DNA from: an uncultured Altererythrobacter sp.
GTDB taxonomy: Bacteria; Pseudomonadota; Alphaproteobacteria; Sphingomonadales; Sphingomonadaceae
Assembly: GCA_913056125.1 (NCBI GenBank)
Contig: CAJXNC010000005.1
Span: 1 to 64,000, forward strand
Reading direction: 5' to 3'
DNA length: 64,000 bases
Every line of letters begins with the position of its first letter. Position 1 is the stretch's first letter. The notes under the pieces were generated by a model. The model had not been told where the DNA came from. It was given only the letters and a program-made list of their open reading frames with translations, and made no database searches. Below, piece after piece: positions 1-64,000 of the stretch. Both the position numbers and the translations under genes were made by a program.

Positions 1-2
1 CC

Positions 3-173
3 TATTTCGGCGCTGCCTCCGCTTCGGCGGGCACGGAAAACGATCACGCCGCGTCATTCACTCTGCCTATCCTGAAAGAGAAGAAGCCCGTAGAGACACC
101 GCGCCACTCCAACGACGACAACGAGCGCGCCCTGCGCGAAGCGCTGATGAACCTGCAGCGCATGAGTAACTAA
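3..173 (+). CDS. C-terminal end of an unknown protein (partial)
   Basis: An open frame runs in from the left edge and stops with TAA at 171-173, giving the last 56 residues of a protein. The tail is hydrophilic: a stretch rich in Ala, Ser and Gly, then a Lys/Pro-containing segment, then a charged C-terminal helix-like end (ERALREALMNLQRMSN). No family motif is visible and I do not recognise it. It is followed immediately by a strong hairpin, consistent with the end of a transcription unit. The reading frame is reasonably secure because codon use matches neighbouring genes, but function cannot be stated. Confidence 0.55.
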   Translation, partial: YFGAASASAGTENDHAASFTLPILKEKKPVETPRHSNDDNERALREALMNLQRMSN

Positions 174-175
174 AC

Positions 176-195
176 GCAGGCGGCCAACCGCCTGC
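176..195 (+). terminator. Perfect 8-bp hairpin after the partial gene
   Basis: GCAGGCGG and CCGCCTGC form a perfect 8-bp stem around a CCAA loop, three bases after the upstream stop codon. There is no T-run, so it may be a Rho-independent terminator of weak type or simply an RNA-stabilising 3' end. The position argues for a 3'-end function. Confidence 0.45.
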
Positions 196-210
196 CAAAG
201 CTGCATTTTG

Positions 211-235
211 GCACTGCAAAGCTATTTTGCAGTGC
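211..235 (+). other. Perfect 10-bp inverted repeat upstream of gltB
   Basis: GCACTGCAAA and TTTGCAGTGC form a perfect 10-bp inverted repeat around GCTAT. It lies about 160 bp upstream of gltB. It could be a second terminator hairpin or an operator for glutamate synthase control; sequence alone does not decide. A smaller inverted repeat (ACCAGT/ACTGGT, 325-339) lies closer to the gene. Confidence 0.4.
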
Positions 236-395
236 ACCGAACCTTGCAAAAATTGCTTCCTGTCGCCATGAGGGCGCCTCGCGAAATTTTCGTGCCTTGC
301 CGGGCTGTTGATTCGCGTTTCGTTACCAGTGAAACTGGTTTCGAAGCGCGCTATTGTTCCGCCCGGAATATGCACGCGAAACAGGAAGTTGAAGA

Positions 396-5042
<4,647 letters not shown>

Positions 5043-5053
5043 GGGTTTAGAAG

Positions 5054-6490
5054 ATGGGCAAGGAAACAGGCTTCCTCGAACTCGATCGCCAGGATCGCAG
5101 CTACGAAGATCCCAAGAAGCGGCTGAAGGATTACAAGGAATTCGTAATCCAGCCGAGCGAGGAACAGCTCAAGGGCCAGGCGAGCCGCTGCATGAATTGC
5201 GGCATCCCCTACTGCCATAACGGCTGTCCGGTGAACAACATCATCCCGGACTGGAACCATTTGGTCTATGAGGGTAACTGGCAGAATGCGCTGGAAGTTC
5301 TGCATTCGACCAACAACTTCCCCGAATTCACGGGCCGCATCTGCCCGGCCCCGTGCGAGGCGAGCTGCACGCTCAACCTCATCGACCAGCCGGTGACGAT
5401 CAAGAGCATCGAATGCGCCATCGTCGATCGCGGCTGGAAGGAAGACTGGATCAAGCCGCAGGTGCCCGAGAAGCGCACCGGCAAGAACGTCGCCGTGGTC
5501 GGATCGGGTCCGGCGGGCATGGCCTGCGCCCAGCAGCTTGCGCGCGCCGGCCACTCCGTGACCCTGTTCGAAAAGAACGACCGTGTCGGCGGGCTGCTGC
5601 GCTACGGCATTCCCGACTTCAAGATGGAGAAGCACCTCATCAGCCGCCGTGCGGTGCAGATGCAGGCCGAAGGCGTTGTGTTCAAGACATCGACCGAGGT
5701 CGGCGTCGACATCTCGATCAAGAACTTGAAGGAAAACTTCGACGCGATCGTGATGTCGGGCGGCGCGGAAGATGCGCGCCAGCTGACCATTCCTGGCGCG
5801 GAAATGTCGGGCGTACGCCTGGCGATGGAATTCCTGACCCAGCAGAACAAGCGCAATGCCGGCGATAGCGAGGAACGCGCTGCACCGCGCGGCACGCTCT
5901 CCGCCCAGGGCAAGAACGTGATCGTGATCGGCGGCGGCGATACCGGCAGCGACTGCGTCGGCACGTCCAACCGCCAGGGTGCCAAGTCGGTAACCCAGAT
6001 CGAAATCATGCCGCAGCCTCCGGAACATGAGAACAAGCTGCTGACCTGGCCCGACTGGCCGATGAAGCTGCGCACCTCCTCGAGCCACGAAGAAGGCGTG
6101 GAGCGCGATTGGGCAGTGCTGACCAAGGAAGTTGTCGGCGAAGGCGACAAGGTCACGGGCCTGCGCTGCGTGCGCGCCGACTGGTCGCACGGCAAGCTGG
6201 AGGAGGTTCCCGACAGCGAGTTCACCCTTCCCGCGGATTTGATCCTGCTGGCCATGGGCTTTGTCGGCCCGAAGAAGCAGGGCATGATCGACCAGTCGGG
6301 CGTCGAGCTCGATGCGCGCGGCAATGTCCTCGCCAATACGGACGACTATCGCACCTCGGACGAGCAGATCTGGGCCTGCGGCGACATGCGCCGCGGCCAG
6401 AGCCTGGTGGTCTGGGCTATCCGCGAAGGCCGCCAGTGTGCCCGCAGCGTGGACGAAGCCCTGATGGGGGTCAGCGAACTGCCGCGCTAG
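5054..6490 (+). CDS. gltD: Glutamate synthase (NADPH), small subunit
   Basis: Beta subunit (478 residues) that takes electrons from NADPH and passes them through FAD and 4Fe-4S clusters to GltB. The N-terminal cysteine-rich region shows [14 protein letters not shown] and, later, [11 protein letters not shown], the two cluster-binding segments. An FAD Rossmann motif, GSGPAG, sits near residue 148 and an NADPH motif, GGGDTGSD, near residue 290. Start ATG at 5054 follows an AGAAG-like ribosome site and lies 11 bp after gltB. Family length and motifs are complete; nothing is odd. Confidence 0.97.
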
Positions 6491-6505
6491 GCCGCAGCAG
6501 CACCG

Positions 6506-7462
6506 TCACGACTTTTCGAGCACCTTGTCCACGGTCTCCTCCGCGGGGCTGAAGGGCGTGTCCTTCGCGGTCACGAACATGCTCGTATAGTGATCATCGG
6601 CGATGGCCGAACTGTTGGCCTGTTCGCGTACCGTGGTGCGGCGCATGTCGCGCCGATGCTCGGCATCGTACTCGCCCCCGCGATGCAGCGAGCAGAGATT
6701 GTCCCAGATGGTCATGTCGCCGGGCCGGTAATGGACCGCGAAGACATATTTGTCTTGCGTCGCATGGGCGATCAGCTCGTCGATCAGCGCGCGCCCTTCG
6801 TCACGGTCCATGCCGACAATGTCGCGCGTATGCGCCCCGACATAGAGCGACTTCCGGCCCGATCCGGCATGGGTCAGCACCATGGGGTGGGTGGCGGAGG
6901 GCTTCGCGTCCACTTCCTCCTCGGTATAGGGATAGCCCGCTCGGCGGCGCGACCAGAAATAGGAATGTGTCGCCTCGAGGCCTTCGAGACGGTCCTTCAT
7001 CGCCTGCGGCAAATCGTCATAAGCACCGCGCGAATCGGCAAACCAGGTCGGCCCGCCATGCGGCGGCGCTTCGTGGCACAGCAGCAGGGCCTGCGCAGCG
7101 CGCACATCCATGAAGGAGCTGTCCGAATGGAACAGCCGGTTGCCACCAGCGGCGAGCCGCGTGCTGGGATCCTGGTTGATATTGCCATGGATATCGAGGT
7201 TGGAAGCGTCGAACAGTTCGGGCTCGGGCATGCGCGAGGGCTTGCCCGGATGGCGCGGCGCCAGCTCGACATGGCCGAAGATGCGGCTGAAGGCGACATG
7301 GCCGGCATCGTCGAGGCCGGTATCGCGCCACACGGTGACGCCCCATTCATCCTGCAAATCGCGAATCTGCTGCCTGGTCGCCTCGTCGAGCGGCTGGCTG
7401 ATGTCCACGCCGGAAATCTCGGCGCCGAATCGCGGCAGGATGGGTTTGACTTCGATCGCCAT
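6506..7462 (-). CDS. TauD/TfdA-family 2-oxoglutarate-dependent dioxygenase
   Basis: A 318-residue non-heme iron dioxygenase of the TauD/TfdA fold. The iron-binding triad is visible: His112 and Asp114 in FHSDSSF, and His260 in LHRGGEY; the 2-oxoglutarate-binding Arg is expected in RDMRR just after. Family members hydroxylate taurine, 2,4-D, alkyl sulfates or related acids, releasing CO2 and succinate. The substrate cannot be told from sequence. It stands alone, convergent with gltD, with no sulfonate transporter next to it, so sulfur scavenging is possible but unproven. A perfect palindrome 44 bp upstream may be its operator. Confidence 0.88.
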   Translation of the reverse strand: MAIEVKPILPRFGAEISGVDISQPLDEATRQQIRDLQDEWGVTVWRDTGLDDAGHVAFSRIFGHVELAPRHPGKPSRMPEPELFDASNLDIHGNINQDPSTRLAAGGNRLFHSDSSFMDVRAAQALLLCHEAPPHGGPTWFADSRGAYDDLPQAMKDRLEGLEATHSYFWSRRRAGYPYTEEEVDAKPSATHPMVLTHAGSGRKSLYVGAHTRDIVGMDRDEGRALIDELIAHATQDKYVFAVHYRPGDMTIWDNLCSLHRGGEYDAEHRRDMRRTTVREQANSSAIADDHYTSMFVTAKDTPFSPAEETVDKVLEKS

Positions 7463-7505
7463 GGGGGCCTCTTCCCTGTGCTTGTGCAGGAAGCGGCCTA
7501 GATGG

Positions 7506-7517
7506 TTAGCGCGCTAA
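7506..7517. promoter_or_regulatory. 12-bp palindrome upstream of the TauD-family gene
   Basis: TTAGCGCGCTAA is a perfect 12-bp palindrome in an AT-richer stretch 44-55 bp upstream of the dioxygenase start. Its form (TTA-N-CGCG-N-TAA) is like operators of LacI/GntR-type repressors. No such regulator gene is in the neighbourhood, so the assignment is a guess from position and symmetry. Confidence 0.4.
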
Positions 7518-7683
7518 TTAAATTGACGCCGCGCAAATGCGAAGAAAGGATCTTCTACCGGCGGTAATCGCTGACAAGCGCATAATCAGTTGAAAGCCAG
7601 ACCATAAGGCCTCCGATTTCGCCTGCAATTGCATCCATCAGGCTATCTCCCTAGGCTGCGGCCCTCGAACCGGCGGAGAGGCC

Positions 7684-9915
7684 ATGGACCGCTTGCGGGC
7701 AGTTGCGGAGAGACTGGGGCCGGCGCTGGCTGGCTTTGCTGCGCTGGCGCTGGTGATGCTGTTGCTGGCTCTGGACCCGGCACCGGTGCAGCGGCTGCAG
7801 ATGCAGGTTTTCGATGTCTATCAGCGTGCTGCGCCGTGGGAGGGTGCGAACGAAGCACCCGCGATAGTGGTCGATGTCGACGAGATGTCGATCGAGCTGC
7901 TCGGCCAGTGGCCCTGGCCGCGCACCGATCTTGCCAGGCTAACAAGGCGGCTGGGCGAGGCGGGGGCCGAGGTGGTCGCCTATGACATCGTATTTTCGGA
8001 AGCCGACCGGACTTCTCCCGAAGCTCTGGCCGAGCGCTATGCAGGCGAGGCGATAGGCGAGGAGCTTGCCGCCTTGCCGGGCCATGATGCGCAGTTTGCC
8101 GAGAGTTTCGACGAGGTACCGGTGGTGCTGGCCTATTTCCTGGAGCGGCAGGCGATCGGGCGCGAAATCGAGCCGCGCATGGGTATTTCGGTTAGCGGCA
8201 ATCCGCCACGGGGCTTTGTAGCAAGCTACAGAGGCGCGCTACCGCCTGTGCCCGTGCTGGAGCAGGCCGCGGCTGGCACCGGATTCGTCAGCCTCGACGC
8301 CGACGATGACGGGATCGTCCGTCGCGTGCCGCTCGTCGCCTTCTATGGCGAGACTTTGGTACCTTCGCTTTCGCTCGAACAGGTGCGCGTGGCGCTGAAT
8401 GCCGGCTCTCCGAATCTGCTGACCAGCGCAGGCAGCGGGGAGACGACATATGCAGACAGCGCTGCGGCGGTTGCCATGCGCCTTGACGGGATCGAGGTCC
8501 CGCTCAACGAGGCGGGCGAAATGTGGGTCCATTACCCGCCCGAGGGATCACGCGAAATGCTGCCCGCATGGCGGATCATCACCGGCGACATTTCAGACAC
8601 CGAGCTGGCCGAAGCGGTGGCCGGACGGCTGGTGCTGGTCGGAGGTAGCGCGGTCGGCCTGCAGGATCTCGTCTCGACCCCGTTGACCGAACGGACTGCC
8701 GGGGTGAATGTCCATGCGGCAGCGGTCGAGCAGATGCTCGCCGGTCATTTCCTCGAACGTCCGGACTGGGCGAGCGCGTTAGAAGGCGTGCTCGCACTGC
8801 TGCTCGGCGTGGCGCTGGCGCTGATGCTGCCAAGGCTGGGGGCAGGGCTGGGAGCGCTGGCGGCATTGCTCGGCATAGGCGCAGTCATCGGGGTGAGCTG
8901 GCTCGCCTTCACCAACGCCCTATACCTGCTCGACCCGATCTGGCCGGTTCTCGCAATCCTCATGGTCTATGCGGTTCAAACGGTGGCGGTCTATTATCGC
9001 GAGGAACGCCAGCGCTCCTATATCCACGCCGCCTTCGACCGCTACCTCTCGCCCGAACTCGTGCGCCAGATCGCCGACGATCCGAACAAGCTCGAACTGG
9101 GCGGGGAGGAACGCGACATGAGCGTGTTGATGTGTGACATTCGCGGCTTCAGCCGCATTTCGGAGCGCTACACGCCGAAGCAGGTGATCGACTTCCTGAT
9201 CGCCTTCCTCACGCCGATGAGCGAGATATTGCTGGCTCGCAAGGCGACGCTCGACAAGTATATCGGCGATGCGATCCTGGCCTTCTGGAACGCCCCGCTC
9301 GACGATCCGGACCATCCCGCCAATGCCGCGCGCGCCGCGCTGGAAATGATCGCGAAGACGAAGCAGCTGAACGCCGCCATGGCCGGGCAGGACAGTGCCG
9401 TATGGCCGGGCGAGGTAAAGATCGGCGTCGGCATCAATTCGGGATTGTGCTGCGTCGGCAATATGGGCTCACGCAAGCGGCTCTCCTACACGCTGATCGG
9501 CGACACGGTAAACGTCGCCTCGCGGCTCGAGGGACTGACCAAGCAATATGGCGTGCCAATTGCCGTGGGCCAGACCCTGACCGGGCGGCTCGACACATTT
9601 GCGCTGCTCGAACTCGATCGGGTGCGCGCGGTCGGGCGCGACGAGCCGGTGACGATTTCCGCCCTGCTCGGTGACGAAGCGATGGAAGCAAGCGAGGATT
9701 TCCAGCGCCTGCGCAGCACGCATCTCGCCATGCTCGAAGCCTATCGCGCACAGGACTGGGACGTCGCACTGTCAGCCCTGGAGCGAGGCAAGGCGCTATA
9801 TGAGAGTTTCGAGATTCCCGGCCTGCACGCGCTCTTTGCCGAGCGCATTGCCGGGCTGCGCGAGGATCCTCCCGGCGAGGGTTGGGATGGCGTCTATCAG
9901 GCTACTGCGAAGTAG
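7684..9915 (+). CDS. CHASE2-domain adenylate cyclase (class III)
   Basis: Membrane receptor cyclase of 743 residues, making cAMP from ATP in response to an unknown extracytoplasmic signal. Order: one N-terminal membrane helix (about 15-33), a periplasmic CHASE2 sensor (about 35-345), three closely spaced membrane helices (about 357-440) and a cytoplasmic class III catalytic domain (about 475-650). The metal-binding aspartates are Asp485 (MCDIRGF) and Asp529 (KYIGDAI), 44 residues apart as in the family; Lys525 and the later GDTVNVASRLE segment fit ATP rather than GTP. Start ATG at 7684 follows GGAGAGG. The gene ends one base before the convergent FecR-domain gene, a pairing that may be functional. 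Confidence 0.93.
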   Translation: MDRLRAVAERLGPALAGFAALALVMLLLALDPAPVQRLQMQVFDVYQRAAPWEGANEAPAIVVDVDEMSIELLGQWPWPRTDLARLTRRLGEAGAEVVAYDIVFSEADRTSPEALAERYAGEAIGEELAALPGHDAQFAESFDEVPVVLAYFLERQAIGREIEPRMGISVSGNPPRGFVASYRGALPPVPVLEQAAAGTGFVSLDADDDGIVRRVPLVAFYGETLVPSLSLEQVRVALNAGSPNLLTSAGSGETTYADSAAAVAMRLDGIEVPLNEAGEMWVHYPPEGSREMLPAWRIITGDISDTELAEAVAGRLVLVGGSAVGLQDLVSTPLTERTAGVNVHAAAVEQMLAGHFLERPDWASALEGVLALLLGVALALMLPRLGAGLGALAALLGIGAVIGVSWLAFTNALYLLDPIWPVLAILMVYAVQTVAVYYREERQRSYIHAAFDRYLSPELVRQIADDPNKLELGGEERDMSVLMCDIRGFSRISERYTPKQVIDFLIAFLTPMSEILLARKATLDKYIGDAILAFWNAPLDDPDHPANAARAALEMIAKTKQLNAAMAGQDSAVWPGEVKIGVGINSGLCCVGNMGSRKRLSYTLIGDTVNVASRLEGLTKQYGVPIAVGQTLTGRLDTFALLELDRVRAVGRDEPVTISALLGDEAMEASEDFQRLRSTHLAMLEAYRAQDWDVALSALERGKALYESFEIPGLHALFAERIAGLREDPPGEGWDGVYQATAK

Positions 9916-10863
9916 TCAGTCAATCTGCGAACAGGGGATCGGGCGTCCATTGGCGTCCTCGCAACGATCATTGTCGCCGCCTCCCAGGATGCTACCGGCA
10001 TCGACAGTGGGGCCGCTATCATCATCGCCGCCGCCGCGTGTGCCGAGGATGATGCCGATAACCGCCGCGGCGGCAACGCCTGCAACCACCTCGTCGGGAA
10101 TGCCGCCATCCTCGAAACTGCGCGCCCAGCGGGGCGAGATCTGGTCCTGCACCCGGGCGAGGCCTCCGTTGGAAATCCGGAAGGGTCCGATCGGGGCTGC
10201 ACCTTCGCGCGGAATATATGCGGCGAGGCCCGGCCCATCGAGGACAATCGTGACGCCAGCACCCGTCACTTCGGCAAGTCCGGGCGTCACGCCGCTAAGC
10301 GCATTGGCGCCGGGGCCACGCAGCACTACCAGCGTCGCCTCGTCATCATCGCTGCGCACGCTGCCGACGAAATCCTCGTCCTCGGCAATATCCTCGGCCT
10401 CGTCGCCCACCAGCATGTCGATGGCGGTGCCACGAATGCCGATACGCCCGGCAGGCGTGGTGATCTCGGCGCTGTTATCGCCTTCGTCGGCACCCGAGAA
10501 AAAGCGCAGCGCGCCTTCGAGGAAGCTGGCGAAAAGCGAACGCCCTTCGTTCGGATCGTAAACATAGCGGTCAATCCGCACACGAGAGCGCGCGCCGATA
10601 CCGAAATTGGAGCGGTCGAGCAGCAAGATCTGCAATTGCGAATTGCGCTCGGTCTCGATCAAGTCGCCCCAGGCAACGCGCTGCTGGCGTTCAACCTCGA
10701 TCGGCCGACGGAGCTGGTCATTGTCGAGCGTGACATCGCCGACCACGCTGGCGACATTGCCCACTTCTACGCGCTGTTGCGCAGCTGCTGGCGTTGCCAG
10801 CACGCTCGAAGCGAGCAGGCTGGCAATAGTCAGCGAAGTGATTGTGCGGCGGGGCGATCTCAT
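9916..10863 (-). CDS. FecR-domain periplasmic protein
   Basis: Secreted or envelope protein of 315 residues with a signal peptide ending in TPAAAQQ (about residue 29). A FecR-like domain covers roughly 40-150 (features: VGDVTL, ITTPAGRIGIRGTAIDM). The C-terminal third has a hydrophobic helix (VVAGVAAAAVIGIILG) followed by a Gly/Asp-rich tail. FecR domains normally transmit signals or bind ligands at the envelope. The start at 10863 is preferred because its ATG overlaps the stop of the upstream repeat protein as ATGA. The start codon ten residues earlier would add a non-signal extension. Co-transcribed with the upstream gene and convergent with the cyclase. No TonB receptor or sigma factor is adjacent, unlike true fec systems. 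Confidence 0.85.
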   Translation of the reverse strand: MRSPRRTITSLTIASLLASSVLATPAAAQQRVEVGNVASVVGDVTLDNDQLRRPIEVERQQRVAWGDLIETERNSQLQILLLDRSNFGIGARSRVRIDRYVYDPNEGRSLFASFLEGALRFFSGADEGDNSAEITTPAGRIGIRGTAIDMLVGDEAEDIAEDEDFVGSVRSDDDEATLVVLRGPGANALSGVTPGLAEVTGAGVTIVLDGPGLAAYIPREGAAPIGPFRISNGGLARVQDQISPRWARSFEDGGIPDEVVAGVAAAAVIGIILGTRGGGDDDSGPTVDAGSILGGGDNDRCEDANGRPIPCSQID

Positions 10864-11237
10864 TGGCCACCTCCCGCCGTTACCGAGCGACAAGTTTCGC
10901 GCGACTGCTCAAGCGCTCCGGGAGCGTAATCGTCCTCGTCAAGGCGATCGAACTCGACCAGCGCCCCTTGCGCGTCGTCGATCCAGCACAGCAGCATTGC
11001 ATGGTTGAATCGTGCTTCGTCGGATTCGGGAAACAGGGTGAGTACACGTTCGAGTGTCGCCAGTGCCCCGAGTAGATCGCCGCGCGAGGTCTGCTCAAGC
11101 GCGGCGGCAATACCCGTTTCCTCGTCAACGGTCTGGTCCGACAAAGTGTCGAGGTCTTCAAGAGTTTGCGCGGCAAGCGGTGCGCTGGCGGCAAACACCA
11201 AAATCGAAATAACCGTTCGGACAGGTGAGAGTGCCAT
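10860..11237 (-). CDS. Small secreted TPR-like protein
   Basis: A 125-residue protein with a signal peptide (cleavage likely after PLAAQ, residue 24). The mature part has one or two helix pairs resembling tetratricopeptide repeats (GDLLGALATLERVLTLFPES and DDAQGALVEFDRL). It overlaps the FecR-domain gene by four bases (ATGA), so the two products are probably made together and may interact. TPR proteins partner FecR-domain proteins in many proteobacteria. No enzymatic residue pattern is present. Confidence 0.75.
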   Translation of the reverse strand: MALSPVRTVISILVFAASAPLAAQTLEDLDTLSDQTVDEETGIAAALEQTSRGDLLGALATLERVLTLFPESDEARFNHAMLLCWIDDAQGALVEFDRLDEDDYAPGALEQSRETCRSVTAGGGQ

Positions 11238-11333
11238 GGGCTTTCCTCTTTCCGCTCTGTCTATGTCACATAAGTCCTTGACGCTGCAAGGAGGCTGCTA
11301 CCGCCAACGCAAAGTCCGGGTTGCCAATGTCCA

Positions 11334-11666
11334 TCAGCTTCTGCCCGCACATCCGACGCAGGTCGCAACGGAGGGATCGTTTGTGAGGCGACCCGCAGCG
11401 ATCTCTTCGCCACAAGTCACGCACCAGCCCCATTCGCCCTGGTCGAGCCGCTCGAAGGCCGCGCGGATACGGCCACGCTCGGCCTGACGGCGGCGCTCTT
11501 CCGCCTGCGCCATGGCCTGCTGCTGCAGCGCGTCCATGCGGCTAAGGCGACCGACAGCATCCTGCTGCAGCGTGACGGGCGCACGCCCTTCCGCGCTTAT
11601 CGCGTCGAGCCGATCAAGCTCTGCGAGCCGCGCCTCCAGCGCCGTGCGGGCATCCTCCTCGGTCAT
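11334..11666 (-). CDS. TraR/DksA-family zinc-finger protein
   Basis: A 110-residue protein with an N-terminal helical, glutamate-rich segment and a C-terminal C4 zinc finger: CVTCGEEI and CVGC separated by about 17 residues. This is the TraR/DksA finger that places the protein in the RNA polymerase secondary channel. It is shorter than true DksA (about 150 residues), so it is better regarded as a short DksA/TraR paralogue than as the main ppGpp co-factor. Monocistronic on the reverse strand. Confidence 0.85.
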   Translation of the reverse strand: MTEEDARTALEARLAELDRLDAISAEGRAPVTLQQDAVGRLSRMDALQQQAMAQAEERRRQAERGRIRAAFERLDQGEWGWCVTCGEEIAAGRLTNDPSVATCVGCAGRS

Positions 11667-11837
11667 GGCGTAACTTTCCTACAGGCGCTCCCACCTGTCA
11701 AAGGCGCGGCATGGAACGTCCCGGAACCCCTTCAATTTCCGTCGGGAAACCAAGCGCTGCGCCCGGTCGGATTTTCCGATCAGGACAGCGTGTCAGGTGT
11801 GAGGGGTTGGTTGTCTTTCGCACCTGTCCCGCAACCC

Positions 11838-12398
11838 TCAGAGGTCGATACGGAACCACTCGATCGTCTCGCCATCCTGGTAGGCGGCGGGCTTCTCGCC
11901 CCTATGCGTGTGGTAGCCGCCGGCATTCTCGATCGTGCGCCAGGACGCAATATTGTCCGTGTCGGTGGTGATCGTGATCCAGCGCATGCCCAGCGCACGC
12001 GCTTCAGGCAGGATTTCGCGCACCGCCCATGCGGCAAGCCCCCTGCCCTGATGCCATGGCACCACCGAATAGCCGATATGGCCGAGTAGGTGCGGCGGCA
12101 GCTCCTCCGTGCCGGGCTGCCAGCGAAAGCCGATGCTGCCGCAATACTCGTCTTCCCAGATCCAGCGGCGAATCCCGGGAATGCGCTTTACCATGCTGCC
12201 ATCGGGCAGTTGGATATCGCCCGCGCTGGCTTCGCGATCGGTCATGCCGGCGAGGAAGCGCGCAGGATCATCGGCAATCTCGCCCAGCTCGCGCAGGCGG
12301 TGGCGTTCGGAATCGATATTGTTGGGCGAATAGCCGCGTTCGAGCGCCCCGACATAGGAAGGCAGGTGCGCGCGCGTGGGTTCGATCAATTCCGGCAT
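11838..12398 (-). CDS. GNAT-family N-acetyltransferase
   Basis: A 186-residue acetyltransferase. The acetyl-CoA-binding motif A is seen as GYSVVPWHQGRGLAAWAV (near residues 108-125), preceded by the typical strand-turn around WIWEDEYCGSIGF. The acceptor is unknown. It lies nine bases downstream of ung on the same strand, so the two are probably co-transcribed, though no joint function is implied. Confidence 0.85.
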   Translation of the reverse strand: MPELIEPTRAHLPSYVGALERGYSPNNIDSERHRLRELGEIADDPARFLAGMTDREASAGDIQLPDGSMVKRIPGIRRWIWEDEYCGSIGFRWQPGTEELPPHLLGHIGYSVVPWHQGRGLAAWAVREILPEARALGMRWITITTDTDNIASWRTIENAGGYHTHRGEKPAAYQDGETIEWFRIDL

Positions 12399-12407
12399 GG
12401 CATGACC

Positions 12408-13088
12408 TCACAGCCGCCAGTCGACCGCGCCGCGCCCATTGGCTTCGAGGAAGGCATTGGCCTGGCTGAAGGGCTTCGAGCCAAAGAAGCCGCGATGGGC
12501 GGAAAGCGGGCTCGGATGCGGAGACCGGATGACCAGGTGGCGGCCGGAATTGAGCGCTTCGATGCGCTGCGCCTTCTTCTGCGCGTGGCTGCCCCAGAGG
12601 ATGAAGACGCTCGGCACATCGCGCTCGGCCACGGCCGCAACCGCCGCATCGGTGATCGCTTCCCAGCCGCGCATCTGGTGCGATCCGGCCTGCCCTGCCT
12701 CCACGGTCAGCGCGTTGTTGAGCAGCAGCACACCCTGCTTCGCCCAATTTTCGAGATTGCCATGCGCAGGGGGGGGCAATCCCAGATCGTCCTGCAGTTC
12801 CTTGAGTATGTTCCTGAGCGAAGGCGGCTGCTGGATTCCTTGCGGCACAGAAAAACTCAGCCCATGCGCCTGGCCCGGCCCGTGATAGGGATCCTGGCCA
12901 AGGATCACGACCTTGACCTTGTCGAGCGGGGTGAGGTCGAGCGCCTTCAGGCGGAGCCCGCGCGGCGGATAGATGGTCTTGCCGGCATCTTCCTCCGCCC
13001 GCAGCCAGCCGCCCAGCCGCCGCGCCTCGGGTGCCGCCAGCACGGGTTCGAGCGCCGGGCGCCAGCTATCGGGAACGTTCTCCGCCAT
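12408..13088 (-). CDS. ung: Uracil-DNA glycosylase (family 1)
   Basis: Removes uracil from DNA as the first step of base-excision repair. The 226-residue length is normal. The water-activating loop is GQDPYHG with catalytic Asp66, and the second catalytic motif is [10 protein letters not shown] with His191. [10 protein letters not shown] is the uracil-recognition strand with its Asn. All family 1 residues are present. The gene begins 81 bp from the divergent exonuclease gene. Confidence 0.97.
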
Positions 13089-13169
13089 GGCAGCTTCCTA
13101 CTCCGCACCTTCCCCGGCAGCCAGCATCCCCTTTCCCTCTTTCCCCAATCGGCCTAAGGCAAACAGCAT

Positions 13170-13787
13170 ATGGCAGTTCATTTTCACGAAGAAGACTTGC
13201 CGGCCGATGTGCTGGCTCCCGGCCCCGTAGCGGTCGACACGGAAACCATGGGCCTCGTCACCCACCGTGACAGGCTTTGCGTGGTGCAGATATCCGACGG
13301 CAAGGGCGATGAGCACCTGGTGCGCTTCGCCAATGGCAGCGCCTATGACGCTCCCAACCTGAAGGCTGTTCTGGCCGATCCGGCGCGGCTCAAGCTTTAC
13401 CACTTCGCCCGCTTCGACCTCGCGGCAATCGAGTATTACCTCGGCGTGCTGGCGGCACCGGTCTTCTGCACCAAGATCGCCAGCAAGCTCGTACGCACCT
13501 ATACGGACCGCCACGGCCTCAAGAATTTGGTCGAGGAACTGCTTGGCGAATCGATTTCCAAGCAGCAGCAATCCAGCGATTGGGGCGCTCCGGAACTGTC
13601 GGAGGCGCAGCGCGAATATGCAGCATCCGACGTCCGCTACCTCCACCGCATGCGCGAGGTGCTGGTCGGGCGGCTTGAGCGCGAAGGCCGGATGGAGATT
13701 GCACAGGCCTGTTTCGATTTCCTGCCCACCCGTGCGCGGCTCGACATGGCCGGATGGGCGGACAAGGACATCTTCAGCCACGAGTAA
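13170..13787 (+). CDS. DEDDy 3'-5' exoribonuclease (NrnC/RNase D-like)
   Basis: A compact 205-residue exonuclease with all DEDDy residues: Asp23 and Glu25 (AVDTETMGL), Asp83 (FARFD), Asp154 and Tyr157 (AASDVRYLHRM). It lacks the HRDC domains of true RNase D, and its size and motifs match alphaproteobacterial NrnC, which digests very short RNAs in organisms without Orn. So an oligoribonuclease (nanoRNase) role is more likely than tRNA maturation, but this is inference from the family. lptC follows after 27 bp; this gene order is common in alphaproteobacteria. Confidence 0.9.
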   Translation: MAVHFHEEDLPADVLAPGPVAVDTETMGLVTHRDRLCVVQISDGKGDEHLVRFANGSAYDAPNLKAVLADPARLKLYHFARFDLAAIEYYLGVLAAPVFCTKIASKLVRTYTDRHGLKNLVEELLGESISKQQQSSDWGAPELSEAQREYAASDVRYLHRMREVLVGRLEREGRMEIAQACFDFLPTRARLDMAGWADKDIFSHE

Positions 13788-13814
13788 TCGCCAGAGGGCT
13801 CAAGGCAACAGATC

Positions 13815-14471
13815 ATGACCGAAAGAGCAGACAGGATCCGATCGCGGCGGCAGCATTTTGCCGCGCCCGGCAGCCAGCTGGACAAGATGATCCGCGTGCT
13901 GGCCGTGGCCCTGCCTGCCGCAGTGGGCGTTGTCGCGGCAATGATGCTGATCACCCCTCTTTCCCCGCGCGGAGAGGTGAGCTTCCTGCTCGATCGCAAC
14001 AAGGTGGCCATCGCCGAGGACCGGCTGCGGGTCGACAACGCCATGTATCGCGGCGAGGACTCGCGCGGACGGCCCTTTTCGATCTCGGCAGGCGAGGCGG
14101 TCCAGGTGAGCCGCTCCGAACCGGTTGTCGAAATGCACGATCTGACGGCGCGCATCGCCCTCTCGGAAGGCCCTGCAGTGCTCAACGCCCCGAACGGTGC
14201 ATATGACATAGAGCAGGAACAGCTGCTGATCCCCGGCATCGTCGAATTCAATGCCGCCGATGGTTATCACATGGCCGCGCGCAACGTACTGATCGACCTG
14301 CCGACACGCACGCTGCGCGGCACAGGGCGGGTCGAAGGCGAAGTCCCGGCCGGCAGCTTTGAGGCAGACAACCTTTATGCCGACCTCAGCGAGCGAACGA
14401 TCTCCCTGGTCGGCAACGCACGAATGCGCATGGTGCCCGGACGCCTGCGCATGCCCCAGGGGATCCAATGA
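13815..14471 (+). CDS. lptC: LPS export periplasmic protein LptC
   Basis: Bitopic inner-membrane protein (218 residues) that links the LptB2FG extractor to the periplasmic LptA bridge during lipopolysaccharide export. A cytoplasmic N-terminus rich in Arg is followed by a single membrane helix (about residues 28-52), then a beta-jellyroll domain (for example LLDRNKVAIAEDRLRVDNAMY). Its stop overlaps the lptA start (ATGA). LptC proteins diverge strongly in sequence, so the call rests on topology, beta pattern and neighbour order. Confidence 0.87.
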   Translation: MTERADRIRSRRQHFAAPGSQLDKMIRVLAVALPAAVGVVAAMMLITPLSPRGEVSFLLDRNKVAIAEDRLRVDNAMYRGEDSRGRPFSISAGEAVQVSRSEPVVEMHDLTARIALSEGPAVLNAPNGAYDIEQEQLLIPGIVEFNAADGYHMAARNVLIDLPTRTLRGTGRVEGEVPAGSFEADNLYADLSERTISLVGNARMRMVPGRLRMPQGIQ

Positions 14472-15064
14472 TGCGCTTGCCTGAACACGTGGATGCTCTA
14501 TCGCGTGGGCCCATGTCCACCAATCGCCCGACTCTTGCCAAGCTTGCCCTGCGCGGACTCGCCGCAGGCGCTCTTGCCGGAAGCGTTGTCGCACTCGGCT
14601 TCGCCTCGACGGCGGGCGCGCAGAATATCGCCGGCTTCAACTCCAACCTGCCGGTCGATTATGCCGCCGACCGGATCGAATTGCAGGACCGGCAGGACCG
14701 CGTGGTCCTGTCCGGCAATGTCGAGATCAGGCAAGGCGATCTCAGCCTGACGGCACAGCGCACAACGGTAGCCTTTTCCGACAGCGGTACGCTGCGCATC
14801 CAGCGGATCGATGCCACGGGCGGCGTCGTCGTCAGCCGCGGCAATGAACGCGCCAGCGGAGCTGCGGGCGTCTACGACTTCAACCGCAAGCTGATCATCC
14901 TTTCGGGCGGTGTCGCCCTGCGCCGCGGTAATGACACGCTCAATGGCGGCAGGATGGTCATCGACCTCAATTCGGGCATTTCCAGCGTCGACGGCAATTC
15001 GGCGGGCAATGACACCACCGGTGGCCGCGTGTCGGGCAGCTTCACCGTGCCGGAAGGCGATTGA
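14468..15064 (+). CDS. lptA: LPS export bridge protein LptA
   Basis: Periplasmic OstA/LptA protein whose stacked jellyrolls form the lipopolysaccharide bridge to the outer membrane. A signal peptide ends near STAGAQ, and the mature part shows the OstA pattern (DRIELQDRQDRVVLSGNVEIRQGDL). Two starts are possible: ATG at 14468, overlapping lptC, or ATG at 14513, which gives a cleaner signal peptide. The usual next gene, lptB, is absent; the dTDP-rhamnose operon follows instead after 97 bp. Confidence 0.9.
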   Translation: MMRLPEHVDALSRGPMSTNRPTLAKLALRGLAAGALAGSVVALGFASTAGAQNIAGFNSNLPVDYAADRIELQDRQDRVVLSGNVEIRQGDLSLTAQRTTVAFSDSGTLRIQRIDATGGVVVSRGNERASGAAGVYDFNRKLIILSGGVALRRGNDTLNGGRMVIDLNSGISSVDGNSAGNDTTGGRVSGSFTVPEGD

Positions 15065-15161
15065 TCGCCTGCCCGAACGGTGCAACCTGTTGACCACAAA
15101 GGACAAGACTGCAAAGCGCACTGTTGAAGGTCGGGCCTGACCAAGGGAAGTTGGAACCTCA

Positions 15162-16052
15162 ATGTCGACAAATCGCAAGGGCATAATTCTTGCCGGGGGT
15201 TCCGGTACGCGGCTCTATCCGCTGACCAAGGGCGTCTCGAAGCAGCTCATGCCGGTTTTCGACAAGCCGATGATCTATTACCCGCTGAGCACGCTGATGC
15301 TCGCGGGTATCCGCGAAATCATGATCATCACCACGCCGGAAGATCAGGCCGCCTTCCAGCGCGTTCTGGGCGATGGCTCGGCATTCGGCGTCGAACTGAC
15401 CTATGCCGTCCAACCGAGTCCGGACGGTCTCGCGCAGGCTTTCCATATCGGGGCCGATTTCGTCTCCGGCGGCCCCAGCGCGCTCGTGCTGGGCGACAAC
15501 ATCTTCTACGGCCACGGCCTTCCGGGCCTGCTTGGCAATGCGGGCGCGCAAGAAACGGGCGCGAGCGTCTTCGCCTATCGGGTCAACAATCCCGATGCCT
15601 ATGGCGTGGTGGAATTCGACGCCGAGGGGAGGGCCATCTCGATCGAGGAAAAACCGGAAGAACCCAAGTCCAACTATGCGGTGACCGGCCTCTATTTCTA
15701 CGACGACACGGTGGTCGATCGCGCGCGCGATCTTAAGCCGTCGCCGCGCGGCGAGCTTGAGATTACCGATCTCAACCGCCTCTTCATGGATGAAGGCCAG
15801 CTCTCGGTCGAGATCATGGGCCGCGGCTATGCCTGGCTCGACACCGGCACCCACGCATCGCTGCTCGATGCCGCCAGCTATGTCCGTATCACCGAGGAGC
15901 GTCAGGGCCTCAAGATCTGCTGTCCGGAAGAAATCGCCTGGCGCCAGGGCTTTATCGATGACGAGACGCTGGAGCGCATTGCCCAGCCGCTGATCAAGTC
16001 TGGCTACGGTGAATATCTCATGCAAATGTTGCGCACCAAGGGCCCGGCATGA
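15162..16052 (+). CDS. rfbA: Glucose-1-phosphate thymidylyltransferase
   Basis: First enzyme of dTDP-L-rhamnose synthesis: dTTP plus glucose-1-phosphate gives dTDP-glucose. 296 residues, the RmlA norm. The nucleotidyltransferase signature [20 protein letters not shown] is at the N-terminus; GDNIFYG and [20 protein letters not shown] are further RmlA landmarks. Its stop overlaps the rfbC start (ATGA). Heads a tight four-gene operon. Confidence 0.97.
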
Positions 16053-16594
16053 ACATTATCCCCTGCGCAATCGAGGGGCCGCTGATCATCGAGCCCGCCG
16101 TGTTTGGTGACGAACGCGGCTTCTTCCTCGAAAGCTGGAACGCTGCGAAATTCGCCGAGGCAGGGCTCGACATCGCCTTCGTGCAGGACAATCACAGCCG
16201 CTCGCAAAAGGGCGTGCTGCGCGGCATGCATTTCCAGAATCCGGGACCGCAGGGCAAGCTGGTCCGCGTGGTCAGCGGAGCGGTGTTCGATGTGGCGGTC
16301 GATTTGCGCAAGAGCTCGCCGACATTCGGCAAGTGGGTTGGCGTCGAATTGTCTGCCGCCAACAAGCGCATGTTCTGGGTGCCACAGGGCTTTGCGCATG
16401 GCTTCCTGACGCTCGAGGACGGCACCGACTTCCTCTACAAATGCGATGCTCCCTATGCGCCGCAAAGCGAGCATTCGCTGGCATGGGACGATCCCGATGT
16501 CGGCATCGAATGGCCGCTGGACGGGATTGAGCCGCAACTTTCTGCCAAGGACCGCGAAGGTAAACCGCTGGGTGCAGTGGAGGCCTTTGCATGA
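16049..16594 (+). CDS. rfbC: dTDP-4-dehydrorhamnose 3,5-epimerase
   Basis: Epimerises dTDP-4-keto-6-deoxyglucose at C3 and C5. 181 residues with the RmlC cupin core: [20 protein letters not shown] contains the catalytic His, and [13 protein letters not shown] is the second conserved strand. Overlaps rfbA and rfbD by four bases each, so all are translationally coupled. Confidence 0.97.
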
Positions 16595-17448
16595 AGGTGC
16601 TGATCACCGGTGCAGGTGGCCAGCTGGGGCGCGGCCTGATCGCCAGTGCCCCGGAAGGCACCGAGATCGAAGCCATCGATATTGGCGATCTCGACCTTAC
16701 CGATGCCGATGCCATCAGGTCGAAGATAATCGCCGACAGCCCCGATCTCGTGCTCAATGCTGCGGCCTATACTGCGGTAGACAAGGCCGAGAGCGAGGAA
16801 GATCTTGCCCAGGCGCTGAATGCAGCTGCGGTTGCTGCCATGGTCGAAGCACTGGACAAGACCGGCGGCAAGCTGGTCCATGTCTCGACCGATTTCGTCT
16901 TCGATGGAACCTCCTCCCGGGCCTACCAGCCGGAGGACGAGCGCAACCCGATTTCCGCTTATGGCAGGACAAAGGCCGAGGGTGAGAAAGCCCTGCGCCC
17001 TGGCGACCTGCTGGTGCGAACAGCATGGGTCTACACTGCCGGCGGCGCCAATTTCGTGCGGACCATGCTGCGCCTGATGCGCGAGAAGGATGCCTTGCGC
17101 GTGGTCAGCGACCAGATCGGATCGCCCACCTGGGCGCCAGGCCTGGCGGCAACGATCTGGGGCCTCGTCGCTCATGGCGCCAAGGGCATCTTCCACCACA
17201 GCGATGCAGGCGTTGCCAGCTGGTACGACTTTGCCGTGGCAATCCAGGAGGAGGCCCTTGCGCTGGGAATGCTGGAGAGGGCGGTCCCCATCGAACCGAT
17301 TCCGACGTCGAGCTATCCAACGCCAGCTGCGCGGCCCGCTTACTCGCTTCTCGATTGCACCAAGACGCGAACGTTTCTGGATGACGGATACACGCATTGG
17401 CGCGTGAACCTGCGCCGCATGCTCGAAGAGGAAAAGGCACTTGGCTAA
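16591..17448 (+). CDS. rfbD: dTDP-4-dehydrorhamnose reductase
   Basis: Last step to dTDP-L-rhamnose. 285-residue extended SDR with the N-terminal NAD(P) motif GAGGQLG, the conserved VSTDFVFDG segment, and the catalytic Tyr-Lys in AYGRTKAEGE. Overlaps rfbC by four bases and rfbB by eight. Confidence 0.97.
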   Translation: MKVLITGAGGQLGRGLIASAPEGTEIEAIDIGDLDLTDADAIRSKIIADSPDLVLNAAAYTAVDKAESEEDLAQALNAAAVAAMVEALDKTGGKLVHVSTDFVFDGTSSRAYQPEDERNPISAYGRTKAEGEKALRPGDLLVRTAWVYTAGGANFVRTMLRLMREKDALRVVSDQIGSPTWAPGLAATIWGLVAHGAKGIFHHSDAGVASWYDFAVAIQEEALALGMLERAVPIEPIPTSSYPTPAARPAYSLLDCTKTRTFLDDGYTHWRVNLRRMLEEEKALG

Positions 17449-18496
17449 CTTGCTCGTCACCGGTGGCGCCGGCTTTATCGGCGGCAATTTCGTCCATTAC
17501 TGGGCTGACAAGCACCCCGATGACGGCATGGTGGTGCTCGACTGCCTGACCTATGCCGGGAACCGGTCGACCATTGCCGGTATCGATCAGGCAGAGCTGG
17601 TCGTCGGCGATATTCGCGACACCCAGCTGGTCGAGAAGCTGCTGCGCGAGCACAACATTTCAACTGTGGTGCACTTTGCCGCCGAGAGCCATGTCGACCG
17701 TTCGATCAGCGGCCCGGACGCCTTTGTCGACACCAATATCCTCGGCACCAACAGCCTGCTCAAGGCGGCGCGCGCCGTATGGCTGGACGAAGGCAGCGGC
17801 ACACCGCACCGCTTCCACCATATCTCGACCGACGAGGTTTACGGTTCGCTCGGCCCGGAGGATCCCGCTTTCAGCGAGACGACGCCTTACCAGCCGAACT
17901 CGCCCTATTCCGCCTCCAAGGCGTCGTCCGACCACCTCGTGCGCGCCTATCACCACACGTTCGGGCTCGAGGTGACGACGAGCAATTGCTCGAACAATTA
18001 CGGGCCCTACCAATACCCTGAAAAGCTCATCCCGCTATTCCTGCTGAACGCACTGCATGGCCGTAACCTGCCGATCTATGGCGATGGCATGAATGTGCGC
18101 GACTGGCTCCATGTCGAGGACCATTGCCGCGGCATCGAAGCTTGCCTGTCCACCGGCAGACCGGGCGAAACCTACAATATCGGCGGCGGCGAAGAGCTTC
18201 CCAACATGGCGGTGATCGACCGGATCTGTACCGAGGTCGACCGGGCCATGGCCGAAATCGACGGGCTCGCCGCGCGCTATCCGGATGCACCTGCGGCCAA
18301 GGGCGGCTCGACCTTCGAACTCAAGACCTTTGTCGAGGACCGCAAGGGCCATGACCGACGCTACGCCATCGACGAGACCAAGGCGCGCGATGAACTTGGC
18401 TACGTACCGCAGCACGATTTCGAGCACGGCCTGGCCACGACGCTACGCTGGTATCTCGAGCGCGAAGACTGGTGGCGACCGCTTTTGAAGGGTTGA
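17441..18496 (+). CDS. rfbB: dTDP-glucose 4,6-dehydratase
   Basis: Second step of dTDP-rhamnose synthesis. 351 residues with NAD motif GGAGFIGGNF, the HISTDEVYGSLG segment holding the catalytic Thr-Asp-Glu, and catalytic Tyr-Lys in SPYSASKASSDHL. The start is a TTG at 17441, inside the end of rfbD; it puts the nucleotide-binding motif right at the N-terminus as expected. rfbB is last here (order A-C-D-B). Confidence 0.96.
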   Translation: MANLLVTGGAGFIGGNFVHYWADKHPDDGMVVLDCLTYAGNRSTIAGIDQAELVVGDIRDTQLVEKLLREHNISTVVHFAAESHVDRSISGPDAFVDTNILGTNSLLKAARAVWLDEGSGTPHRFHHISTDEVYGSLGPEDPAFSETTPYQPNSPYSASKASSDHLVRAYHHTFGLEVTTSNCSNNYGPYQYPEKLIPLFLLNALHGRNLPIYGDGMNVRDWLHVEDHCRGIEACLSTGRPGETYNIGGGEELPNMAVIDRICTEVDRAMAEIDGLAARYPDAPAAKGGSTFELKTFVEDRKGHDRRYAIDETKARDELGYVPQHDFEHGLATTLRWYLEREDWWRPLLKG

Positions 18497-18510
18497 GGAG
18501 CCCCTGCGTC

Positions 18511-18534
18511 ACGGGCGACCTGGCGCTCGCCCGT
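18511..18534. terminator. Hairpin between convergent rfbB and holA
   Basis: ACGGGCGA and TCGCCCGT form a perfect 8-bp stem, 14 bp after rfbB. No T-run follows. The rest of the 239-bp gap between rfbB and holA shows no gene or repeat that I can support. Confidence 0.4.
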
Positions 18535-18735
18535 CGGTGCACCGCGAATCCCGACACACCTGCCCACGGCGATTTCGATCCTTGTCGCGGCCGGCTCGAT
18601 CAGACGGCTGCGGTGGCCGAATGCTGAACTAGCAGGGCCGCTGAGCACATAGATCGTCGCAATTGGCCGGGCGAGTTACGGATCTGCAGGCAACTTCCCG
18701 GATGCAACAAATTGATGACGCCAATTATTGCGGTG

Positions 18736-19770
18736 TCAGCGGCGCGGCGCGGCAAATCTTGCTATCTGAGTCAAGGAGTTGGCCAGTATCAGTTCGGCCA
18801 TCTGGCTACTGGCCAGCAGGGACTGGTGAAGTTCGGTCAGCCTGGGAATGAGGCGATTCAAGCGGGCCGCATTCCAGCGTCGCAATTGTACGCTCAAGTC
18901 GCGCTTGTCGCGGAAGAAGACACGCTGCCGATCGAGCAGCGAGTTTATGTCGCCGCCCGGCTCGAGCTTGGCGGCAAGCGAGGCAAGCTGTGCGGCACGC
19001 CGTTCAAGCGCGAGGACCAACCCCACCGGGTTAAGGCCCATTTCCTCCATCCGGCGCAATTCCTGCGGCAATTTGCGCACCTCGCCGGAAAGCACCGCAT
19101 TGACCACGGGCATGAAGCCATCCTCTTCGGTCTTGGCGCCGATGGCGTCATGCGCTCCGACATCGGCCAGCTTGGGCGATTGCGGAGAGGCGTCGAGATA
19201 GAGAGCAAGCTTGTCGACCTCCGACTGGGCCAGGCGGACATCGAGTCCCGCTCCCCTGGCGATTCGTTCGGCCAAATCGCCGCCAAGCCGCAGACCGGCA
19301 GCGTCGGCCATGGCGCGCACCTCGGCGGTGACGGAGCGCAGGTCCGGCGGGTAGAACATCGCCACGAGAGCATCGTCGCGCTTCTCGAGCAGCTTTGCCG
19401 TGCGCGACTTGTCGGTCGCCGAACCGGCAATGATCAGCACCGGGCATGCACCCTCGGTCTCGCCGAGATCAGCCATTTCGAGGAAGGTCTTCACGGCATC
19501 ATGCGCCTCTTCGCCGCTGACCCGGGCAAGGATGTGCCGCGTGCCGCCGAACAGGGATGTCGAGCGCGCTTCGTCCACCAGCCGCACCGGATCGGATCTC
19601 AGCTCCGCCCCGGACAGCTCGATTCGCTCTCCCGCATCGGGAAGCATGGCAACCAGCTTTGCCGCAGCCGCCGAGGCGCCCGCCTCATCCTGTCCGCAGA
19701 AAAAGAAGATCGCGCAGTTGGCGGCGGAGCGCTGTGCCACCTGGGCGAAGTCGCGCTGTGTTGCCTTCAC
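18736..19770 (-). CDS. holA: DNA polymerase III subunit delta
   Basis: Clamp-loader delta subunit (344 residues), which opens the beta sliding clamp. The family is recognised by the N-terminal AIFFFCGQDEAGA strand, the VRLVDEARSTSLFG region, and the helical collar domain near the end (LNPVGLVLALERRAAQLASL). Its start overlaps the lptE stop, as in most alphaproteobacteria where leuS-lptE-holA form an operon. Confidence 0.93.
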   Translation of the reverse strand: MKATQRDFAQVAQRSAANCAIFFFCGQDEAGASAAAAKLVAMLPDAGERIELSGAELRSDPVRLVDEARSTSLFGGTRHILARVSGEEAHDAVKTFLEMADLGETEGACPVLIIAGSATDKSRTAKLLEKRDDALVAMFYPPDLRSVTAEVRAMADAAGLRLGGDLAERIARGAGLDVRLAQSEVDKLALYLDASPQSPKLADVGAHDAIGAKTEEDGFMPVVNAVLSGEVRKLPQELRRMEEMGLNPVGLVLALERRAAQLASLAAKLEPGGDINSLLDRQRVFFRDKRDLSVQLRRWNAARLNRLIPRLTELHQSLLASSQMAELILANSLTQIARFAAPRR

Positions 19771-20270
19771 GACCGTCCGTCTATCGCCAGGGTGATGCGA
19801 TTGACGATCCGGGCGGCCAATTGCCCGGCAAGATTCTCCAGCGCCGTTTCTTCGGCGGCAATGGTCGCATATTCGGAACTGACGACATCGATACCGGCAT
19901 CGGATTCCGCCGTCGCGTCCACCAGGATCGCCCCGCTATCGAGATCGACCAGCTGGTAGCGCGCGCGCAACGTGCGTCGCTCGCGCCCGATCGTGTCGTC
20001 GGTCAGCAGGCCCAGGCCTTCGAGCTGGTCGTCGAGCAGCACATCGAGCCGGTAGCGCGGCGTGGCGACCACGCCAGTCTGTCCGAGCCGGTCATTCAGC
20101 GCATTGCGCACGAGCCAGCCTTCGCGCCCTTCGATGGCGGGCACTTCGACGGCCGCCAGCCCCTGCGCCACCGCGCCTTGTGCACCGCCGGCATACATGG
20201 GGCGCATGCCGCAGGCGGCCAGTGCCGGGAGCACGGCCAATGCCAGGGCAAGGCGACCCCAGACCCTCAT
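19767..20270 (-). CDS. lptE: LPS-assembly lipoprotein LptE
   Basis: Outer-membrane lipoprotein that plugs the LptD barrel. 167 residues with a type II signal peptide and lipobox LAAC (Cys20), followed by GMRPMYAGG, the start typical of the LptE/RlpB family in alphaproteobacteria. Four-base overlaps with leuS and holA show a coupled operon. Confidence 0.9.
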
Positions 20271-22795
20271 GTGACGATATTGACCAGCCTGTCGGGCACC
20301 ACGATCACCTTGCGTACTTCCGCGCCATCGATCGAACGCTGGACCTTCTCGCTGGCCAGCGCAAGCGACTCGAGTTCCTCTTTCGACAGGCCCTTGGCCA
20401 CGGTGAGCGTGTCGCGCAGCTTGCCCTTGTGCTGGACCGCGATGGTCACCTCGTCCTCGACCAACAGGGCAGGATCGACCTCGGGCCAGGCGGCTTCGGC
20501 AACCAGTCCGCCAGATCCGATGGCTTCCCAGCCTTCCTCGGCCAGGTGCGGCATCATCGGCGCGACCAGTAGCAGGATGGTGCGGATCGCCTCATTGCGG
20601 GTGGCCGAGGCTTCGGCCTTGTCGATGGCAGAAGCCAGTTCGTAGATCCGCGCCACGGCCTTGTTGAAAGCGAGCGCTTCCACATCCTCGGCTACCGCAG
20701 CGATGGTCTGGTGAGTCTTGCGGGCAAGGGCCTTGTCCTCGCCGCTCGCGCCCTCGGCATATTGCCCGAACAGGCGCCACAGGCGCTGGACGAAGCGACC
20801 GCAGCCCTCGATCCCGGCCTCGGACCAGGGGAGGTCGCGCTCGGGCGGGCTGTCGGACAGCATGAACCAGCGCACCGCATCCGCGCCGTAATCGCGAATG
20901 ATGTCCTCTGGATCGACGACATTCTTCTTCGACTTGGACATCTTGATGACCTTGCCGATTGTGACTGGCTGGCCATCCGCTTTCAGTACTGCACCGTCGC
21001 TCGAACGCTCGACTTCACCGGGAGTGTAATAGACTTCCCGCGCGCCATCCTTGCGCGAATAGACTTCGTGCGTGACCATGCCTTGCGTGAACAGGCTGGC
21101 GAAGGGCTCCTTCACCTCCAGCTTGCCGCAATAGGCAAGCGCCCGGGTCCAGAACCGTGCATAGAGCAGGTGCAGGATCGCGTGCTCGATCCCGCCAATA
21201 TATTGCTCGACCGGCATCCACTTTGCGACTTCTTCGGCATCGAACGGCTTGTCCGCCGGCTGGCTGGCAAAGCGCAGGAAGTACCAAGAGGAATTGACAA
21301 ATGTGTCGAGCGTATCGGTCTCGCGCTGGGCCGCCGCGCCGCATTTGGGACATTCGACATGCTTCCATGTCGGATGGCGCTGCAGCGGATTGCCCGGAAT
21401 CGAAAAGTCGACATCCTCGGGCAGCGTGACGGGCAGTTGGGTCTTGGGCACGGGAACCACGCCGCAGGCGTCGCAATGGATGAAGGGGATCGGCGTGCCC
21501 CAATAGCGCTGGCGCGAAACGCCCCAGTCGCGCAGACGCCAGACTGTCTTGCCCTCGCCCGATCCGGCCGCCTCGATGCGGCTAATCACTTCGGTCTTCG
21601 CATCGGCGACGCTCATCCCGTCGAGGAAGTCGGAATTGACGCAAACCCCGTCACCCGCTTCTGCCTCGGCCAGCGGCGCATCGGCCTCATCGGCGCTGGA
21701 CGCGATCACGCGGGTGATCGGCAGCCCATATTTGGTTGCGAAGTCGAAGTCGCGCTGGTCGTGGCCCGGCACGGCCATGATCGCGCCGGTCCCGTAATCC
21801 ATCAGCACGAAATTGGCGATGTAGACGGGCAGGTACTCTCCGGTGAACGGATGCTTCGCACCAATACCGGTGTCGAAGCCGAGTTTCTCGGCAGTTTCCA
21901 GTTCGGCCGCGGTCGTGCCGCCCTGCTTGCACAGATCGATGAACTTGGCCGCATCGCAATTTGTCGAAGCCACGCCCTGCGCCAAGGGATGGTCGGCGGC
22001 GACGGCGACGAAGCTGGCACCGAAAATCGTGTCCGGGCGCGTGGTGTAGACCTCCAGCTTCTCGCCATTCGACAAGTCGAACGCGAATTGCAGGCCGGTG
22101 CTTTTGCCGATCCAGTTTTCCTGCATCAGCCGGACCTTCTCCGGCCAGTCCTCCAGCGTGCCGAGTCCGTCGAGCAAGTCCTGCGCGAATTGGGTGATCT
22201 TGAGGAACCACTGGTTGAGCTTGCGCTTCTCCACTAACGCCCCCGAGCGCCAGCCGCGCCCGTCGACCACCTGCTCGTTTGCCAGCACGGTCTGGTCGAC
22301 CGGATCCCAGTTCACCGCGCTTTCGCGGCGATAGACCAGGCCTGCCTCATACATATCGATGAACAGCGCCTGTTCGTGCCCGTAATAGTCGGGATCGCAG
22401 GTTGCCAGCTCACGGCTCCAGTCGAGCGCGAAACCCAGCTGCTTGAGCTGGCCCTTCATCGTCTCGATATTGTCGTAGGTCCAACCGGCCGGATGGACGC
22501 CCTTTTCCATCGCCGCATTTTCGGCCGGCATGCCGAAGGCGTCCCATCCCATCGGATGCAGCACTTCGTGCCCGCGCATCTTCTTGTAGCGCGCCAGGAC
22601 GTCGCCCATCGTATAATTGCGGACATGGCCGATATGGATGCGCCCCGAGGGATAGGGAAACATCTCGAGCACATAGCTCTTGGGCTTGTCGCTATCGCTG
22701 TCGGCCTCGAAGCAGCGCGCTTCAGCCCAGGCCTGCTGCCAACGAGTATCTGCCTGCCCGGCATCGAACCGGACATCGAATCGGGTATCAGTCAT
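20267..22795 (-). CDS. leuS: Leucine--tRNA ligase
   Basis: Charges tRNA-Leu. 842 residues, class I. Signature HIGH is in [19 protein letters not shown] is in [15 protein letters not shown]. The CP1 editing domain has [16 protein letters not shown]; a zinc-binding segment with CDAC and CPKC precedes [12 protein letters not shown]. Complete and ordinary. Its own tRNA substrate, tRNA-Leu(UAA), is encoded at 53.7 kb in this window. Confidence 0.98.
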
Positions 22796-22815
22796 GCTGG
22801 TCCGCCTAGCGGGGT

Positions 22816-23292
22816 TTAACCGATGGCGGAACGCCGGAGGTCACGCGCCTTGGTGAGGATAATGTCCTCAAGGCGCTGCACCGTCGCCGCCTGCACGGGT
22901 GCCTCGATCCAGACACCGTCGGTCAGCACCTGCCGGCTGGCCGCAACGCGCAGTGCATCTGCACGCAAGTCCTGGTCGAGGATCGACACCGAGACCTTGA
23001 CCCGCTCTGTCGGGCTGTCGGGGTTGGCGTACCAGTCGGTCACAATCACGCCGCCACTGCTGTCCGCCTGTGTCAACGGCATGAAGGACAAGGTCTCCAG
23101 CGAAGCGCGCCAGAGATAGGAGTTCACACCGATATAGGTGACCTGCGACGCCGCAATGTCCGCCTGCGGACGGTCATTCCCGCCACCGCATGCGGCAAGG
23201 CCGAGTGCCAGTGCGCCGATCGCGGCCCCGCGCAGCACGCGAACCGGCATGCGGGCTTTGGAACTTTCGGTACGGTTCGAGATCATTCCCAT
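22816..23292 (-). CDS. DUF3576-family lipoprotein
   Basis: Lipoprotein upstream of leuS with lipobox GLAAC and a Gly-rich linker; the mature domain has the family's [21 protein letters not shown] start and [22 protein letters not shown]. Function of DUF3576 is unknown; it is conserved beside leuS in alphaproteobacteria. Start ATG at 23292 is chosen for its AGGA ribosome site six bases away; ATGs at 23316, 23286 and 23250 are alternatives. Confidence 0.88.
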
Positions 23293-23600
23293 TCTTGGTC
23301 CTGTCAAATCAGCCATTCGCGCAATGCGGTACAGAGCGCCTCTATAAACAGTGAGCCGGTGGCGGCAAGGTGAAGCGCATCTTCACCCACTACAGGCGTG
23401 TTTGCGCGTGAATAGGCTATGAATCCGCACCCCTCCCCTGTGGAGTGCATGCAACACCTTGGAAAAACAGCATCTCGCGCCGGGGCATCGCTGGAAAATG
23501 GGCCGGCGAAGGCTTAGTAATCGGGATGGAGAAGAGAATCGCTCCGATTCGCTCGATCAGGCCATGTTAAGCTGGCGTCGTGTTTATCGGAGGGGATTTG

Positions 23601-24380
23601 GTGGGAATTGAGGTTGATCGCGTGAGCAGGAAAGCGACTCCCGGAATGAAGGGCCGACTGGCCGCTGGCTTTGCCGGTGCCGCGCTCGTGCTCGCTATTC
23701 CGAGTGCTGGCCTCGCCGTCAGCCTGCTCGACGATGGCGAAGGCCTTCCCTCGATCGAAAGCTTCGCTTCCTTTACTCCCGCTTCCGCCGATCCGCGCAT
23801 GGCCGAACTGATTCAAGCCCGTCAGGGGGCCAAGGCTGGTATCATGCGCTTCACTCCGGCGGGCGCAGGCAGCAAGACCAACCGCTCGCTCACCGTGGCG
23901 GTGCGTGTGGACGATGAGACGGCACAGGCCATCTCGGTCCGCAACGCGATCCAGACCGCGCGTGAGAATGTCGCTGCGGAGGCAACACCGCGTATCGCCC
24001 CGACCCGTTACAATCTGGGCATCGCTCGTGGTTATCAGAGTTTCGCCCAGACTCCTGCAATTTCGCAGAGCCTGAGCGATGCGGAAATTCCCGACCTCGC
24101 GCAGTTTGAGCCTTCCCAGGGCATTCGCCAGGAACCAAGCCGTTTCGCCGCGCGAATCGAATTGGAAGATGGCCTTGCTCCGGAACGCGTCGCTCCGCAT
24201 ACGCTCGATTCGACCGGCAACCAGTCACTCGACGTGGTCGGCAGCTATCGCCTCACGCGCAACCTCGATGTCACGGCCGGCCTTCGTTACCAGCAGGAAC
24301 GCGATCGCCTGACCAACCTTCCCGATATCGAACAACAGGACAGCCAGGCGGTCTATATCGGAACGCAGTTCCGTTTCTGA
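23601..24380 (+). CDS. Secreted protein with outer-membrane-like C-terminus
   Basis: About 259 residues. A GTG start at 23601 is preferred because GGAGGGG (23589-23595) sits five bases upstream. An N-terminal basic stretch and hydrophobic helix (AAGFAGAALVLAIPSAGLAV) look like a signal peptide. The middle is low in motifs. The last 50 residues alternate as beta strands (SLDVVGSYRLTRNLDVTAGL, then AVYIGTQFRF) and end in Phe, the outer-membrane insertion signal. This suggests an envelope protein with a short barrel-like or multimeric part. I do not recognise a named family. A clear terminator follows. Confidence 0.75.
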   Translation: MGIEVDRVSRKATPGMKGRLAAGFAGAALVLAIPSAGLAVSLLDDGEGLPSIESFASFTPASADPRMAELIQARQGAKAGIMRFTPAGAGSKTNRSLTVAVRVDDETAQAISVRNAIQTARENVAAEATPRIAPTRYNLGIARGYQSFAQTPAISQSLSDAEIPDLAQFEPSQGIRQEPSRFAARIELEDGLAPERVAPHTLDSTGNQSLDVVGSYRLTRNLDVTAGLRYQQERDRLTNLPDIEQQDSQAVYIGTQFRF

Positions 24381-24402
24381 CCGGCAGCGCCCCGGCTCAC
24401 GC

Positions 24403-24430
24403 AAACCCCGCTTCGGCGGGGTTTTTCTTT
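24403..24430 (+). terminator. Rho-independent terminator after the envelope protein
   Basis: AAACCCCGC and GCGGGGTTT form a perfect 9-bp stem closed by a TTCG tetraloop and followed by a TTTTTCTTT tract. This is the best intrinsic terminator in the window. Confidence 0.9.
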
Positions 24431-24497
24431 ACCGCCACCCCGCACTCCGCCTAAGGGTCATAAGAGGTCGCGAAAGCAGTTTCACAAGGGGAATAGA

Positions 24498-25220
24498 ATG
24501 GCACGCGTGGCAATCGTAACCGGCGGAACCAGAGGCATCGGTCGCGCCATTTGCGAAGCGCTCAAGGCAGACGGAATGTCCGTCGTCGCCAATTATGCCG
24601 GCAATGAGGAGAAGGCGCGGGCCTTTACCGAGGAAACCGGCATCCCGGCCTACAAGTGGAATGTCGGCGATCACGAGGCGACGCTGGAAGGCTGCGCCAA
24701 GGTGGCCGAGGATGTCGGCCCGATCGACGTACTGGTAAACAATGCCGGCATCACCCGCGACGGTACCTTGCTCAAGATGAGCTATGACGACTGGACCGAC
24801 GTGCTGCGCATCAATCTTGGCGGCTGTTTCAATATGGCCAAGGCCTGTTTCCCGCACATGCGCGACCAGAAATGGGGCCGAATCGTCAATATCGGTTCGA
24901 TCAACGGCCAGGCCGGACAGTACGGCCAGGTAAATTACGCTGCAGCGAAAAGCGGCATCCACGGCTTCACCAAGGCACTGGCCCAGGAAGGCGCGCGTTT
25001 CGCCGTCACCGTGAACGCGATCGCTCCGGGCTATATCGATACCGACATGGTAGCTGCAGTGCCTGAAAACGTGCTTGAGAAGATCGTCGCCAAGATTCCC
25101 GTCGGCCGCCTTGGCCATGCTGACGAGATAGCCCGCGGCGTCAGCTTCCTCGCATCCGAGGATGGCGGATTCATCACCGGATCGACTCTGTCGATCAATG
25201 GTGGCCAGCACATGTATTGA
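24498..25220 (+). CDS. phbB: Acetoacetyl-CoA reductase
   Basis: NADPH-dependent reductase making (R)-3-hydroxybutyryl-CoA for polyhydroxybutyrate. 240-residue classical SDR: cofactor motif GGTRGIG, NNAGITRDG, and catalytic Ser134, Tyr147 and Lys151 (NIGSINGQ, VNYAAAKSG). The N-terminal VAIVTGGTRGIGRAICEAL and C-terminal FITGSTLSINGGQHMY are typical of PhaB rather than FabG. The thiolase and synthase genes are not adjacent. Good ribosome site AAGGGG. Confidence 0.93.
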   Translation: MARVAIVTGGTRGIGRAICEALKADGMSVVANYAGNEEKARAFTEETGIPAYKWNVGDHEATLEGCAKVAEDVGPIDVLVNNAGITRDGTLLKMSYDDWTDVLRINLGGCFNMAKACFPHMRDQKWGRIVNIGSINGQAGQYGQVNYAAAKSGIHGFTKALAQEGARFAVTVNAIAPGYIDTDMVAAVPENVLEKIVAKIPVGRLGHADEIARGVSFLASEDGGFITGSTLSINGGQHMY

Positions 25221-25224
25221 GGCG

Positions 25225-25254
25225 AAAGGCGGGTCGCGATCACGGCCCGCCTTT
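25225..25254. terminator. Bidirectional terminator between phbB and the HTH gene
   Basis: AAAGGCGGG and CCCGCCTTT flank a 12-base loop, giving A/T tails on both strands between two convergent genes. It can serve both. Confidence 0.75.
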
Positions 25255-25269
25255 CCCTGATCCCTGCGC

Positions 25270-26040
25270 TCAGGAAATCCAGATTCCTGCCACTTTCCAG
25301 CTGCCATCCTCGCGCACGAAGGTAACCGTTTCGATCGCTTCGGGGCGGTTCTGGTAGCTGGCGCGGAAGCGCACGATTTCATAGCCCGCAAGCGGCGCAG
25401 GTACCCAGGCCTGGCCGATCAGGTCGCGCGAGAGCACAGGCCCCAGAAGATCGCGTACCTCCTGCGAGACTGAAGACCATTGCTCGACAGAGTTGAGCCG
25501 GCGGAACTCGCTGTCAGTACGTTCATAGGCATCGTCCCAGCGCTGTGCGTCGACCAGCGCCAGGAAGTCGTGCGCTTCGCGGGACAATTCGGTTTGCGGA
25601 GCCGTTTGGGCGGCATTGGCCGCCTCTTCGCCTGAACCGGTGGCGGCGGTCTGCGACATTCCCAGTGCGAGAGTGATCAGAAGTAGCGACATGACAGTTA
25701 GTCCTCCGACTATTTGGACGAATCTCGGCCTCGTCCAATGGCCATCCTGCGATGGCCCTTCATGTCCCACGCCGGCGGCACCGCCCGCATCCCCCAATTC
25801 CTTGTCTGCAAGAATACTGGGGGCCTCCCCTTCATGCTCAAGCAGGAGGCGCGCAGCTTCGCGGCTGCTCGATACGGCCATCTTCCGCCGCGCCTGCCGC
25901 AGGCGCTCATTCACCGTGTGGACGGAGATATCGAGATGGCTTGCCAGCGATTTTGCGTCATAGCCGCGCACGACAAGGCGAAGCGTCTGCTTTTCCTTTT
26001 CGGTGAGTGCCTGGCATCCCTCTGACATTCGCTCGCCCAT
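25270..26040 (-). CDS. Membrane-anchored LuxR-type HTH protein with DUF4019
   Basis: A 256-residue protein in three parts: an N-terminal LuxR/GerE-type helix-turn-helix (about 10-70; LTEKEKQTLRLVVRGYDAKS and ISVHTVNERLRQARR), a single membrane helix (about 120-142), and a C-terminal DUF4019 domain (about 160-256) expected in the periplasm. The layout is like ToxR/CadC one-component regulators that sense outside and bind DNA inside. Targets are unknown; the divergent ribbon-helix-helix gene is one candidate. Start could also be the ATG four codons later. Confidence 0.85.
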   Translation of the reverse strand: MGERMSEGCQALTEKEKQTLRLVVRGYDAKSLASHLDISVHTVNERLRQARRKMAVSSSREAARLLLEHEGEAPSILADKELGDAGGAAGVGHEGPSQDGHWTRPRFVQIVGGLTVMSLLLITLALGMSQTAATGSGEEAANAAQTAPQTELSREAHDFLALVDAQRWDDAYERTDSEFRRLNSVEQWSSVSQEVRDLLGPVLSRDLIGQAWVPAPLAGYEIVRFRASYQNRPEAIETVTFVREDGSWKVAGIWIS

Positions 26041-26140
26041 GTCGTTATCGGTTGGTATGGCCGGTCTAGGTGGAGCGGGTCACGCCATCCACCCCAAAAA
26101 AATCGTAATGTCCTACAAGCGAACCAGCACACACTATTCC

Positions 26141-26371
26141 ATGACCACACTCTACCATCCTCCGGTCAAGCACTCGGTCGAGATTGCCGGACACAAGACC
26201 TCGATCAGTCTCGAACCGATCTTCTGGGAATTGCTGCAGGCTCGCGCGGCGGAAGAGGAAATCCCCGTCAATGCGTTGATCGCGCGCATCGATGCCGAAC
26301 GAATCCTCGCGGAAAACCCACCGGGCCTCGCCAGTGCAATCCGGGTCTGGCTGGTCGCGGAAATGACTTGA
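26141..26371 (+). CDS. Ribbon-helix-helix domain protein
   Basis: A 76-residue protein with the RHH pattern: a strand (HSVEIAGHKTSISLE) followed by two helices (PIFWELLQARAAEE, PVNALIARIDAERI) and a short tail with NPPGLASAIRVWL. This is the arc-like DNA-binding family common in alphaproteobacteria. The start is uncertain: ATG 26141 gives the normal length; ATG 26108 adds 11 residues. Neither has a good ribosome site. Confidence 0.85.
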   Translation: MTTLYHPPVKHSVEIAGHKTSISLEPIFWELLQARAAEEEIPVNALIARIDAERILAENPPGLASAIRVWLVAEMT

Positions 26372-26438
26372 GGCAATGTGGCGGCACAGGGAAGATGGCC
26401 ATTGACCACGCTCCCGCCTTCTCCCTATTCCATTGAGC

Positions 26439-27320
26439 ATGAGCGAAAAAAAGCCAATCCGCAAAGCCGTATTCCCCGTTGCCGGGCTGGGCACGCGCTT
26501 CCTCCCCGCGACCAAGGCGATCCCCAAGGAATTGCTGCCGATCGTCGACAGACCGCTGATCCAGTACGCGGTCGACGAAGCACGCGAGGCGGGGATCGAG
26601 CAGATGATTTTCGTCACCGGACGCGGCAAGACGGCCATCGTCGAGCATTTCGATGTCGCCTACGAACTCGAAAACACGATGACGGCTCGCGGCAAGTCGC
26701 TTGCCGTGCTGGAGCCGACGCGGGCCACGCCGGGCGACATCATTACCGTTCGCCAGCAAGTGCCCATGGGCCTTGGCCACGCCATCTGGTGCGCCCGCGC
26801 CATTGTCGGGGACGAGCCCTTCGCCATCATGCTGCCCGACGAACTGATGGTCGGTGCGCCGGGTGCCGGCTGCATGAAGCAGATGGTCGACGCCTATAAC
26901 GACGTGGGCGGAAACCTGATTTCGGTGCTCGAAGTGCCGATGGAGGACGTGTCCAGCTATGGCGTGATCGATCCCGGCGCATCGAGTGGTGCGCTGACCG
27001 AAGTGAAGGGCCTGGTCGAGAAGCCGCCCGTTGCCCAAGCGCCTTCCAACAAGATCATTTCCGGCCGCTACATTCTCCAGCCCGAGGTGATGCGCACGCT
27101 CGAAAACCAGGGCGAGGGCGCCGGCGGGGAGATCCAGTTGACCGATGCCATGGCGCGCATGATCGGATCGCAACCCTTCCACGCCGTGACCTTTGACGGC
27201 CGTCGCTTCGATTGCGGCAGCAAGACCGGCTTTGTCGAGGCAACCCTGGCACTGGCGCTCGAGCGCGAGGATATGGGTGCCGAAGTGCGCGAGATCGCCA
27301 CACGCCTGCTCGCCAGCTGA
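26439..27320 (+). CDS. galU: UTP--glucose-1-phosphate uridylyltransferase
   Basis: Makes UDP-glucose for envelope sugars. 293 residues from ATG 26439 (a TTG two codons earlier is also in frame). GalU signature GLGTRFLPATKAIPKELLP and the later VEKPP and GRYILQPEVM segments are present. Probably co-functional with the rfb genes and the GtrA/UGM operon in envelope polysaccharide supply. Confidence 0.96.
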   Translation: MSEKKPIRKAVFPVAGLGTRFLPATKAIPKELLPIVDRPLIQYAVDEAREAGIEQMIFVTGRGKTAIVEHFDVAYELENTMTARGKSLAVLEPTRATPGDIITVRQQVPMGLGHAIWCARAIVGDEPFAIMLPDELMVGAPGAGCMKQMVDAYNDVGGNLISVLEVPMEDVSSYGVIDPGASSGALTEVKGLVEKPPVAQAPSNKIISGRYILQPEVMRTLENQGEGAGGEIQLTDAMARMIGSQPFHAVTFDGRRFDCGSKTGFVEATLALALEREDMGAEVREIATRLLAS

Positions 27321-27341
27321 TCTGCCCCGGCAGCTCAAACA

Positions 27342-27368
27342 AAGAGGGCGGCCACTGGCCGCCCTTTT
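27342..27368. terminator. Terminator between galU and the M23 peptidase
   Basis: GGGCGGCC and GGCCGCCC form a perfect 8-bp stem with an ACT loop, an A-rich left flank and TTTT on the right, between convergent genes. Usable from both strands. Confidence 0.85.
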
Positions 27369-27390
27369 CGTATCCAGATTGCGTTCGGCC

Positions 27391-28089
27391 TTATTCCGGG
27401 CCGCCGATCGCGCCTTCTTCCTGGTTGAGCGAAGCGTAGCCCGCCGTCATGTAAGGCAAGGGATTGACCGATTCATCGCCGATCCGCACTTCGTAATGAA
27501 GGTGCGGGCCGGTCGAGCGGCCGGTTGATCCGACATAGCCGATCAGGTCGCCCTTCTGGACAACATCGCCCTCGGAGACGGTGTAGGAGGACAGGTGGGC
27601 ATAACGCGTGTGCAAATCGCCACCATGTTCGATGCGAACGTAATTGCCGTAGCTGCCAAAGCGTTCGGCCTGTCCGACACGGCCGTCTGCCGTGGCGTAG
27701 ACCGGCGTACCGCGCGGCGCGGCGAGATCGACACCGTGATGCTGGCGGCGCTGACGCAGGATCGGGTGATCGCGCATGCCGTAACTGCTGGTCAGGTGCA
27801 GGATATCGAGCGGCATGCGCGAGGGCACGGCCACGCTGGCCTGCGGAGCAGGAGCGACGAGGCCGGTACGGGTAACGCGGCCGCCATTGTCCAAAGCTTC
27901 CCAGCTGGCGAACAATTCGCTGAATTCCTCGTCGCCGATCTGGGCGACATCCTGGCTGATAGTGCTTGTTTCGATCACGCCGGCGAACTGTGCGCTGGTC
28001 TGCTGCGAAACGAGATTTTCCTGTGCAAGGGCGGGAGTTGCGCCAAGAGCAAGGCTGGCAACAACGCCGAGTGCGGACTTGATGATCAT
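27391..28089 (-). CDS. M23-family zinc metallopeptidase
   Basis: Secreted peptidoglycan hydrolase or LytM-like regulator of 232 residues. Signal peptide ends near TPALAQ (residue 22). The LytM domain has HHGVDLAAPRGTPVYATADG with the zinc His and Asp, and GPHLHYEVRIGD with the HxH motif, so the active site is complete. Likely substrate is the peptide cross-link of peptidoglycan. The 150-bp upstream gap holds a GC hairpin (28147-28160) but no gene. Confidence 0.92.
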   Translation of the reverse strand: MIIKSALGVVASLALGATPALAQENLVSQQTSAQFAGVIETSTISQDVAQIGDEEFSELFASWEALDNGGRVTRTGLVAPAPQASVAVPSRMPLDILHLTSSYGMRDHPILRQRRQHHGVDLAAPRGTPVYATADGRVGQAERFGSYGNYVRIEHGGDLHTRYAHLSSYTVSEGDVVQKGDLIGYVGSTGRSTGPHLHYEVRIGDESVNPLPYMTAGYASLNQEEGAIGGPE

Positions 28090-28239
28090 ACGACCCCTTT
28101 GTCTTCAGTGCCTTGCCGGCACCTTGTCCAACTCGCCGGACCCCCTGCCCCTTGCGGGGCCCCTGTCCGAAACTTTTTCGATTGCACCGGAACCTTCGGC
28201 GCCATCACGTGTTGTCAGGGTTACGTGGCGAAAAGTTAA

Positions 28240-29028
28240 TTAGGCAAGTGCGGCGTAGAGTTCGCGCGGTAGACCGGCTGCAAGACGCGCCGAGTCGTTA
28301 AACGGTGGCTTAATTATCCCCCGGAAGTGCCGTTTCACGAGCATTTTCCAGCAGTTTTCGGCGTTTTCGCCTCGCCGGTCGCAAATCTTCGAGAAATGGG
28401 TTGAACCCGCACGGACGTGGCGGATTTCGTCGTCAAGGATTCGTTCGAGGATTCTGGCACCTTGTTCGTCGCCCTGAGCGCGCGCTCGGTCGAGCATCGC
28501 CGGGGTCACGTCGAGGCCGCGCGCTTCGAGCACCATCGGCACCACGGCGAGCCGCGCAAGGACATCTCCGCGCGTCTCATACGCGGCATCCCAAAGTCCG
28601 GAATGGGCGGGCAAGTCTCCATAGGCCACCCCCATCCGGTGCAGTTTTCTTTCGATCAGGGCGAAGTGCATCGCCTCATCCGCCGCGACATGGAGGAAGT
28701 CTCCTATGAAGGCTTTATCCATCCTGGCGCCGAAACGCCCGACCATGTCGAGTGCAAGATCGATGGCGACAAATTCGATATGGGCCAGTGAATGCCACAG
28801 CGCGATGCGATTTTTCTCCGAGCCGCCGCGTCCGCGCTTGGACATTTGCGAAGGCGGCAGCAGCTCGAGCTGTGCCGGCCATTGAGGCCGGTCGGGCATT
28901 TCGACTGCAAATCCCGGGCGAAGCGCGCCGCGACGCCAGTCTCGCACCAGCTTGCGCGTCGCCTTGACCTTGGCGCGCGGCTCGCCCGTGAGCAGGGCAG
29001 CACGTATGGCCTGCGACAGGTCCTCCAT
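28240..29028 (-). CDS. DUF455 ferritin-like protein
   Basis: A 262-residue helical protein of the DUF455 family, with a ferritin-like di-metal pattern: HIEFVAIDLALD, AADEAMHFALIE and LDDEIRHVRAG, each giving Glu/His ligands on a helix. Related di-iron proteins hydroxylate tRNA (MiaE type) or act as oxidases, but the substrate of DUF455 is not established. It begins eight bp after bcp, within the glnE-bcp transcription unit. Confidence 0.87.
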   Translation of the reverse strand: MEDLSQAIRAALLTGEPRAKVKATRKLVRDWRRGALRPGFAVEMPDRPQWPAQLELLPPSQMSKRGRGGSEKNRIALWHSLAHIEFVAIDLALDMVGRFGARMDKAFIGDFLHVAADEAMHFALIERKLHRMGVAYGDLPAHSGLWDAAYETRGDVLARLAVVPMVLEARGLDVTPAMLDRARAQGDEQGARILERILDDEIRHVRAGSTHFSKICDRRGENAENCWKMLVKRHFRGIIKPPFNDSARLAAGLPRELYAALA

Positions 29029-29036
29029 CGCCGGAG

Positions 29037-29513
29037 CTAAAGCGCCTTTGCCGTCTCGAGCACTTCGGCGGCGTGACCCTTCACCTTCACCTTGGGCCAG
29101 ATGCGGGCGATCTTGCCATCGGCGTCGACGAGGTAGGTGCTGCGGACCATTCCCATGAAAGACTTGCCGTACATCTTCTTCTCTGCCCAGACACCCAGCG
29201 CATCGGACAGGCCGCCCTCTTCCGCATCAGTCGCGAGCGGGGCCTTGAGGTCGTGCTTGGCAATGAAGTTCTGGTGCTTCTTGGCCGAATCCTTGCTTAC
29301 GCCGAGAAGCTTGGTCCCTGCGGCTTCGAAGTCCGCCGAAAGCTCCGAGAAATCCTTGTTCTCGATCGTACAGCCGGGCGTGTTGTCCTTGGGATAGAAG
29401 AAGACGACCAGCTTGCTGCCCTTGAAGTCGGACGGCTTCACGCTGCCGCCTTCGGGAGTTTCCATCGCCACATCGGGCATGGCATCGCCAATCGTGGGCC
29501 AATCACTCATCAT
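29037..29513 (-). CDS. bcp: BCP-type peroxiredoxin lacking the resolving Cys
   Basis: Thioredoxin-dependent thiol peroxidase of the BCP/PrxQ group, about 158 residues. The peroxidatic Cys is in NTPGCTIENKDF. The position five residues later, a resolving Cys in the E. coli type, is Lys here, and no other Cys exists in the protein, so it must act as a 1-Cys enzyme. Start ATG at 29513 (or 29510) overlaps the glnE stop and follows GGAGAT; the longer upstream frame is not needed. Confidence 0.92.
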   Translation of the reverse strand: MMSDWPTIGDAMPDVAMETPEGGSVKPSDFKGSKLVVFFYPKDNTPGCTIENKDFSELSADFEAAGTKLLGVSKDSAKKHQNFIAKHDLKAPLATDAEEGGLSDALGVWAEKKMYGKSFMGMVRSTYLVDADGKIARIWPKVKVKGHAAEVLETAKAL

Positions 29514-32173
29514 TCGATCTCCAATATCTCGTCGAAATGGCGCTGCCATTGTTCGGCAACCGCCCTGCGCGCCGCAGCAAGCCGTTTGAGCAGCGCTTCG
29601 TAATCGTCCTGCCGACATGCAGCTGCCAGTGCAATACGGGCACTGGGCGGTGGCTCAACGCTATCGGGCGCGAGCAGTCGCGCCGCGACCAGCAAACGCG
29701 CCATGAAGGAGAAATGCTCGACGAGCTCGCCGGGCAGCAAGCCTGCCGCCGAGAGCTCGCCTATAGCAGCCTCGATGGCTGGATCATGGGCAATCCGCTC
29801 GCGCAATTGCAGGTAATGGACAAGAAATTCGCAATCCACGAGCCCGCCGCGCAGCAGCTTGGCATCGAGCGGGCCGCGCGGTTGCTTGTGCCTGGCCATT
29901 TCACCGCGCATCTTGAGGATATCGGCCTTCAGGGCGGCGGGATCGCGCTCCTTCTCCAGCACATCGTGGATGATATCGGACAGTTTCGCCCGGACCGAAG
30001 CAGAACCGTAGAGCGGCCGCGCCCGACACAGTGCCATATGCTCCCAAGTCCACGCTTCCTCGTGCTGGTACTTGGCGAAACTCTCCAGGCTGACGGCCAG
30101 CGGTCCCTGGTTGCCCTGCGGTCGCAGGCGCGTATCGATCTCGTAGAGTGCGCCTTCGGCCGTCGGCACGCTGAGCGCGGCCGTCACCCGCGTGGCGAGG
30201 CGGTTGTAATAGAGCGAGGATGTAAGCGGGCGCCTGCCATCGGATTCCTCGCCAAACCCGCCGCTGAAAAGGTAGACGACATCGAGATCGGAAGCATTGG
30301 TCAGCGCGCCGCCGCCAAAGCGGCCTAGGCCCAGCACGCACAACTCGCTTCCGGCAATGCGTCCGTGATTGCGCTCGAATTCGGCGGTCGCTGCATCGGC
30401 CCCGGTCTGCAGTGCCGCTTCGGCGACGCGGCACAGGCCTTCGGCAATCTCGAGCGGATCATGCACACCCTCGATCAGCTGCACGCCGAGGGCAAAACGC
30501 TCTTCGCCGACAATGTGGCGGATCTGGTCGAGCTGCGATTCGTAGTCGTCGTCCTCGCAGCGCGCCATCTTCCGAGACAGTTCCTCGACAGTCCCAGGCA
30601 GGTCGAGCGCGCTGGTATCGATCAGCGCATCGAGCAGTTCGGGGCGCCGCGCCAGTTCGTCGGCCAGCGGCTGGGCGAGGGTGAGAACGCGCAGCACCTG
30701 TTCGAGCAGGCCGGGCCGCTGCTCGAATAAGCGAAATAGGTTAATTGCCGTTGGCAAACGTGCCAAAAGGGTTTCCCACCGCGCGATTGCCCGGTCCGGG
30801 TCCGCGGCACTACCAAGTGCCTCGTAGAGATCCGGCAAGATGGCATGCAGCGCCTTTCGAGCCTCGACCCCTCTCAGCGCGCGAATGGTCTCGCGCCAAT
30901 TGTCGACCCGCTGCATGAAATCGGCAGGGATTCCGCCCGTCTCGTCCTTCACCGTGCCATCGCGGCTCGGCTCGTCCTGGCCTAGCAATTCGGTGTAGAT
31001 TGCCGCGACCTGGCTGCACACCTCGCGCAGGTCGGCGATGAGCGCCTGGCCGTCGGCAAATCCGTCAAGCCGCGCAACATTGTCGAGCGCATCCGCCGAG
31101 TGCGGCAATTCGTGTGTCTGCTTGTCGTCCACCATCTGCAGGCGGTGTTCGGCCACGCGCAGCCGGTCATAAGCATTGCCCAGCACCTGCGCATTTTCCG
31201 CCGGGATAATGCCCTCGCGCGCCAAAGCATCGAGCGCCGCGCGTGTCCCCTTGCAGCGCAGCCCCGGCATACGCCCGCCATAAATGAGCTGGTGCGTCTG
31301 GGCGTAGAATTCGATCTCGCGAATGCCGCCACGCCCGCGCTTGAGGTCAAAACCCGGCCCGGGTTCGAGCGGACCGGCATAGGCCTCGCGAATACGAGCG
31401 GTCAGGCGGCGGATTTCCTCGATGGCGGTAAAGTCGAGGCTGCGCCGCCAGACGAATGGCCTGATCTGCTCGAGAAAATGCTCGCCGGCTTCGATGTCCC
31501 CGCCGGCAGCCCGCGCCCTTATATAGGCCGCCCTTTCCCAAGCGAGGGCAGAGCTTTCGTAATGGCTGAGCGCAGCATTGAAGGAGATCGCCAGCGGGCT
31601 GACTTCGGAAGCCGGTCGCAGCCGCAAGTCGACGCGAAAAACATAGCCCTCGCTCGTCTGGTGCGAGAGCAGTTCGACCAGCGTGCGGGCATAGCGCTGC
31701 GCCGCCTCGCCCGGCTCGTCCCTGTCGCGCCGCGGGAGCGTTTCAGGATCGAACAGCAGGATCGGATCGATGTCCGAGCTGTAGTTGAGTTCACCCGCAC
31801 CCTGCTTGCCGAGCGCGATGGCGACGAAACCTCGCGGCTCGCAATCGGGCATCCGCTTGAGGATTGCCGCCTTGATCGCCCGGTCGAGCGCGCGATCGGC
31901 AAAATCGGACAATTCCCCCGTTACCCGGGCAACGGGGAAGGCCCCGGCAAGATCGCCTATGCCCAGCGAGAGCGCCAGCCCCAGCCGCTCGCGCCGCAGC
32001 GCCACGCCGGTATCATCCTCGCCCGAACCAAGCGCCTTGGCCGCCTGTAGCGCCTCTTCGCCCTCGCCTCTGGCGAGCAATCCGGCGATATCCGGCAGGC
32101 GCTGCATTGCGAGCGCGAGAAAGGGCGAATGCTTCTGCGCCCTGTCGATTGCCGATTCCCACTGACCTTGCAT
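29510..32173 (-). CDS. glnE: Glutamine-synthetase adenylyltransferase/deadenylylase
   Basis: Bifunctional enzyme controlling glutamine synthetase by adding or removing AMP, under PII control. About 887 residues from ATG 32173. Two nucleotidyltransferase domains are clear: the deadenylylase half with GELNYSSDIDPILLFD and the adenylylase half with GALTNASDLDVVYLF, each carrying DxD. The frame stays open another 185 codons upstream, but that part mirrors the agmatine deiminase gene and ends in low-quality sequence, so I place the start at 32173. Coupled to bcp by overlapping stop/start. Confidence 0.95.
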   Translation of the reverse strand: MQGQWESAIDRAQKHSPFLALAMQRLPDIAGLLARGEGEEALQAAKALGSGEDDTGVALRRERLGLALSLGIGDLAGAFPVARVTGELSDFADRALDRAIKAAILKRMPDCEPRGFVAIALGKQGAGELNYSSDIDPILLFDPETLPRRDRDEPGEAAQRYARTLVELLSHQTSEGYVFRVDLRLRPASEVSPLAISFNAALSHYESSALAWERAAYIRARAAGGDIEAGEHFLEQIRPFVWRRSLDFTAIEEIRRLTARIREAYAGPLEPGPGFDLKRGRGGIREIEFYAQTHQLIYGGRMPGLRCKGTRAALDALAREGIIPAENAQVLGNAYDRLRVAEHRLQMVDDKQTHELPHSADALDNVARLDGFADGQALIADLREVCSQVAAIYTELLGQDEPSRDGTVKDETGGIPADFMQRVDNWRETIRALRGVEARKALHAILPDLYEALGSAADPDRAIARWETLLARLPTAINLFRLFEQRPGLLEQVLRVLTLAQPLADELARRPELLDALIDTSALDLPGTVEELSRKMARCEDDDYESQLDQIRHIVGEERFALGVQLIEGVHDPLEIAEGLCRVAEAALQTGADAATAEFERNHGRIAGSELCVLGLGRFGGGALTNASDLDVVYLFSGGFGEESDGRRPLTSSLYYNRLATRVTAALSVPTAEGALYEIDTRLRPQGNQGPLAVSLESFAKYQHEEAWTWEHMALCRARPLYGSASVRAKLSDIIHDVLEKERDPAALKADILKMRGEMARHKQPRGPLDAKLLRGGLVDCEFLVHYLQLRERIAHDPAIEAAIGELSAAGLLPGELVEHFSFMARLLVAARLLAPDSVEPPPSARIALAAACRQDDYEALLKRLAAARRAVAEQWQRHFDEILEIE

Positions 32174-32254
32174 GGCTGGAGTGACTGCATTGCCCAAGCC
32201 CCAAGGGCAAGGCCCCGCTTGCGGTGAAGCCCCGGCTTTGCCAGAGGCGAGTGC

Positions 32255-33238
32255 ATGACCATGCGCATGCCCGCCGAATGGACCGAACAGGACTGGATCT
32301 GGATCGGCTTCCCCGCCGCAGCCGATTTGTGGGAGAGCGACCTTGCCCCTGCGCAGGAGCAGGTGGCCGCTTTCGCCAACGCCATTGCCGAAACGGGCCA
32401 GCAGGTTCGCCTTGTCGTACGCGACGAGCTGGCCGAGGCGCGGGCGCGCGCGTTGGCCCATGATTCGATCCTTTTCGAACAGCATCCCTATGGAGACATC
32501 TGGCTGCGCGACACCGGACCGCTGACGCTGTTGGGGAAGGGCAGGCGCGCTGCCCGTCGCTTCGGCTTCAATGGCTGGGGCGGAAAGTACCTCCTCGATG
32601 GCGACCAGGATACCGGTCCATCCATGGTCGAGGCCGGCATGCTCGACGACCTCGGCAAGGCGGACTGGGTCCTCGAGGGCGGCGCAGTCGATACCGACGG
32701 GACCGGCCTTGTCGTCACCACCGAGCAATGCCTGCTCAATGCGAACCGCAATCCGTCGCTGACCCGTGCCGACATCGAAATGCGGCTAGAACGCGACCTC
32801 GGATTCAACCGCGTGCTCTGGCTCGGCAATGGCCTGCTCGGCGACCATACGGACGGCCATGTCGACAATCTTGCCCGCTTCGTTGCGCCGGGCAAACTCG
32901 CTGTCCCGCAAGCCACGACTTCCGACGATCCCAATGCCGCAACCTATGAAGATGCCGCCGCCCGTGCCGCGGCTTTCGGCCTGGAGGTGGCGCGCATCCC
33001 TTCACCCGGCGCCATGGGCGAAAGCGAGGACATCGAGCCCGCCAGCTACATGAATTTCGTCATCGCCAACGAGGTCGTCGTCGTGCCGATCTATGGCTCG
33101 GATCAGGACGATGCCGCCGTGGCCGCCATCGACGCGCTGTTTCCCGGGCGCAAGACAGTGGGCCTGCGCGCCGATGCCGTGCTGACCGGCGGCGGCAGCT
33201 TCCATTGCTGCAGCCAGCACGTGCCCAGCCTGCCCTAG
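32255..33238 (+). CDS. Agmatine deiminase family protein
   Basis: Pentein-fold hydrolase of 327 residues that converts agmatine to N-carbamoylputrescine and ammonia. Conserved catalytic parts are LRDTGP near the N-terminus, GDHTDGHVDNLARFV with the active His, and GGSFHCC with the nucleophilic Cys near the C-terminus. The partner hydrolase (AguB) is not adjacent. Three in-frame ATGs (32255, 32261, 32267) could start it. Divergent from glnE, giving another nitrogen-related neighbour. Confidence 0.9.
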   Translation: MTMRMPAEWTEQDWIWIGFPAAADLWESDLAPAQEQVAAFANAIAETGQQVRLVVRDELAEARARALAHDSILFEQHPYGDIWLRDTGPLTLLGKGRRAARRFGFNGWGGKYLLDGDQDTGPSMVEAGMLDDLGKADWVLEGGAVDTDGTGLVVTTEQCLLNANRNPSLTRADIEMRLERDLGFNRVLWLGNGLLGDHTDGHVDNLARFVAPGKLAVPQATTSDDPNAATYEDAAARAAAFGLEVARIPSPGAMGESEDIEPASYMNFVIANEVVVVPIYGSDQDDAAVAAIDALFPGRKTVGLRADAVLTGGGSFHCCSQHVPSLP

Positions 33239-33283
33239 CGAGAGGTTAACGTTTCGTTAGGGAATGGAGCGGAGAATGGAGGC

Positions 33284-33406
33284 ATGAGCCAGGCCATTGC
33301 CCACACCCGCCGGATCGCCTTCGACAGCGTCGAAATCGCTCGCTTTGCGATTGTCAGCGCCTGCGGTTGTGCCCTGATCGCGGCCGGCGCCGTCCTGCCG
33401 CTCTAA
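33284..33406 (+). CDS. Predicted 40-residue membrane protein
   Basis: ATG at 33284 follows an ATGGAGGC ribosome site and opens a 40-codon frame ending TAA at 33404-33406. The N-terminal half is polar and basic (AIAHTRRIAFDSVEIARF); the C-terminal half is a single hydrophobic helix (AIVSACGCALIAAGAVLPL). Size, ribosome site and topology support a real small membrane protein. No known function. The agmatine deiminase gene ends 45 bp upstream. Confidence 0.55.
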   Translation: MSQAIAHTRRIAFDSVEIARFAIVSACGCALIAAGAVLPL

Positions 33407-33511
33407 GCCAATCGTCCAGAACCTGGCGTCTTGGTCCGCTCGCTTGCGGATCACGGCATGCGCTGATAGCGCAAGCCTTCCACGATGGAGATTTGATGTC
33501 CCGCTGATTTC

Positions 33512-33531
33512 GGGCTGCGGCCTTGCAGCCC
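33512..33531 (+). other. GC-rich hairpin upstream of the acetyltransferase
   Basis: GGGCTGC and GCAGCCC pair around GGCCTT in the 243-bp gap after the small membrane protein. No T-run follows. It may end that transcript; otherwise the gap shows nothing I can support. Confidence 0.3.
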
Positions 33532-33649
33532 TTCGCCCGAGAAGCTTCTATTCGCGTGCTTGGTGCGTGCGAACCTCGGGTCATGCGCAACGAAATCAAT
33601 GCCGCATTGGCGCCAAGCGCCCGCGGCCAAGCGAAAGACATCACCAGCA

Positions 33650-34072
33650 ATGATAAGACCCTACGATCCGGCCGACAGGGAGGCCATCATATCCATTTGG
33701 CGTGCGGCCAGTGCCGTCGCCCACCCGTTCCTGAGCGAGGACTTCCTCGCGCAGGAGACCGAGAACATGCGCAATATCTACCTGCCCCATGCAGAGACCT
33801 GGGTGCTCGAGCATCAAGGCGAACCGGCGGGCTTCATTGCCCTGCTCGACAGCGAGATCGGCGGATTGTTCCTCGATCCTAACCTGCACGGGACAGGCAA
33901 GGGGCGCGCCATGCTCACCCATGCTCGCGGTCTGAAAGGCGCGCTCACCGTCGAGGTCTTCACGAACAATACGGTGGGCAGGCGCTTCTACGATCGCTCG
34001 GGCTTCACCGAGACCGATCGCTACATGCACGAGGCGACCGGGCAGGAAGTGATCCGAATGCGGCTCGAATAG
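33650..34072 (+). CDS. GNAT-family N-acetyltransferase
   Basis: A 140-residue acetyltransferase starting MIRPYDPADREAI at ATG 33650. Motif A appears as GLFLDPNLHGTGKGRAML, followed by VEVFTNNTVGRRFYDRSGF, the classic C-terminal GNAT motif. Substrate unknown. The open frame extends 30 codons further upstream, but that part has no homologous character and the chosen start is the natural one. Confidence 0.88.
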   Translation: MIRPYDPADREAIISIWRAASAVAHPFLSEDFLAQETENMRNIYLPHAETWVLEHQGEPAGFIALLDSEIGGLFLDPNLHGTGKGRAMLTHARGLKGALTVEVFTNNTVGRRFYDRSGFTETDRYMHEATGQEVIRMRLE

Positions 34073-34080
34073 GATGGGGC

Positions 34081-34103
34081 GGGCGGGGCGCACGGCCCCG
34101 CCC
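34081..34103. terminator. Terminator hairpin between acetyltransferase and thrS
   Basis: GGGCGGGGC and GCCCCGCCC form a perfect 9-bp stem with loop GCACG between two convergent genes. Lacks a long T-run. Confidence 0.65.
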
Positions 34104-34109
34104 ATCTCC

Positions 34110-36137
34110 TCAAGCCTTCAGGTCGGGCGCGGTCACCGCGTCCTTGAGCAGCGCAATCGCCTCGTCGAGCGAGATGAACTTCTGTTCCTTCTCGCCCAGC
34201 GTGCGCATGGCAACAGTGCCTTCCTCGGCCTCGCGCTTGCCGACAACCAGCAAATGCGGAACCTTGGCCAGCGAGTGCTCGCGCACCTTGTAATTGATCT
34301 TCTCGTTCCGGAGGTCGCTTTCGACACGGATGCCGGCCGCTTCCAGCTTCGCCACAGCTTCCTTCGCAAAGCCGTCCGCATCAGACGTGATCGTCGCCAC
34401 CACAGCCTGAACCGGCGCCAGCCAGACGGGCAGGCGGCCCGCAAAGTGCTCGATCAAGATGCCGATGAAGCGTTCATAGGAACCGAAGATCGCGCGGTGG
34501 AGCATGACGGGGCGATGTCGCCCGCCATCCTCGCCGATATAGGTCGCATCGAGCCGCTCGGGCAGGACGCGGTCACCCTGGATCGTGCCCACCTGCCAGG
34601 TCCGACCGATGGCATCGGTCAAATGCCATTCGAGCTTGGGCGCATAGAAGGCGCCTTCGCCCGGGAGTTCCTCCCAGCCATATTGCTCATTCGCCATGCC
34701 CGCCTCGGCCACGGCGTCGCGCATTTCCTGCTCGGCCTTGTCCCAATCCTCGTCCGACCCGAAACGCTTCTCCGGGCGCAACGCCAGCTTGATGGCATAG
34801 GTGAAGCCAAAATCCTTGTAGACGCTGTCGGCCAGCTCGATGAAGGCGCGCACCTCCTCGACCACCTGGCTTTCGGTGCAGAAGATATGCGCATCGTCCT
34901 GCGTAAACTGGCGTACGCGCATCAGCCCGTGCAGCGCACCATGCGGCTCGTTGCGGTGGCAGCAGCCCATCTCGCCCAGCCGGATTGGCAGTTCGCGATA
35001 GGACGTGATGCCCTGCTTGAAGACCAGCACATGCGCCGGGCAGTTCATCGGCTTGATCGCCATCCAGTGCGCATCGGATGCCACTTTCGGATTGGCGCCT
35101 GTTTCGCCTGCAAAATCGCCCAGTTCCTCGACCTCGGGAACGATGTCGGGCACGGCGAACATGTTCTCGGCATATTTGCCCCAGTGCCCGGACTGGGTCC
35201 ACTGCCGCACGTCCATCAATTGCGGCGTCTTGATCTCCTGGTAGCCCGCGCCGTCCATCTTGCGGCGCATATAGGCTTCGAGCTCGCGCCAGATCTTGTA
35301 GCCATTGGGGTGCCAGAAGACGGAGCCATGCGCCTCTTCCTGAAGGTGGAACAGATCCATTTCGCGGCCGAGCTTGCGATGGTCGCGCTTGGCCGCCTCT
35401 TCCAGCCGCATGAGATGGGCATTGAGCTGCTTCTTGTTGAGCCAGCCCGTGCCGTAGATGCGCGTGAGCTGCGCATTCTTCTGGTCGCCGCGCCAATAGG
35501 CACCGGCCACGCGCATCAGCTTGAAGGCATCGGGATCGAGCTTCCCCGTGCTGGCAAGGTGCGGACCGCGGCACATGTCCATCCAGTCCTCACCGGACCA
35601 GTAGACCGAAAGCTCCTCGTCATCGGGAAGCTCTGCCGCCCATTCGGCCTTGAAGCTTTCGCCTTGGGCCTTCCACGTCTCGATCAGCCGGTCGCGCGTC
35701 CACACCTCTCGGCGGAGCGGCTTGTCGGCCTTGATGATCTCGCGCATCTTCTCCTCGATGGCGGGGAGGTCATCCATGCCGAAAGGCTCGCGCGAGACGG
35801 GCGCCATGACGTCATAGTAGAAGCCGTCATCGGTCGAAGGGCCGAAAGTGATCTGCGTGCCGGGCCACAGTGCCTGCACCGCTTCGGCAAGCACATGCGC
35901 GTAATCGTGGCGGGCGAGTTCGAGCGCTTCCTCCTCGTCGCGGCTGGTGATCAGCGCCAGTTCGGCATCGCCGGTGAAGGGGCGGCCCAAGTCACGCAGC
36001 TCGCCATCGACACGCGCGGCCAGCGCCGCCTTGGCAAGGCCGGGACCGATTGCAGCCGCTACATCCGCCGGGGTCGAGCCCTGCGGCATCTCGCGCACCG
36101 AACCATCGGGAAGGCTGATCTTCAACAACTCGCTCAT
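34110..36137 (-). CDS. thrS: Threonine--tRNA ligase
   Basis: Charges tRNA-Thr. 675 residues from ATG 36137, with TGS domain ([19 protein letters not shown]), editing/SAD domain ([17 protein letters not shown]), class II core (MNCPAHVL with the zinc Cys; [20 protein letters not shown] motif 3) and an anticodon-binding C-terminus. An ATG ten codons earlier (36167) is possible but GTGAGAG before 36137 is a better ribosome site. A threonine-rich leader ORF and alternative hairpins lie directly upstream, implying attenuation control by charged tRNA-Thr. Confidence 0.97.
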
Positions 36138-36191
36138 CAAACTCTCACTTCGCGTTTGCGGCGCCATGGCAGAATTGCCCGCGCGCCGAAA

Positions 36192-36302
36192 GATGCGGCG
36201 TCCAGTTTGTCTCAGGCTTCGGGTGGTTGACGCCGCACCGCCCGAAGCCGGGCGGCGGCGGTCTGCTTAGCGCGCGACCGACCGCCCCCGGAGGACCGGG
36301 GT
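36192..36302 (-). promoter_or_regulatory. Attenuator-like region between the Thr leader and thrS
   Basis: On the reverse strand four mutually exclusive pairings can be drawn. Hairpin A: CCCCGG/CCGGGG (36286-36301), inside the leader ORF. Pairing B: GGCGGTC (36280-36286) with GACCGCC (36257-36263). Hairpin C: GCCGC-type arm with the CGGGCGGT arm around GCTT (36233-36261). Hairpin D: GTGCGGCGTC (36229-36238) with GACGCCGCAT, followed by CTTTC (ending about 36192). B would prevent C, as in classical amino-acid attenuators. There is no long U-run, so termination may be weak, Rho-assisted or replaced by translational control. Confidence 0.65.
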
Positions 36303-36338
36303 GGTAGTAGTGGTCGTGGTGGTGCGCGCATGCGTCAT
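36267..36338 (-). CDS. Threonine-rich leader peptide upstream of thrS
   Basis: A 23-residue ORF whose codons 6-13 are eight consecutive threonine codons (ACC, ACC, ACG, ACC, ACT, ACT, ACC, ACC); Thr is also residue 2. It ends with PVLRGRSVAR and a TAA, 129 bases before the thrS ATG. The composition is what a thr leader needs: ribosomes stall on the run when charged tRNA-Thr is scarce. There is no ribosome site; a good -10 box lies so close that transcription would begin at or next to the ATG. Confidence 0.75.
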   Translation of the reverse strand: MTHARTTTTTTTTPVLRGRSVAR

Positions 36339-36346
36339 GCCGGGCG

Positions 36347-36352
36347 ATATAA
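36347..36352 (-). promoter_or_regulatory. Candidate -10 box of the thr leader-thrS transcript
   Basis: Reverse-strand TTATAT lies eight bases before the leader ATG, so the expected transcription start coincides with that ATG (a leaderless message). A -35 match about 17-18 bases further upstream is weak (AGTGAC/TAGTGA). The 68-bp gap to the divergent hydrolase gene must hold both promoters. Confidence 0.45.
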
Positions 36353-36406
36353 GGTAGGAGTGCTGCAAAGTCACTAACCCCCTTGGCGAGAGGCAGGTGA
36401 GCCGCC

Positions 36407-37156
36407 ATGTTCGCCAGCATGGGAGCAACCGCAACGCAGTTTGCCGAGATCGCCGGAAGGCGCATCGCTTTTCGCCACAACCCGGGCAGCGGCCCGGCCC
36501 TGGTCTTCCTGCCCGGCTATCTGTCGGACATGGAGGGCGGAAAGGCGACCGCCCTGTTCGACTGGTCCATGGCTGCCGGACGGGAATGTTTGCTGCTCGA
36601 CTACTCTGGCTGCGGACAGAGCCTTGGCGCGTTTTCAGAAGGAACCTTGTCGCGCTGGCGCGAAGAGGTCTGCGGCCTCGTCGACCAGGTGGTCGACAAT
36701 GAGTCCGTCGTGCTGGTCGGTTCTTCAATGGGTGGGTGGCTGATGCTGCTGGCGGCGTTGGAACTTGGCCCGAAGGTTTCCGGCCTGGTCGGTGTAGCCG
36801 CTGCACCAGACTTCACCGAATGGGGCTACACGCAGGCCCAGAAAGCCGTGCTCGCCAGTGGCGAGACGATCTACGAGGAAAGCGATTACGGCTACGATCC
36901 CATGCCGACACATCCGGGATTTTGGTCGGACGGACAGGCACAATTGCTGCTGGGGGACTCGATCCCGCTCGATTGCCCTGTTCGCCTGCTGCACGGGCAG
37001 GAGGATGCGGACGTTCCGCCCGAAACCTCGCTCCGGCTTGCCCGTTCCCTGCGTTCAGAAGATGTGCAGGTGACGCTGGTCAAGGGAGGCGACCACCGCC
37101 TCTCGCGCGAGGACGATATCGCCCTGCTTCTGCGCACCGCTGCCTCGATGCACTGA
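36407..37156 (+). CDS. Alpha/beta-hydrolase
   Basis: A 249-residue serine hydrolase. Nucleophile elbow GSSMGGW (Ser near 106), oxyanion-region LPGYLSDMEG, and late HGQEDADVPPETS and GGDHRLS segments carrying the acid and His. The sequence resembles palmitoyl-protein/acyl hydrolases of the BioH-like group. Substrate unknown. Divergent from the thr leader. Confidence 0.9.
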   Translation: MFASMGATATQFAEIAGRRIAFRHNPGSGPALVFLPGYLSDMEGGKATALFDWSMAAGRECLLLDYSGCGQSLGAFSEGTLSRWREEVCGLVDQVVDNESVVLVGSSMGGWLMLLAALELGPKVSGLVGVAAAPDFTEWGYTQAQKAVLASGETIYEESDYGYDPMPTHPGFWSDGQAQLLLGDSIPLDCPVRLLHGQEDADVPPETSLRLARSLRSEDVQVTLVKGGDHRLSREDDIALLLRTAASMH

Positions 37157-37171
37157 TCCGGACAAGCAACG

Positions 37172-37945
37172 ATGTTCCTCACTTTTGCCTCTGCCCTTGC
37201 TCTCGCTCAATTGTCCGCCCCCGCGACTTTGGCGGAAGATCGCTTGCGCGTTTGCCTGGACGATTCGCGCCGCGACCCGCCATCGGCGATCACCGAAGCG
37301 CAATTATGGCTCGAAGGACTCTCCGGCGCCGAGCGGAGCTATCCGCTGCAATGCCTCGGCTTCTCCTATATGGCGCTGCTGCGCTGGGATGCGGCGCAGG
37401 ACAGTTTTACCCAGGCACGCGATGCGCGATTGGAAGACGATGCGGCGGGCAGGGCAAGGCTCGGCACCATGGCAGGCAATGCCGCGTTGGCCGCGGAGGA
37501 TTATCGCGAGGCCAGCCTCTTGCTGACCATCGCGCACGACGACGCCGTAGCGGCAGGGCAAACCGAACTTGCCGGAACGATCTCTGCCGAGCGCGCGCGC
37601 GCCTTTGTCGGCCTGGGCGAAACTGCCCTCGCAGCGGGGGCGCTGGAAGATGCGCGTATGCGGGCGCCGCAGGTAGCCGAAGTCTGGCTGCTGTCGGCAA
37701 CCCTGGCGCGGCGCATGGACGATCTCGAATCCGCCCAGAGTTGGATCGAGACCGCCTCCCTGCTTGCCCCGGAGGATCCGGGCATCGGCGTGGAAGCGGG
37801 GCTGATCGCCGCCATGGGCGGCTTCGACGATGCCGCACGCGCCACGTGGGAATCGGTCATGGACACGGCGCCCGGAACGCCGCAGGCGGCGGCCGCGCGC
37901 AATTATCTCGCCCAGCTCAACGCCATGCCGGCACTCGAAGAATGA
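37172..37945 (+). CDS. Secreted TPR-repeat protein
   Basis: A 257-residue protein with a signal peptide (MFLTFASALALAQLSAPATL) and several tetratricopeptide-like helix pairs across the mature part (for example LRWDAAQDSFTQARDARLED, LGETALAAGALEDARMRAP, MDDLESAQSWIETASLLAPE). Probably a periplasmic scaffold. Sixteen bp after the hydrolase and overlapping the flavin enzyme by four bases (ATGA), so the three form an operon. Confidence 0.8.
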   Translation: MFLTFASALALAQLSAPATLAEDRLRVCLDDSRRDPPSAITEAQLWLEGLSGAERSYPLQCLGFSYMALLRWDAAQDSFTQARDARLEDDAAGRARLGTMAGNAALAAEDYREASLLLTIAHDDAVAAGQTELAGTISAERARAFVGLGETALAAGALEDARMRAPQVAEVWLLSATLARRMDDLESAQSWIETASLLAPEDPGIGVEAGLIAAMGGFDDAARATWESVMDTAPGTPQAAAARNYLAQLNAMPALEE

Positions 37946-38925
37946 CGCTCTATTCCGTCCATGACCTTGTGCCCGTGCGCGAGGGCTTCGGCATAGGCGA
38001 CGCGCTGCGCGAAGCGGGCGAGCTGGCCAAGGCTGCCGAGGATGCAGGCTATGCGCGCTACTGGGTGGCGGAACACCACGCGACCGAAGGTGTGGCAGGC
38101 GGTGCATGTTCGGTCGTCATGGCACATGCCGGGCATTGCACCTCGACCATCCGCATCGGCGCGGGCGGAATCATGCTGCCCAACCACAACCCTTTCGTGA
38201 TCGCCGAGCAATTCGGCACTCTCGATGCACTGTTCCCGGGCCGGATCGATCTTGGCCTAGGCCGCGCGCCCGGAGCGGGGCCAATCCTCGGCCAGGCCCT
38301 GCGCAAGGACCTGTCGCGCGCCGCAGAATATTTCCCGCAGGACGTGGTCGAGCTGCGCGCCATGCTGACCGGCGATCTCGACCTGCCGATCAGGGCGACA
38401 CCCGGCCTTGGCGCCAATGTCGAGTTCTGGATGCTCGGCTCGAGCCTGTTCGGCGCCCAGCTCGCCGCCCGTTTGGGCATGGCATACGCCTTTGCCAGCC
38501 ATTTCGCGCCCGCCTATCTGGACGAAGCTCTGGCAAGCTATCGCAGCCAGTTTCGCCCTTCCGAATATCTCGACAAGCCGCATGTCATGGTGGCGATGAA
38601 CCTCGTCTGCGCGGAAACGGACGCAGAGGCGAAGCTGCTTTCTTCCTCGCAGGAGCAGAGCTTCGTCCGCTTGCGCACCGGCGATCCGGGCAAGCTACCG
38701 CCACCGGTGAAGGATTATCGAGAAAGCCTACCCGAAAGCGCGCGCGCCATCCTCGACAAGCTTGACGTGGCCCGCGCGGTCGGTTCGCCCGAGACAGTGC
38801 GGGCCAGGGTCGGCAGTTTCGTCGAACGGACCGGCGCGGACGAAGTGATCTTCGGCGGGGCGACCTACGACCCCGCGGCAAGGCGCGAATCACTGCGTCT
38901 GGCAATGTCGGCACTGGACATTTGA
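37942..38925 (+). CDS. LLM-class flavin-dependent oxidoreductase
   Basis: A 327-residue luciferase-like TIM-barrel protein of the MsnO8 type. Landmarks: YWVAEHHA near residue 45, IRIGAGGIMLPNHNPFVIAEQFGTL split over two strands, and GRIDLGLGRAPG. Uses FMNH2 or F420-like flavin to oxygenate or oxidise an unknown substrate. The long open frame continues upstream across the TPR gene, but the true start is ATG 37942, overlapping the TPR stop. Confidence 0.9.
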   Translation: MTLYSVHDLVPVREGFGIGDALREAGELAKAAEDAGYARYWVAEHHATEGVAGGACSVVMAHAGHCTSTIRIGAGGIMLPNHNPFVIAEQFGTLDALFPGRIDLGLGRAPGAGPILGQALRKDLSRAAEYFPQDVVELRAMLTGDLDLPIRATPGLGANVEFWMLGSSLFGAQLAARLGMAYAFASHFAPAYLDEALASYRSQFRPSEYLDKPHVMVAMNLVCAETDAEAKLLSSSQEQSFVRLRTGDPGKLPPPVKDYRESLPESARAILDKLDVARAVGSPETVRARVGSFVERTGADEVIFGGATYDPAARRESLRLAMSALDI

Positions 38926-39032
38926 GGTGCTTGGGACGATTTGGTTTCGAATATAACCGGTTTAGGGATACCGCCACGCTCCCCGGACGTTAATAAGGCC
39001 GCGCGGGATTCGGCGAGAGGAAGGTGCCATCC

Positions 39033-42000
39033 ATGGCAAAGGCAAAAGCCAGCAAGAAGTTCACCGCAATCGTCCGGGACGCGCTGGAGGAATCGATCCT
39101 CCCCGGCGAATTGCAGGTCGATGCGGCGACGCTCGACAATGCCGCGGACTTCCTCTTCGAAACTGCGCTCCACCGCGACGACGGCAAGCCTTCCATCCAG
39201 ATCCGATCCCCCGGGGGTGACAAGCGCTGCATGCAGATTGCCATCGTCAATCGCGACGTGCCTTTCCTGGTCGACTCGATCTCGCGAGCCATTGCTGCGG
39301 CTGGCCTGACCGTCGAGCTCCTGCTCCACCCGATCCTGCCGGTTCGCCGCGACGGCAATTGGGACCTGACCGATCTTCCGCAAGGTGACGGGACCGGCGA
39401 GAAGCGTGAGAGCTTCATCTATGTCGAGGCCGACCGCGTCGATGCGAAGGAGCGTCATGCGCTCGAGGAAGAGCTCAAGCGGACCATTGCCGATGTGCGT
39501 GCAGCCGTCGCCGACTGGCCGAAGATGCGCGAAGCCATCATGGGCGATGCGGACAGGCTGTCGGATGCCGAGGGTGCAGCGCTGCTGCGCTGGTTGGGCG
39601 AAGGCAATATCGCCCAGCTCGGCCATGTGACACGGGGGCGCGACGGCTCGCTCAGCGATATCTTCGGCATCTGCCGCGCCAGCGCGGGTGCACTGCTGGC
39701 CGATGCGACCTTCGATCGCGCCTTTGCCTGGTTCGACGGAGAGGAAGGCGCACCCGGACGCGTGCCGTTGGTGATCAAGGCCAACAGGCTGAGCCTGGTC
39801 CATCGCCGTGTTCCGATCGACCTGTTCATCGTGCCGATACACGAGGACGGGCGCGTGGCTGCTCTCTCGGTCCATGCCGGCATTTGGACCAGCGCAGCCC
39901 TGACTACTCCCCCGCAAAACGTGCCGGTGCTGCGCCGCCAGCTTGCGGGAATCATGGAGCGGCTCGACTTCAATCCCGAAGGCCATGACCACAAGGCGCT
40001 GATCCATGCGCTGAGCGTCTTGCCGCACGATCTCATCATCAGCTTTGCCGAGGAAGACACCTTGCGCGTGGCGACGACGCTGATGGCACTGATCGACCGG
40101 CCGCGCCCGCGCGTCGCCATGGTCGCCGCGCCTCTGCAGCGCCACGTTTTCGCCTTTGTCTGGCTGCCGCGAGACATGCTTTCGACCACGGTCCGCCTGC
40201 AGATCCAGGCACTGCTCGAAGAAGGCACGTCGACCCAGACGCTCGACTGGAGCCTGCGGGTCGAAGGTGGCAACCTCGCCCTGTTGCGCTTCGTGCTCGA
40301 TGCGCGCGAAGGGGGCGGCAAGGTCGATACCGATGCGCTCGATGCGCGCCTGCAGGACATGCTGCGCGGCTGGGCCGATGCGGTGGAGAATGCGCTGGCC
40401 GAGATCGACGAGCCGTCCCGCGCAACCGCGCTCGCCCTGCGCTACGCGATGAGCTTCCCCACACAATATCGCGCCAGCTACGGGGCACGCGAGGCGGCGC
40501 GCGATATCGAGCGCCTGCGCCACCTTGCCGCGCTGAGCGACCAGCACCCGCTTGGACGCGATGCGCGGCTCTATCGGCTCGACGGCGATTCACCGGACCG
40601 GCTGCGGCTCAAGGTCTACCAGGTCGGTGGCGCGCTGCCTTTGTCCGATGCCGTACCGGCACTCGAAAATTTCGGCTTCCGCGTCGAATCCGAGATCCCG
40701 ACGCAGCTCGAGGGCGACATCGAGGCGACGATCCACGAATTCATCCTCAGCAGGAATGCCGGGGCCGACGCCGCAACGCTGCTCGAACGGGCGGACGCCA
40801 TCGAGGAAGCCATCGGTGCAGTCCTCAACGGCCTGTCCGAAAACGATGTCTTCAACCGACTGGTCATCGATTGCAGCCTGTCGGCGCGCGAAACGGACTG
40901 GCTGCGCGCCATCTACCGCTACCTGCGCCAGGCCAATATCGCCTTCACCATCTATTCCGTTGTCGATGCGCTGCGCGACGGCCCGCAGGTGACGCGCCCG
41001 CTGGTCGACCTGTTCCGTTCGCAGCACGACCCGCAGTTCAAGGGCGACCGCAAGGCAGCGCTAGGCGATGCCAACGATGCCATTCGCAGCGGGCTTGCCG
41101 GGGTCTCTGCGATCAATGACGACCGCATATTGCGCCTCTATTGGCAGACAATCGGTGCAATCCTGCGGACCAATGCCTTTGCCCCGGCGGTCGAGGAAGC
41201 GCTCGCCTACAAGATCGATTCTTCGCAGGTTCCCGGCCTGCCCAAGCCTGTGCCATGGCGCGAAATTTTCGTCTATTCCCGGCGTGTCGAAGGCATTCAC
41301 CTGCGTGCAGGGCCGGTGGCGCGCGGCGGCATCCGCTGGTCGGACAGGCGCGACGACTTCCGCACTGAAATTCTCGGCCTGATGAAGGCGCAGCGCGTCA
41401 AGAATGCCGTGATCGTGCCGACCGGTGCCAAGGGCGGCTTCTATCCCAAGCGCTTGCCCAATCCCGCGGTCGATCGCGATGCCTGGTTCACCGAAGGGCG
41501 CGACAGCTACAAGGTCTTCATCCGCACCCTGCTTTCGATCACCGACAATATCGTGGACGACAAGGTGGTGCATCCCGAATGCGTAGTCGTGCATGACGGG
41601 GAAGACCCCTATTTCGTGGTCGCCGCCGACAAAGGCACGGCAAGCTTTTCCGATACCGCCAATGCCATCGCGCTCGAGCGCGAGTTCTGGCTCGGTGATG
41701 CCTTCGCCAGCGGTGGCTCGAACGGCTATGATCACAAGGCCATGGGCATTACCGCGCGCGGCGCGTGGATCTCCGTCCAGCGGCACTTCCTCGAAATGGG
41801 CGTGGACGTCCAGAAGGACAATGTGCGCGTTGCCGGATGCGGCGACATGTCGGGCGATGTCTTCGGCAACGGCATGCTGCTCAGCAAGGCGATCAAGCTC
41901 GTGGCCGCCTTCGATCACCGCCACATCTTCATCGATCCCGATCCCGATCCGGCGGCAAGCTGGAAGGAACGCAAGCGCCTGTTCGGCAAGGCTCGCAGCA

Positions 42001-43715
42001 GCTGGGCCGATTACGACGAAGGCCTGCTGTCGAGGGGCGGCGGCATCTTCCCGCGCAGCATGAAGCGCATCCCGCTCTCGAAACAGGCGCGCGACATGCT
42101 TGGCGTGGAGGAAAAGGAGCTCGATCCCGACAGCCTGATCTCGGCGATCCTGCGCAGCCAGGTGGACCTCATCTGGTTCGGCGGCATCGGCACTTACATC
42201 AAGGCCGGCACCGAAACCCATGCACAGGTGGGCGATCCGGCAAACGATTTGCTGCGTGTCGATGGCAAGGAGGTGCGCGCCAAAGTGATCGGGGAGGGCG
42301 CCAATCTGGGTGTCACGCAGGCCGGACGCATCGAATTCTCGTTGAAGGGCGGGCGCATCAACACCGACTTCATCGACAACTCGGCGGGTGTCGATTGTTC
42401 CGACAATGAAGTGAATATCAAGATCGGCCTTGCCGCAGCACGGCGCACAGGCCGCCTTTCCGAGGAGCGGCGCAACAAGTTGCTCCACGAGATGACCGAT
42501 GAAGTCGCCGAACTGGTGCTGGAGGACAACCGCCTTCAGGCGCTGGCACTGTCCATTGCAGAGGCTGGCGGCGCACGCGAGACTGGCGCCTTGCTGCGCC
42601 TTATCGACACGCTCGAACATGTTGGCCATCTCGACCGCAAGACCGAGGGGCTTGCCGATAACGAGACTCTTTCACGCCGCGCCAGCGACGGACAGGGCCT
42701 GACCCGGCCCGAACTTGCCATCCTGCTTTCCAACTCCAAACTGGTGCTGCAGGACGCAATCGAGATCAGCACGCTCTCCGGCGACCAGGTTGCAGACGGG
42801 TTGGTGCTGGGCGACTTCCCGCCGCAATTGCAGGATAGGTTCCGCAAGCAAGTGCTGGCCCATCGCCTGCGCAATGAAATCGTGGGCACGGTTGTTGCCA
42901 ACCAGATCGTCAACCGGATGGGCATGGTCCATCCGTTCGAACTGGCGGAAGAAGAAGGTGTCGGTCTCGACCAGGTCGGTTGTGCCTTTGTCGGCGCATG
43001 CAACCTGCTGGACATGGGAAAAATCTGGCAAGCGCTCGACGAAGCCCGGATCCCCGAAACGGCGCGCCTGCTGCTGTTCGACCAGGCTGCTCTGGCTTTG
43101 CGCGGCCATATGGCCGACCTGTTGCGCGCCGGCGGCTGCGTGCAGGGTCCGACGCAATTGCAGGAAGAAATCGGCGGCGCAGTCGCCGAACTGGTCAAGG
43201 CGGCGGATTCGATACTCGGCAGCCAGGCGCGCAGCCATGTCGATGAGCTCTCGCAGCGGCTTGTCGAGGCCGGCGCGCCCGAAAAGCTGGCGGGCATGGT
43301 GGCGCAGATCTTTGCGCTCGACGGTTCGATCGGCCTTGCCCGTCTTGCCAGCGACACCTCGATCGACACGCTCGAGCTGACGCATGGCTTCGTGCGTCTG
43401 GGCGAAGCGCTCGGCCTCGACTGGGCGCAGACCAAGGCAGCAGTCATGAGCCCGGCCGATCCGTGGGAGCGCCTGCTCGTTGCCGGCCTTGCGCGCGACT
43501 TCCAGCAAATGCGCTTCGACTTCCTTCGACGGCTGGCCGGTGGTGGCAAGGGCAAGCAGGGGGTCGAGCGAGGTATCGAGGCATGGCTCGGCCAGCATGC
43601 CGCATCCATCGCGCATTTCCGCAGCGTGATTGCACGGGCGCAGGGCTCTGCCCCGGTTTCACCGGCAGTCCTCGCCCAGATCGCCAGCCAGGCCCGCAAC
43701 CTGTTGCTGCGCTAA
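39033..43715 (+). CDS. gdhB: NAD-dependent glutamate dehydrogenase, large type
   Basis: Oxidatively deaminates glutamate to 2-oxoglutarate. 1560 residues, the 180-kDa class. A long N-terminal regulatory part (ACT-like; about 1-690) precedes the catalytic core (about 700-1250: GGIRWSDRRDDFRTEILGL, VPTGAKGGFYPKRLP with the active Lys, GCGDMSGDVFGNG) and a C-terminal helical tail. The start ATG 39033 is eight bases after GAGAGGAAGG; a GTG at 39024 is less likely. Monocistronic. Confidence 0.95.
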   Translation: MAKAKASKKFTAIVRDALEESILPGELQVDAATLDNAADFLFETALHRDDGKPSIQIRSPGGDKRCMQIAIVNRDVPFLVDSISRAIAAAGLTVELLLHPILPVRRDGNWDLTDLPQGDGTGEKRESFIYVEADRVDAKERHALEEELKRTIADVRAAVADWPKMREAIMGDADRLSDAEGAALLRWLGEGNIAQLGHVTRGRDGSLSDIFGICRASAGALLADATFDRAFAWFDGEEGAPGRVPLVIKANRLSLVHRRVPIDLFIVPIHEDGRVAALSVHAGIWTSAALTTPPQNVPVLRRQLAGIMERLDFNPEGHDHKALIHALSVLPHDLIISFAEEDTLRVATTLMALIDRPRPRVAMVAAPLQRHVFAFVWLPRDMLSTTVRLQIQALLEEGTSTQTLDWSLRVEGGNLALLRFVLDAREGGGKVDTDALDARLQDMLRGWADAVENALAEIDEPSRATALALRYAMSFPTQYRASYGAREAARDIERLRHLAALSDQHPLGRDARLYRLDGDSPDRLRLKVYQVGGALPLSDAVPALENFGFRVESEIPTQLEGDIEATIHEFILSRNAGADAATLLERADAIEEAIGAVLNGLSENDVFNRLVIDCSLSARETDWLRAIYRYLRQANIAFTIYSVVDALRDGPQVTRPLVDLFRSQHDPQFKGDRKAALGDANDAIRSGLAGVSAINDDRILRLYWQTIGAILRTNAFAPAVEEALAYKIDSSQVPGLPKPVPWREIFVYSRRVEGIHLRAGPVARGGIRWSDRRDDFRTEILGLMKAQRVKNAVIVPTGAKGGFYPKRLPNPAVDRDAWFTEGRDSYKVFIRTLLSITDNIVDDKVVHPECVVVHDGEDPYFVVAADKGTASFSDTANAIALEREFWLGDAFASGGSNGYDHKAMGITARGAWISVQRHFLEMGVDVQKDNVRVAGCGDMSGDVFGNGMLLSKAIKLVAAFDHRHIFIDPDPDPAASWKERKRLFGKARSSWADYDEGLLSRGGGIFPRSMKRIPLSKQARDMLGVEEKELDPDSLISAILRSQVDLIWFGGIGTYIKAGTETHAQVGDPANDLLRVDGKEVRAKVIGEGANLGVTQAGRIEFSLKGGRINTDFIDNSAGVDCSDNEVNIKIGLAAARRTGRLSEERRNKLLHEMTDEVAELVLEDNRLQALALSIAEAGGARETGALLRLIDTLEHVGHLDRKTEGLADNETLSRRASDGQGLTRPELAILLSNSKLVLQDAIEISTLSGDQVADGLVLGDFPPQLQDRFRKQVLAHRLRNEIVGTVVANQIVNRMGMVHPFELAEEEGVGLDQVGCAFVGACNLLDMGKIWQALDEARIPETARLLLFDQAALALRGHMADLLRAGGCVQGPTQLQEEIGGAVAELVKAADSILGSQARSHVDELSQRLVEAGAPEKLAGMVAQIFALDGSIGLARLASDTSIDTLELTHGFVRLGEALGLDWAQTKAAVMSPADPWERLLVAGLARDFQQMRFDFLRRLAGGGKGKQGVERGIEAWLGQHAASIAHFRSVIARAQGSAPVSPAVLAQIASQARNLLLR

Positions 43716-43755
43716 GGTGGACTGACTTGACGCGAAGCGCAGAACGGGCAAACCC

Positions 43756-45003
43756 ATGCTCATGAATGGAGAGGCTCCGAAAACCGCAGATGTGGTGATC
43801 GTCGGTACCGGCCATGGCGGTGCGCAGGCCGCGATCGCCTTGCGCCAATGCGGTTTCGAAGGCTCGATCCTGATGATCGGGCGCGACGATGCCCCGCCCT
43901 ATGAACGCCCGCCTTTGTCCAAGGAATACCTTGCTGGCGACAAGCCCTTCGAACGCCTGCTGATCCGGCCCGAACAGTTCTGGCAGGACAAGGGCATCGA
44001 CCTGTTGCTGGGCACCTCGGTGACGCGGATCGATCCGGCAGCGAAGGAAATCGCGCTGAGCAAGGGCGGCCCGGTCCGCTACGGCGCACTGGTCTGGGCG
44101 GCCGGGGGCGATGCGAGGCGGTTGTCCTGTCCCGGGGCCCATCTGAGTGGCATCCATGCGGTACGTCACAAGGGCGATGTCGATGCCATGATGGCCGATC
44201 TCGAGGGCGGGGCACGGCGGGTGGTGGTGATCGGTGGCGGCTATATCGGCCTCGAAGCGGCTGCCGTACTGACCAAGCTCGATTGCCAGGTAACCTTGGT
44301 CGAAGCGCAGGACCGCGTGCTCTCGCGCGTGGCGGGCGAAGAATTGTCGCGATTTTTCGAAGACGAGCATCGCAGCCACGGCGTCGACATCAGGCTGGGC
44401 GAAATGGTCGAATCGCTATCGGGCGATGGCGACCGCGTGACCGGCGTGAAGCTCGCTAGTGGCGAGGAATTGCCCTGCGATATCGTGGTGGTCGGAATCG
44501 GCATCGTGCCTGCCGTCGGCCCGCTGATCGCGGCCGGAGCTGCTGCGGCGGACGGCGTCGATGTCGACGAGAACTGCCACACCAGCCTCGATGACGTCTA
44601 TGCGATCGGCGATTGCGCCGCCCATGCCAATCCCTGGGCCGAAGGCGCAGTGATCCGCCTCGAAAGCGTGCAGAACGCCAATGACATGGCGACCACCGCG
44701 GCCAGGGCGATCTGCGGCAATCCCGAACCCTACAATGCAATCCCGTGGTTCTGGTCCAACCAGTACGACCTCAAGCTGCAGACTGCCGGCCTCAGCATGG
44801 GGCATGATGTGGCGGTGCTGCGCGGCGATCCGGCGGAACGCAGTTTCTCGGTCATCTATTTGAAGGATGGCAGGGTGATCGCGGTCGATGCGGTCAACCG
44901 GGTGAAAGACTATGTGCAGGGCCGCAAGCTGGTGGAAGCGCGGGCGGTGGTCGATCCGGAAGCGCTCTCGAACATCGATGTGCCGCTCAAAGAGCTTCTC
45001 TGA
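43756..45003 (+). CDS. FAD-dependent ferredoxin-reductase-like protein
   Basis: A 415-residue flavoprotein of the rhodocoxin/putidaredoxin reductase group. FAD motif [10 protein letters not shown] near residue 18, [12 protein letters not shown] motif [13 protein letters not shown] near 158, and [12 protein letters not shown] that binds the flavin. The C-terminal reductase domain with [18 protein letters not shown] is present. It normally passes electrons from NADH to a ferredoxin serving a P450 or dioxygenase. No ferredoxin gene is adjacent. Its 3' end overlaps convergent queG by 17 bp. Confidence 0.93.
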
Positions 45004-46060
45004 GCCTTTCAAGGGCCCATAGAGCACTTTCAGCCACCGTTGCATCTCCGTCGGAACACAGGCTCTCGACCTGCGGCATGAGAGCGCGGTTGCCGCTATT
45101 TCCTGCTGCAATCAGACAGTTACGAACAAACCTGTCGCGTCCCACGCGCTTGATCGGAGATCCGGAGAACTTGGCTCGAAAAGCGGCATCGTCCAGCTCC
45201 AGCAGCTCAGCAAGGTCGGGCGCGACAAGTTCCTCGCGCGGGGCCAGTGCCTTGTGCCGCGCCGCAACCTGCGCGAACTTGTTCCACGGACAGGCCGCGA
45301 GACAATCGTCGCAACCATAGATGCGATTGCCGATTGCTTCACGAAATTCGAGCGGAATCATGCCCTTATGCTCGATAGTCAAATAGGATATGCAACGCCT
45401 AGCATCTAACCGATACGGTTCAGGAAAGGCGTTAGTCGGACAGGCATCCTGACAATCCCGGCACGAGCCGCAGCGATCCTCATGCGCCTCGTCCGGCACA
45501 AAGGGAACGGTCGTGTAGATCGCGCCGAGGAACAGCCAGCTGCCATGCTCCCTGCTGACCAGATTGGTGTGCTTGCCCTGCCAGCCGATACCCGCCGCCT
45601 GTCCGAGCGGCTTCTCCATCACCGGGGCCGTGTCGACAAAGACCTTGAGCGCCACTTCGAGCCCGCGCTTCTCCCCCTCCGCCACCAGCCAGCGAGCGAG
45701 CGCCTTGAGCGCCTTCTTCACCACGTCGTGATAGTCCCGTCCCTGCGCATAAACCGAGATGCGCGCCTTCTCCGGATCGCCCTCCAGCGCCATCGGATCG
45801 ACATCGGGCGCATAGGACATGCCCAGCGCGATCACGCTTTGCGCTTCGGGCCACATGCTTTGCGGCCCCTGCCGTACTTCCGCGCGATCCTGCATCCAGC
45901 CCATGTCGCCATGAAACCCGGCGTCCAACCATTCATGAAGGCGTTGCGCACGCAAGGAATCGTCCTGCGCGGGCGCAAAGCCAACGGCTGCAAAGCCCAG
46001 TTCCTGCGCCTTTGCGCGCAGCTCTTGCTGAAGCGAAGCGATTAGCTGCGTGTTAATCAT
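44987..46060 (-). CDS. queG: Epoxyqueuosine reductase
   Basis: Last step of queuosine modification of tRNA, reducing epoxyqueuosine with cobalamin and two 4Fe-4S clusters. 357 residues. Cluster motifs [16 protein letters not shown] and [15 protein letters not shown] are intact. The C-terminal HEAT-like tail is [19 protein letters not shown]. Overlaps the flavoprotein gene end-to-end and diverges from the ABC exporter. Confidence 0.95.
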
Positions 46061-46104
46061 AAACGATCTTGCTCGTGTTCACGCTTGGGCTGTACCCCGA
46101 GGCA

Positions 46105-47079
46105 ATGGACATTGCGACATCCGACATTGTGCACACCGATGAGAGCGAGCTGGCGATCGAGGCAAGGGGCCTTGTCAAACGCTTCGACCAGACCCTTGCG
46201 GTGGATGGAATCGACCTCAGCGTAAGGCGCGGTGCGATATACGGGATCCTCGGCCCCAATGGCGCGGGCAAGACCACCACCCTGCGCATGATCCTCGGCA
46301 TTATCGATCCGGACGCCGGGACGAGACGCCTGCTCGACCATGACAACCCCAAGGATGTGGCGCGCCTGATCGGCTATCTTCCCGAGGAACGCGGCCTCTA
46401 CCAGTCGATGAAGGCCTATGACGCGATCGCCTTCATGGGCGCACTGCGCGGTCTACCACTTGCCGAGGGCCGCAAGCGCGGGCGCGAACTGCTCGAACAG
46501 CACGGGCTCAGCCATGCCGCAGACAAGCAGATCCGCCACCTTTCCAAGGGCATGGCGCAGATCGTCCAGCTGCTCGGCACGCTTGTGCACGAACCGCAAC
46601 TGGTGGTGCTGGACGAGCCCTTTTCCGGCCTCGACGCAATCAATCAGGGCAAGCTCGAAGTGCTCATCCGGTCATTGGCCGAAAAGGGTACGACGGTGAT
46701 CTTCTCCACCCATGTCATCGCCCATGCCGAGCGCTTGTGCGAAGGCATCGCCATCATTGCCGGCGGCAAGGTGCCGTTCTCCGGCGGCGTGGACGAGGCG
46801 CGTGACCGTATTCCCGCGCAGGTCCGGCTGGAGACCAGCTCCGCAGAAGGACAGTGGCGTAGCGCCCTGCCCGAAGAAACGCGCCGCATCGGCAGATTTT
46901 GGCACTTCCCGCTACCCGACAGCGGCATCGAACCGCTGCTGCGCGCACTGATCGACGGTGATGCCGGCATCCTCTCGCTCAGTATCGAGCGCGCCGGGTT
47001 GCATGATGCCTTCGTTGCCATTGCGGGCGAGGCTGCCGCGGCGGACCTCGCCGTCGAAACCGAAAGCGAGGCAGGCTGA
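46105..47079 (+). CDS. ABC exporter ATP-binding subunit (NatA-like)
   Basis: A 324-residue ATPase. Walker A GPNGAGKTT, signature LSKGMAQIVQLL (a variant of LSGGQ), Walker B LVVLDEPFSGLD, and a C-terminal domain typical of DUF4162-type NatA/YhaQ exporters. The start is ATG 46105; a TTG at 46069 is less natural. TGATG overlap with the permease gene. Confidence 0.92.
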   Translation: MDIATSDIVHTDESELAIEARGLVKRFDQTLAVDGIDLSVRRGAIYGILGPNGAGKTTTLRMILGIIDPDAGTRRLLDHDNPKDVARLIGYLPEERGLYQSMKAYDAIAFMGALRGLPLAEGRKRGRELLEQHGLSHAADKQIRHLSKGMAQIVQLLGTLVHEPQLVVLDEPFSGLDAINQGKLEVLIRSLAEKGTTVIFSTHVIAHAERLCEGIAIIAGGKVPFSGGVDEARDRIPAQVRLETSSAEGQWRSALPEETRRIGRFWHFPLPDSGIEPLLRALIDGDAGILSLSIERAGLHDAFVAIAGEAAAADLAVETESEAG

Positions 47080-48344
47080 TGCACGAGACCGTCTCAGGCC
47101 GCCTGTCCTTCTTCCGCGCCGCCATGGTCGTGGCCCGGCGCGATTTCACTGCCGTGCTATTCAGCCGCGCCTTCATCTTCTTTCTTCTCGGACCGCTGTT
47201 CCCGGTGGCGGTGTTCGTCCTCGCCGGGAGCGTGGGCGCACAAATCCAGAGCTCGGCCACCACCGCCGAGATCGGCCTCGCCATGGAGGCAGAAGACGTC
47301 GATGCCATGCTTGAGGCACGCAATGAAGTCGCCGCGCGCCTGGGCGGAGGCATTCCTCCAATGATCCCGCTGGCCCGGCTTGAACCGGGCGAGAAATTTG
47401 ATGCAGTCGCCGTTCTCGAAAACCGCGAAGGCAGTATTGGCGCTATTGTCACGGGCACTCTCGAGAAGCCGGAATTGACCGCCCCGCGCCTCAACCTCGG
47501 CTGGCAAGGCATCATTTCCATGGTTGCCGCCACCGCCTTGCGCAGCGAGCCCACCACCTATCCCGAAGTTACGACGATCTCCGTCGCCACCAGCGGGGCG
47601 AGCGAGAATCGCGGACGGCTTGGGACCGCGCAAGGAGGGCTCCTCCTGCTCTTCCTGTTGATCATGCTGCTGGCCAGCATGGTGCTCTCCAACCTGGTGG
47701 AGGAGAAGGCCAACAAGATCATCGAGATCCTTGCCGCTGCCATCCCGATGGATGCCGTCTTCATGGGCAAGCTCTTCGCCATGTTGGGCATCTCGGTGAT
47801 CGGCATCGCGGTATGGGGCACCACAGGCACCACCCTGCTTGCATTGGGCGGGCGCTCGCTCTCCGAACTCGCCAATCCGGGTGTGGGCTGGCCGCTCTTC
47901 TTCCTGTTCGGGGCGATCTATTTCGCGATGGGTTACTTGCTGCTCGGCTCGATATTCCTGACGATCGGTTCGATGGCGCCGACCGTGCGCGATGTGCAGA
48001 CCATGGCCATGCCGGTGACCATGGCGCAGGTGTTGATCTTCTTTTTGGCCAATCTGGCTGTAACCAAAACCGGGGAGTGGATCGAATACGTGGCTATCGT
48101 GTTCCCGCTCAGCTCCCCCTTCGCCATGCTGGCCCGTGCTGCAATGGAGGAATCCATCTGGCCGCATATCGCCGCCATCGCCTGGCAAGTGCTTTGCGTG
48201 ACCCTGTTCATCCGCTTCGGTGCAAGGCTGTTCCGCAAGAAGGTGATGAAATCGGGTCCGCAGGCAGGCCGTGGCAAGAAGAAGGGGTGGTTCAGGCGGG
48301 GCGCGAAAGCCAGTGCCGAATTGCCCCTTGGAGGGTTGAGCTGA
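47079..48344 (+). CDS. ABC-2 type permease (NatB-like)
   Basis: A 421-residue membrane partner of the preceding ATPase. One N-terminal helix, a large periplasmic loop (about 55-185), then five or six membrane helices (about 190-390). This NatB/CcmB-type layout exports ions or small compounds. The C-terminus is strongly basic. Substrate unknown. Confidence 0.9.
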   Translation: MHETVSGRLSFFRAAMVVARRDFTAVLFSRAFIFFLLGPLFPVAVFVLAGSVGAQIQSSATTAEIGLAMEAEDVDAMLEARNEVAARLGGGIPPMIPLARLEPGEKFDAVAVLENREGSIGAIVTGTLEKPELTAPRLNLGWQGIISMVAATALRSEPTTYPEVTTISVATSGASENRGRLGTAQGGLLLLFLLIMLLASMVLSNLVEEKANKIIEILAAAIPMDAVFMGKLFAMLGISVIGIAVWGTTGTTLLALGGRSLSELANPGVGWPLFFLFGAIYFAMGYLLLGSIFLTIGSMAPTVRDVQTMAMPVTMAQVLIFFLANLAVTKTGEWIEYVAIVFPLSSPFAMLARAAMEESIWPHIAAIAWQVLCVTLFIRFGARLFRKKVMKSGPQAGRGKKKGWFRRGAKASAELPLGGLS

Positions 48345-48386
48345 TATTCAGCGTGGGTTCGGAGAGGATAGCCTAGGACCAAGACC

Positions 48387-48884
48387 ATGATGCAAGACCC
48401 GATTTCCCGCCGCAAGGCCCTGCTCTGGCTGGGTGCGGGCGTGGCCATGCCCGCCATTGCCGCCTGCGGAACGCCCGCCAGCGCGCAGAACGCCTACCGT
48501 GTTTCCTATAGCGAAGAGGAATGGCGACGCCGCCTCTCGCCAGCCGCTTTCCGCGTGCTGCGCGAAGAAGCGACCGAGCGTGCATACACCTCGCCGCTCA
48601 ATGACGAGCATCGCGAGGGCACCTTCGTCTGTGCAGGCTGCGCGAACGAGCTCTATTCCTCCGCCACCAAGTATGACAGCGGCACCGGCTGGCCAAGCTT
48701 CTACCAGGCGATCGACGCCACGGCGGTCGGCTATTCGACCGACTACAAGCTCGGCTATCCGCGCCGCGAAGTGCATTGTGCCGATTGCGGCGGGCACCTT
48801 GGCCATGTGTTCGATGATGGTCCGCGCCCGACGGGCAAGCGCCACTGCATCAATGGCGTGGCGATGGAATTCCGTCCCGCCTGA
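48387..48884 (+). CDS. msrB: Exported peptide-methionine (R)-S-oxide reductase
   Basis: Repairs R-sulfoxidised methionine. 165 residues with a twin-arginine signal (SRRKALLWLGAG) containing also a lipobox-like IAAC, so it is exported folded and may be lipidated. The MsrB core has zinc cysteines CAGC and CADC, GTGWPSF, and catalytic Cys in RHCINGVAMEF. It is a periplasmic defence enzyme against oxidised protein. Ends three bp from the convergent membrane-protein gene. Confidence 0.95.
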   Translation: MMQDPISRRKALLWLGAGVAMPAIAACGTPASAQNAYRVSYSEEEWRRRLSPAAFRVLREEATERAYTSPLNDEHREGTFVCAGCANELYSSATKYDSGTGWPSFYQAIDATAVGYSTDYKLGYPRREVHCADCGGHLGHVFDDGPRPTGKRHCINGVAMEFRPA

Positions 48885-48887
48885 TCC

Positions 48888-50633
48888 TCAACGCACGCGG
48901 AAGACGCGCAGCGGACCTTTCCCCATACTTTCTACGGGTTCCAGCCAGTCGGGTGGCGTCTCGGCAAAGACGGCGTTGGCAAGATTTCCCTCTGCCGCCG
49001 TCCGGTACAGCGCGACATCTGCTTCGCCCCCGCAGGCGATGACATAATCTACGCCATTGGCCTGCGCGATTTCCCGCGCCCTTTCCGGTGGTCCGGTGAA
49101 CGCCTCGACCACGTCATGCATCCGTTCGCGATTGCGGTGATAGCTCGCCATCACGACCGAATGGCCACTCTTGCCGAGGATCTCCGGCCCCGCATCAAGC
49201 GGGGCAAGGACATGACCGGCAGGCAGTGCGCCGAGATGCGAATAGTCGCAGGTCCGCGGATCAATCTTCGCCAGCACCTCAGGGCTCATCGTCGCACTGG
49301 GGAAGAGCGGATCGACCCGCTTTAAGGCCGCGCTGGCAAAGGTCGGCGTAACCAGCAGGAGGCAGGCGAGCGTGGCCAGGATACGCTGCACCGGCGCCTC
49401 GATCGCGCGAGCGCGCGGCAGGTAATGCGCGATCAGGAAGGCCGCGAAGGGAATTGCCAGCAATTGCGCGACAATCGCGGCGCGCATGAGCCAGAAGGAA
49501 TAGAGGCAGGCGGCAGCGGCCATGATCGCGAGACTGGCCCATGCCAGCGCGCGGCCCTGATCGAACATGCCCTGCTTGCCCGCTACCCACCATCCGGCAG
49601 CGACCAGCACCAGCGTCCAAACCAGCACCGCCATGACCGAAACCGGCTGCTGCCAGATGGGCAGGCCCTCGGTGATATAGCCATGCCAATATTGCTGCAG
49701 CAGCGGGTCAAGCTGGCCGAAGGGATCGGCCACGCATTCGCCCAGCGTGACAAAGGCGAGCGGTCCGCAGACAAGCGGAATGACAGCAAGGGCCATGAGC
49801 CTGCCACTGGCGCGGTCCTGACCCGGCAGTTTCGGAATGATCGCAGCAATCACTGCGGCGGCAGCGAAGGCGGCCATGTGGCCGGGCAGCAATATGTCGC
49901 AGAAGGGCAGCCCGAACGCACTGGCAGGCCGCGTCGCCAGAGACAAAGCTGGCGCGGCCACGGCGAGCCCGCCAAGGAACCAAGCCAGCCTCCGGTCCGA
50001 GGACCATAGGTAAAGCAGGCCGAGCAGGCCGGAGAAAGCCGCGGTCATGGGCAGCCCCTCGAGCGAGATTACGCACCACGCCGCCGCCAGAACACCGGCA
50101 AGCACCGCAGTCCGATTGGAGGGATTGAGGAGAAGCGCCACTGCGACGAGGCCAAGCACGGCCTGCGGCGTGTGATGGTCGATCCGCATAGGCGCGAAGC
50201 TGCCCGGCAGAAGCGGGAAGAGCGGCAGGATCAGCAGGCCAGCGAGCAAGGCCGCAGGGCCAAACCCGAGCTGCAGCATGATCGCGCGCAGGGCAAACAG
50301 GGCTACAGCCAAATAGAGCAACGGGACCGCGATCATCGCTACGGTCTCGCCGAAGAGGAGCGCAACGAATGCCAATGGCAGGTCGACAAGGCGTGACCAG
50401 TGGATGCTCGCGCCGTGGGGCGGATCCACGCGGTATTGGGTCACATCCCACCAGCTTTGTCCGGCGAGCAGGTCGCGCACTTCGAACAGGCGCATATAGT
50501 CGTCAGGGCCGACCGGATCGCTACCCTTTACTGCAACCGAAGCGACCCCAATCAGCGCAAAAAGCGCCCAGACCGCGAACACGGCGGCTGGCTTCGCCAC
50601 GAACTGGCGCCAATTCTCCGTGAGCGCGCTCAT
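48888..50633 (-). CDS. Polytopic GT-C-like membrane protein
   Basis: A 581-residue protein from ATG 50633 with about 12 hydrophobic helices and an early loop containing DPVGPDDYMRL and HWSRLVDLP. This DD...W-R-D loop is reminiscent of the catalytic loop of GT-C glycosyltransferases such as STT3. A soluble C-terminal domain (about 470-581) ends the protein. It lies in one operon with GtrA and a UGM-like flavoprotein, all consistent with lipid-linked sugar transfer. The exact reaction is unknown. Confidence 0.7.
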   Translation of the reverse strand: MSALTENWRQFVAKPAAVFAVWALFALIGVASVAVKGSDPVGPDDYMRLFEVRDLLAGQSWWDVTQYRVDPPHGASIHWSRLVDLPLAFVALLFGETVAMIAVPLLYLAVALFALRAIMLQLGFGPAALLAGLLILPLFPLLPGSFAPMRIDHHTPQAVLGLVAVALLLNPSNRTAVLAGVLAAAWCVISLEGLPMTAAFSGLLGLLYLWSSDRRLAWFLGGLAVAAPALSLATRPASAFGLPFCDILLPGHMAAFAAAAVIAAIIPKLPGQDRASGRLMALAVIPLVCGPLAFVTLGECVADPFGQLDPLLQQYWHGYITEGLPIWQQPVSVMAVLVWTLVLVAAGWWVAGKQGMFDQGRALAWASLAIMAAAACLYSFWLMRAAIVAQLLAIPFAAFLIAHYLPRARAIEAPVQRILATLACLLLVTPTFASAALKRVDPLFPSATMSPEVLAKIDPRTCDYSHLGALPAGHVLAPLDAGPEILGKSGHSVVMASYHRNRERMHDVVEAFTGPPERAREIAQANGVDYVIACGGEADVALYRTAAEGNLANAVFAETPPDWLEPVESMGKGPLRVFRVR

Positions 50634-50643
50634 ATTTGTCGCC

Positions 50644-51048
50644 TTAGCGGAAAACGACCTTGCTGCGCAGCAGCCAGGTTGCGGCGAAGCTGACAACGAT
50701 CGCAATGAGTTTCGCCACGCGCGGATCCATGCCCGACACATCGCCGGTCCAAACGATCGCCGTGGTCAGGCCAAGCCCGGCTAATGCGGAGATCACGAAC
50801 AACGCCTTCTGCCGCGTGCGGGCAAGCCCGCGTTCGGCCACATTGCCGGTAAAGACCGCGCGGCTGGACATCAGCCAATGCGCGACAATGCCTGCCGTAT
50901 AACCAATGGCACTGGCACCGGCCGCCCACATGCCCGCGGAAAGCAGGGCAAGAAAGCAGCCCATATCGACCGCCAGTGCGCCGACGCTCGCCAGCACGTA
51001 GCGTATGAAGCGAATGTCGCGCAGTCGGAGGAGCAAGGCGGACATGCT
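50644..51048 (-). CDS. GtrA-family membrane protein
   Basis: About 134 residues with four membrane helices; the RFIRYVLASVGALAVDMGCFLAL and LRSKVVFR elements are typical of GtrA, which flips undecaprenyl-linked sugars. Start ATG 51048 lies 13 bp after the flavoprotein stop; the ATG at 51081 would overlap it. Ten bases downstream the GT-C-like gene starts. Confidence 0.88.
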   Translation of the reverse strand, partial: SMSALLLRLRDIRFIRYVLASVGALAVDMGCFLALLSAGMWAAGASAIGYTAGIVAHWLMSSRAVFTGNVAERGLARTRQKALFVISALAGLGLTTAIVWTGDVSGMDPRVAKLIAIVVSFAATWLLRSKVVFR

Positions 51049-51061
51049 CTCGAGCTTCGCC

Positions 51062-52648
51062 TCAGGCAGCCTTGCGGTCATCTTTATCGACCTTGGTCGG
51101 GACGTCGCGAACCGAATTCAGGGCAGCGGCCTGGTCGGCGCTGACATTGCCGCGATTGGGCAGGGCCTTTTCGTCGCCCTCGTCGCCAGCCTCGTGATAT
51201 TCGGCATCCTCATTGACGCACCACGTGTCGTAGATGCGTTCGCCAGCGAGGATGTTCTCGACCGTAAGCATGGCGGTCATCATCGCATGGTCCTGGTTGT
51301 TGTAGCGGTGCATGCCATTGCGGCCGACGAGATGCAGGGTGGGGAATTTCTCCTCCAGCTCTTCGCGCAGGGCATCGACATTGGCGGCATAGTCCTCGTC
51401 ATAGACCGGATAGGCCTTTTCCTGACGAACCACCGCGCCGCCGACCACATCCTCGGGCTTGCACAAGCCAAGGATGTCCATCTCGCGCTTGGCCTGTTCG
51501 ACAAGGTCTTCGTCGCTCGATGACCACAAGCCGTCACCCTCGAAGCAGAAATATTCGAGTCCGACACAGGCGATATCCTGGTCCGGCACCATTTCGGGCG
51601 ACCATGAACGGAAGTTCTGCACGCGGCCGACCTGCACCTTGCTGTCATGGATATAGATCCAGTTGTCGGGGAACAAATCCTCCGAACGGATCATCAGCGC
51701 CACGGTGAGGAAGTCGCGATATTTGAGCTGCTTGGCGTTGAGCGTCGTCTCGGGCAGCGGATGCAGGCGGGCAGCCAGCTCGCGCATCGGGGCAGAGCTG
51801 ATCGCGTCCTTCGCCTTGATCACCAGATCGCCATCGGGTCCGCTTGCTGTCATGCGCCAGCCGCCATTGCCGTCAGAGGCGAGCTGTTTGAGGCCGTGAC
51901 CCATGATGACCTGGCCGCCGGCAGCACGGATCTTGTCGCGCGCAGCTTCCCACATCATTCCCGGGCCGAGGCGCGGATAACGGAAGGTTTCGAGCAGGGT
52001 CTTGGCCTGCTTGCCGCTACCGTCGTTGAGCTTATTGAGGCCGAGCGAACGCTTGAGCCCGTCAACCACCGCACCCCAGAGCGAGAGGCCCTTGATACGC
52101 TGGGCCGCCCAGTCCGCGCTCATCTCGTCGCACGGCATGCCCCACACCTTCTCGGTATAGGTCTTGAAGAAGATCGAATAGAGCTTCTGGCCGAATTGGT
52201 TGGTGGTCCAGTCCTCGAAGCTCTTTACCTCCTTGATCGGGAAGAGCTTGTACTGGAGGTAGCTCACCATGCAGAGCGTCGAGCGCCACAGGCCCAGATT
52301 GCGCAGCGCCTCGAAGGCGCGCAGCGGATAGGAATAGAACTTGCCCTCGTAATAGATGCGGCTCATCCGCGGGCGTTGGATGAAATCGTCGGGCAGGATC
52401 TCGTTCCACAGGTCGACAACCTGCTGGCTCTTCGAGAAGAAGCGGTGCCCACCGATATCGAAGCGATAGCTGTCATGCTCCACCGTGCGGCTGATGCCGC
52501 CGACATAGGTTGCATCCTTTTCGATGATGGCGACGCTCTTGCCTTGCTTGGTCAGCAGGTATCCGGCGGTCAGGCCGGCCGGACCCGCTCCGATGATCGC
52601 GACGTCGACTTCGATCTCGCGCCCCGCAGAACTCGCTTCGATATTCAT
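51062..52648 (-). CDS. UDP-galactopyranose-mutase-like flavoprotein
   Basis: A 528-residue FAD protein with an N-terminal dinucleotide motif (GAGPAGLTAGYLL), conserved GGHRFFSKS and later WNEILPDDF and EKVWGMPCDEMSADWAAQR. It resembles UDP-galactopyranose mutase and protoporphyrinogen-oxidase-type amine oxidases and is longer than Glf (about 390). With GtrA and the GT-C-like protein it probably handles an activated or lipid-linked sugar, but the substrate is unassigned. Confidence 0.82.
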   Translation of the reverse strand: MNIEASSAGREIEVDVAIIGAGPAGLTAGYLLTKQGKSVAIIEKDATYVGGISRTVEHDSYRFDIGGHRFFSKSQQVVDLWNEILPDDFIQRPRMSRIYYEGKFYSYPLRAFEALRNLGLWRSTLCMVSYLQYKLFPIKEVKSFEDWTTNQFGQKLYSIFFKTYTEKVWGMPCDEMSADWAAQRIKGLSLWGAVVDGLKRSLGLNKLNDGSGKQAKTLLETFRYPRLGPGMMWEAARDKIRAAGGQVIMGHGLKQLASDGNGGWRMTASGPDGDLVIKAKDAISSAPMRELAARLHPLPETTLNAKQLKYRDFLTVALMIRSEDLFPDNWIYIHDSKVQVGRVQNFRSWSPEMVPDQDIACVGLEYFCFEGDGLWSSSDEDLVEQAKREMDILGLCKPEDVVGGAVVRQEKAYPVYDEDYAANVDALREELEEKFPTLHLVGRNGMHRYNNQDHAMMTAMLTVENILAGERIYDTWCVNEDAEYHEAGDEGDEKALPNRGNVSADQAAALNSVRDVPTKVDKDDRKAA

Positions 52649-52744
52649 GAATGCCCCCGGTCTCGTGTCCTGACCGGGAGTGAAGGAAAATGGTTATGAG
52701 GCGGTTAACAGGATGCTCCGCCAAGAGCGAATTTCCGCGTGGAA

Positions 52745-53377
52745 TCAGTCCCGCAATTCCAGCTGCATGCTTGCGACGATGCGGGCCAGGTCCCCGAATT
52801 GGAAGGTATCTTCGAACACCAGCCCGTAGGAATTGCCGCGCCGCCAACGTATCTTCGCATTGACCTGCGGCATGCCGTTTGCCGAGATCTTGACCCGCTG
52901 GTCGATCGCGAAATGCGCGTCACTGGTGAGTTTTGCACCCTGCTGGGAAAGATCGAGCAATTCGACACTGTTCTGCTGCTCGCCCACTTGGATCACCGCA
53001 TCTGCTTCCAGATTGATCCGGATCGGTCGCTTGGCAAAGCGACTGGGGCTTTCAACGATCCGGGCAATGTCGGCTTGCTCGATGAACTTCAGGCCGGCGC
53101 GATCACCATCCTGCCAGACCAATTCCAGTTCGTGACGATCTCCGTTCGGCAATTCCAGCAACATGGTCCCGCAATCGGGCAATGGATGGAATAGGCGGAC
53201 ATTTACTCCGCTTTCGGATGCATCGCGTATGATGCACATGAATTCACCATCTTGGCTGATGAGCTTTGCCGCACGGATAAGGAGCGTGAATCGCGGCGCA
53301 ACGCGCTTCTCACGCCCGTCATGCGCCTCGATAGAAGACGCGACAGTCCCTTCATCGCGGCGAATTACCTCGCGCAT
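52745..53377 (-). CDS. Tandem PilZ-domain protein
   Basis: A 210-residue c-di-GMP effector with two PilZ domains. The first has RVAPR and DASESG, the second RFAKR and DLSQQG: both keep the RxxxR and DxSxxG ligand motifs. No enzymatic or membrane part is attached, so it probably acts by protein contact. ATG 53377 is chosen as the start; the frame can extend 19 codons further. Confidence 0.88.
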   Translation of the reverse strand: MREVIRRDEGTVASSIEAHDGREKRVAPRFTLLIRAAKLISQDGEFMCIIRDASESGVNVRLFHPLPDCGTMLLELPNGDRHELELVWQDGDRAGLKFIEQADIARIVESPSRFAKRPIRINLEADAVIQVGEQQNSVELLDLSQQGAKLTSDAHFAIDQRVKISANGMPQVNAKIRWRRGNSYGLVFEDTFQFGDLARIVASMQLELRD

Positions 53378-53658
53378 ATCGACCCCACTTGGTTGGCGGA
53401 CAGGCGTCCCCAAAAAGCCCAACCGCGGCTGCAAACAACTGAAAAATAGGCGGGAGGGAGTTTACGAACTGCTAACGCCGAAGAGTCATGATTACCTAGC
53501 CGTTTACCCTGAGGACCAGGAAGAACGGGTCACACAGCGCGAGAAGCCAAGGCTCGCCCGATCTCTCGCACCCCAATGAGGAAGTTTCAGCGCAAAACGG
53601 TCCTGAAATAGGCGCGCTTCCTCCACGCTTGCGATCGAGGAAATTTTGGCCAAATCGC

Positions 53659-53745
53659 TGGTGCGGGCGGCGGGACTCGAACCCGCACGATCCGTGGATC
53701 AGGGGATTTTAAGTCCCCGGCGTCTACCAATTCCGCCACGCCCGC
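53659..53745 (-). tRNA. tRNA-Leu (anticodon UAA)
   Basis: Reverse strand. Acceptor GCGGGCG pairs with CGCCCGC; D-arm, T-arm (GCGGG-TTCGAGT-CCCGC) and a long class II variable arm are all formed; the anticodon loop CTTAAAA reads UAA. The 3' A-CCA is encoded. About 87 nt. The upstream 281 bp to the PilZ gene shows nothing else. Confidence 0.97.
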
Positions 53746-53779
53746 GCTCCCGGCACGGACTAGCGCGCCGGGATTGTGC

Positions 53780-54901
53780 TTACCAGTAGCGCTTGCTGGC
53801 TAATTCGGCGCCCTGCGCCAGCGCCGCAAGCTTGGCCCAGACCACTTCGGCATCGAGATTGTTGCTCCCGGCATGGACCGAGAAGCCGCAATCGACGCCC
53901 GCCATCACCCTGTCGCGGCCGAGCAGATCGGCATAGCGACCGATGCGCTGTGCGATCAGTTCGGGATGCTCGATATAGGTGCTCTGCGGCTCGATCATGC
54001 CCGGGCACAGGATCTTGCCTTCGGGCAGCTCGTGCTCCTCGAAAAAGGCAAATTCATGCGCATGACGCGGATTGGCGCCTTCGAGCAGGACCGTCTGCGG
54101 CTTCGCGCTCCAGACGATGTCTGCAATGTCATCCAGCGGCACGTCGCAATGATGCGGCCCCGGATAATTGCCCCAGCAGAGGTGCATCCGGCACTGCTCG
54201 GCGGGAATGTTCTGCAGGGCATGGTTGAGCGCAGCGACATTCATGCCGATACGTTTGCGGAATTCCTCCAGCGAAAGGTTCGTGAACTGCACGTGCCGGC
54301 CCATTGCAAGGTCCGGACAATCGACCTGCAGGGTGATCCCGGCATGGGCGATGGTTTCGTATTCGTGGCGCAGCCCCTCGGCCAGTGCGAAAACATAGTC
54401 CTCGTCGCTTGGATAATACTGGTTCGGGAAGAACAAAGCGGTCACGCCGGGCGAGGCAGCCGACATGAAGGTTTCGCTATCGCCCGCCAGGCGCACCAGC
54501 CGTTCTGCGTCGATCCGCGGCGCCTCCATGTCGATCACCTCGATCGGGGCGGTACAGGCCGGGGCCGAGCGCTTGGCGCGGCCCTTGTTCCCGAAGACCT
54601 GCGCCTTGGCGCCGGGAAAATCCTCAAGGTCCTGGAACTCGTATTGACCGGCCTCGCCGCCAAAGCCCGACAGGCGGTGCTTGATGTAGGTGGCGTAGCT
54701 CGGCTTCGACATCTCGCCATCGCCGACCACCGTGATGCCCGCCTCCTGCTGGTGGCCGATAACCTCTGCGGTCGCGCGGTCAATCGCCTCGTCCAGCGCA
54801 GCCTGGTCGATATTCTCACCACCCTCACGGGCAAACATCAGCTCAAGCAAATATTCGGGCCTCGGAAGGCTGCCCGTATGCGTCGTCTTGAAACCGCTCA
54901 C
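53780..54901 (-). CDS. MetE-like protein (cobalamin-independent type II)
   Basis: A 373-residue single-domain relative of the catalytic half of methionine synthase MetE and of epoxyalkane:coenzyme M transferase. Starts with TTHTGSLPRP. Zinc-ligand pattern: HLCWGNY, Glu in LLEGANPRH, and Cys in GVDCGFS. It lacks the N-terminal half of MetE, so ordinary folate-dependent methionine synthesis is unlikely; it may move an alkyl group to a thiol. The start is a GTG (54901) overlapping the upstream stop (GTGA). Confidence 0.85.
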   Translation of the reverse strand: MSGFKTTHTGSLPRPEYLLELMFAREGGENIDQAALDEAIDRATAEVIGHQQEAGITVVGDGEMSKPSYATYIKHRLSGFGGEAGQYEFQDLEDFPGAKAQVFGNKGRAKRSAPACTAPIEVIDMEAPRIDAERLVRLAGDSETFMSAASPGVTALFFPNQYYPSDEDYVFALAEGLRHEYETIAHAGITLQVDCPDLAMGRHVQFTNLSLEEFRKRIGMNVAALNHALQNIPAEQCRMHLCWGNYPGPHHCDVPLDDIADIVWSAKPQTVLLEGANPRHAHEFAFFEEHELPEGKILCPGMIEPQSTYIEHPELIAQRIGRYADLLGRDRVMAGVDCGFSVHAGSNNLDAEVVWAKLAALAQGAELASKRYW

Positions 54902-55929
54902 GCCAACTCCGTCCGTACGATCGCCGCGCCTACGGCCATGGCCCGCATCTTGCCAAAGGCCACTTCGCGCGGAAGGTATTTCAGCCCGCAATCAGGGGCG
55001 ACGATGATCTTTTCCTTGGGCGCATGTTCAAGCCCGCGGCGAATGCGTGCAGCCACCACTTCGGGCGTTTCCACCTCATGCGTCGATAGGTCGAGCACGC
55101 CAAGGATGATGGTCTTGCCGGGCAGCGTCTCGAGCACCTTGGTGTCGAGATCGGACTGCGCCGTCTCGATGCTGATCTGCTTCACCTCGCTCGATGCCAG
55201 TTCGGGCAGGAAGGAATAGCCTTCCGGCCGTTCATGGATCAGATGCGCATAGCCGAAGCAAATGTGCAGCGCAGTCGTACCGGTTACACCCTCGAGTGCC
55301 CGCTCGAGCGCCTTGAGGCCGAATTCCCGCGCCTTGTCAGGGCGGGCCTGCATATAGGGCTCGTCGAGCTGGACCACGTCGGCACCCGCGGCAAAGAGAT
55401 CCTTGATCTCCTCGTTCACCGCACCCGCATAGCCAAGCGCAAGCGCCTCGGGATCGCCGTAAAAATCGTCCTGTGCCTGCTGGCTCATGGTGAAGGGACC
55501 CGGCACGGTGATCTTGATCGCCTTGTCGGTATGCTCCTTCATGAACTGCACGTCGCGCACCTGCACCGCGTGGCGGCGGCTGATCTCGCCTGTGACCCGC
55601 GGCACGGGCACGGGTTCGCCCGAACGGTCGAGAGCGGTGCCGTGATTGTCCATGTCCACACCGTTGAGCGCAGTGGCGAAGCGGTTGGAATAGCTCTCAC
55701 GGCGCATCTCGCCATCGGTCACGATATCTAGCCCGGCCCGCTCCTGCTCATGAATCGCATAGATGGTGGCATCGTCCCAGGCTTCCTCGAGGAACTCCTC
55801 GGGAATGCGCCACAACTCCTTCTGCCTGGTCCGCGGTGGAAAGCGGCCAGCCAGCTTGGCACGGTCGATCAGCCATTCAGGCTGGGCGTAAGAGCCGACC
55901 AGCGAGGTCGGCAGCAAGGGAAGCGCCAT
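54898..55929 (-). CDS. Second MetE-like protein
   Basis: A 343-residue paralogue in the same fold, with GSYAQPEWL at the start and zinc-like ligands in LHICFGY, ISIETAQSD and APDCGLKYLPR. Only weakly similar to its neighbour; the two may form a hetero-complex or act on successive substrates. Four-base overlaps link VOC protein, this gene and the preceding one into an operon. Confidence 0.85.
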   Translation of the reverse strand: MALPLLPTSLVGSYAQPEWLIDRAKLAGRFPPRTRQKELWRIPEEFLEEAWDDATIYAIHEQERAGLDIVTDGEMRRESYSNRFATALNGVDMDNHGTALDRSGEPVPVPRVTGEISRRHAVQVRDVQFMKEHTDKAIKITVPGPFTMSQQAQDDFYGDPEALALGYAGAVNEEIKDLFAAGADVVQLDEPYMQARPDKAREFGLKALERALEGVTGTTALHICFGYAHLIHERPEGYSFLPELASSEVKQISIETAQSDLDTKVLETLPGKTIILGVLDLSTHEVETPEVVAARIRRGLEHAPKEKIIVAPDCGLKYLPREVAFGKMRAMAVGAAIVRTELA

Positions 55930-56483
55930 CAGCTTGCTTTTTCGAGCACCGAGGGGCGCACATCATTGTTGGGAGTATGGTCGCCAGCCAGCCAGCGCTT
56001 GAGTTCGCTATGCGCATCCTTGGCGCGGATCGCATTGATCTGCTCTGCATGCGGGGCGTCGGTGGTGAATTCGAGGATCATGCCGTTGGGATCGACGACA
56101 TAGACCGAACGGCAATAGCCGTGCTCGAGCACATAGGTCTGCGGCAGCTCGAGACCGGCATCATTGATGCGCTTTTCCAGCTCGGCTTGCGTTGCCTCAT
56201 CGACATTGAGTGCGATGTGGATGAAGGGCGAGGACGGAATGTCCGGGCCAAACTCGGCCTGGTCGTCGTCGTTGGCAAACTGGAAGAAGGCCAGCGCACT
56301 GCCATCGCCGAGGCCGAAGAAACAGTGGCAATAGGTCCGTTCCTTGCCGAACAGCTCTTCCTGCTCGCACCAGGTGGCGACAAGCGGAAAGCCGAGAATG
56401 TCCTCGTAAAAGGCGCGCGTCGCCTCCAGATCCTTGGTGACGTAAGCCGTGTGATGCAGTCGGCTGGGCAAACTGTTCGACAT
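55929..56483 (-). CDS. VOC-family protein (glyoxalase/dioxygenase fold)
   Basis: A 184-residue vicinal-oxygen-chelate protein. N-terminal RLHHTAYVTKDLEATRAFYED and later FIHIALNVDE, VLEHGYCRSVYVVDPNGMILE carry the His/Glu metal-ligand pattern. VOC enzymes include glyoxalases, ring-cleavage dioxygenases and epimerases; the reaction here is unknown. Start ATG 56483. First gene of the MetE-like pair operon. Confidence 0.85.
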   Translation of the reverse strand: MSNSLPSRLHHTAYVTKDLEATRAFYEDILGFPLVATWCEQEELFGKERTYCHCFFGLGDGSALAFFQFANDDDQAEFGPDIPSSPFIHIALNVDEATQAELEKRINDAGLELPQTYVLEHGYCRSVYVVDPNGMILEFTTDAPHAEQINAIRAKDAHSELKRWLAGDHTPNNDVRPSVLEKAS

Positions 56484-56553
56484 CTTTTTCTCCCTTCGGG
56501 CCGAGTCTGGGCCCTTTGAATAGCAGCCTATCAAATCTGCGGCTGCGTGCAAT

Positions 56554-57684
56554 TCAACCTTTCCGGCCGAGTATTTCCTCGTTGTCTGCGCCAAGCTCGG
56601 GCGGCGGGACAACATCGGTCTCTACTTCGCCATCGAAGCGGATCGGGTTTCGGATCGTGCGGAAAGTGCCGCGCGGACCTTCTCCGGAAATCTCCATCTG
56701 GTGGTGCTTGGCAAGGTCGCCCTCCAGCACCTCCTTGGACGAATAGACTGCCGAATGCGGGACTTCGAGGCTGGTCAGCTTCTCCTCCCAATAGGCGCGC
56801 GGCTGCGTGGCGAAGATCGGTGCCAGGAAGGTCACCACGTTCTCGTAATTGGCGATGCGCGCGGGTCGGCTTTCGAATTCGGGCCGCTGGAGCATGTCCG
56901 GCTGGCCGACCGCTGTGGCGAGGTTCTCCCAGAACTTGGGCGGCGAGGACATGTGCAGCGCAATCCACCCGCCATCGGCGCATTCGAAGACGTAGGACTG
57001 GCTCACATGCGGGCGCGACCACGGCCCCATGATCTCGTCCACGCTCAAATAATGCGTGAAGTCGTCGAGGTTGAAGTGGCACATCGCCTCGAACATCGAA
57101 GTCTCGACCTTGCGGCCCTTGCCGGTCTTTTCGCGCTCATAGAGCGCCGCAAGCACACCGTAGGCGGTGTAGAAACCGGTCACCGCGTCACCGATGGCTG
57201 GGCCGACGACGCGCGGATTGGCGGGATTGACCAGCAGGCGCAGGAAGCCCGTGGACGCCTGCGACACCGTGTCGAAAGCCGGTCGGTCCTTCCACGGCCC
57301 GTCATTTCCGAAGCCGGAGATATCGGCATAGATCAGCCGCGGATTGATGCCCTGAAGCCGCTCGGCATCGACACCCAGCCGCTCGGCCACGCCCGGGCGG
57401 AAATTCTGGATGAAGACATCCGCGCCCTTCACCAGCTCGTCGAGCGCGGCGAGATCCTCCGGGTTCTTCTTGGTGTTGAGGGTGATCGACTTCTTGTTGC
57501 GATTATAGGTCTGGTAATGCGGCGAATAGAGATCGCCCTTGAAGGCGCGGAAGGGATCGCCGGTCTCCGGCATCTCAACCTTGATTACCTCGGCACCGAG
57601 ATCGGCCAGCAGCATGCCGCAGGCCGGGCCGGTAATGAAGGTTCCCATGTCGAGTACGCGCACGCCTGCCAGCGGTCTTGCCAT
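56554..57684 (-). CDS. CaiB/BaiF-type CoA-transferase
   Basis: A 376-residue family III CoA-transferase moving CoA between acyl groups. N-terminal MARPLAGVRVLDMGTFITGP, GADVFIQNFRPG and VVGPAIGDAVTGFYTAYGVL are class marks; a nucleophilic Asp is expected near the middle. Substrate unknown. It is 70 bp upstream of the VOC-MetE operon on the same strand and diverges from the citryl-CoA-lyase-like gene, whose product could share a CoA-thioester pathway. Confidence 0.92.
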   Translation of the reverse strand: MARPLAGVRVLDMGTFITGPACGMLLADLGAEVIKVEMPETGDPFRAFKGDLYSPHYQTYNRNKKSITLNTKKNPEDLAALDELVKGADVFIQNFRPGVAERLGVDAERLQGINPRLIYADISGFGNDGPWKDRPAFDTVSQASTGFLRLLVNPANPRVVGPAIGDAVTGFYTAYGVLAALYEREKTGKGRKVETSMFEAMCHFNLDDFTHYLSVDEIMGPWSRPHVSQSYVFECADGGWIALHMSSPPKFWENLATAVGQPDMLQRPEFESRPARIANYENVVTFLAPIFATQPRAYWEEKLTSLEVPHSAVYSSKEVLEGDLAKHHQMEISGEGPRGTFRTIRNPIRFDGEVETDVVPPPELGADNEEILGRKG

Positions 57685-57753
57685 TTACCTCTCCTGTTCT
57701 TGGCCGCTGCGTTCGCTATAGAACGCTTCAATACACCGCAAGGGAGACAAGAC

Positions 57754-58536
57754 ATGCGCATCGGCAAACAGGACCAGCCTTTCAGTGCGATCTGCACATC
57801 GGATGCGGAAAGCATCACGGTCAGGGGCAAGGACCTGTGCGGCGAGATCATCGGCAAGATGGATTTCAGCTCCTATTTCTGGTTCCTCGTCACTGGCGAG
57901 GAGCCGAATGAGGAGCAGAGCTTCTTCCTCAATGCGGTGCTTTGCGCGCTGGCCGAACATGGCCTGGTGCCGAGCGTGGTCGCCGCGCGCATGACGCTCG
58001 CCGCCGCGCCGGAGGCGGTACAAGGCGCAGTTGCCGCGGGGCTATTGGGGTGCGGAAGCGTGGTGCTGGGAAGCGCCGAGATCGCCGGCAAGTTCTACGC
58101 CGATTGCGTCGCCGATCAGCGCGAGAGCGGCGATGCGGTGGAAGAAGTGGTCAAGCGCAAGATCGCCGAATGGCGCCGGCATACAAAGGCCGTGCCCGGC
58201 TTCGGCCACCCGCAGCATTCCGAGGGTGATCCGCGCGCCAACCTGTTGCTCAAGCTGGCAGACGAACGCGGAGTGTCTGGAGAGCATGTCGCGATGATGC
58301 GCGCGCTTCAGGCAGCGCTTCCCGAAATGATCGGGCGAAGCCTGCCCGTTAATGTCAACGGCCCGATCCCGGCGATCATGCTCGACCTAGGCTGGCCTGT
58401 CGCGGCTCTGAAGGGCATCGGCCTGCTCTGCCGCACCGGCGGATTGATCGGTCACCTCACCGAAGAGGCCGAGCGGCCTATCGGCTTTGTCATGTCAGGC
58501 GCTGCAGCCAAAGCTATCGAGTATGACGGGGAGTAG
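57754..58536 (+). CDS. Citryl-CoA lyase-like protein (citrate synthase fold)
   Basis: A 260-residue compact citrate-synthase-fold enzyme that would cleave a citryl-CoA-like thioester to acetyl-CoA and an oxoacid. Active-site His is in PGFGHPQH; RTGGLIGHLTEE is the second conserved segment. About two-thirds the length of citrate synthase, as in citryl-CoA lyases. The frame is open further upstream across the CoA-transferase, but the start is ATG 57754 after AGGGAG. Confidence 0.87.
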   Translation: MRIGKQDQPFSAICTSDAESITVRGKDLCGEIIGKMDFSSYFWFLVTGEEPNEEQSFFLNAVLCALAEHGLVPSVVAARMTLAAAPEAVQGAVAAGLLGCGSVVLGSAEIAGKFYADCVADQRESGDAVEEVVKRKIAEWRRHTKAVPGFGHPQHSEGDPRANLLLKLADERGVSGEHVAMMRALQAALPEMIGRSLPVNVNGPIPAIMLDLGWPVAALKGIGLLCRTGGLIGHLTEEAERPIGFVMSGAAAKAIEYDGE

Positions 58537-58551
58537 TCTCGCCCGGACATT

Positions 58552-58929
58552 ATGCTTGGCGGTTGTTCATCCGTCTATGACATCCGGGCAGTCCTGATCG
58601 ACGGTCACATTGCCTTTGAACCGCTGGAAACCGACATTTGGGGGGATCCGGATTGCGCCAAGTGGATCGAGGTGATTGCCATTGACGGACCTCTCGAAGG
58701 CCATGGTCGGATTGCCTGGACTAGGGGGAGCTCAAACGGTTCCTGCGATCTCGCTTTCCCGATTTTTTATGGCGGTCATGCAAATGATGACCCATCCATG
58801 ACGAGCAGTGGCTCCTATCCCTTGGTTCCCGGCCTGACATACGAAGTGACCACCCTTAGCCCAGGCTCTGCCTACGGAAGTGGCCGCTTCAGGTTCGATA
58901 ATGATGGAGAGGTGACAAACCCGCGTTAA
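58552..58929 (+). CDS. Orphan protein starting in a lipobox-like MLGGC
   Basis: A 125-residue, probably beta-rich protein with no family I recognise. It begins MLGGCSSVYDI: LGGC resembles a lipobox, but an in-frame TAG (58534-58536) blocks any upstream signal peptide, so if the ancestor was a lipoprotein, its signal is lost. Codon use is less GC-rich than neighbours. Could be a decaying gene. Confidence 0.5.
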   Translation: MLGGCSSVYDIRAVLIDGHIAFEPLETDIWGDPDCAKWIEVIAIDGPLEGHGRIAWTRGSSNGSCDLAFPIFYGGHANDDPSMTSSGSYPLVPGLTYEVTTLSPGSAYGSGRFRFDNDGEVTNPR

Positions 58930-58941
58930 CGAGCGCGGGAC

Positions 58942-59265
58942 TCAAGGCTTGAGCACGTCGCTCCAGCCGGCCCAGCCTTGCTGCGGATCGGAATTGTCGC
59001 CGACGACAACGGCAATCGTGCCATCGGGGCCGATTTCGATACGGTAGCTTTCCAGCCCGGCCTCGCGGGCAATGGCGATGGCGCGGCGGACATCCGCTTC
59101 GACCCAATTGGGCGCGCTATCCGGTCCACGTTCGCGCGCCTGGCATACGGGCTTTCCGCTGACAGGTGGAAAGCCCGGGACTTCGGGCAATTCCCGGTCG
59201 CGCAGGCTCGCAGCCTCTATACGGACAGCACCGCTGCCCCTTCCAAAGTTGGAAGAATTGGTCAC
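58942..59265 (-). CDS. Small hypothetical protein
   Basis: A 107-residue protein with a polar, low-complexity N-terminus and a compact C-terminal half: ADVRRAIAIAREAGLESYRI, then IGPDGTIAVVVG, a helix-strand-strand pattern. Small proteins with this YRIEIGPDGTI pattern recur in sphingomonads, often near accessory genes. No function known. Convergent with the orphan upstream. Confidence 0.55.
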   Translation of the reverse strand: MTNSSNFGRGSGAVRIEAASLRDRELPEVPGFPPVSGKPVCQARERGPDSAPNWVEADVRRAIAIAREAGLESYRIEIGPDGTIAVVVGDNSDPQQGWAGWSDVLKP

Positions 59266-59370
59266 GTCAGACCGTTCAGCCCCCAGTTCTGCTGCCCCGG
59301 CGATTTTCCGACGCGGACAGCAACCTCTCTAGAAGGACAAGTTGACGCGGAGAATCGCGCTTCGCAAGCT

Positions 59371-59437
59371 AAATTTGTCGCAAAATTGCAAATCTCGGCA
59401 GAAAAATGCGACATTTGGCGACAAATCGCGACATTTT
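59371..59437. repeat. GCGACA repeat array with two palindromes
   Basis: Three tandem 10-bp units begin with GCGACA at 59408, 59418 and 59428 (GCGACATTTG, GCGACAAATC, GCGACATTTT), and an inverted fourth copy (TGTCGC) is at 59376-59381. Two 14-bp palindromes, ATTTGTCGCAAAAT (59373-59386) and ATTTGGCGACAAAT (59413-59426), start exactly 40 bp apart. The stretch is AT-rich against its surroundings and sits upstream of the sulfotransferase gene, which suggests cooperative binding of a regulator. Confidence 0.6.
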
Positions 59438-59507
59438 GCAGATTGCCGTTGTCCTGTCCTGCTGCGACCTGCTTGCAATTACGTCAGTAACCTTCCGGTC
59501 CCCGAAT

Positions 59508-60995
59508 TTGTCCCAGCCCCCTCAAGAGTCCACGGGCGCCGAGCGCGACCCGATTGCAGCGGCGCAGCTACTTGCGCAGCTGCAACCTGCGCTTCGGCAA
59601 GCGGACAGGGTTGCGATCGTCGATATATTGCGCCAGCTCGTCGCGTTGGGCGCCCCGCTGGGCGAACAATGGCAGCAGATTGCCTATATCGCTGCCGACA
59701 AGGGAGAGGTGACATTGGCCCGTCGGGCCATGGACCTGTTCGTGGAACAGGCGGAGGATTCTCCCCTCGCCAAATACCAAAAGGCCGGCCTGCTCGCCCA
59801 TATGGGCCTGTGGCAGGAAGTCGTCAAACAACTGGACTGCCTGCCGGCAGATGTGCCCGACCAGGCAACCCATGCCTATAGCCGGGGCGTTGCCGCCCTC
59901 TATACCGGCGCCAGCCAGGAAGCCCGGGAACGGCTCGCCTTCGTCCTCGAACAACGGCCGCATTGGGGCGCTGCCTGGCAGTCCCTGTCCATGCTGGTCG
60001 ATTTTTCCCTCGATGAGGAACTGGCGGGGCGACTTTTCGACACTGTGCGCCATGCTGACCGCATGGCACCGCATGACCGCGCGCAATTCTTCCATGCCCT
60101 GGGCAAGGCGCATGCCGATCGTGGCGAACATGCGGATGCGTTCGAGGCATTCTCAAGGGCTGCCGCCCTGCTCAAGGCGCAACTGCCGCATGACAAGGCC
60201 CTCGATGCCCGGATCGCCTATGAGGCAACGCTTGGCTATGACGAGGATGCGATCCGCGCGATTGCCGAAAGGCAGGGCGAGGATACCAGCCGCACGATCT
60301 TCGTTACCGGACTGCCGCGCTCGGGCACGACGCTCGTCGAGCAGATCCTCACCAGTCACAGCAAGGTTTCCGATGGCGGCGAGATCAACCGGCTCGGCCT
60401 GTTGGTCAACGAGGTGGACGGCGTCTCGCATGAAGCGCTCAACCGCTATGTCGAAGCGCATGGCGCGGAAGGCGCGGCGCAATTGTGGAACCGCTGGATG
60501 GAGGAGCGTTTCACCGCCCCCGGCCGCGTGATCGACAAGACCACCAATAGCAGCCGCATGCTTGGCCTTGCCGCTTCGCTCTTGCCCGAAGCGCCGATCA
60601 TCTGGGTCAGCCGCGACCCCCTGGATTGCGCCTGGTCATGCTTTCGCACCTATTTCGGCACCAGCCAGAAATGGAGCAACGACCTGGCCCAAATCGCCGA
60701 ACATTTCCGCCTCGAAGATGCCCTGCGCGCGCAGTGGAAGGAAGTGCTTGGCGCAAGACTGCTGGTGGTCCCCTATGCCTCGCTTGTCGCCCAACCACAG
60801 GAATGGATCGCGCAGATCCTTGCCCATTGCGACCTTGAGGAAGAAGCGGGCCCCTATGCACCCCATGAAAACAGCCGCGCCGTGACCACGTCGAGCGCGC
60901 TGCAGGTTCGCCAACCAATCAACAGCAAGGGCATCGGTTCGGCCGAACCCTATCGCGACTTCATGGGACCTTTCGAAGAGGCCTATTCCTCCTAG
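59508..60995 (+). CDS. TPR-sulfotransferase protein
   Basis: A protein of about 495 residues with an N-terminal TPR region (roughly 1-250) and a C-terminal sulfotransferase domain: PAPS 5'-phosphosulfate loop GLPRSGTTLVEQIL and later IIWVSRDPLDCAWSC. It would sulfate a sugar, peptide or lipid using PAPS. The open frame starts at ATG 59406, inside the repeat array, with a Cys-rich stretch unlike the rest; a TTG at 59508 (NLSQPPQ region) is the more likely start, but neither has a strong ribosome site. Confidence 0.85.
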   Translation: MSQPPQESTGAERDPIAAAQLLAQLQPALRQADRVAIVDILRQLVALGAPLGEQWQQIAYIAADKGEVTLARRAMDLFVEQAEDSPLAKYQKAGLLAHMGLWQEVVKQLDCLPADVPDQATHAYSRGVAALYTGASQEARERLAFVLEQRPHWGAAWQSLSMLVDFSLDEELAGRLFDTVRHADRMAPHDRAQFFHALGKAHADRGEHADAFEAFSRAAALLKAQLPHDKALDARIAYEATLGYDEDAIRAIAERQGEDTSRTIFVTGLPRSGTTLVEQILTSHSKVSDGGEINRLGLLVNEVDGVSHEALNRYVEAHGAEGAAQLWNRWMEERFTAPGRVIDKTTNSSRMLGLAASLLPEAPIIWVSRDPLDCAWSCFRTYFGTSQKWSNDLAQIAEHFRLEDALRAQWKEVLGARLLVVPYASLVAQPQEWIAQILAHCDLEEEAGPYAPHENSRAVTTSSALQVRQPINSKGIGSAEPYRDFMGPFEEAYSS

Positions 60996-61066
60996 GCGCG
61001 ACCAAGTCGCACAGGCTCTTGCCAAGGCCATCATCGCCCCGCACAGTGATAGCGGGAGAGAGATGC

Positions 61067-62752
61067 ATGAACGCAGGCGAATTCGATTACATTGTCATAG
61101 GCGCGGGCTCATCGGGGGCCTGCGTGGCTGCGCGCTTGGGTGAAGACGAGACCAAGACCACCTGCGTGCTCGAAGCGGGAGGGCATGACGGCCATCCCTT
61201 CATCCAGGTGCCGAGCTTCGTCGCCGCTGCAATCGGGCGCAAGGAGACCAATTGGGGCTTCGAGACAGTGCCGCAGCCGGGCATGGCGGGGCGCAAGATC
61301 GGCGTGCCGCGTGGGCGCGTGCTGGGCGGATCGGGCTCGATCAACGGCATGGTCTATTTCCGCGGCCACCCGACCGATTACGACGACTGGTCGGATGCGG
61401 GCTGCAAGGGCTGGTCCTATGCCGAAGTGCTGCCCTATTTCACCCGCACCGAGCATAATGAGGACTATCCCGAAAGCGTCTTTCACGGGAAGGACGGGCC
61501 GATCAACGCCAAGCTGGTCGAGAACCCGAACCAGCTAAATTACGATTTCATGGATGCGCTGGCATCGCTGCAATTCCCCGCCTGTCCCGACTTCAACGGC
61601 CCCGACCCGGAAGGCTATGGCCGCCGCCAGGGCCTGATCCGCGAAGGACGGCGCGAAAGCACCTCCAAGAACATGCTGCGTCCGGCGATGGAACGCGGCA
61701 ATGTCCATGTGCAGACCAATGCGCAGGTCGCGCGGATTCTCGTCGAGGCCAAAGACGGGGAACTTCGTGCAACCGGTGTCGAGCTGACCGATGGCCGCGT
61801 AGTCCATGCGCGGCACGAAGTGGTGCTCTCCGCAGGCACGGTGCAAAGCCCGCAAATCCTCATGCTGTCGGGGATCGGCCCTGCCGCGCATCTCAAGGAA
61901 ATGGGCGTCGATGTCGTGCATGACCTGCCCGGCGTCGGCTCCAACTACCAGGACCATGTCGCCAGCCCGATCCACATGGAGACCAGTGATTCCACCTCCT
62001 ACGGGATCAGCTGGAAGGCGCTGCCGCGCGACCTCTTCTACGGCGCCTATTACCTGGCCACGCGCAAGGGACCGCTGGCGGGCAATGTCTTCGAAAGCGT
62101 CGCCTTCCTCAAAACCGATCCGAGCCTCGAGAAGGCCGATTGCCAGTTCGTGTTCCAGCCGGCCAAGCGCCTGACGGTCAAGAACGTGCCCTTCCCGGTC
62201 GGCCATGGCTATGCGATCAGCCCGGTGGCGCTTTACCCGAAGAGCCGCGGCACGGTGCGCCTTGCTTCGGGCGACCCGACCGCCGCTCCGCTGATCGACC
62301 CGAACCTGCTCAAGGAGCCGGAGGATATCCTGCCGCTGATCCGCGCGCTCAAGATCGCGCGGCGCGCCTTCGCCTCCAAGTCATTCGAGAAATACAATGG
62401 CGTCGAAGTCGCTCCTGGCCCCGATTGCCAGAGTGACGAGCAGTGGGACGCCTATATTCGCGAGACTGGTTATACCGTCCACCACCCCGTCGGCACCTGC
62501 AAGATGGGCGCGGCAGACGATGCAACCAGCGTCGTCGATCCCGAACTGCGCGTGAAGGGCATAAGGGGCCTGCGCGTCGCCGATGCCAGCGTCATGCCGA
62601 CGGTGATCGGTGGCAATACCAATGCACCCTGCGTGATGATCGGGGAACGTGCGGCCGATTTCATCCTCGGCAAACCGCAACTTCCGGTCGCCGAGCTGCC
62701 CGAAGAAAGCGTGGCGCGCTACAAGCCAAAGCGAGCGGCCCAAGCCGCCTGA
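61067..62752 (+). CDS. GMC-family oxidoreductase
   Basis: A 561-residue flavoprotein alcohol dehydrogenase/choline dehydrogenase relative. FAD motif GAGSSG near the N-terminus, VPRGRVLGGSGSINGMVYFR, and C-terminal HHPVGTCKMG with the catalytic His. Start ATG 61067 follows GGGAGAGAG; an out-of-frame ATG four bases earlier is not used. First of a three-gene operon with a metallo-hydrolase and a P450, so it may oxidise an alcohol intermediate. Confidence 0.93.
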   Translation: MNAGEFDYIVIGAGSSGACVAARLGEDETKTTCVLEAGGHDGHPFIQVPSFVAAAIGRKETNWGFETVPQPGMAGRKIGVPRGRVLGGSGSINGMVYFRGHPTDYDDWSDAGCKGWSYAEVLPYFTRTEHNEDYPESVFHGKDGPINAKLVENPNQLNYDFMDALASLQFPACPDFNGPDPEGYGRRQGLIREGRRESTSKNMLRPAMERGNVHVQTNAQVARILVEAKDGELRATGVELTDGRVVHARHEVVLSAGTVQSPQILMLSGIGPAAHLKEMGVDVVHDLPGVGSNYQDHVASPIHMETSDSTSYGISWKALPRDLFYGAYYLATRKGPLAGNVFESVAFLKTDPSLEKADCQFVFQPAKRLTVKNVPFPVGHGYAISPVALYPKSRGTVRLASGDPTAAPLIDPNLLKEPEDILPLIRALKIARRAFASKSFEKYNGVEVAPGPDCQSDEQWDAYIRETGYTVHHPVGTCKMGAADDATSVVDPELRVKGIRGLRVADASVMPTVIGGNTNAPCVMIGERAADFILGKPQLPVAELPEESVARYKPKRAAQAA

Positions 62753-62763
62753 CAGGAGAGAGC

Positions 62764-63672
62764 ATGTCGAAAGACACCATGATGAGCTGGCAGGTGGGCG
62801 ATGTGACCATCACCCGCATTGTCGAGATCTACAACTTCACCGACAACATCAACATGACCATGCCCGATGCGACGGCGGAAGAGGTCATCGCGATGGAGTG
62901 GCTGCACCCGCATTATGCCACGCCCGATGGCTTGCAGCGGATGAACTTCCAGGGCTTCGTGGTGCAGGCGCCCAATGCACCGGGAGGGGGCCGCGTGATC
63001 GTGGTCGATAGCTGCATCGGTGCAGGGCGCGAGCGCGATTTCGATGTGTTCTGCGACTTGCCCGAAGGTTTCCTCGAGGACCTCGAGAGCCTCGGCATCA
63101 CACGCGAGGATGTCGACACGGTGATGTGCACCCACCTCCACTTCGACCATGTCGGCTGGAACACCTTCAAGGATCCGGAAACGGGCGAATACAAGCCGAC
63201 CTTCCCCAATGCGAAATACCTCTTCGGAGAGAAGGAATACAAAGCCTGGCAGGAAGTGATCCGCCATGACGGGCACCATACGGACAACCATCTTGTCGAA
63301 TGCGTCGATCCGATTGTCGAACTGGGCCTCGCGACATTCATCGACGCCAATCACGAGATCGCGCCGGGAATTACGACCGAGCCGAGCCACGGCCACACGC
63401 CGGGCCATGTCCATGTCTGTATCGAGAGCAAGGGCGAGCGCGCGGTGATTACCGGCGACCTGATGCACCACCCGATGCAATGCGCCATGCCGCACCGCCA
63501 TGCGACTTTCGACATGGACAAGGAAAGCGGCAAGGCCACGCGCATGGGCTTTGTCGAGAAGTACAAGGATAGCGGCGTCGTGGTGATCGGCGCGCATTTC
63601 TTCGATCCGACTGCCGGCCATATCGAGACCGACGCGGACGGCGAAACCTGGTTCCACGGATTGGGGCTCTAG
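62764..63672 (+). CDS. MBL-fold metallo-hydrolase
   Basis: A 302-residue metallo-beta-lactamase-fold hydrolase. Metal motif THLHFDHVG (HxHxDH), then TEPSHGHTPGHVHV, ITGDLMHHPMQ and GAHFFDP supply the other ligands. The family includes lactonases and thioester hydrolases. It is 11 bp after the GMC gene and 3 bp before the P450, so all three are co-transcribed. Substrate unknown. Confidence 0.92.
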   Translation: MSKDTMMSWQVGDVTITRIVEIYNFTDNINMTMPDATAEEVIAMEWLHPHYATPDGLQRMNFQGFVVQAPNAPGGGRVIVVDSCIGAGRERDFDVFCDLPEGFLEDLESLGITREDVDTVMCTHLHFDHVGWNTFKDPETGEYKPTFPNAKYLFGEKEYKAWQEVIRHDGHHTDNHLVECVDPIVELGLATFIDANHEIAPGITTEPSHGHTPGHVHVCIESKGERAVITGDLMHHPMQCAMPHRHATFDMDKESGKATRMGFVEKYKDSGVVVIGAHFFDPTAGHIETDADGETWFHGLGL

Positions 63673-63675
63673 GCG

Positions 63676-64000
63676 ATGACGAAGGAAATTCCTCTCTTTC
63701 CCTATGACATCTTCACCCCCGAGGCGGTGAGGAATGCCCGCGCGGTGGATGACGAGGTGCGCGAATTCGCCCCCGCCGTGCGCCTGCATGACGGCGTGGT
63801 GATGATCGCGCGGCACGAGCATGTGACTGCCGGCCTGCTCGACTGGAAGAGCTTCTCCTCGACCAGCCGCCCTTGGCACGATCCCAATTCGCCGCGGCCG
63901 GAAATCCTGCTTACCGACGATCCGCCCCGCCACACGCAGGTGCGCAAGGTGGTGCAGGATGCGCTTTCGCCGCGCGCGCTGGAGGGCGCCAAGGCCAAGT
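63676..64000 (+). CDS. Cytochrome P450 (partial, cut by window end)
   Basis: The first 108 residues of a bacterial P450. N-terminal FPYDIFTPEAVRNARA and, at the end, LTDDPPRHTQVRKVVQDALS (the helix C-type DPPxHT signature with its heme-contact His/Arg). The heme Cys lies beyond the window. It starts three bp after the MBL gene. It would need a ferredoxin and a reductase; the reductase-like protein at 43.8 kb could serve. Confidence 0.9.
   Translation, partial: MTKEIPLFPYDIFTPEAVRNARAVDDEVREFAPAVRLHDGVVMIARHEHVTAGLLDWKSFSSTSRPWHDPNSPRPEILLTDDPPRHTQVRKVVQDALSPRALEGAKAK

Follow-up and report, generated by a model that had tools for sequence, protein, structure and literature searches.

Attenuation in proteobacteria has been the subject of comparative papers. 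The leader of the his operon in enteric bacteria works through a cascade of alternate pairings, in which covering segment A frees B for C and, in turn, D for E. The element described here upstream of thrS has the same A-to-E cascade, and the his leader is its closest counterpart in helix logic. It differs in that the 5' arm of its terminator-like hairpin lies within the D:E loop, in the absence of a U-run, in its predicted leaderless start and in the tRNA concerned, which is tRNA-Thr. At thrS itself, the operator of E. coli and the T-box of Firmicutes place the gene under the control of ThrRS or of the tRNA-Thr level, and no leader peptide is involved. When the window (the whole stretch of 64,000 nucleotides analysed here) was scanned with Rfam at gathering scores, no T-box or thr leader was found, only a tRNA; a scan of positions 35900-36600 gave just two sub-threshold matches, nrdJ and M23.

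Leader peptides have been reported for several aminoacyl-tRNA synthetase genes. The accessible portions of the respective papers place them before trpS and leuS in Streptomyces (PMC1262725), before trpS in Caulobacter (PMC4117421) and, as histidine leader peptides, before hisS paralogues in bacilli (PMC2965389). As far as these portions go, such systems share with the present locus a leader ORF before a synthetase gene and, in the Streptomyces cases, competing hairpins, but they concern different amino acids and genes, and the Streptomyces leuS and trp-operon cases have poly-U terminators. The first-pass annotation of this DNA took control by charged tRNA-Thr to be a mode not known to be described for thrS. 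This is not supported, because a thrL leader peptide before thrS had already been reported in S. lividans TK24, where the accessible text gives it 18 residues with two Thr codons and describes one hairpin (PMC8079986). Compared by description only, both loci have a leader peptide with Thr codons before thrS and a leaderless start, and no U-rich terminator was found there either; the S. lividans leader is shorter in Thr codons and belongs to an actinobacterium, and that part of the report describes neither a switch architecture nor covariation. No other report of a thrS leader peptide was found in the open-licence literature searched, and the term thrS is absent from PMC4833913. The closest system in start geometry is the alphaproteobacterial trpL attenuator of S. 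meliloti, whose RNA begins right with the leader ATG; it differs in serving the Trp biosynthesis gene trpE(G) and in having a transcription terminator, as described in the accessible part of the source (PMC7298713).

The evidence gathered here, all of it computational, indicates that thrS in the window is very probably subject to ribosome-mediated attenuation by charged tRNA-Thr, through a his-like cascade on a transcript with a leaderless start. If true, attenuators sensing tRNA-Thr would form a conserved family serving an aminoacyl-tRNA synthetase gene in Alphaproteobacteria, and their helix cascade could be tested one pair at a time in many species.

A threonine-rich leader ORF upstream of thrS

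The features of the locus are collected in Table 1. The leader ORF reads ATG ACG CAT GCG CGC, eight Thr codons, CCG GTC CTC CGG GGG CGG TCG GTC GCG CGC TAA. Its 23 codons, the eight Thr codons and the gap of 129 bases to the thrS ATG at 36137 had been correctly annotated, but the extent assigned to the element (36192-36352) was too narrow, as it runs from about 36377 to thrS. Leader attenuators have a short ORF that repeats codons for the amino acid to which the regulated gene is devoted, and such an ORF is present here. The Thr run is the sole run of at least five Thr codons in the six frames of the whole window, and no such run arose in 100 replicates of a dinucleotide Markov simulation of the window. 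The downstream gene is the best among four PF00587 matches in the source genome. An alternative in-frame ATG is located at 36167; in the relatives compared by eye, the matching ATG is out of frame.

Table 1. Positions of the leader, its pairing segments and the flanking elements within the window
Feature	Position	Strand	Remark
-35-like element TTAGTGAC, distal (leader) promoter	36370..36377	minus	from coordinates and column frequencies, 149 distinct leaders
-10-like element TATATC	36346..36351	minus	ends 7 nt before leader ATG
Leader ORF MTHARTTTTTTTTPVLRGRSVAR, 23 codons	36338-36267	minus	sequence read
Eight consecutive Thr codons (sensor)	36300..36323	minus	
A arm CCCCGG	36296..36301	minus	begins inside last Thr codon
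B arm CCGGGGGCGG	36282..36291	minus	partner A (OFF) or C (ON)
P2 5' side with leader stop codon	36267..36279	minus	P2 encloses stop codon
C arm CCGCCGCCGCCCGG	36248..36261	minus	partner B (ON) or D (OFF, hairpin P3)
D arm GGCTTCGGGCGG	36238..36249	minus	partner C (OFF) or E (ON)
P4 5' arm GTGCGGCGTC	36229..36238	minus	inside D:E loop when D:E forms
E arm CCACCCGAAGCC	36215..36226	minus	partner of D in antiterminator-like hairpin
P4 3' arm GACGCCGCAT	36193..36202	minus	P4 is the terminator-like, putative OFF hairpin
CUUUCGG tail of P4	36186..36192	minus	conserved CUUY, no long U-run; also -35-like half of candidate internal promoter
P5 palindrome with conserved UGCCAUGG / UGUGCCAUGG	36160..36187	minus	weakly coupled arms, register kept; may act as internal promoter, hairpin or both
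thrS, threonyl-tRNA synthetase	34110..36137	minus	start taken as ATG at 36137

A six-frame scan for runs of at least seven identical residues gave, apart from the Thr codons and the antisense Val run opposite them, just seven Ser codons at 45189 on the plus strand. A divergent alpha/beta hydrolase gene (36407-37156, plus strand) shares a short intergenic region with the promoter of the thrS leader, and by eye this neighbour appears also in several leader-less relatives.

Promoter geometry and predicted leaderless start

The promoter 5' of the leader ORF was absent from the structure list of the first-pass annotation. In the window, the -10-like element ends 7 nt before the ATG, so transcription should begin at or next to the leader ATG. 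A total of 162 leaders were collected, 149 of them distinct: 136 before thrS and 13 before a small exonuclease-like gene, here called gene X. The leader is 23 codons long in 97 of the 149. Column frequencies over the same set display a TTGAC-like box (T in 69% at -35, G in 52% at -34) and a TAT-like box at -13 to -11, and the base preceding the ATG is C in 79%. No Shine-Dalgarno core (AGGA, GGAG or GAGG) precedes the leader ORF in 143 of the 149. The best -10-like hexamer ends 6-7 nt before the ATG in 123 of them, a figure biased toward the leaderless reading because the -10 was sought solely 5-9 nt upstream and, where several ATGs were available, the start codon was picked partly by it. This is how a leaderless transcript with its putative start at the A of the ATG would look.

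Two mutually exclusive sets of helices

The four pairings initially proposed downstream of the Thr codons can all be drawn. CCCCGG/CCGGGG (P1, A:B), the GCTT-loop hairpin (P3, C:D) and GTGCGGCGTC/GACGCCGCAT (P4) are conserved helices, and GGCGGTC/GACCGCC, judged by eye and from the fold of the window, is the local form of the stop-codon hairpin P2. What had been overlooked are D:E (36249-36238 with 36226-36215) and B:C. When 200 nt of the element were folded alone, the z-score was -1.85 and 10 of 200 shuffles were equally stable; a single-sequence fold only mildly better than shuffles means that the case rests on comparison.

Covariation was evaluated in an alignment of 37 sequences made with MAFFT and not fitted to structure. 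Together, P1, P3 and P4 pair in 90.7% of the cells, and 10 pairs and 42 cells show change on both sides, values that none of 500 shuffles reached on either measure; slid versions of the same helices pair in only 38-55% of the cells. Within P4, two pairs each show a C-G to U-A exchange in 8 sequences. For D:E, 83.5% of the cells pair and 17 are changed on both sides, again with 0 of 500 shuffles as high, although sliding it by -1 still leaves 74% pairing and an almost equal covariation (0.256 versus 0.266). The number of further pair types was not unusual in either test (61 of 500 shuffles for P1, P3 and P4, 66 of 500 for D:E). B:C pairs in 92.7% of the cells but shows next to no variation, and 53 of 500 shuffles scored as high in its column test, which makes that test weak.

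A second test compared, in the 136 distinct thrS leaders, the pairing of each 5' arm with its native 3' arm and with the 3' arms of other species. A:B, B:C, P2, P3 (C:D), D:E and P4 were all better in the native combination, with p-values from 7.6e-6 to 5.8e-18 that are inflated by the relatedness of the sequences, while none of 10 control pairings in the same leaders was coupled (lowest p 0.21). Weaker coupling was observed for P4b, which joins the 3' arm of P4 to the next bases, and for P5 (p 9.4e-4 and 2.9e-4, respectively). Pairing-dependent change therefore affects both helix sets in these leaders, A:B, C:D and P4 (OFF) on one side and B:C and D:E (ON) on the other. C has a choice between B and D, and D between C and E, while the D:E loop contains the 5' arm of P4; the two sets therefore exclude each other. 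Mutually exclusive helices downstream of the codon run are thus present by covariation and by arm swapping.

Ribosome position and the proposed mechanism

In the proposed mechanism, transcription would start at or beside the ATG of the 23-codon Thr-rich ORF, which is predicted to be translated leaderless. With plentiful Thr-tRNA, the ribosome would reach the stop codon and cover B, allowing C to pair with D in P3 and P4 to form, and thrS expression would go down (OFF). When charged tRNA-Thr is short, owing to little ThrRS or threonine, the ribosome would halt late in the Thr run and cover A; B would then pair with C, D would be free for E, and the 5' arm of P4 would be trapped in the D:E loop. 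With P4 blocked, transcription would continue into thrS (ON). The OFF state may correspond to premature transcription termination, either weakly intrinsic or Rho-assisted, and basal thrS expression may come from a second, weaker promoter situated just past P4. The conserved ORF, the promoter geometry, the coupled change in both helix sets and the shift of the predicted fold with ribosome position were computed; that stalling occurs, that P4 is the OFF state and that OFF means premature transcription termination is what we infer.

The effect of the ribosome was modelled by holding unpaired every base up to a distance of 12 nt from the A site, in an equilibrium folding that ignores the order of transcription. 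Across the 136 leaders, moving the A site from the last Thr codon to the stop codon raised mean P4 pairing from 0.17 to 0.61 and lowered mean D:E pairing from 0.35 to 0.03. P4 shifted by more than 0.2 in the expected direction in 95 of the 136 leaders and in the opposite one in 3; at the last Thr codon, P4 still exceeded D:E in 43%. Masks of 9, 12 and 15 nt shifted P4 and D:E in the same direction, the effect was absent in sequences shuffled after A, and chimeras of unrelated halves retained part of it (P4 difference of 0.28 versus 0.45 in native leaders). In the window's own sequence, P4 reached 0.98 with the ribosome on the stop codon, against 0.37 for P4 and 0.57 for D:E when it stood on the last Thr codon. 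A stall at the first or a middle Thr codon left P4 at 0.97-0.98, and without a ribosome the ON fold prevailed (D:E 0.76, P4 0.16), two results that fit poorly with a simple switch that answers any stall and is OFF in the absence of translation. Overall, control of thrS by charged tRNA-Thr via a leader peptide, as initially suggested, is well supported by a conserved Thr run, by competing helices that change together and by a predicted fold that shifts with ribosome position as expected.

Output of the proposed switch and alternative readings

The step that follows P4 may be termination, translational control or the action of Rho. P4 is followed by CUUY, and the long U-run whose absence had been pointed out is indeed missing: in the 136 thrS leaders the putative OFF hairpin does not have the U-run of an intrinsic terminator, and the 8 nt around CUU hold 2-3 U in 112 of them. 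For this reason we class the element as a variant that works like a classical transcription attenuator rather than as one of that type. The same tail favours a reading in which the ribosome-sensing switch is retained, P4 does not terminate by itself, and the output is Rho-dependent termination or an effect on translation or mRNA stability, a possibility that we consider serious, if somewhat doubtful. It is also favoured by the leaders before gene X, whose product gives a weak, below-cut-off Pfam match to the Rv2179c-like 3'-5' exoribonuclease family. Gene X follows a Thr leader in L008 (949-1446, plus strand), L018, L030, L194, L196, L197, L199, L202, L203, L206-L208 and L214, and precedes thrS where this was read (L008, L018, L030). 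The CUU tail is lacking in the gene X leaders, and 9 of the 13 distinct ones fold a P4-like stem that ends within 2 nt of a Shine-Dalgarno core, so translation would be what the same switch controls there; however, 2 of the 13 have another minimum-energy fold and 2 are devoid of a Shine-Dalgarno core. At thrS, on the other hand, P4 lies well upstream of the start, and sequestration of the thrS Shine-Dalgarno region was rejected because none of 10 leader segments showed arm-swap coupling with it (lowest p 0.11). The UU just after P4 is, moreover, almost invariant (T in 135 and 134 of 136), which also speaks against the reading that P4 does not terminate by itself.

Attenuation of a transcript from the distal promoter also has to be weighed against a proximal origin of thrS mRNA, in which the distal leader would be a minor transcript, a promoter-like TTY-N17-YANRG module would mainly drive thrS, and the attenuator would serve for fine control. 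In the window, CATGGC (36168-36163, counted by hand) lies 17 nt from the TTTCGG hexamer, forming a candidate internal promoter. The thrS leaders hold register for about 34 nt from CUU onward, and of the 136, 119 match the motif, 117 of them with a spacing of 17 between CTT and CATGG/TAAGG. TTY-17-YANRG is present at 32 of the 38 leader loci (0.45 expected from shuffles), the module is retained in the leader-less L032-L034, and TTG-17-YANRG precedes thrS in 16 of 72 no-leader loci against 0.3 expected. Nevertheless, leader loci have TTC or TTT, not TTG, in the -35-like half, and CATGGC makes a poor -10. The strict TTG pattern does not occur in 56 of the 72 no-leader loci or in 4 of 5 gene X loci, and the same stretch folds as P5, which may explain its fixed length. 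A predominant proximal promoter is conceivable but leans toward the improbable. Under attenuation from the distal promoter, the module downstream of P4 may be the second, weaker promoter that supplies basal thrS, and is a candidate for it. A further reading is that ThrRS itself would bind the leader RNA as an E. coli-type operator mimicking tRNA-Thr; in the column frequencies of the 136 leaders the P5 loop often holds UGU, which we take to be an anticodon of tRNA-Thr. The G of this triplet is missing in 28% of them, P5 has no overlap with the thrS start, and the Thr-codon run and the A-E cascade would go unexplained, all of which makes such an operator very unlikely. Just as improbable is an action of the leader peptide in trans like that of S. 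meliloti peTrpL, even if a leaderless leader peptide can act in this way according to the accessible part of that study (PMC7298713): residues outside the Thr run vary widely, and the RGR that recurs among them comes from the B arm, so that its recurrence is explicable by RNA pairing. Finally, a chance repeat or coding artefact would suit the mildly unusual fold of the single sequence, but it is refuted, to near certainty, by the conservation of length, promoter and coupled helices across 149 distinct homologues, the chance expectation being near zero.

The ribosome-mediated attenuator preferred here might be part of something broader, a portable Thr-tRNA sensing RNA module of Sphingomonadales with one leaderless sensor, one A-to-E cascade and two outputs: at thrS, a transcription stop at a CUUY lacking a U-run that doubles as the -35 of the second promoter; elsewhere, masking of the ribosome-binding site of an inserted exonuclease-like gene. 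This is a tentative proposal, and rather unlikely to hold in full. If true, the system would be a clean case for an attenuator working without a U-run and for one sensor joined to different outputs.

As regards terminators in general, a hairpin follows the stop codon in 32 of 46 selected ORFs of the window and just 3 have at least 4 T in the tail, too few to judge terminator style. In another genome (G417, locus L262, around 801-910, minus strand), a Thr/Ile-rich leader with a GC hairpin and seven T precedes an amino-acid-kinase (PF00696) ORF; the gene is read as aspartokinase-like and the leader as a canonical-looking threonine-pathway attenuator in the same family. Its seven T indicate that bacteria of this family can use U-runs.

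Distribution among relatives

A genus search covered 40 genomes including the source. The Thr-run ORF stands directly before thrS in 15 of the 39 examined and one gene further up in five more (L008, L018 and L030 with the sequence read, L006 and L026 by pattern only); no leader was found in the remaining 19. Among 80 named loci, nearly all from Sphingomonadales, the leader lies directly before thrS in 24, plus a shortened remnant in L055, and the bearers include Parerythrobacter, Croceicoccus, Erythrobacter, Porphyrobacter, Novosphingobium, Blastomonas, Sphingopyxis, Sphingorhabdus and a few Sphingomonas. Erythrobacter ramosus and Parerythrobacter lacustris are bearers that can be cultured. 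A covariance model derived from 37 of 38 leaders (L012 was omitted as a copy of L045, itself outside the set) matched 159 of 397 genomes of the GTDB family at E<=0.01, in 49 of 96 genera, some weak matches being due to chance, and 140 of the 397 (Sphingomonadales) at E<=1e-10. The start of thrS or gene X lies within 330 nt downstream in all 118 places fetched out of these 140. Across a draw of 289 genomes from the class, matches better than 1e-10 occurred only in the same family, in 3 genomes, and no Thr-run ORF was seen before thrS in 26 regions, taken from one genome each of 25 other alphaproteobacterial families and one of the same family. Some candidates were discarded: weak matches at the end of a cytochrome oxidase gene (L252, L253, L256 and L257) correspond to a His-rich C-terminus in another frame, and the best matches outside the family (L155/L260 and L156/L261, E 2.3e-4 and 9.2e-4) yielded no thrS start with a Thr ORF when scanned.

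In a family sample of 110 genomes not chosen by the model, taken from 124 with a thrS match and mostly the top ones by similarity, the leader is present in at least about 42, leaders more than about 700-800 nt upstream being missed. This number follows from 41 flagged genomes, of which L347 looks spurious, and two missed ones, L317 at a contig edge and L330 with its leader beyond the fetched stretch. On the tree, the distribution is clustered but patchy, with 19 changes versus 31.5 in shuffles; the 19 are an overcount, as L045, L006, L026 and L055 were labelled as lacking the leader yet carry it or a remnant. Repeated loss most simply explains this pattern. The element comes and goes on the tree and is therefore dispensable. 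The first-pass annotation had held that relatives lacking both the Thr run and covariation of the stems would speak against the element; the comparison favours it, the Thr run being kept and the stems covarying, though many relatives are without the element. Its patchy presence among close relatives would offer natural comparison pairs.

Shortened forms are also found. The L055 remnant keeps the Thr ORF, and by eye P3, D, P4 and E are absent from it. In L263 (around 801-882, minus strand), a thrS leader with a shortened structure seems to use a different, simple hairpin.
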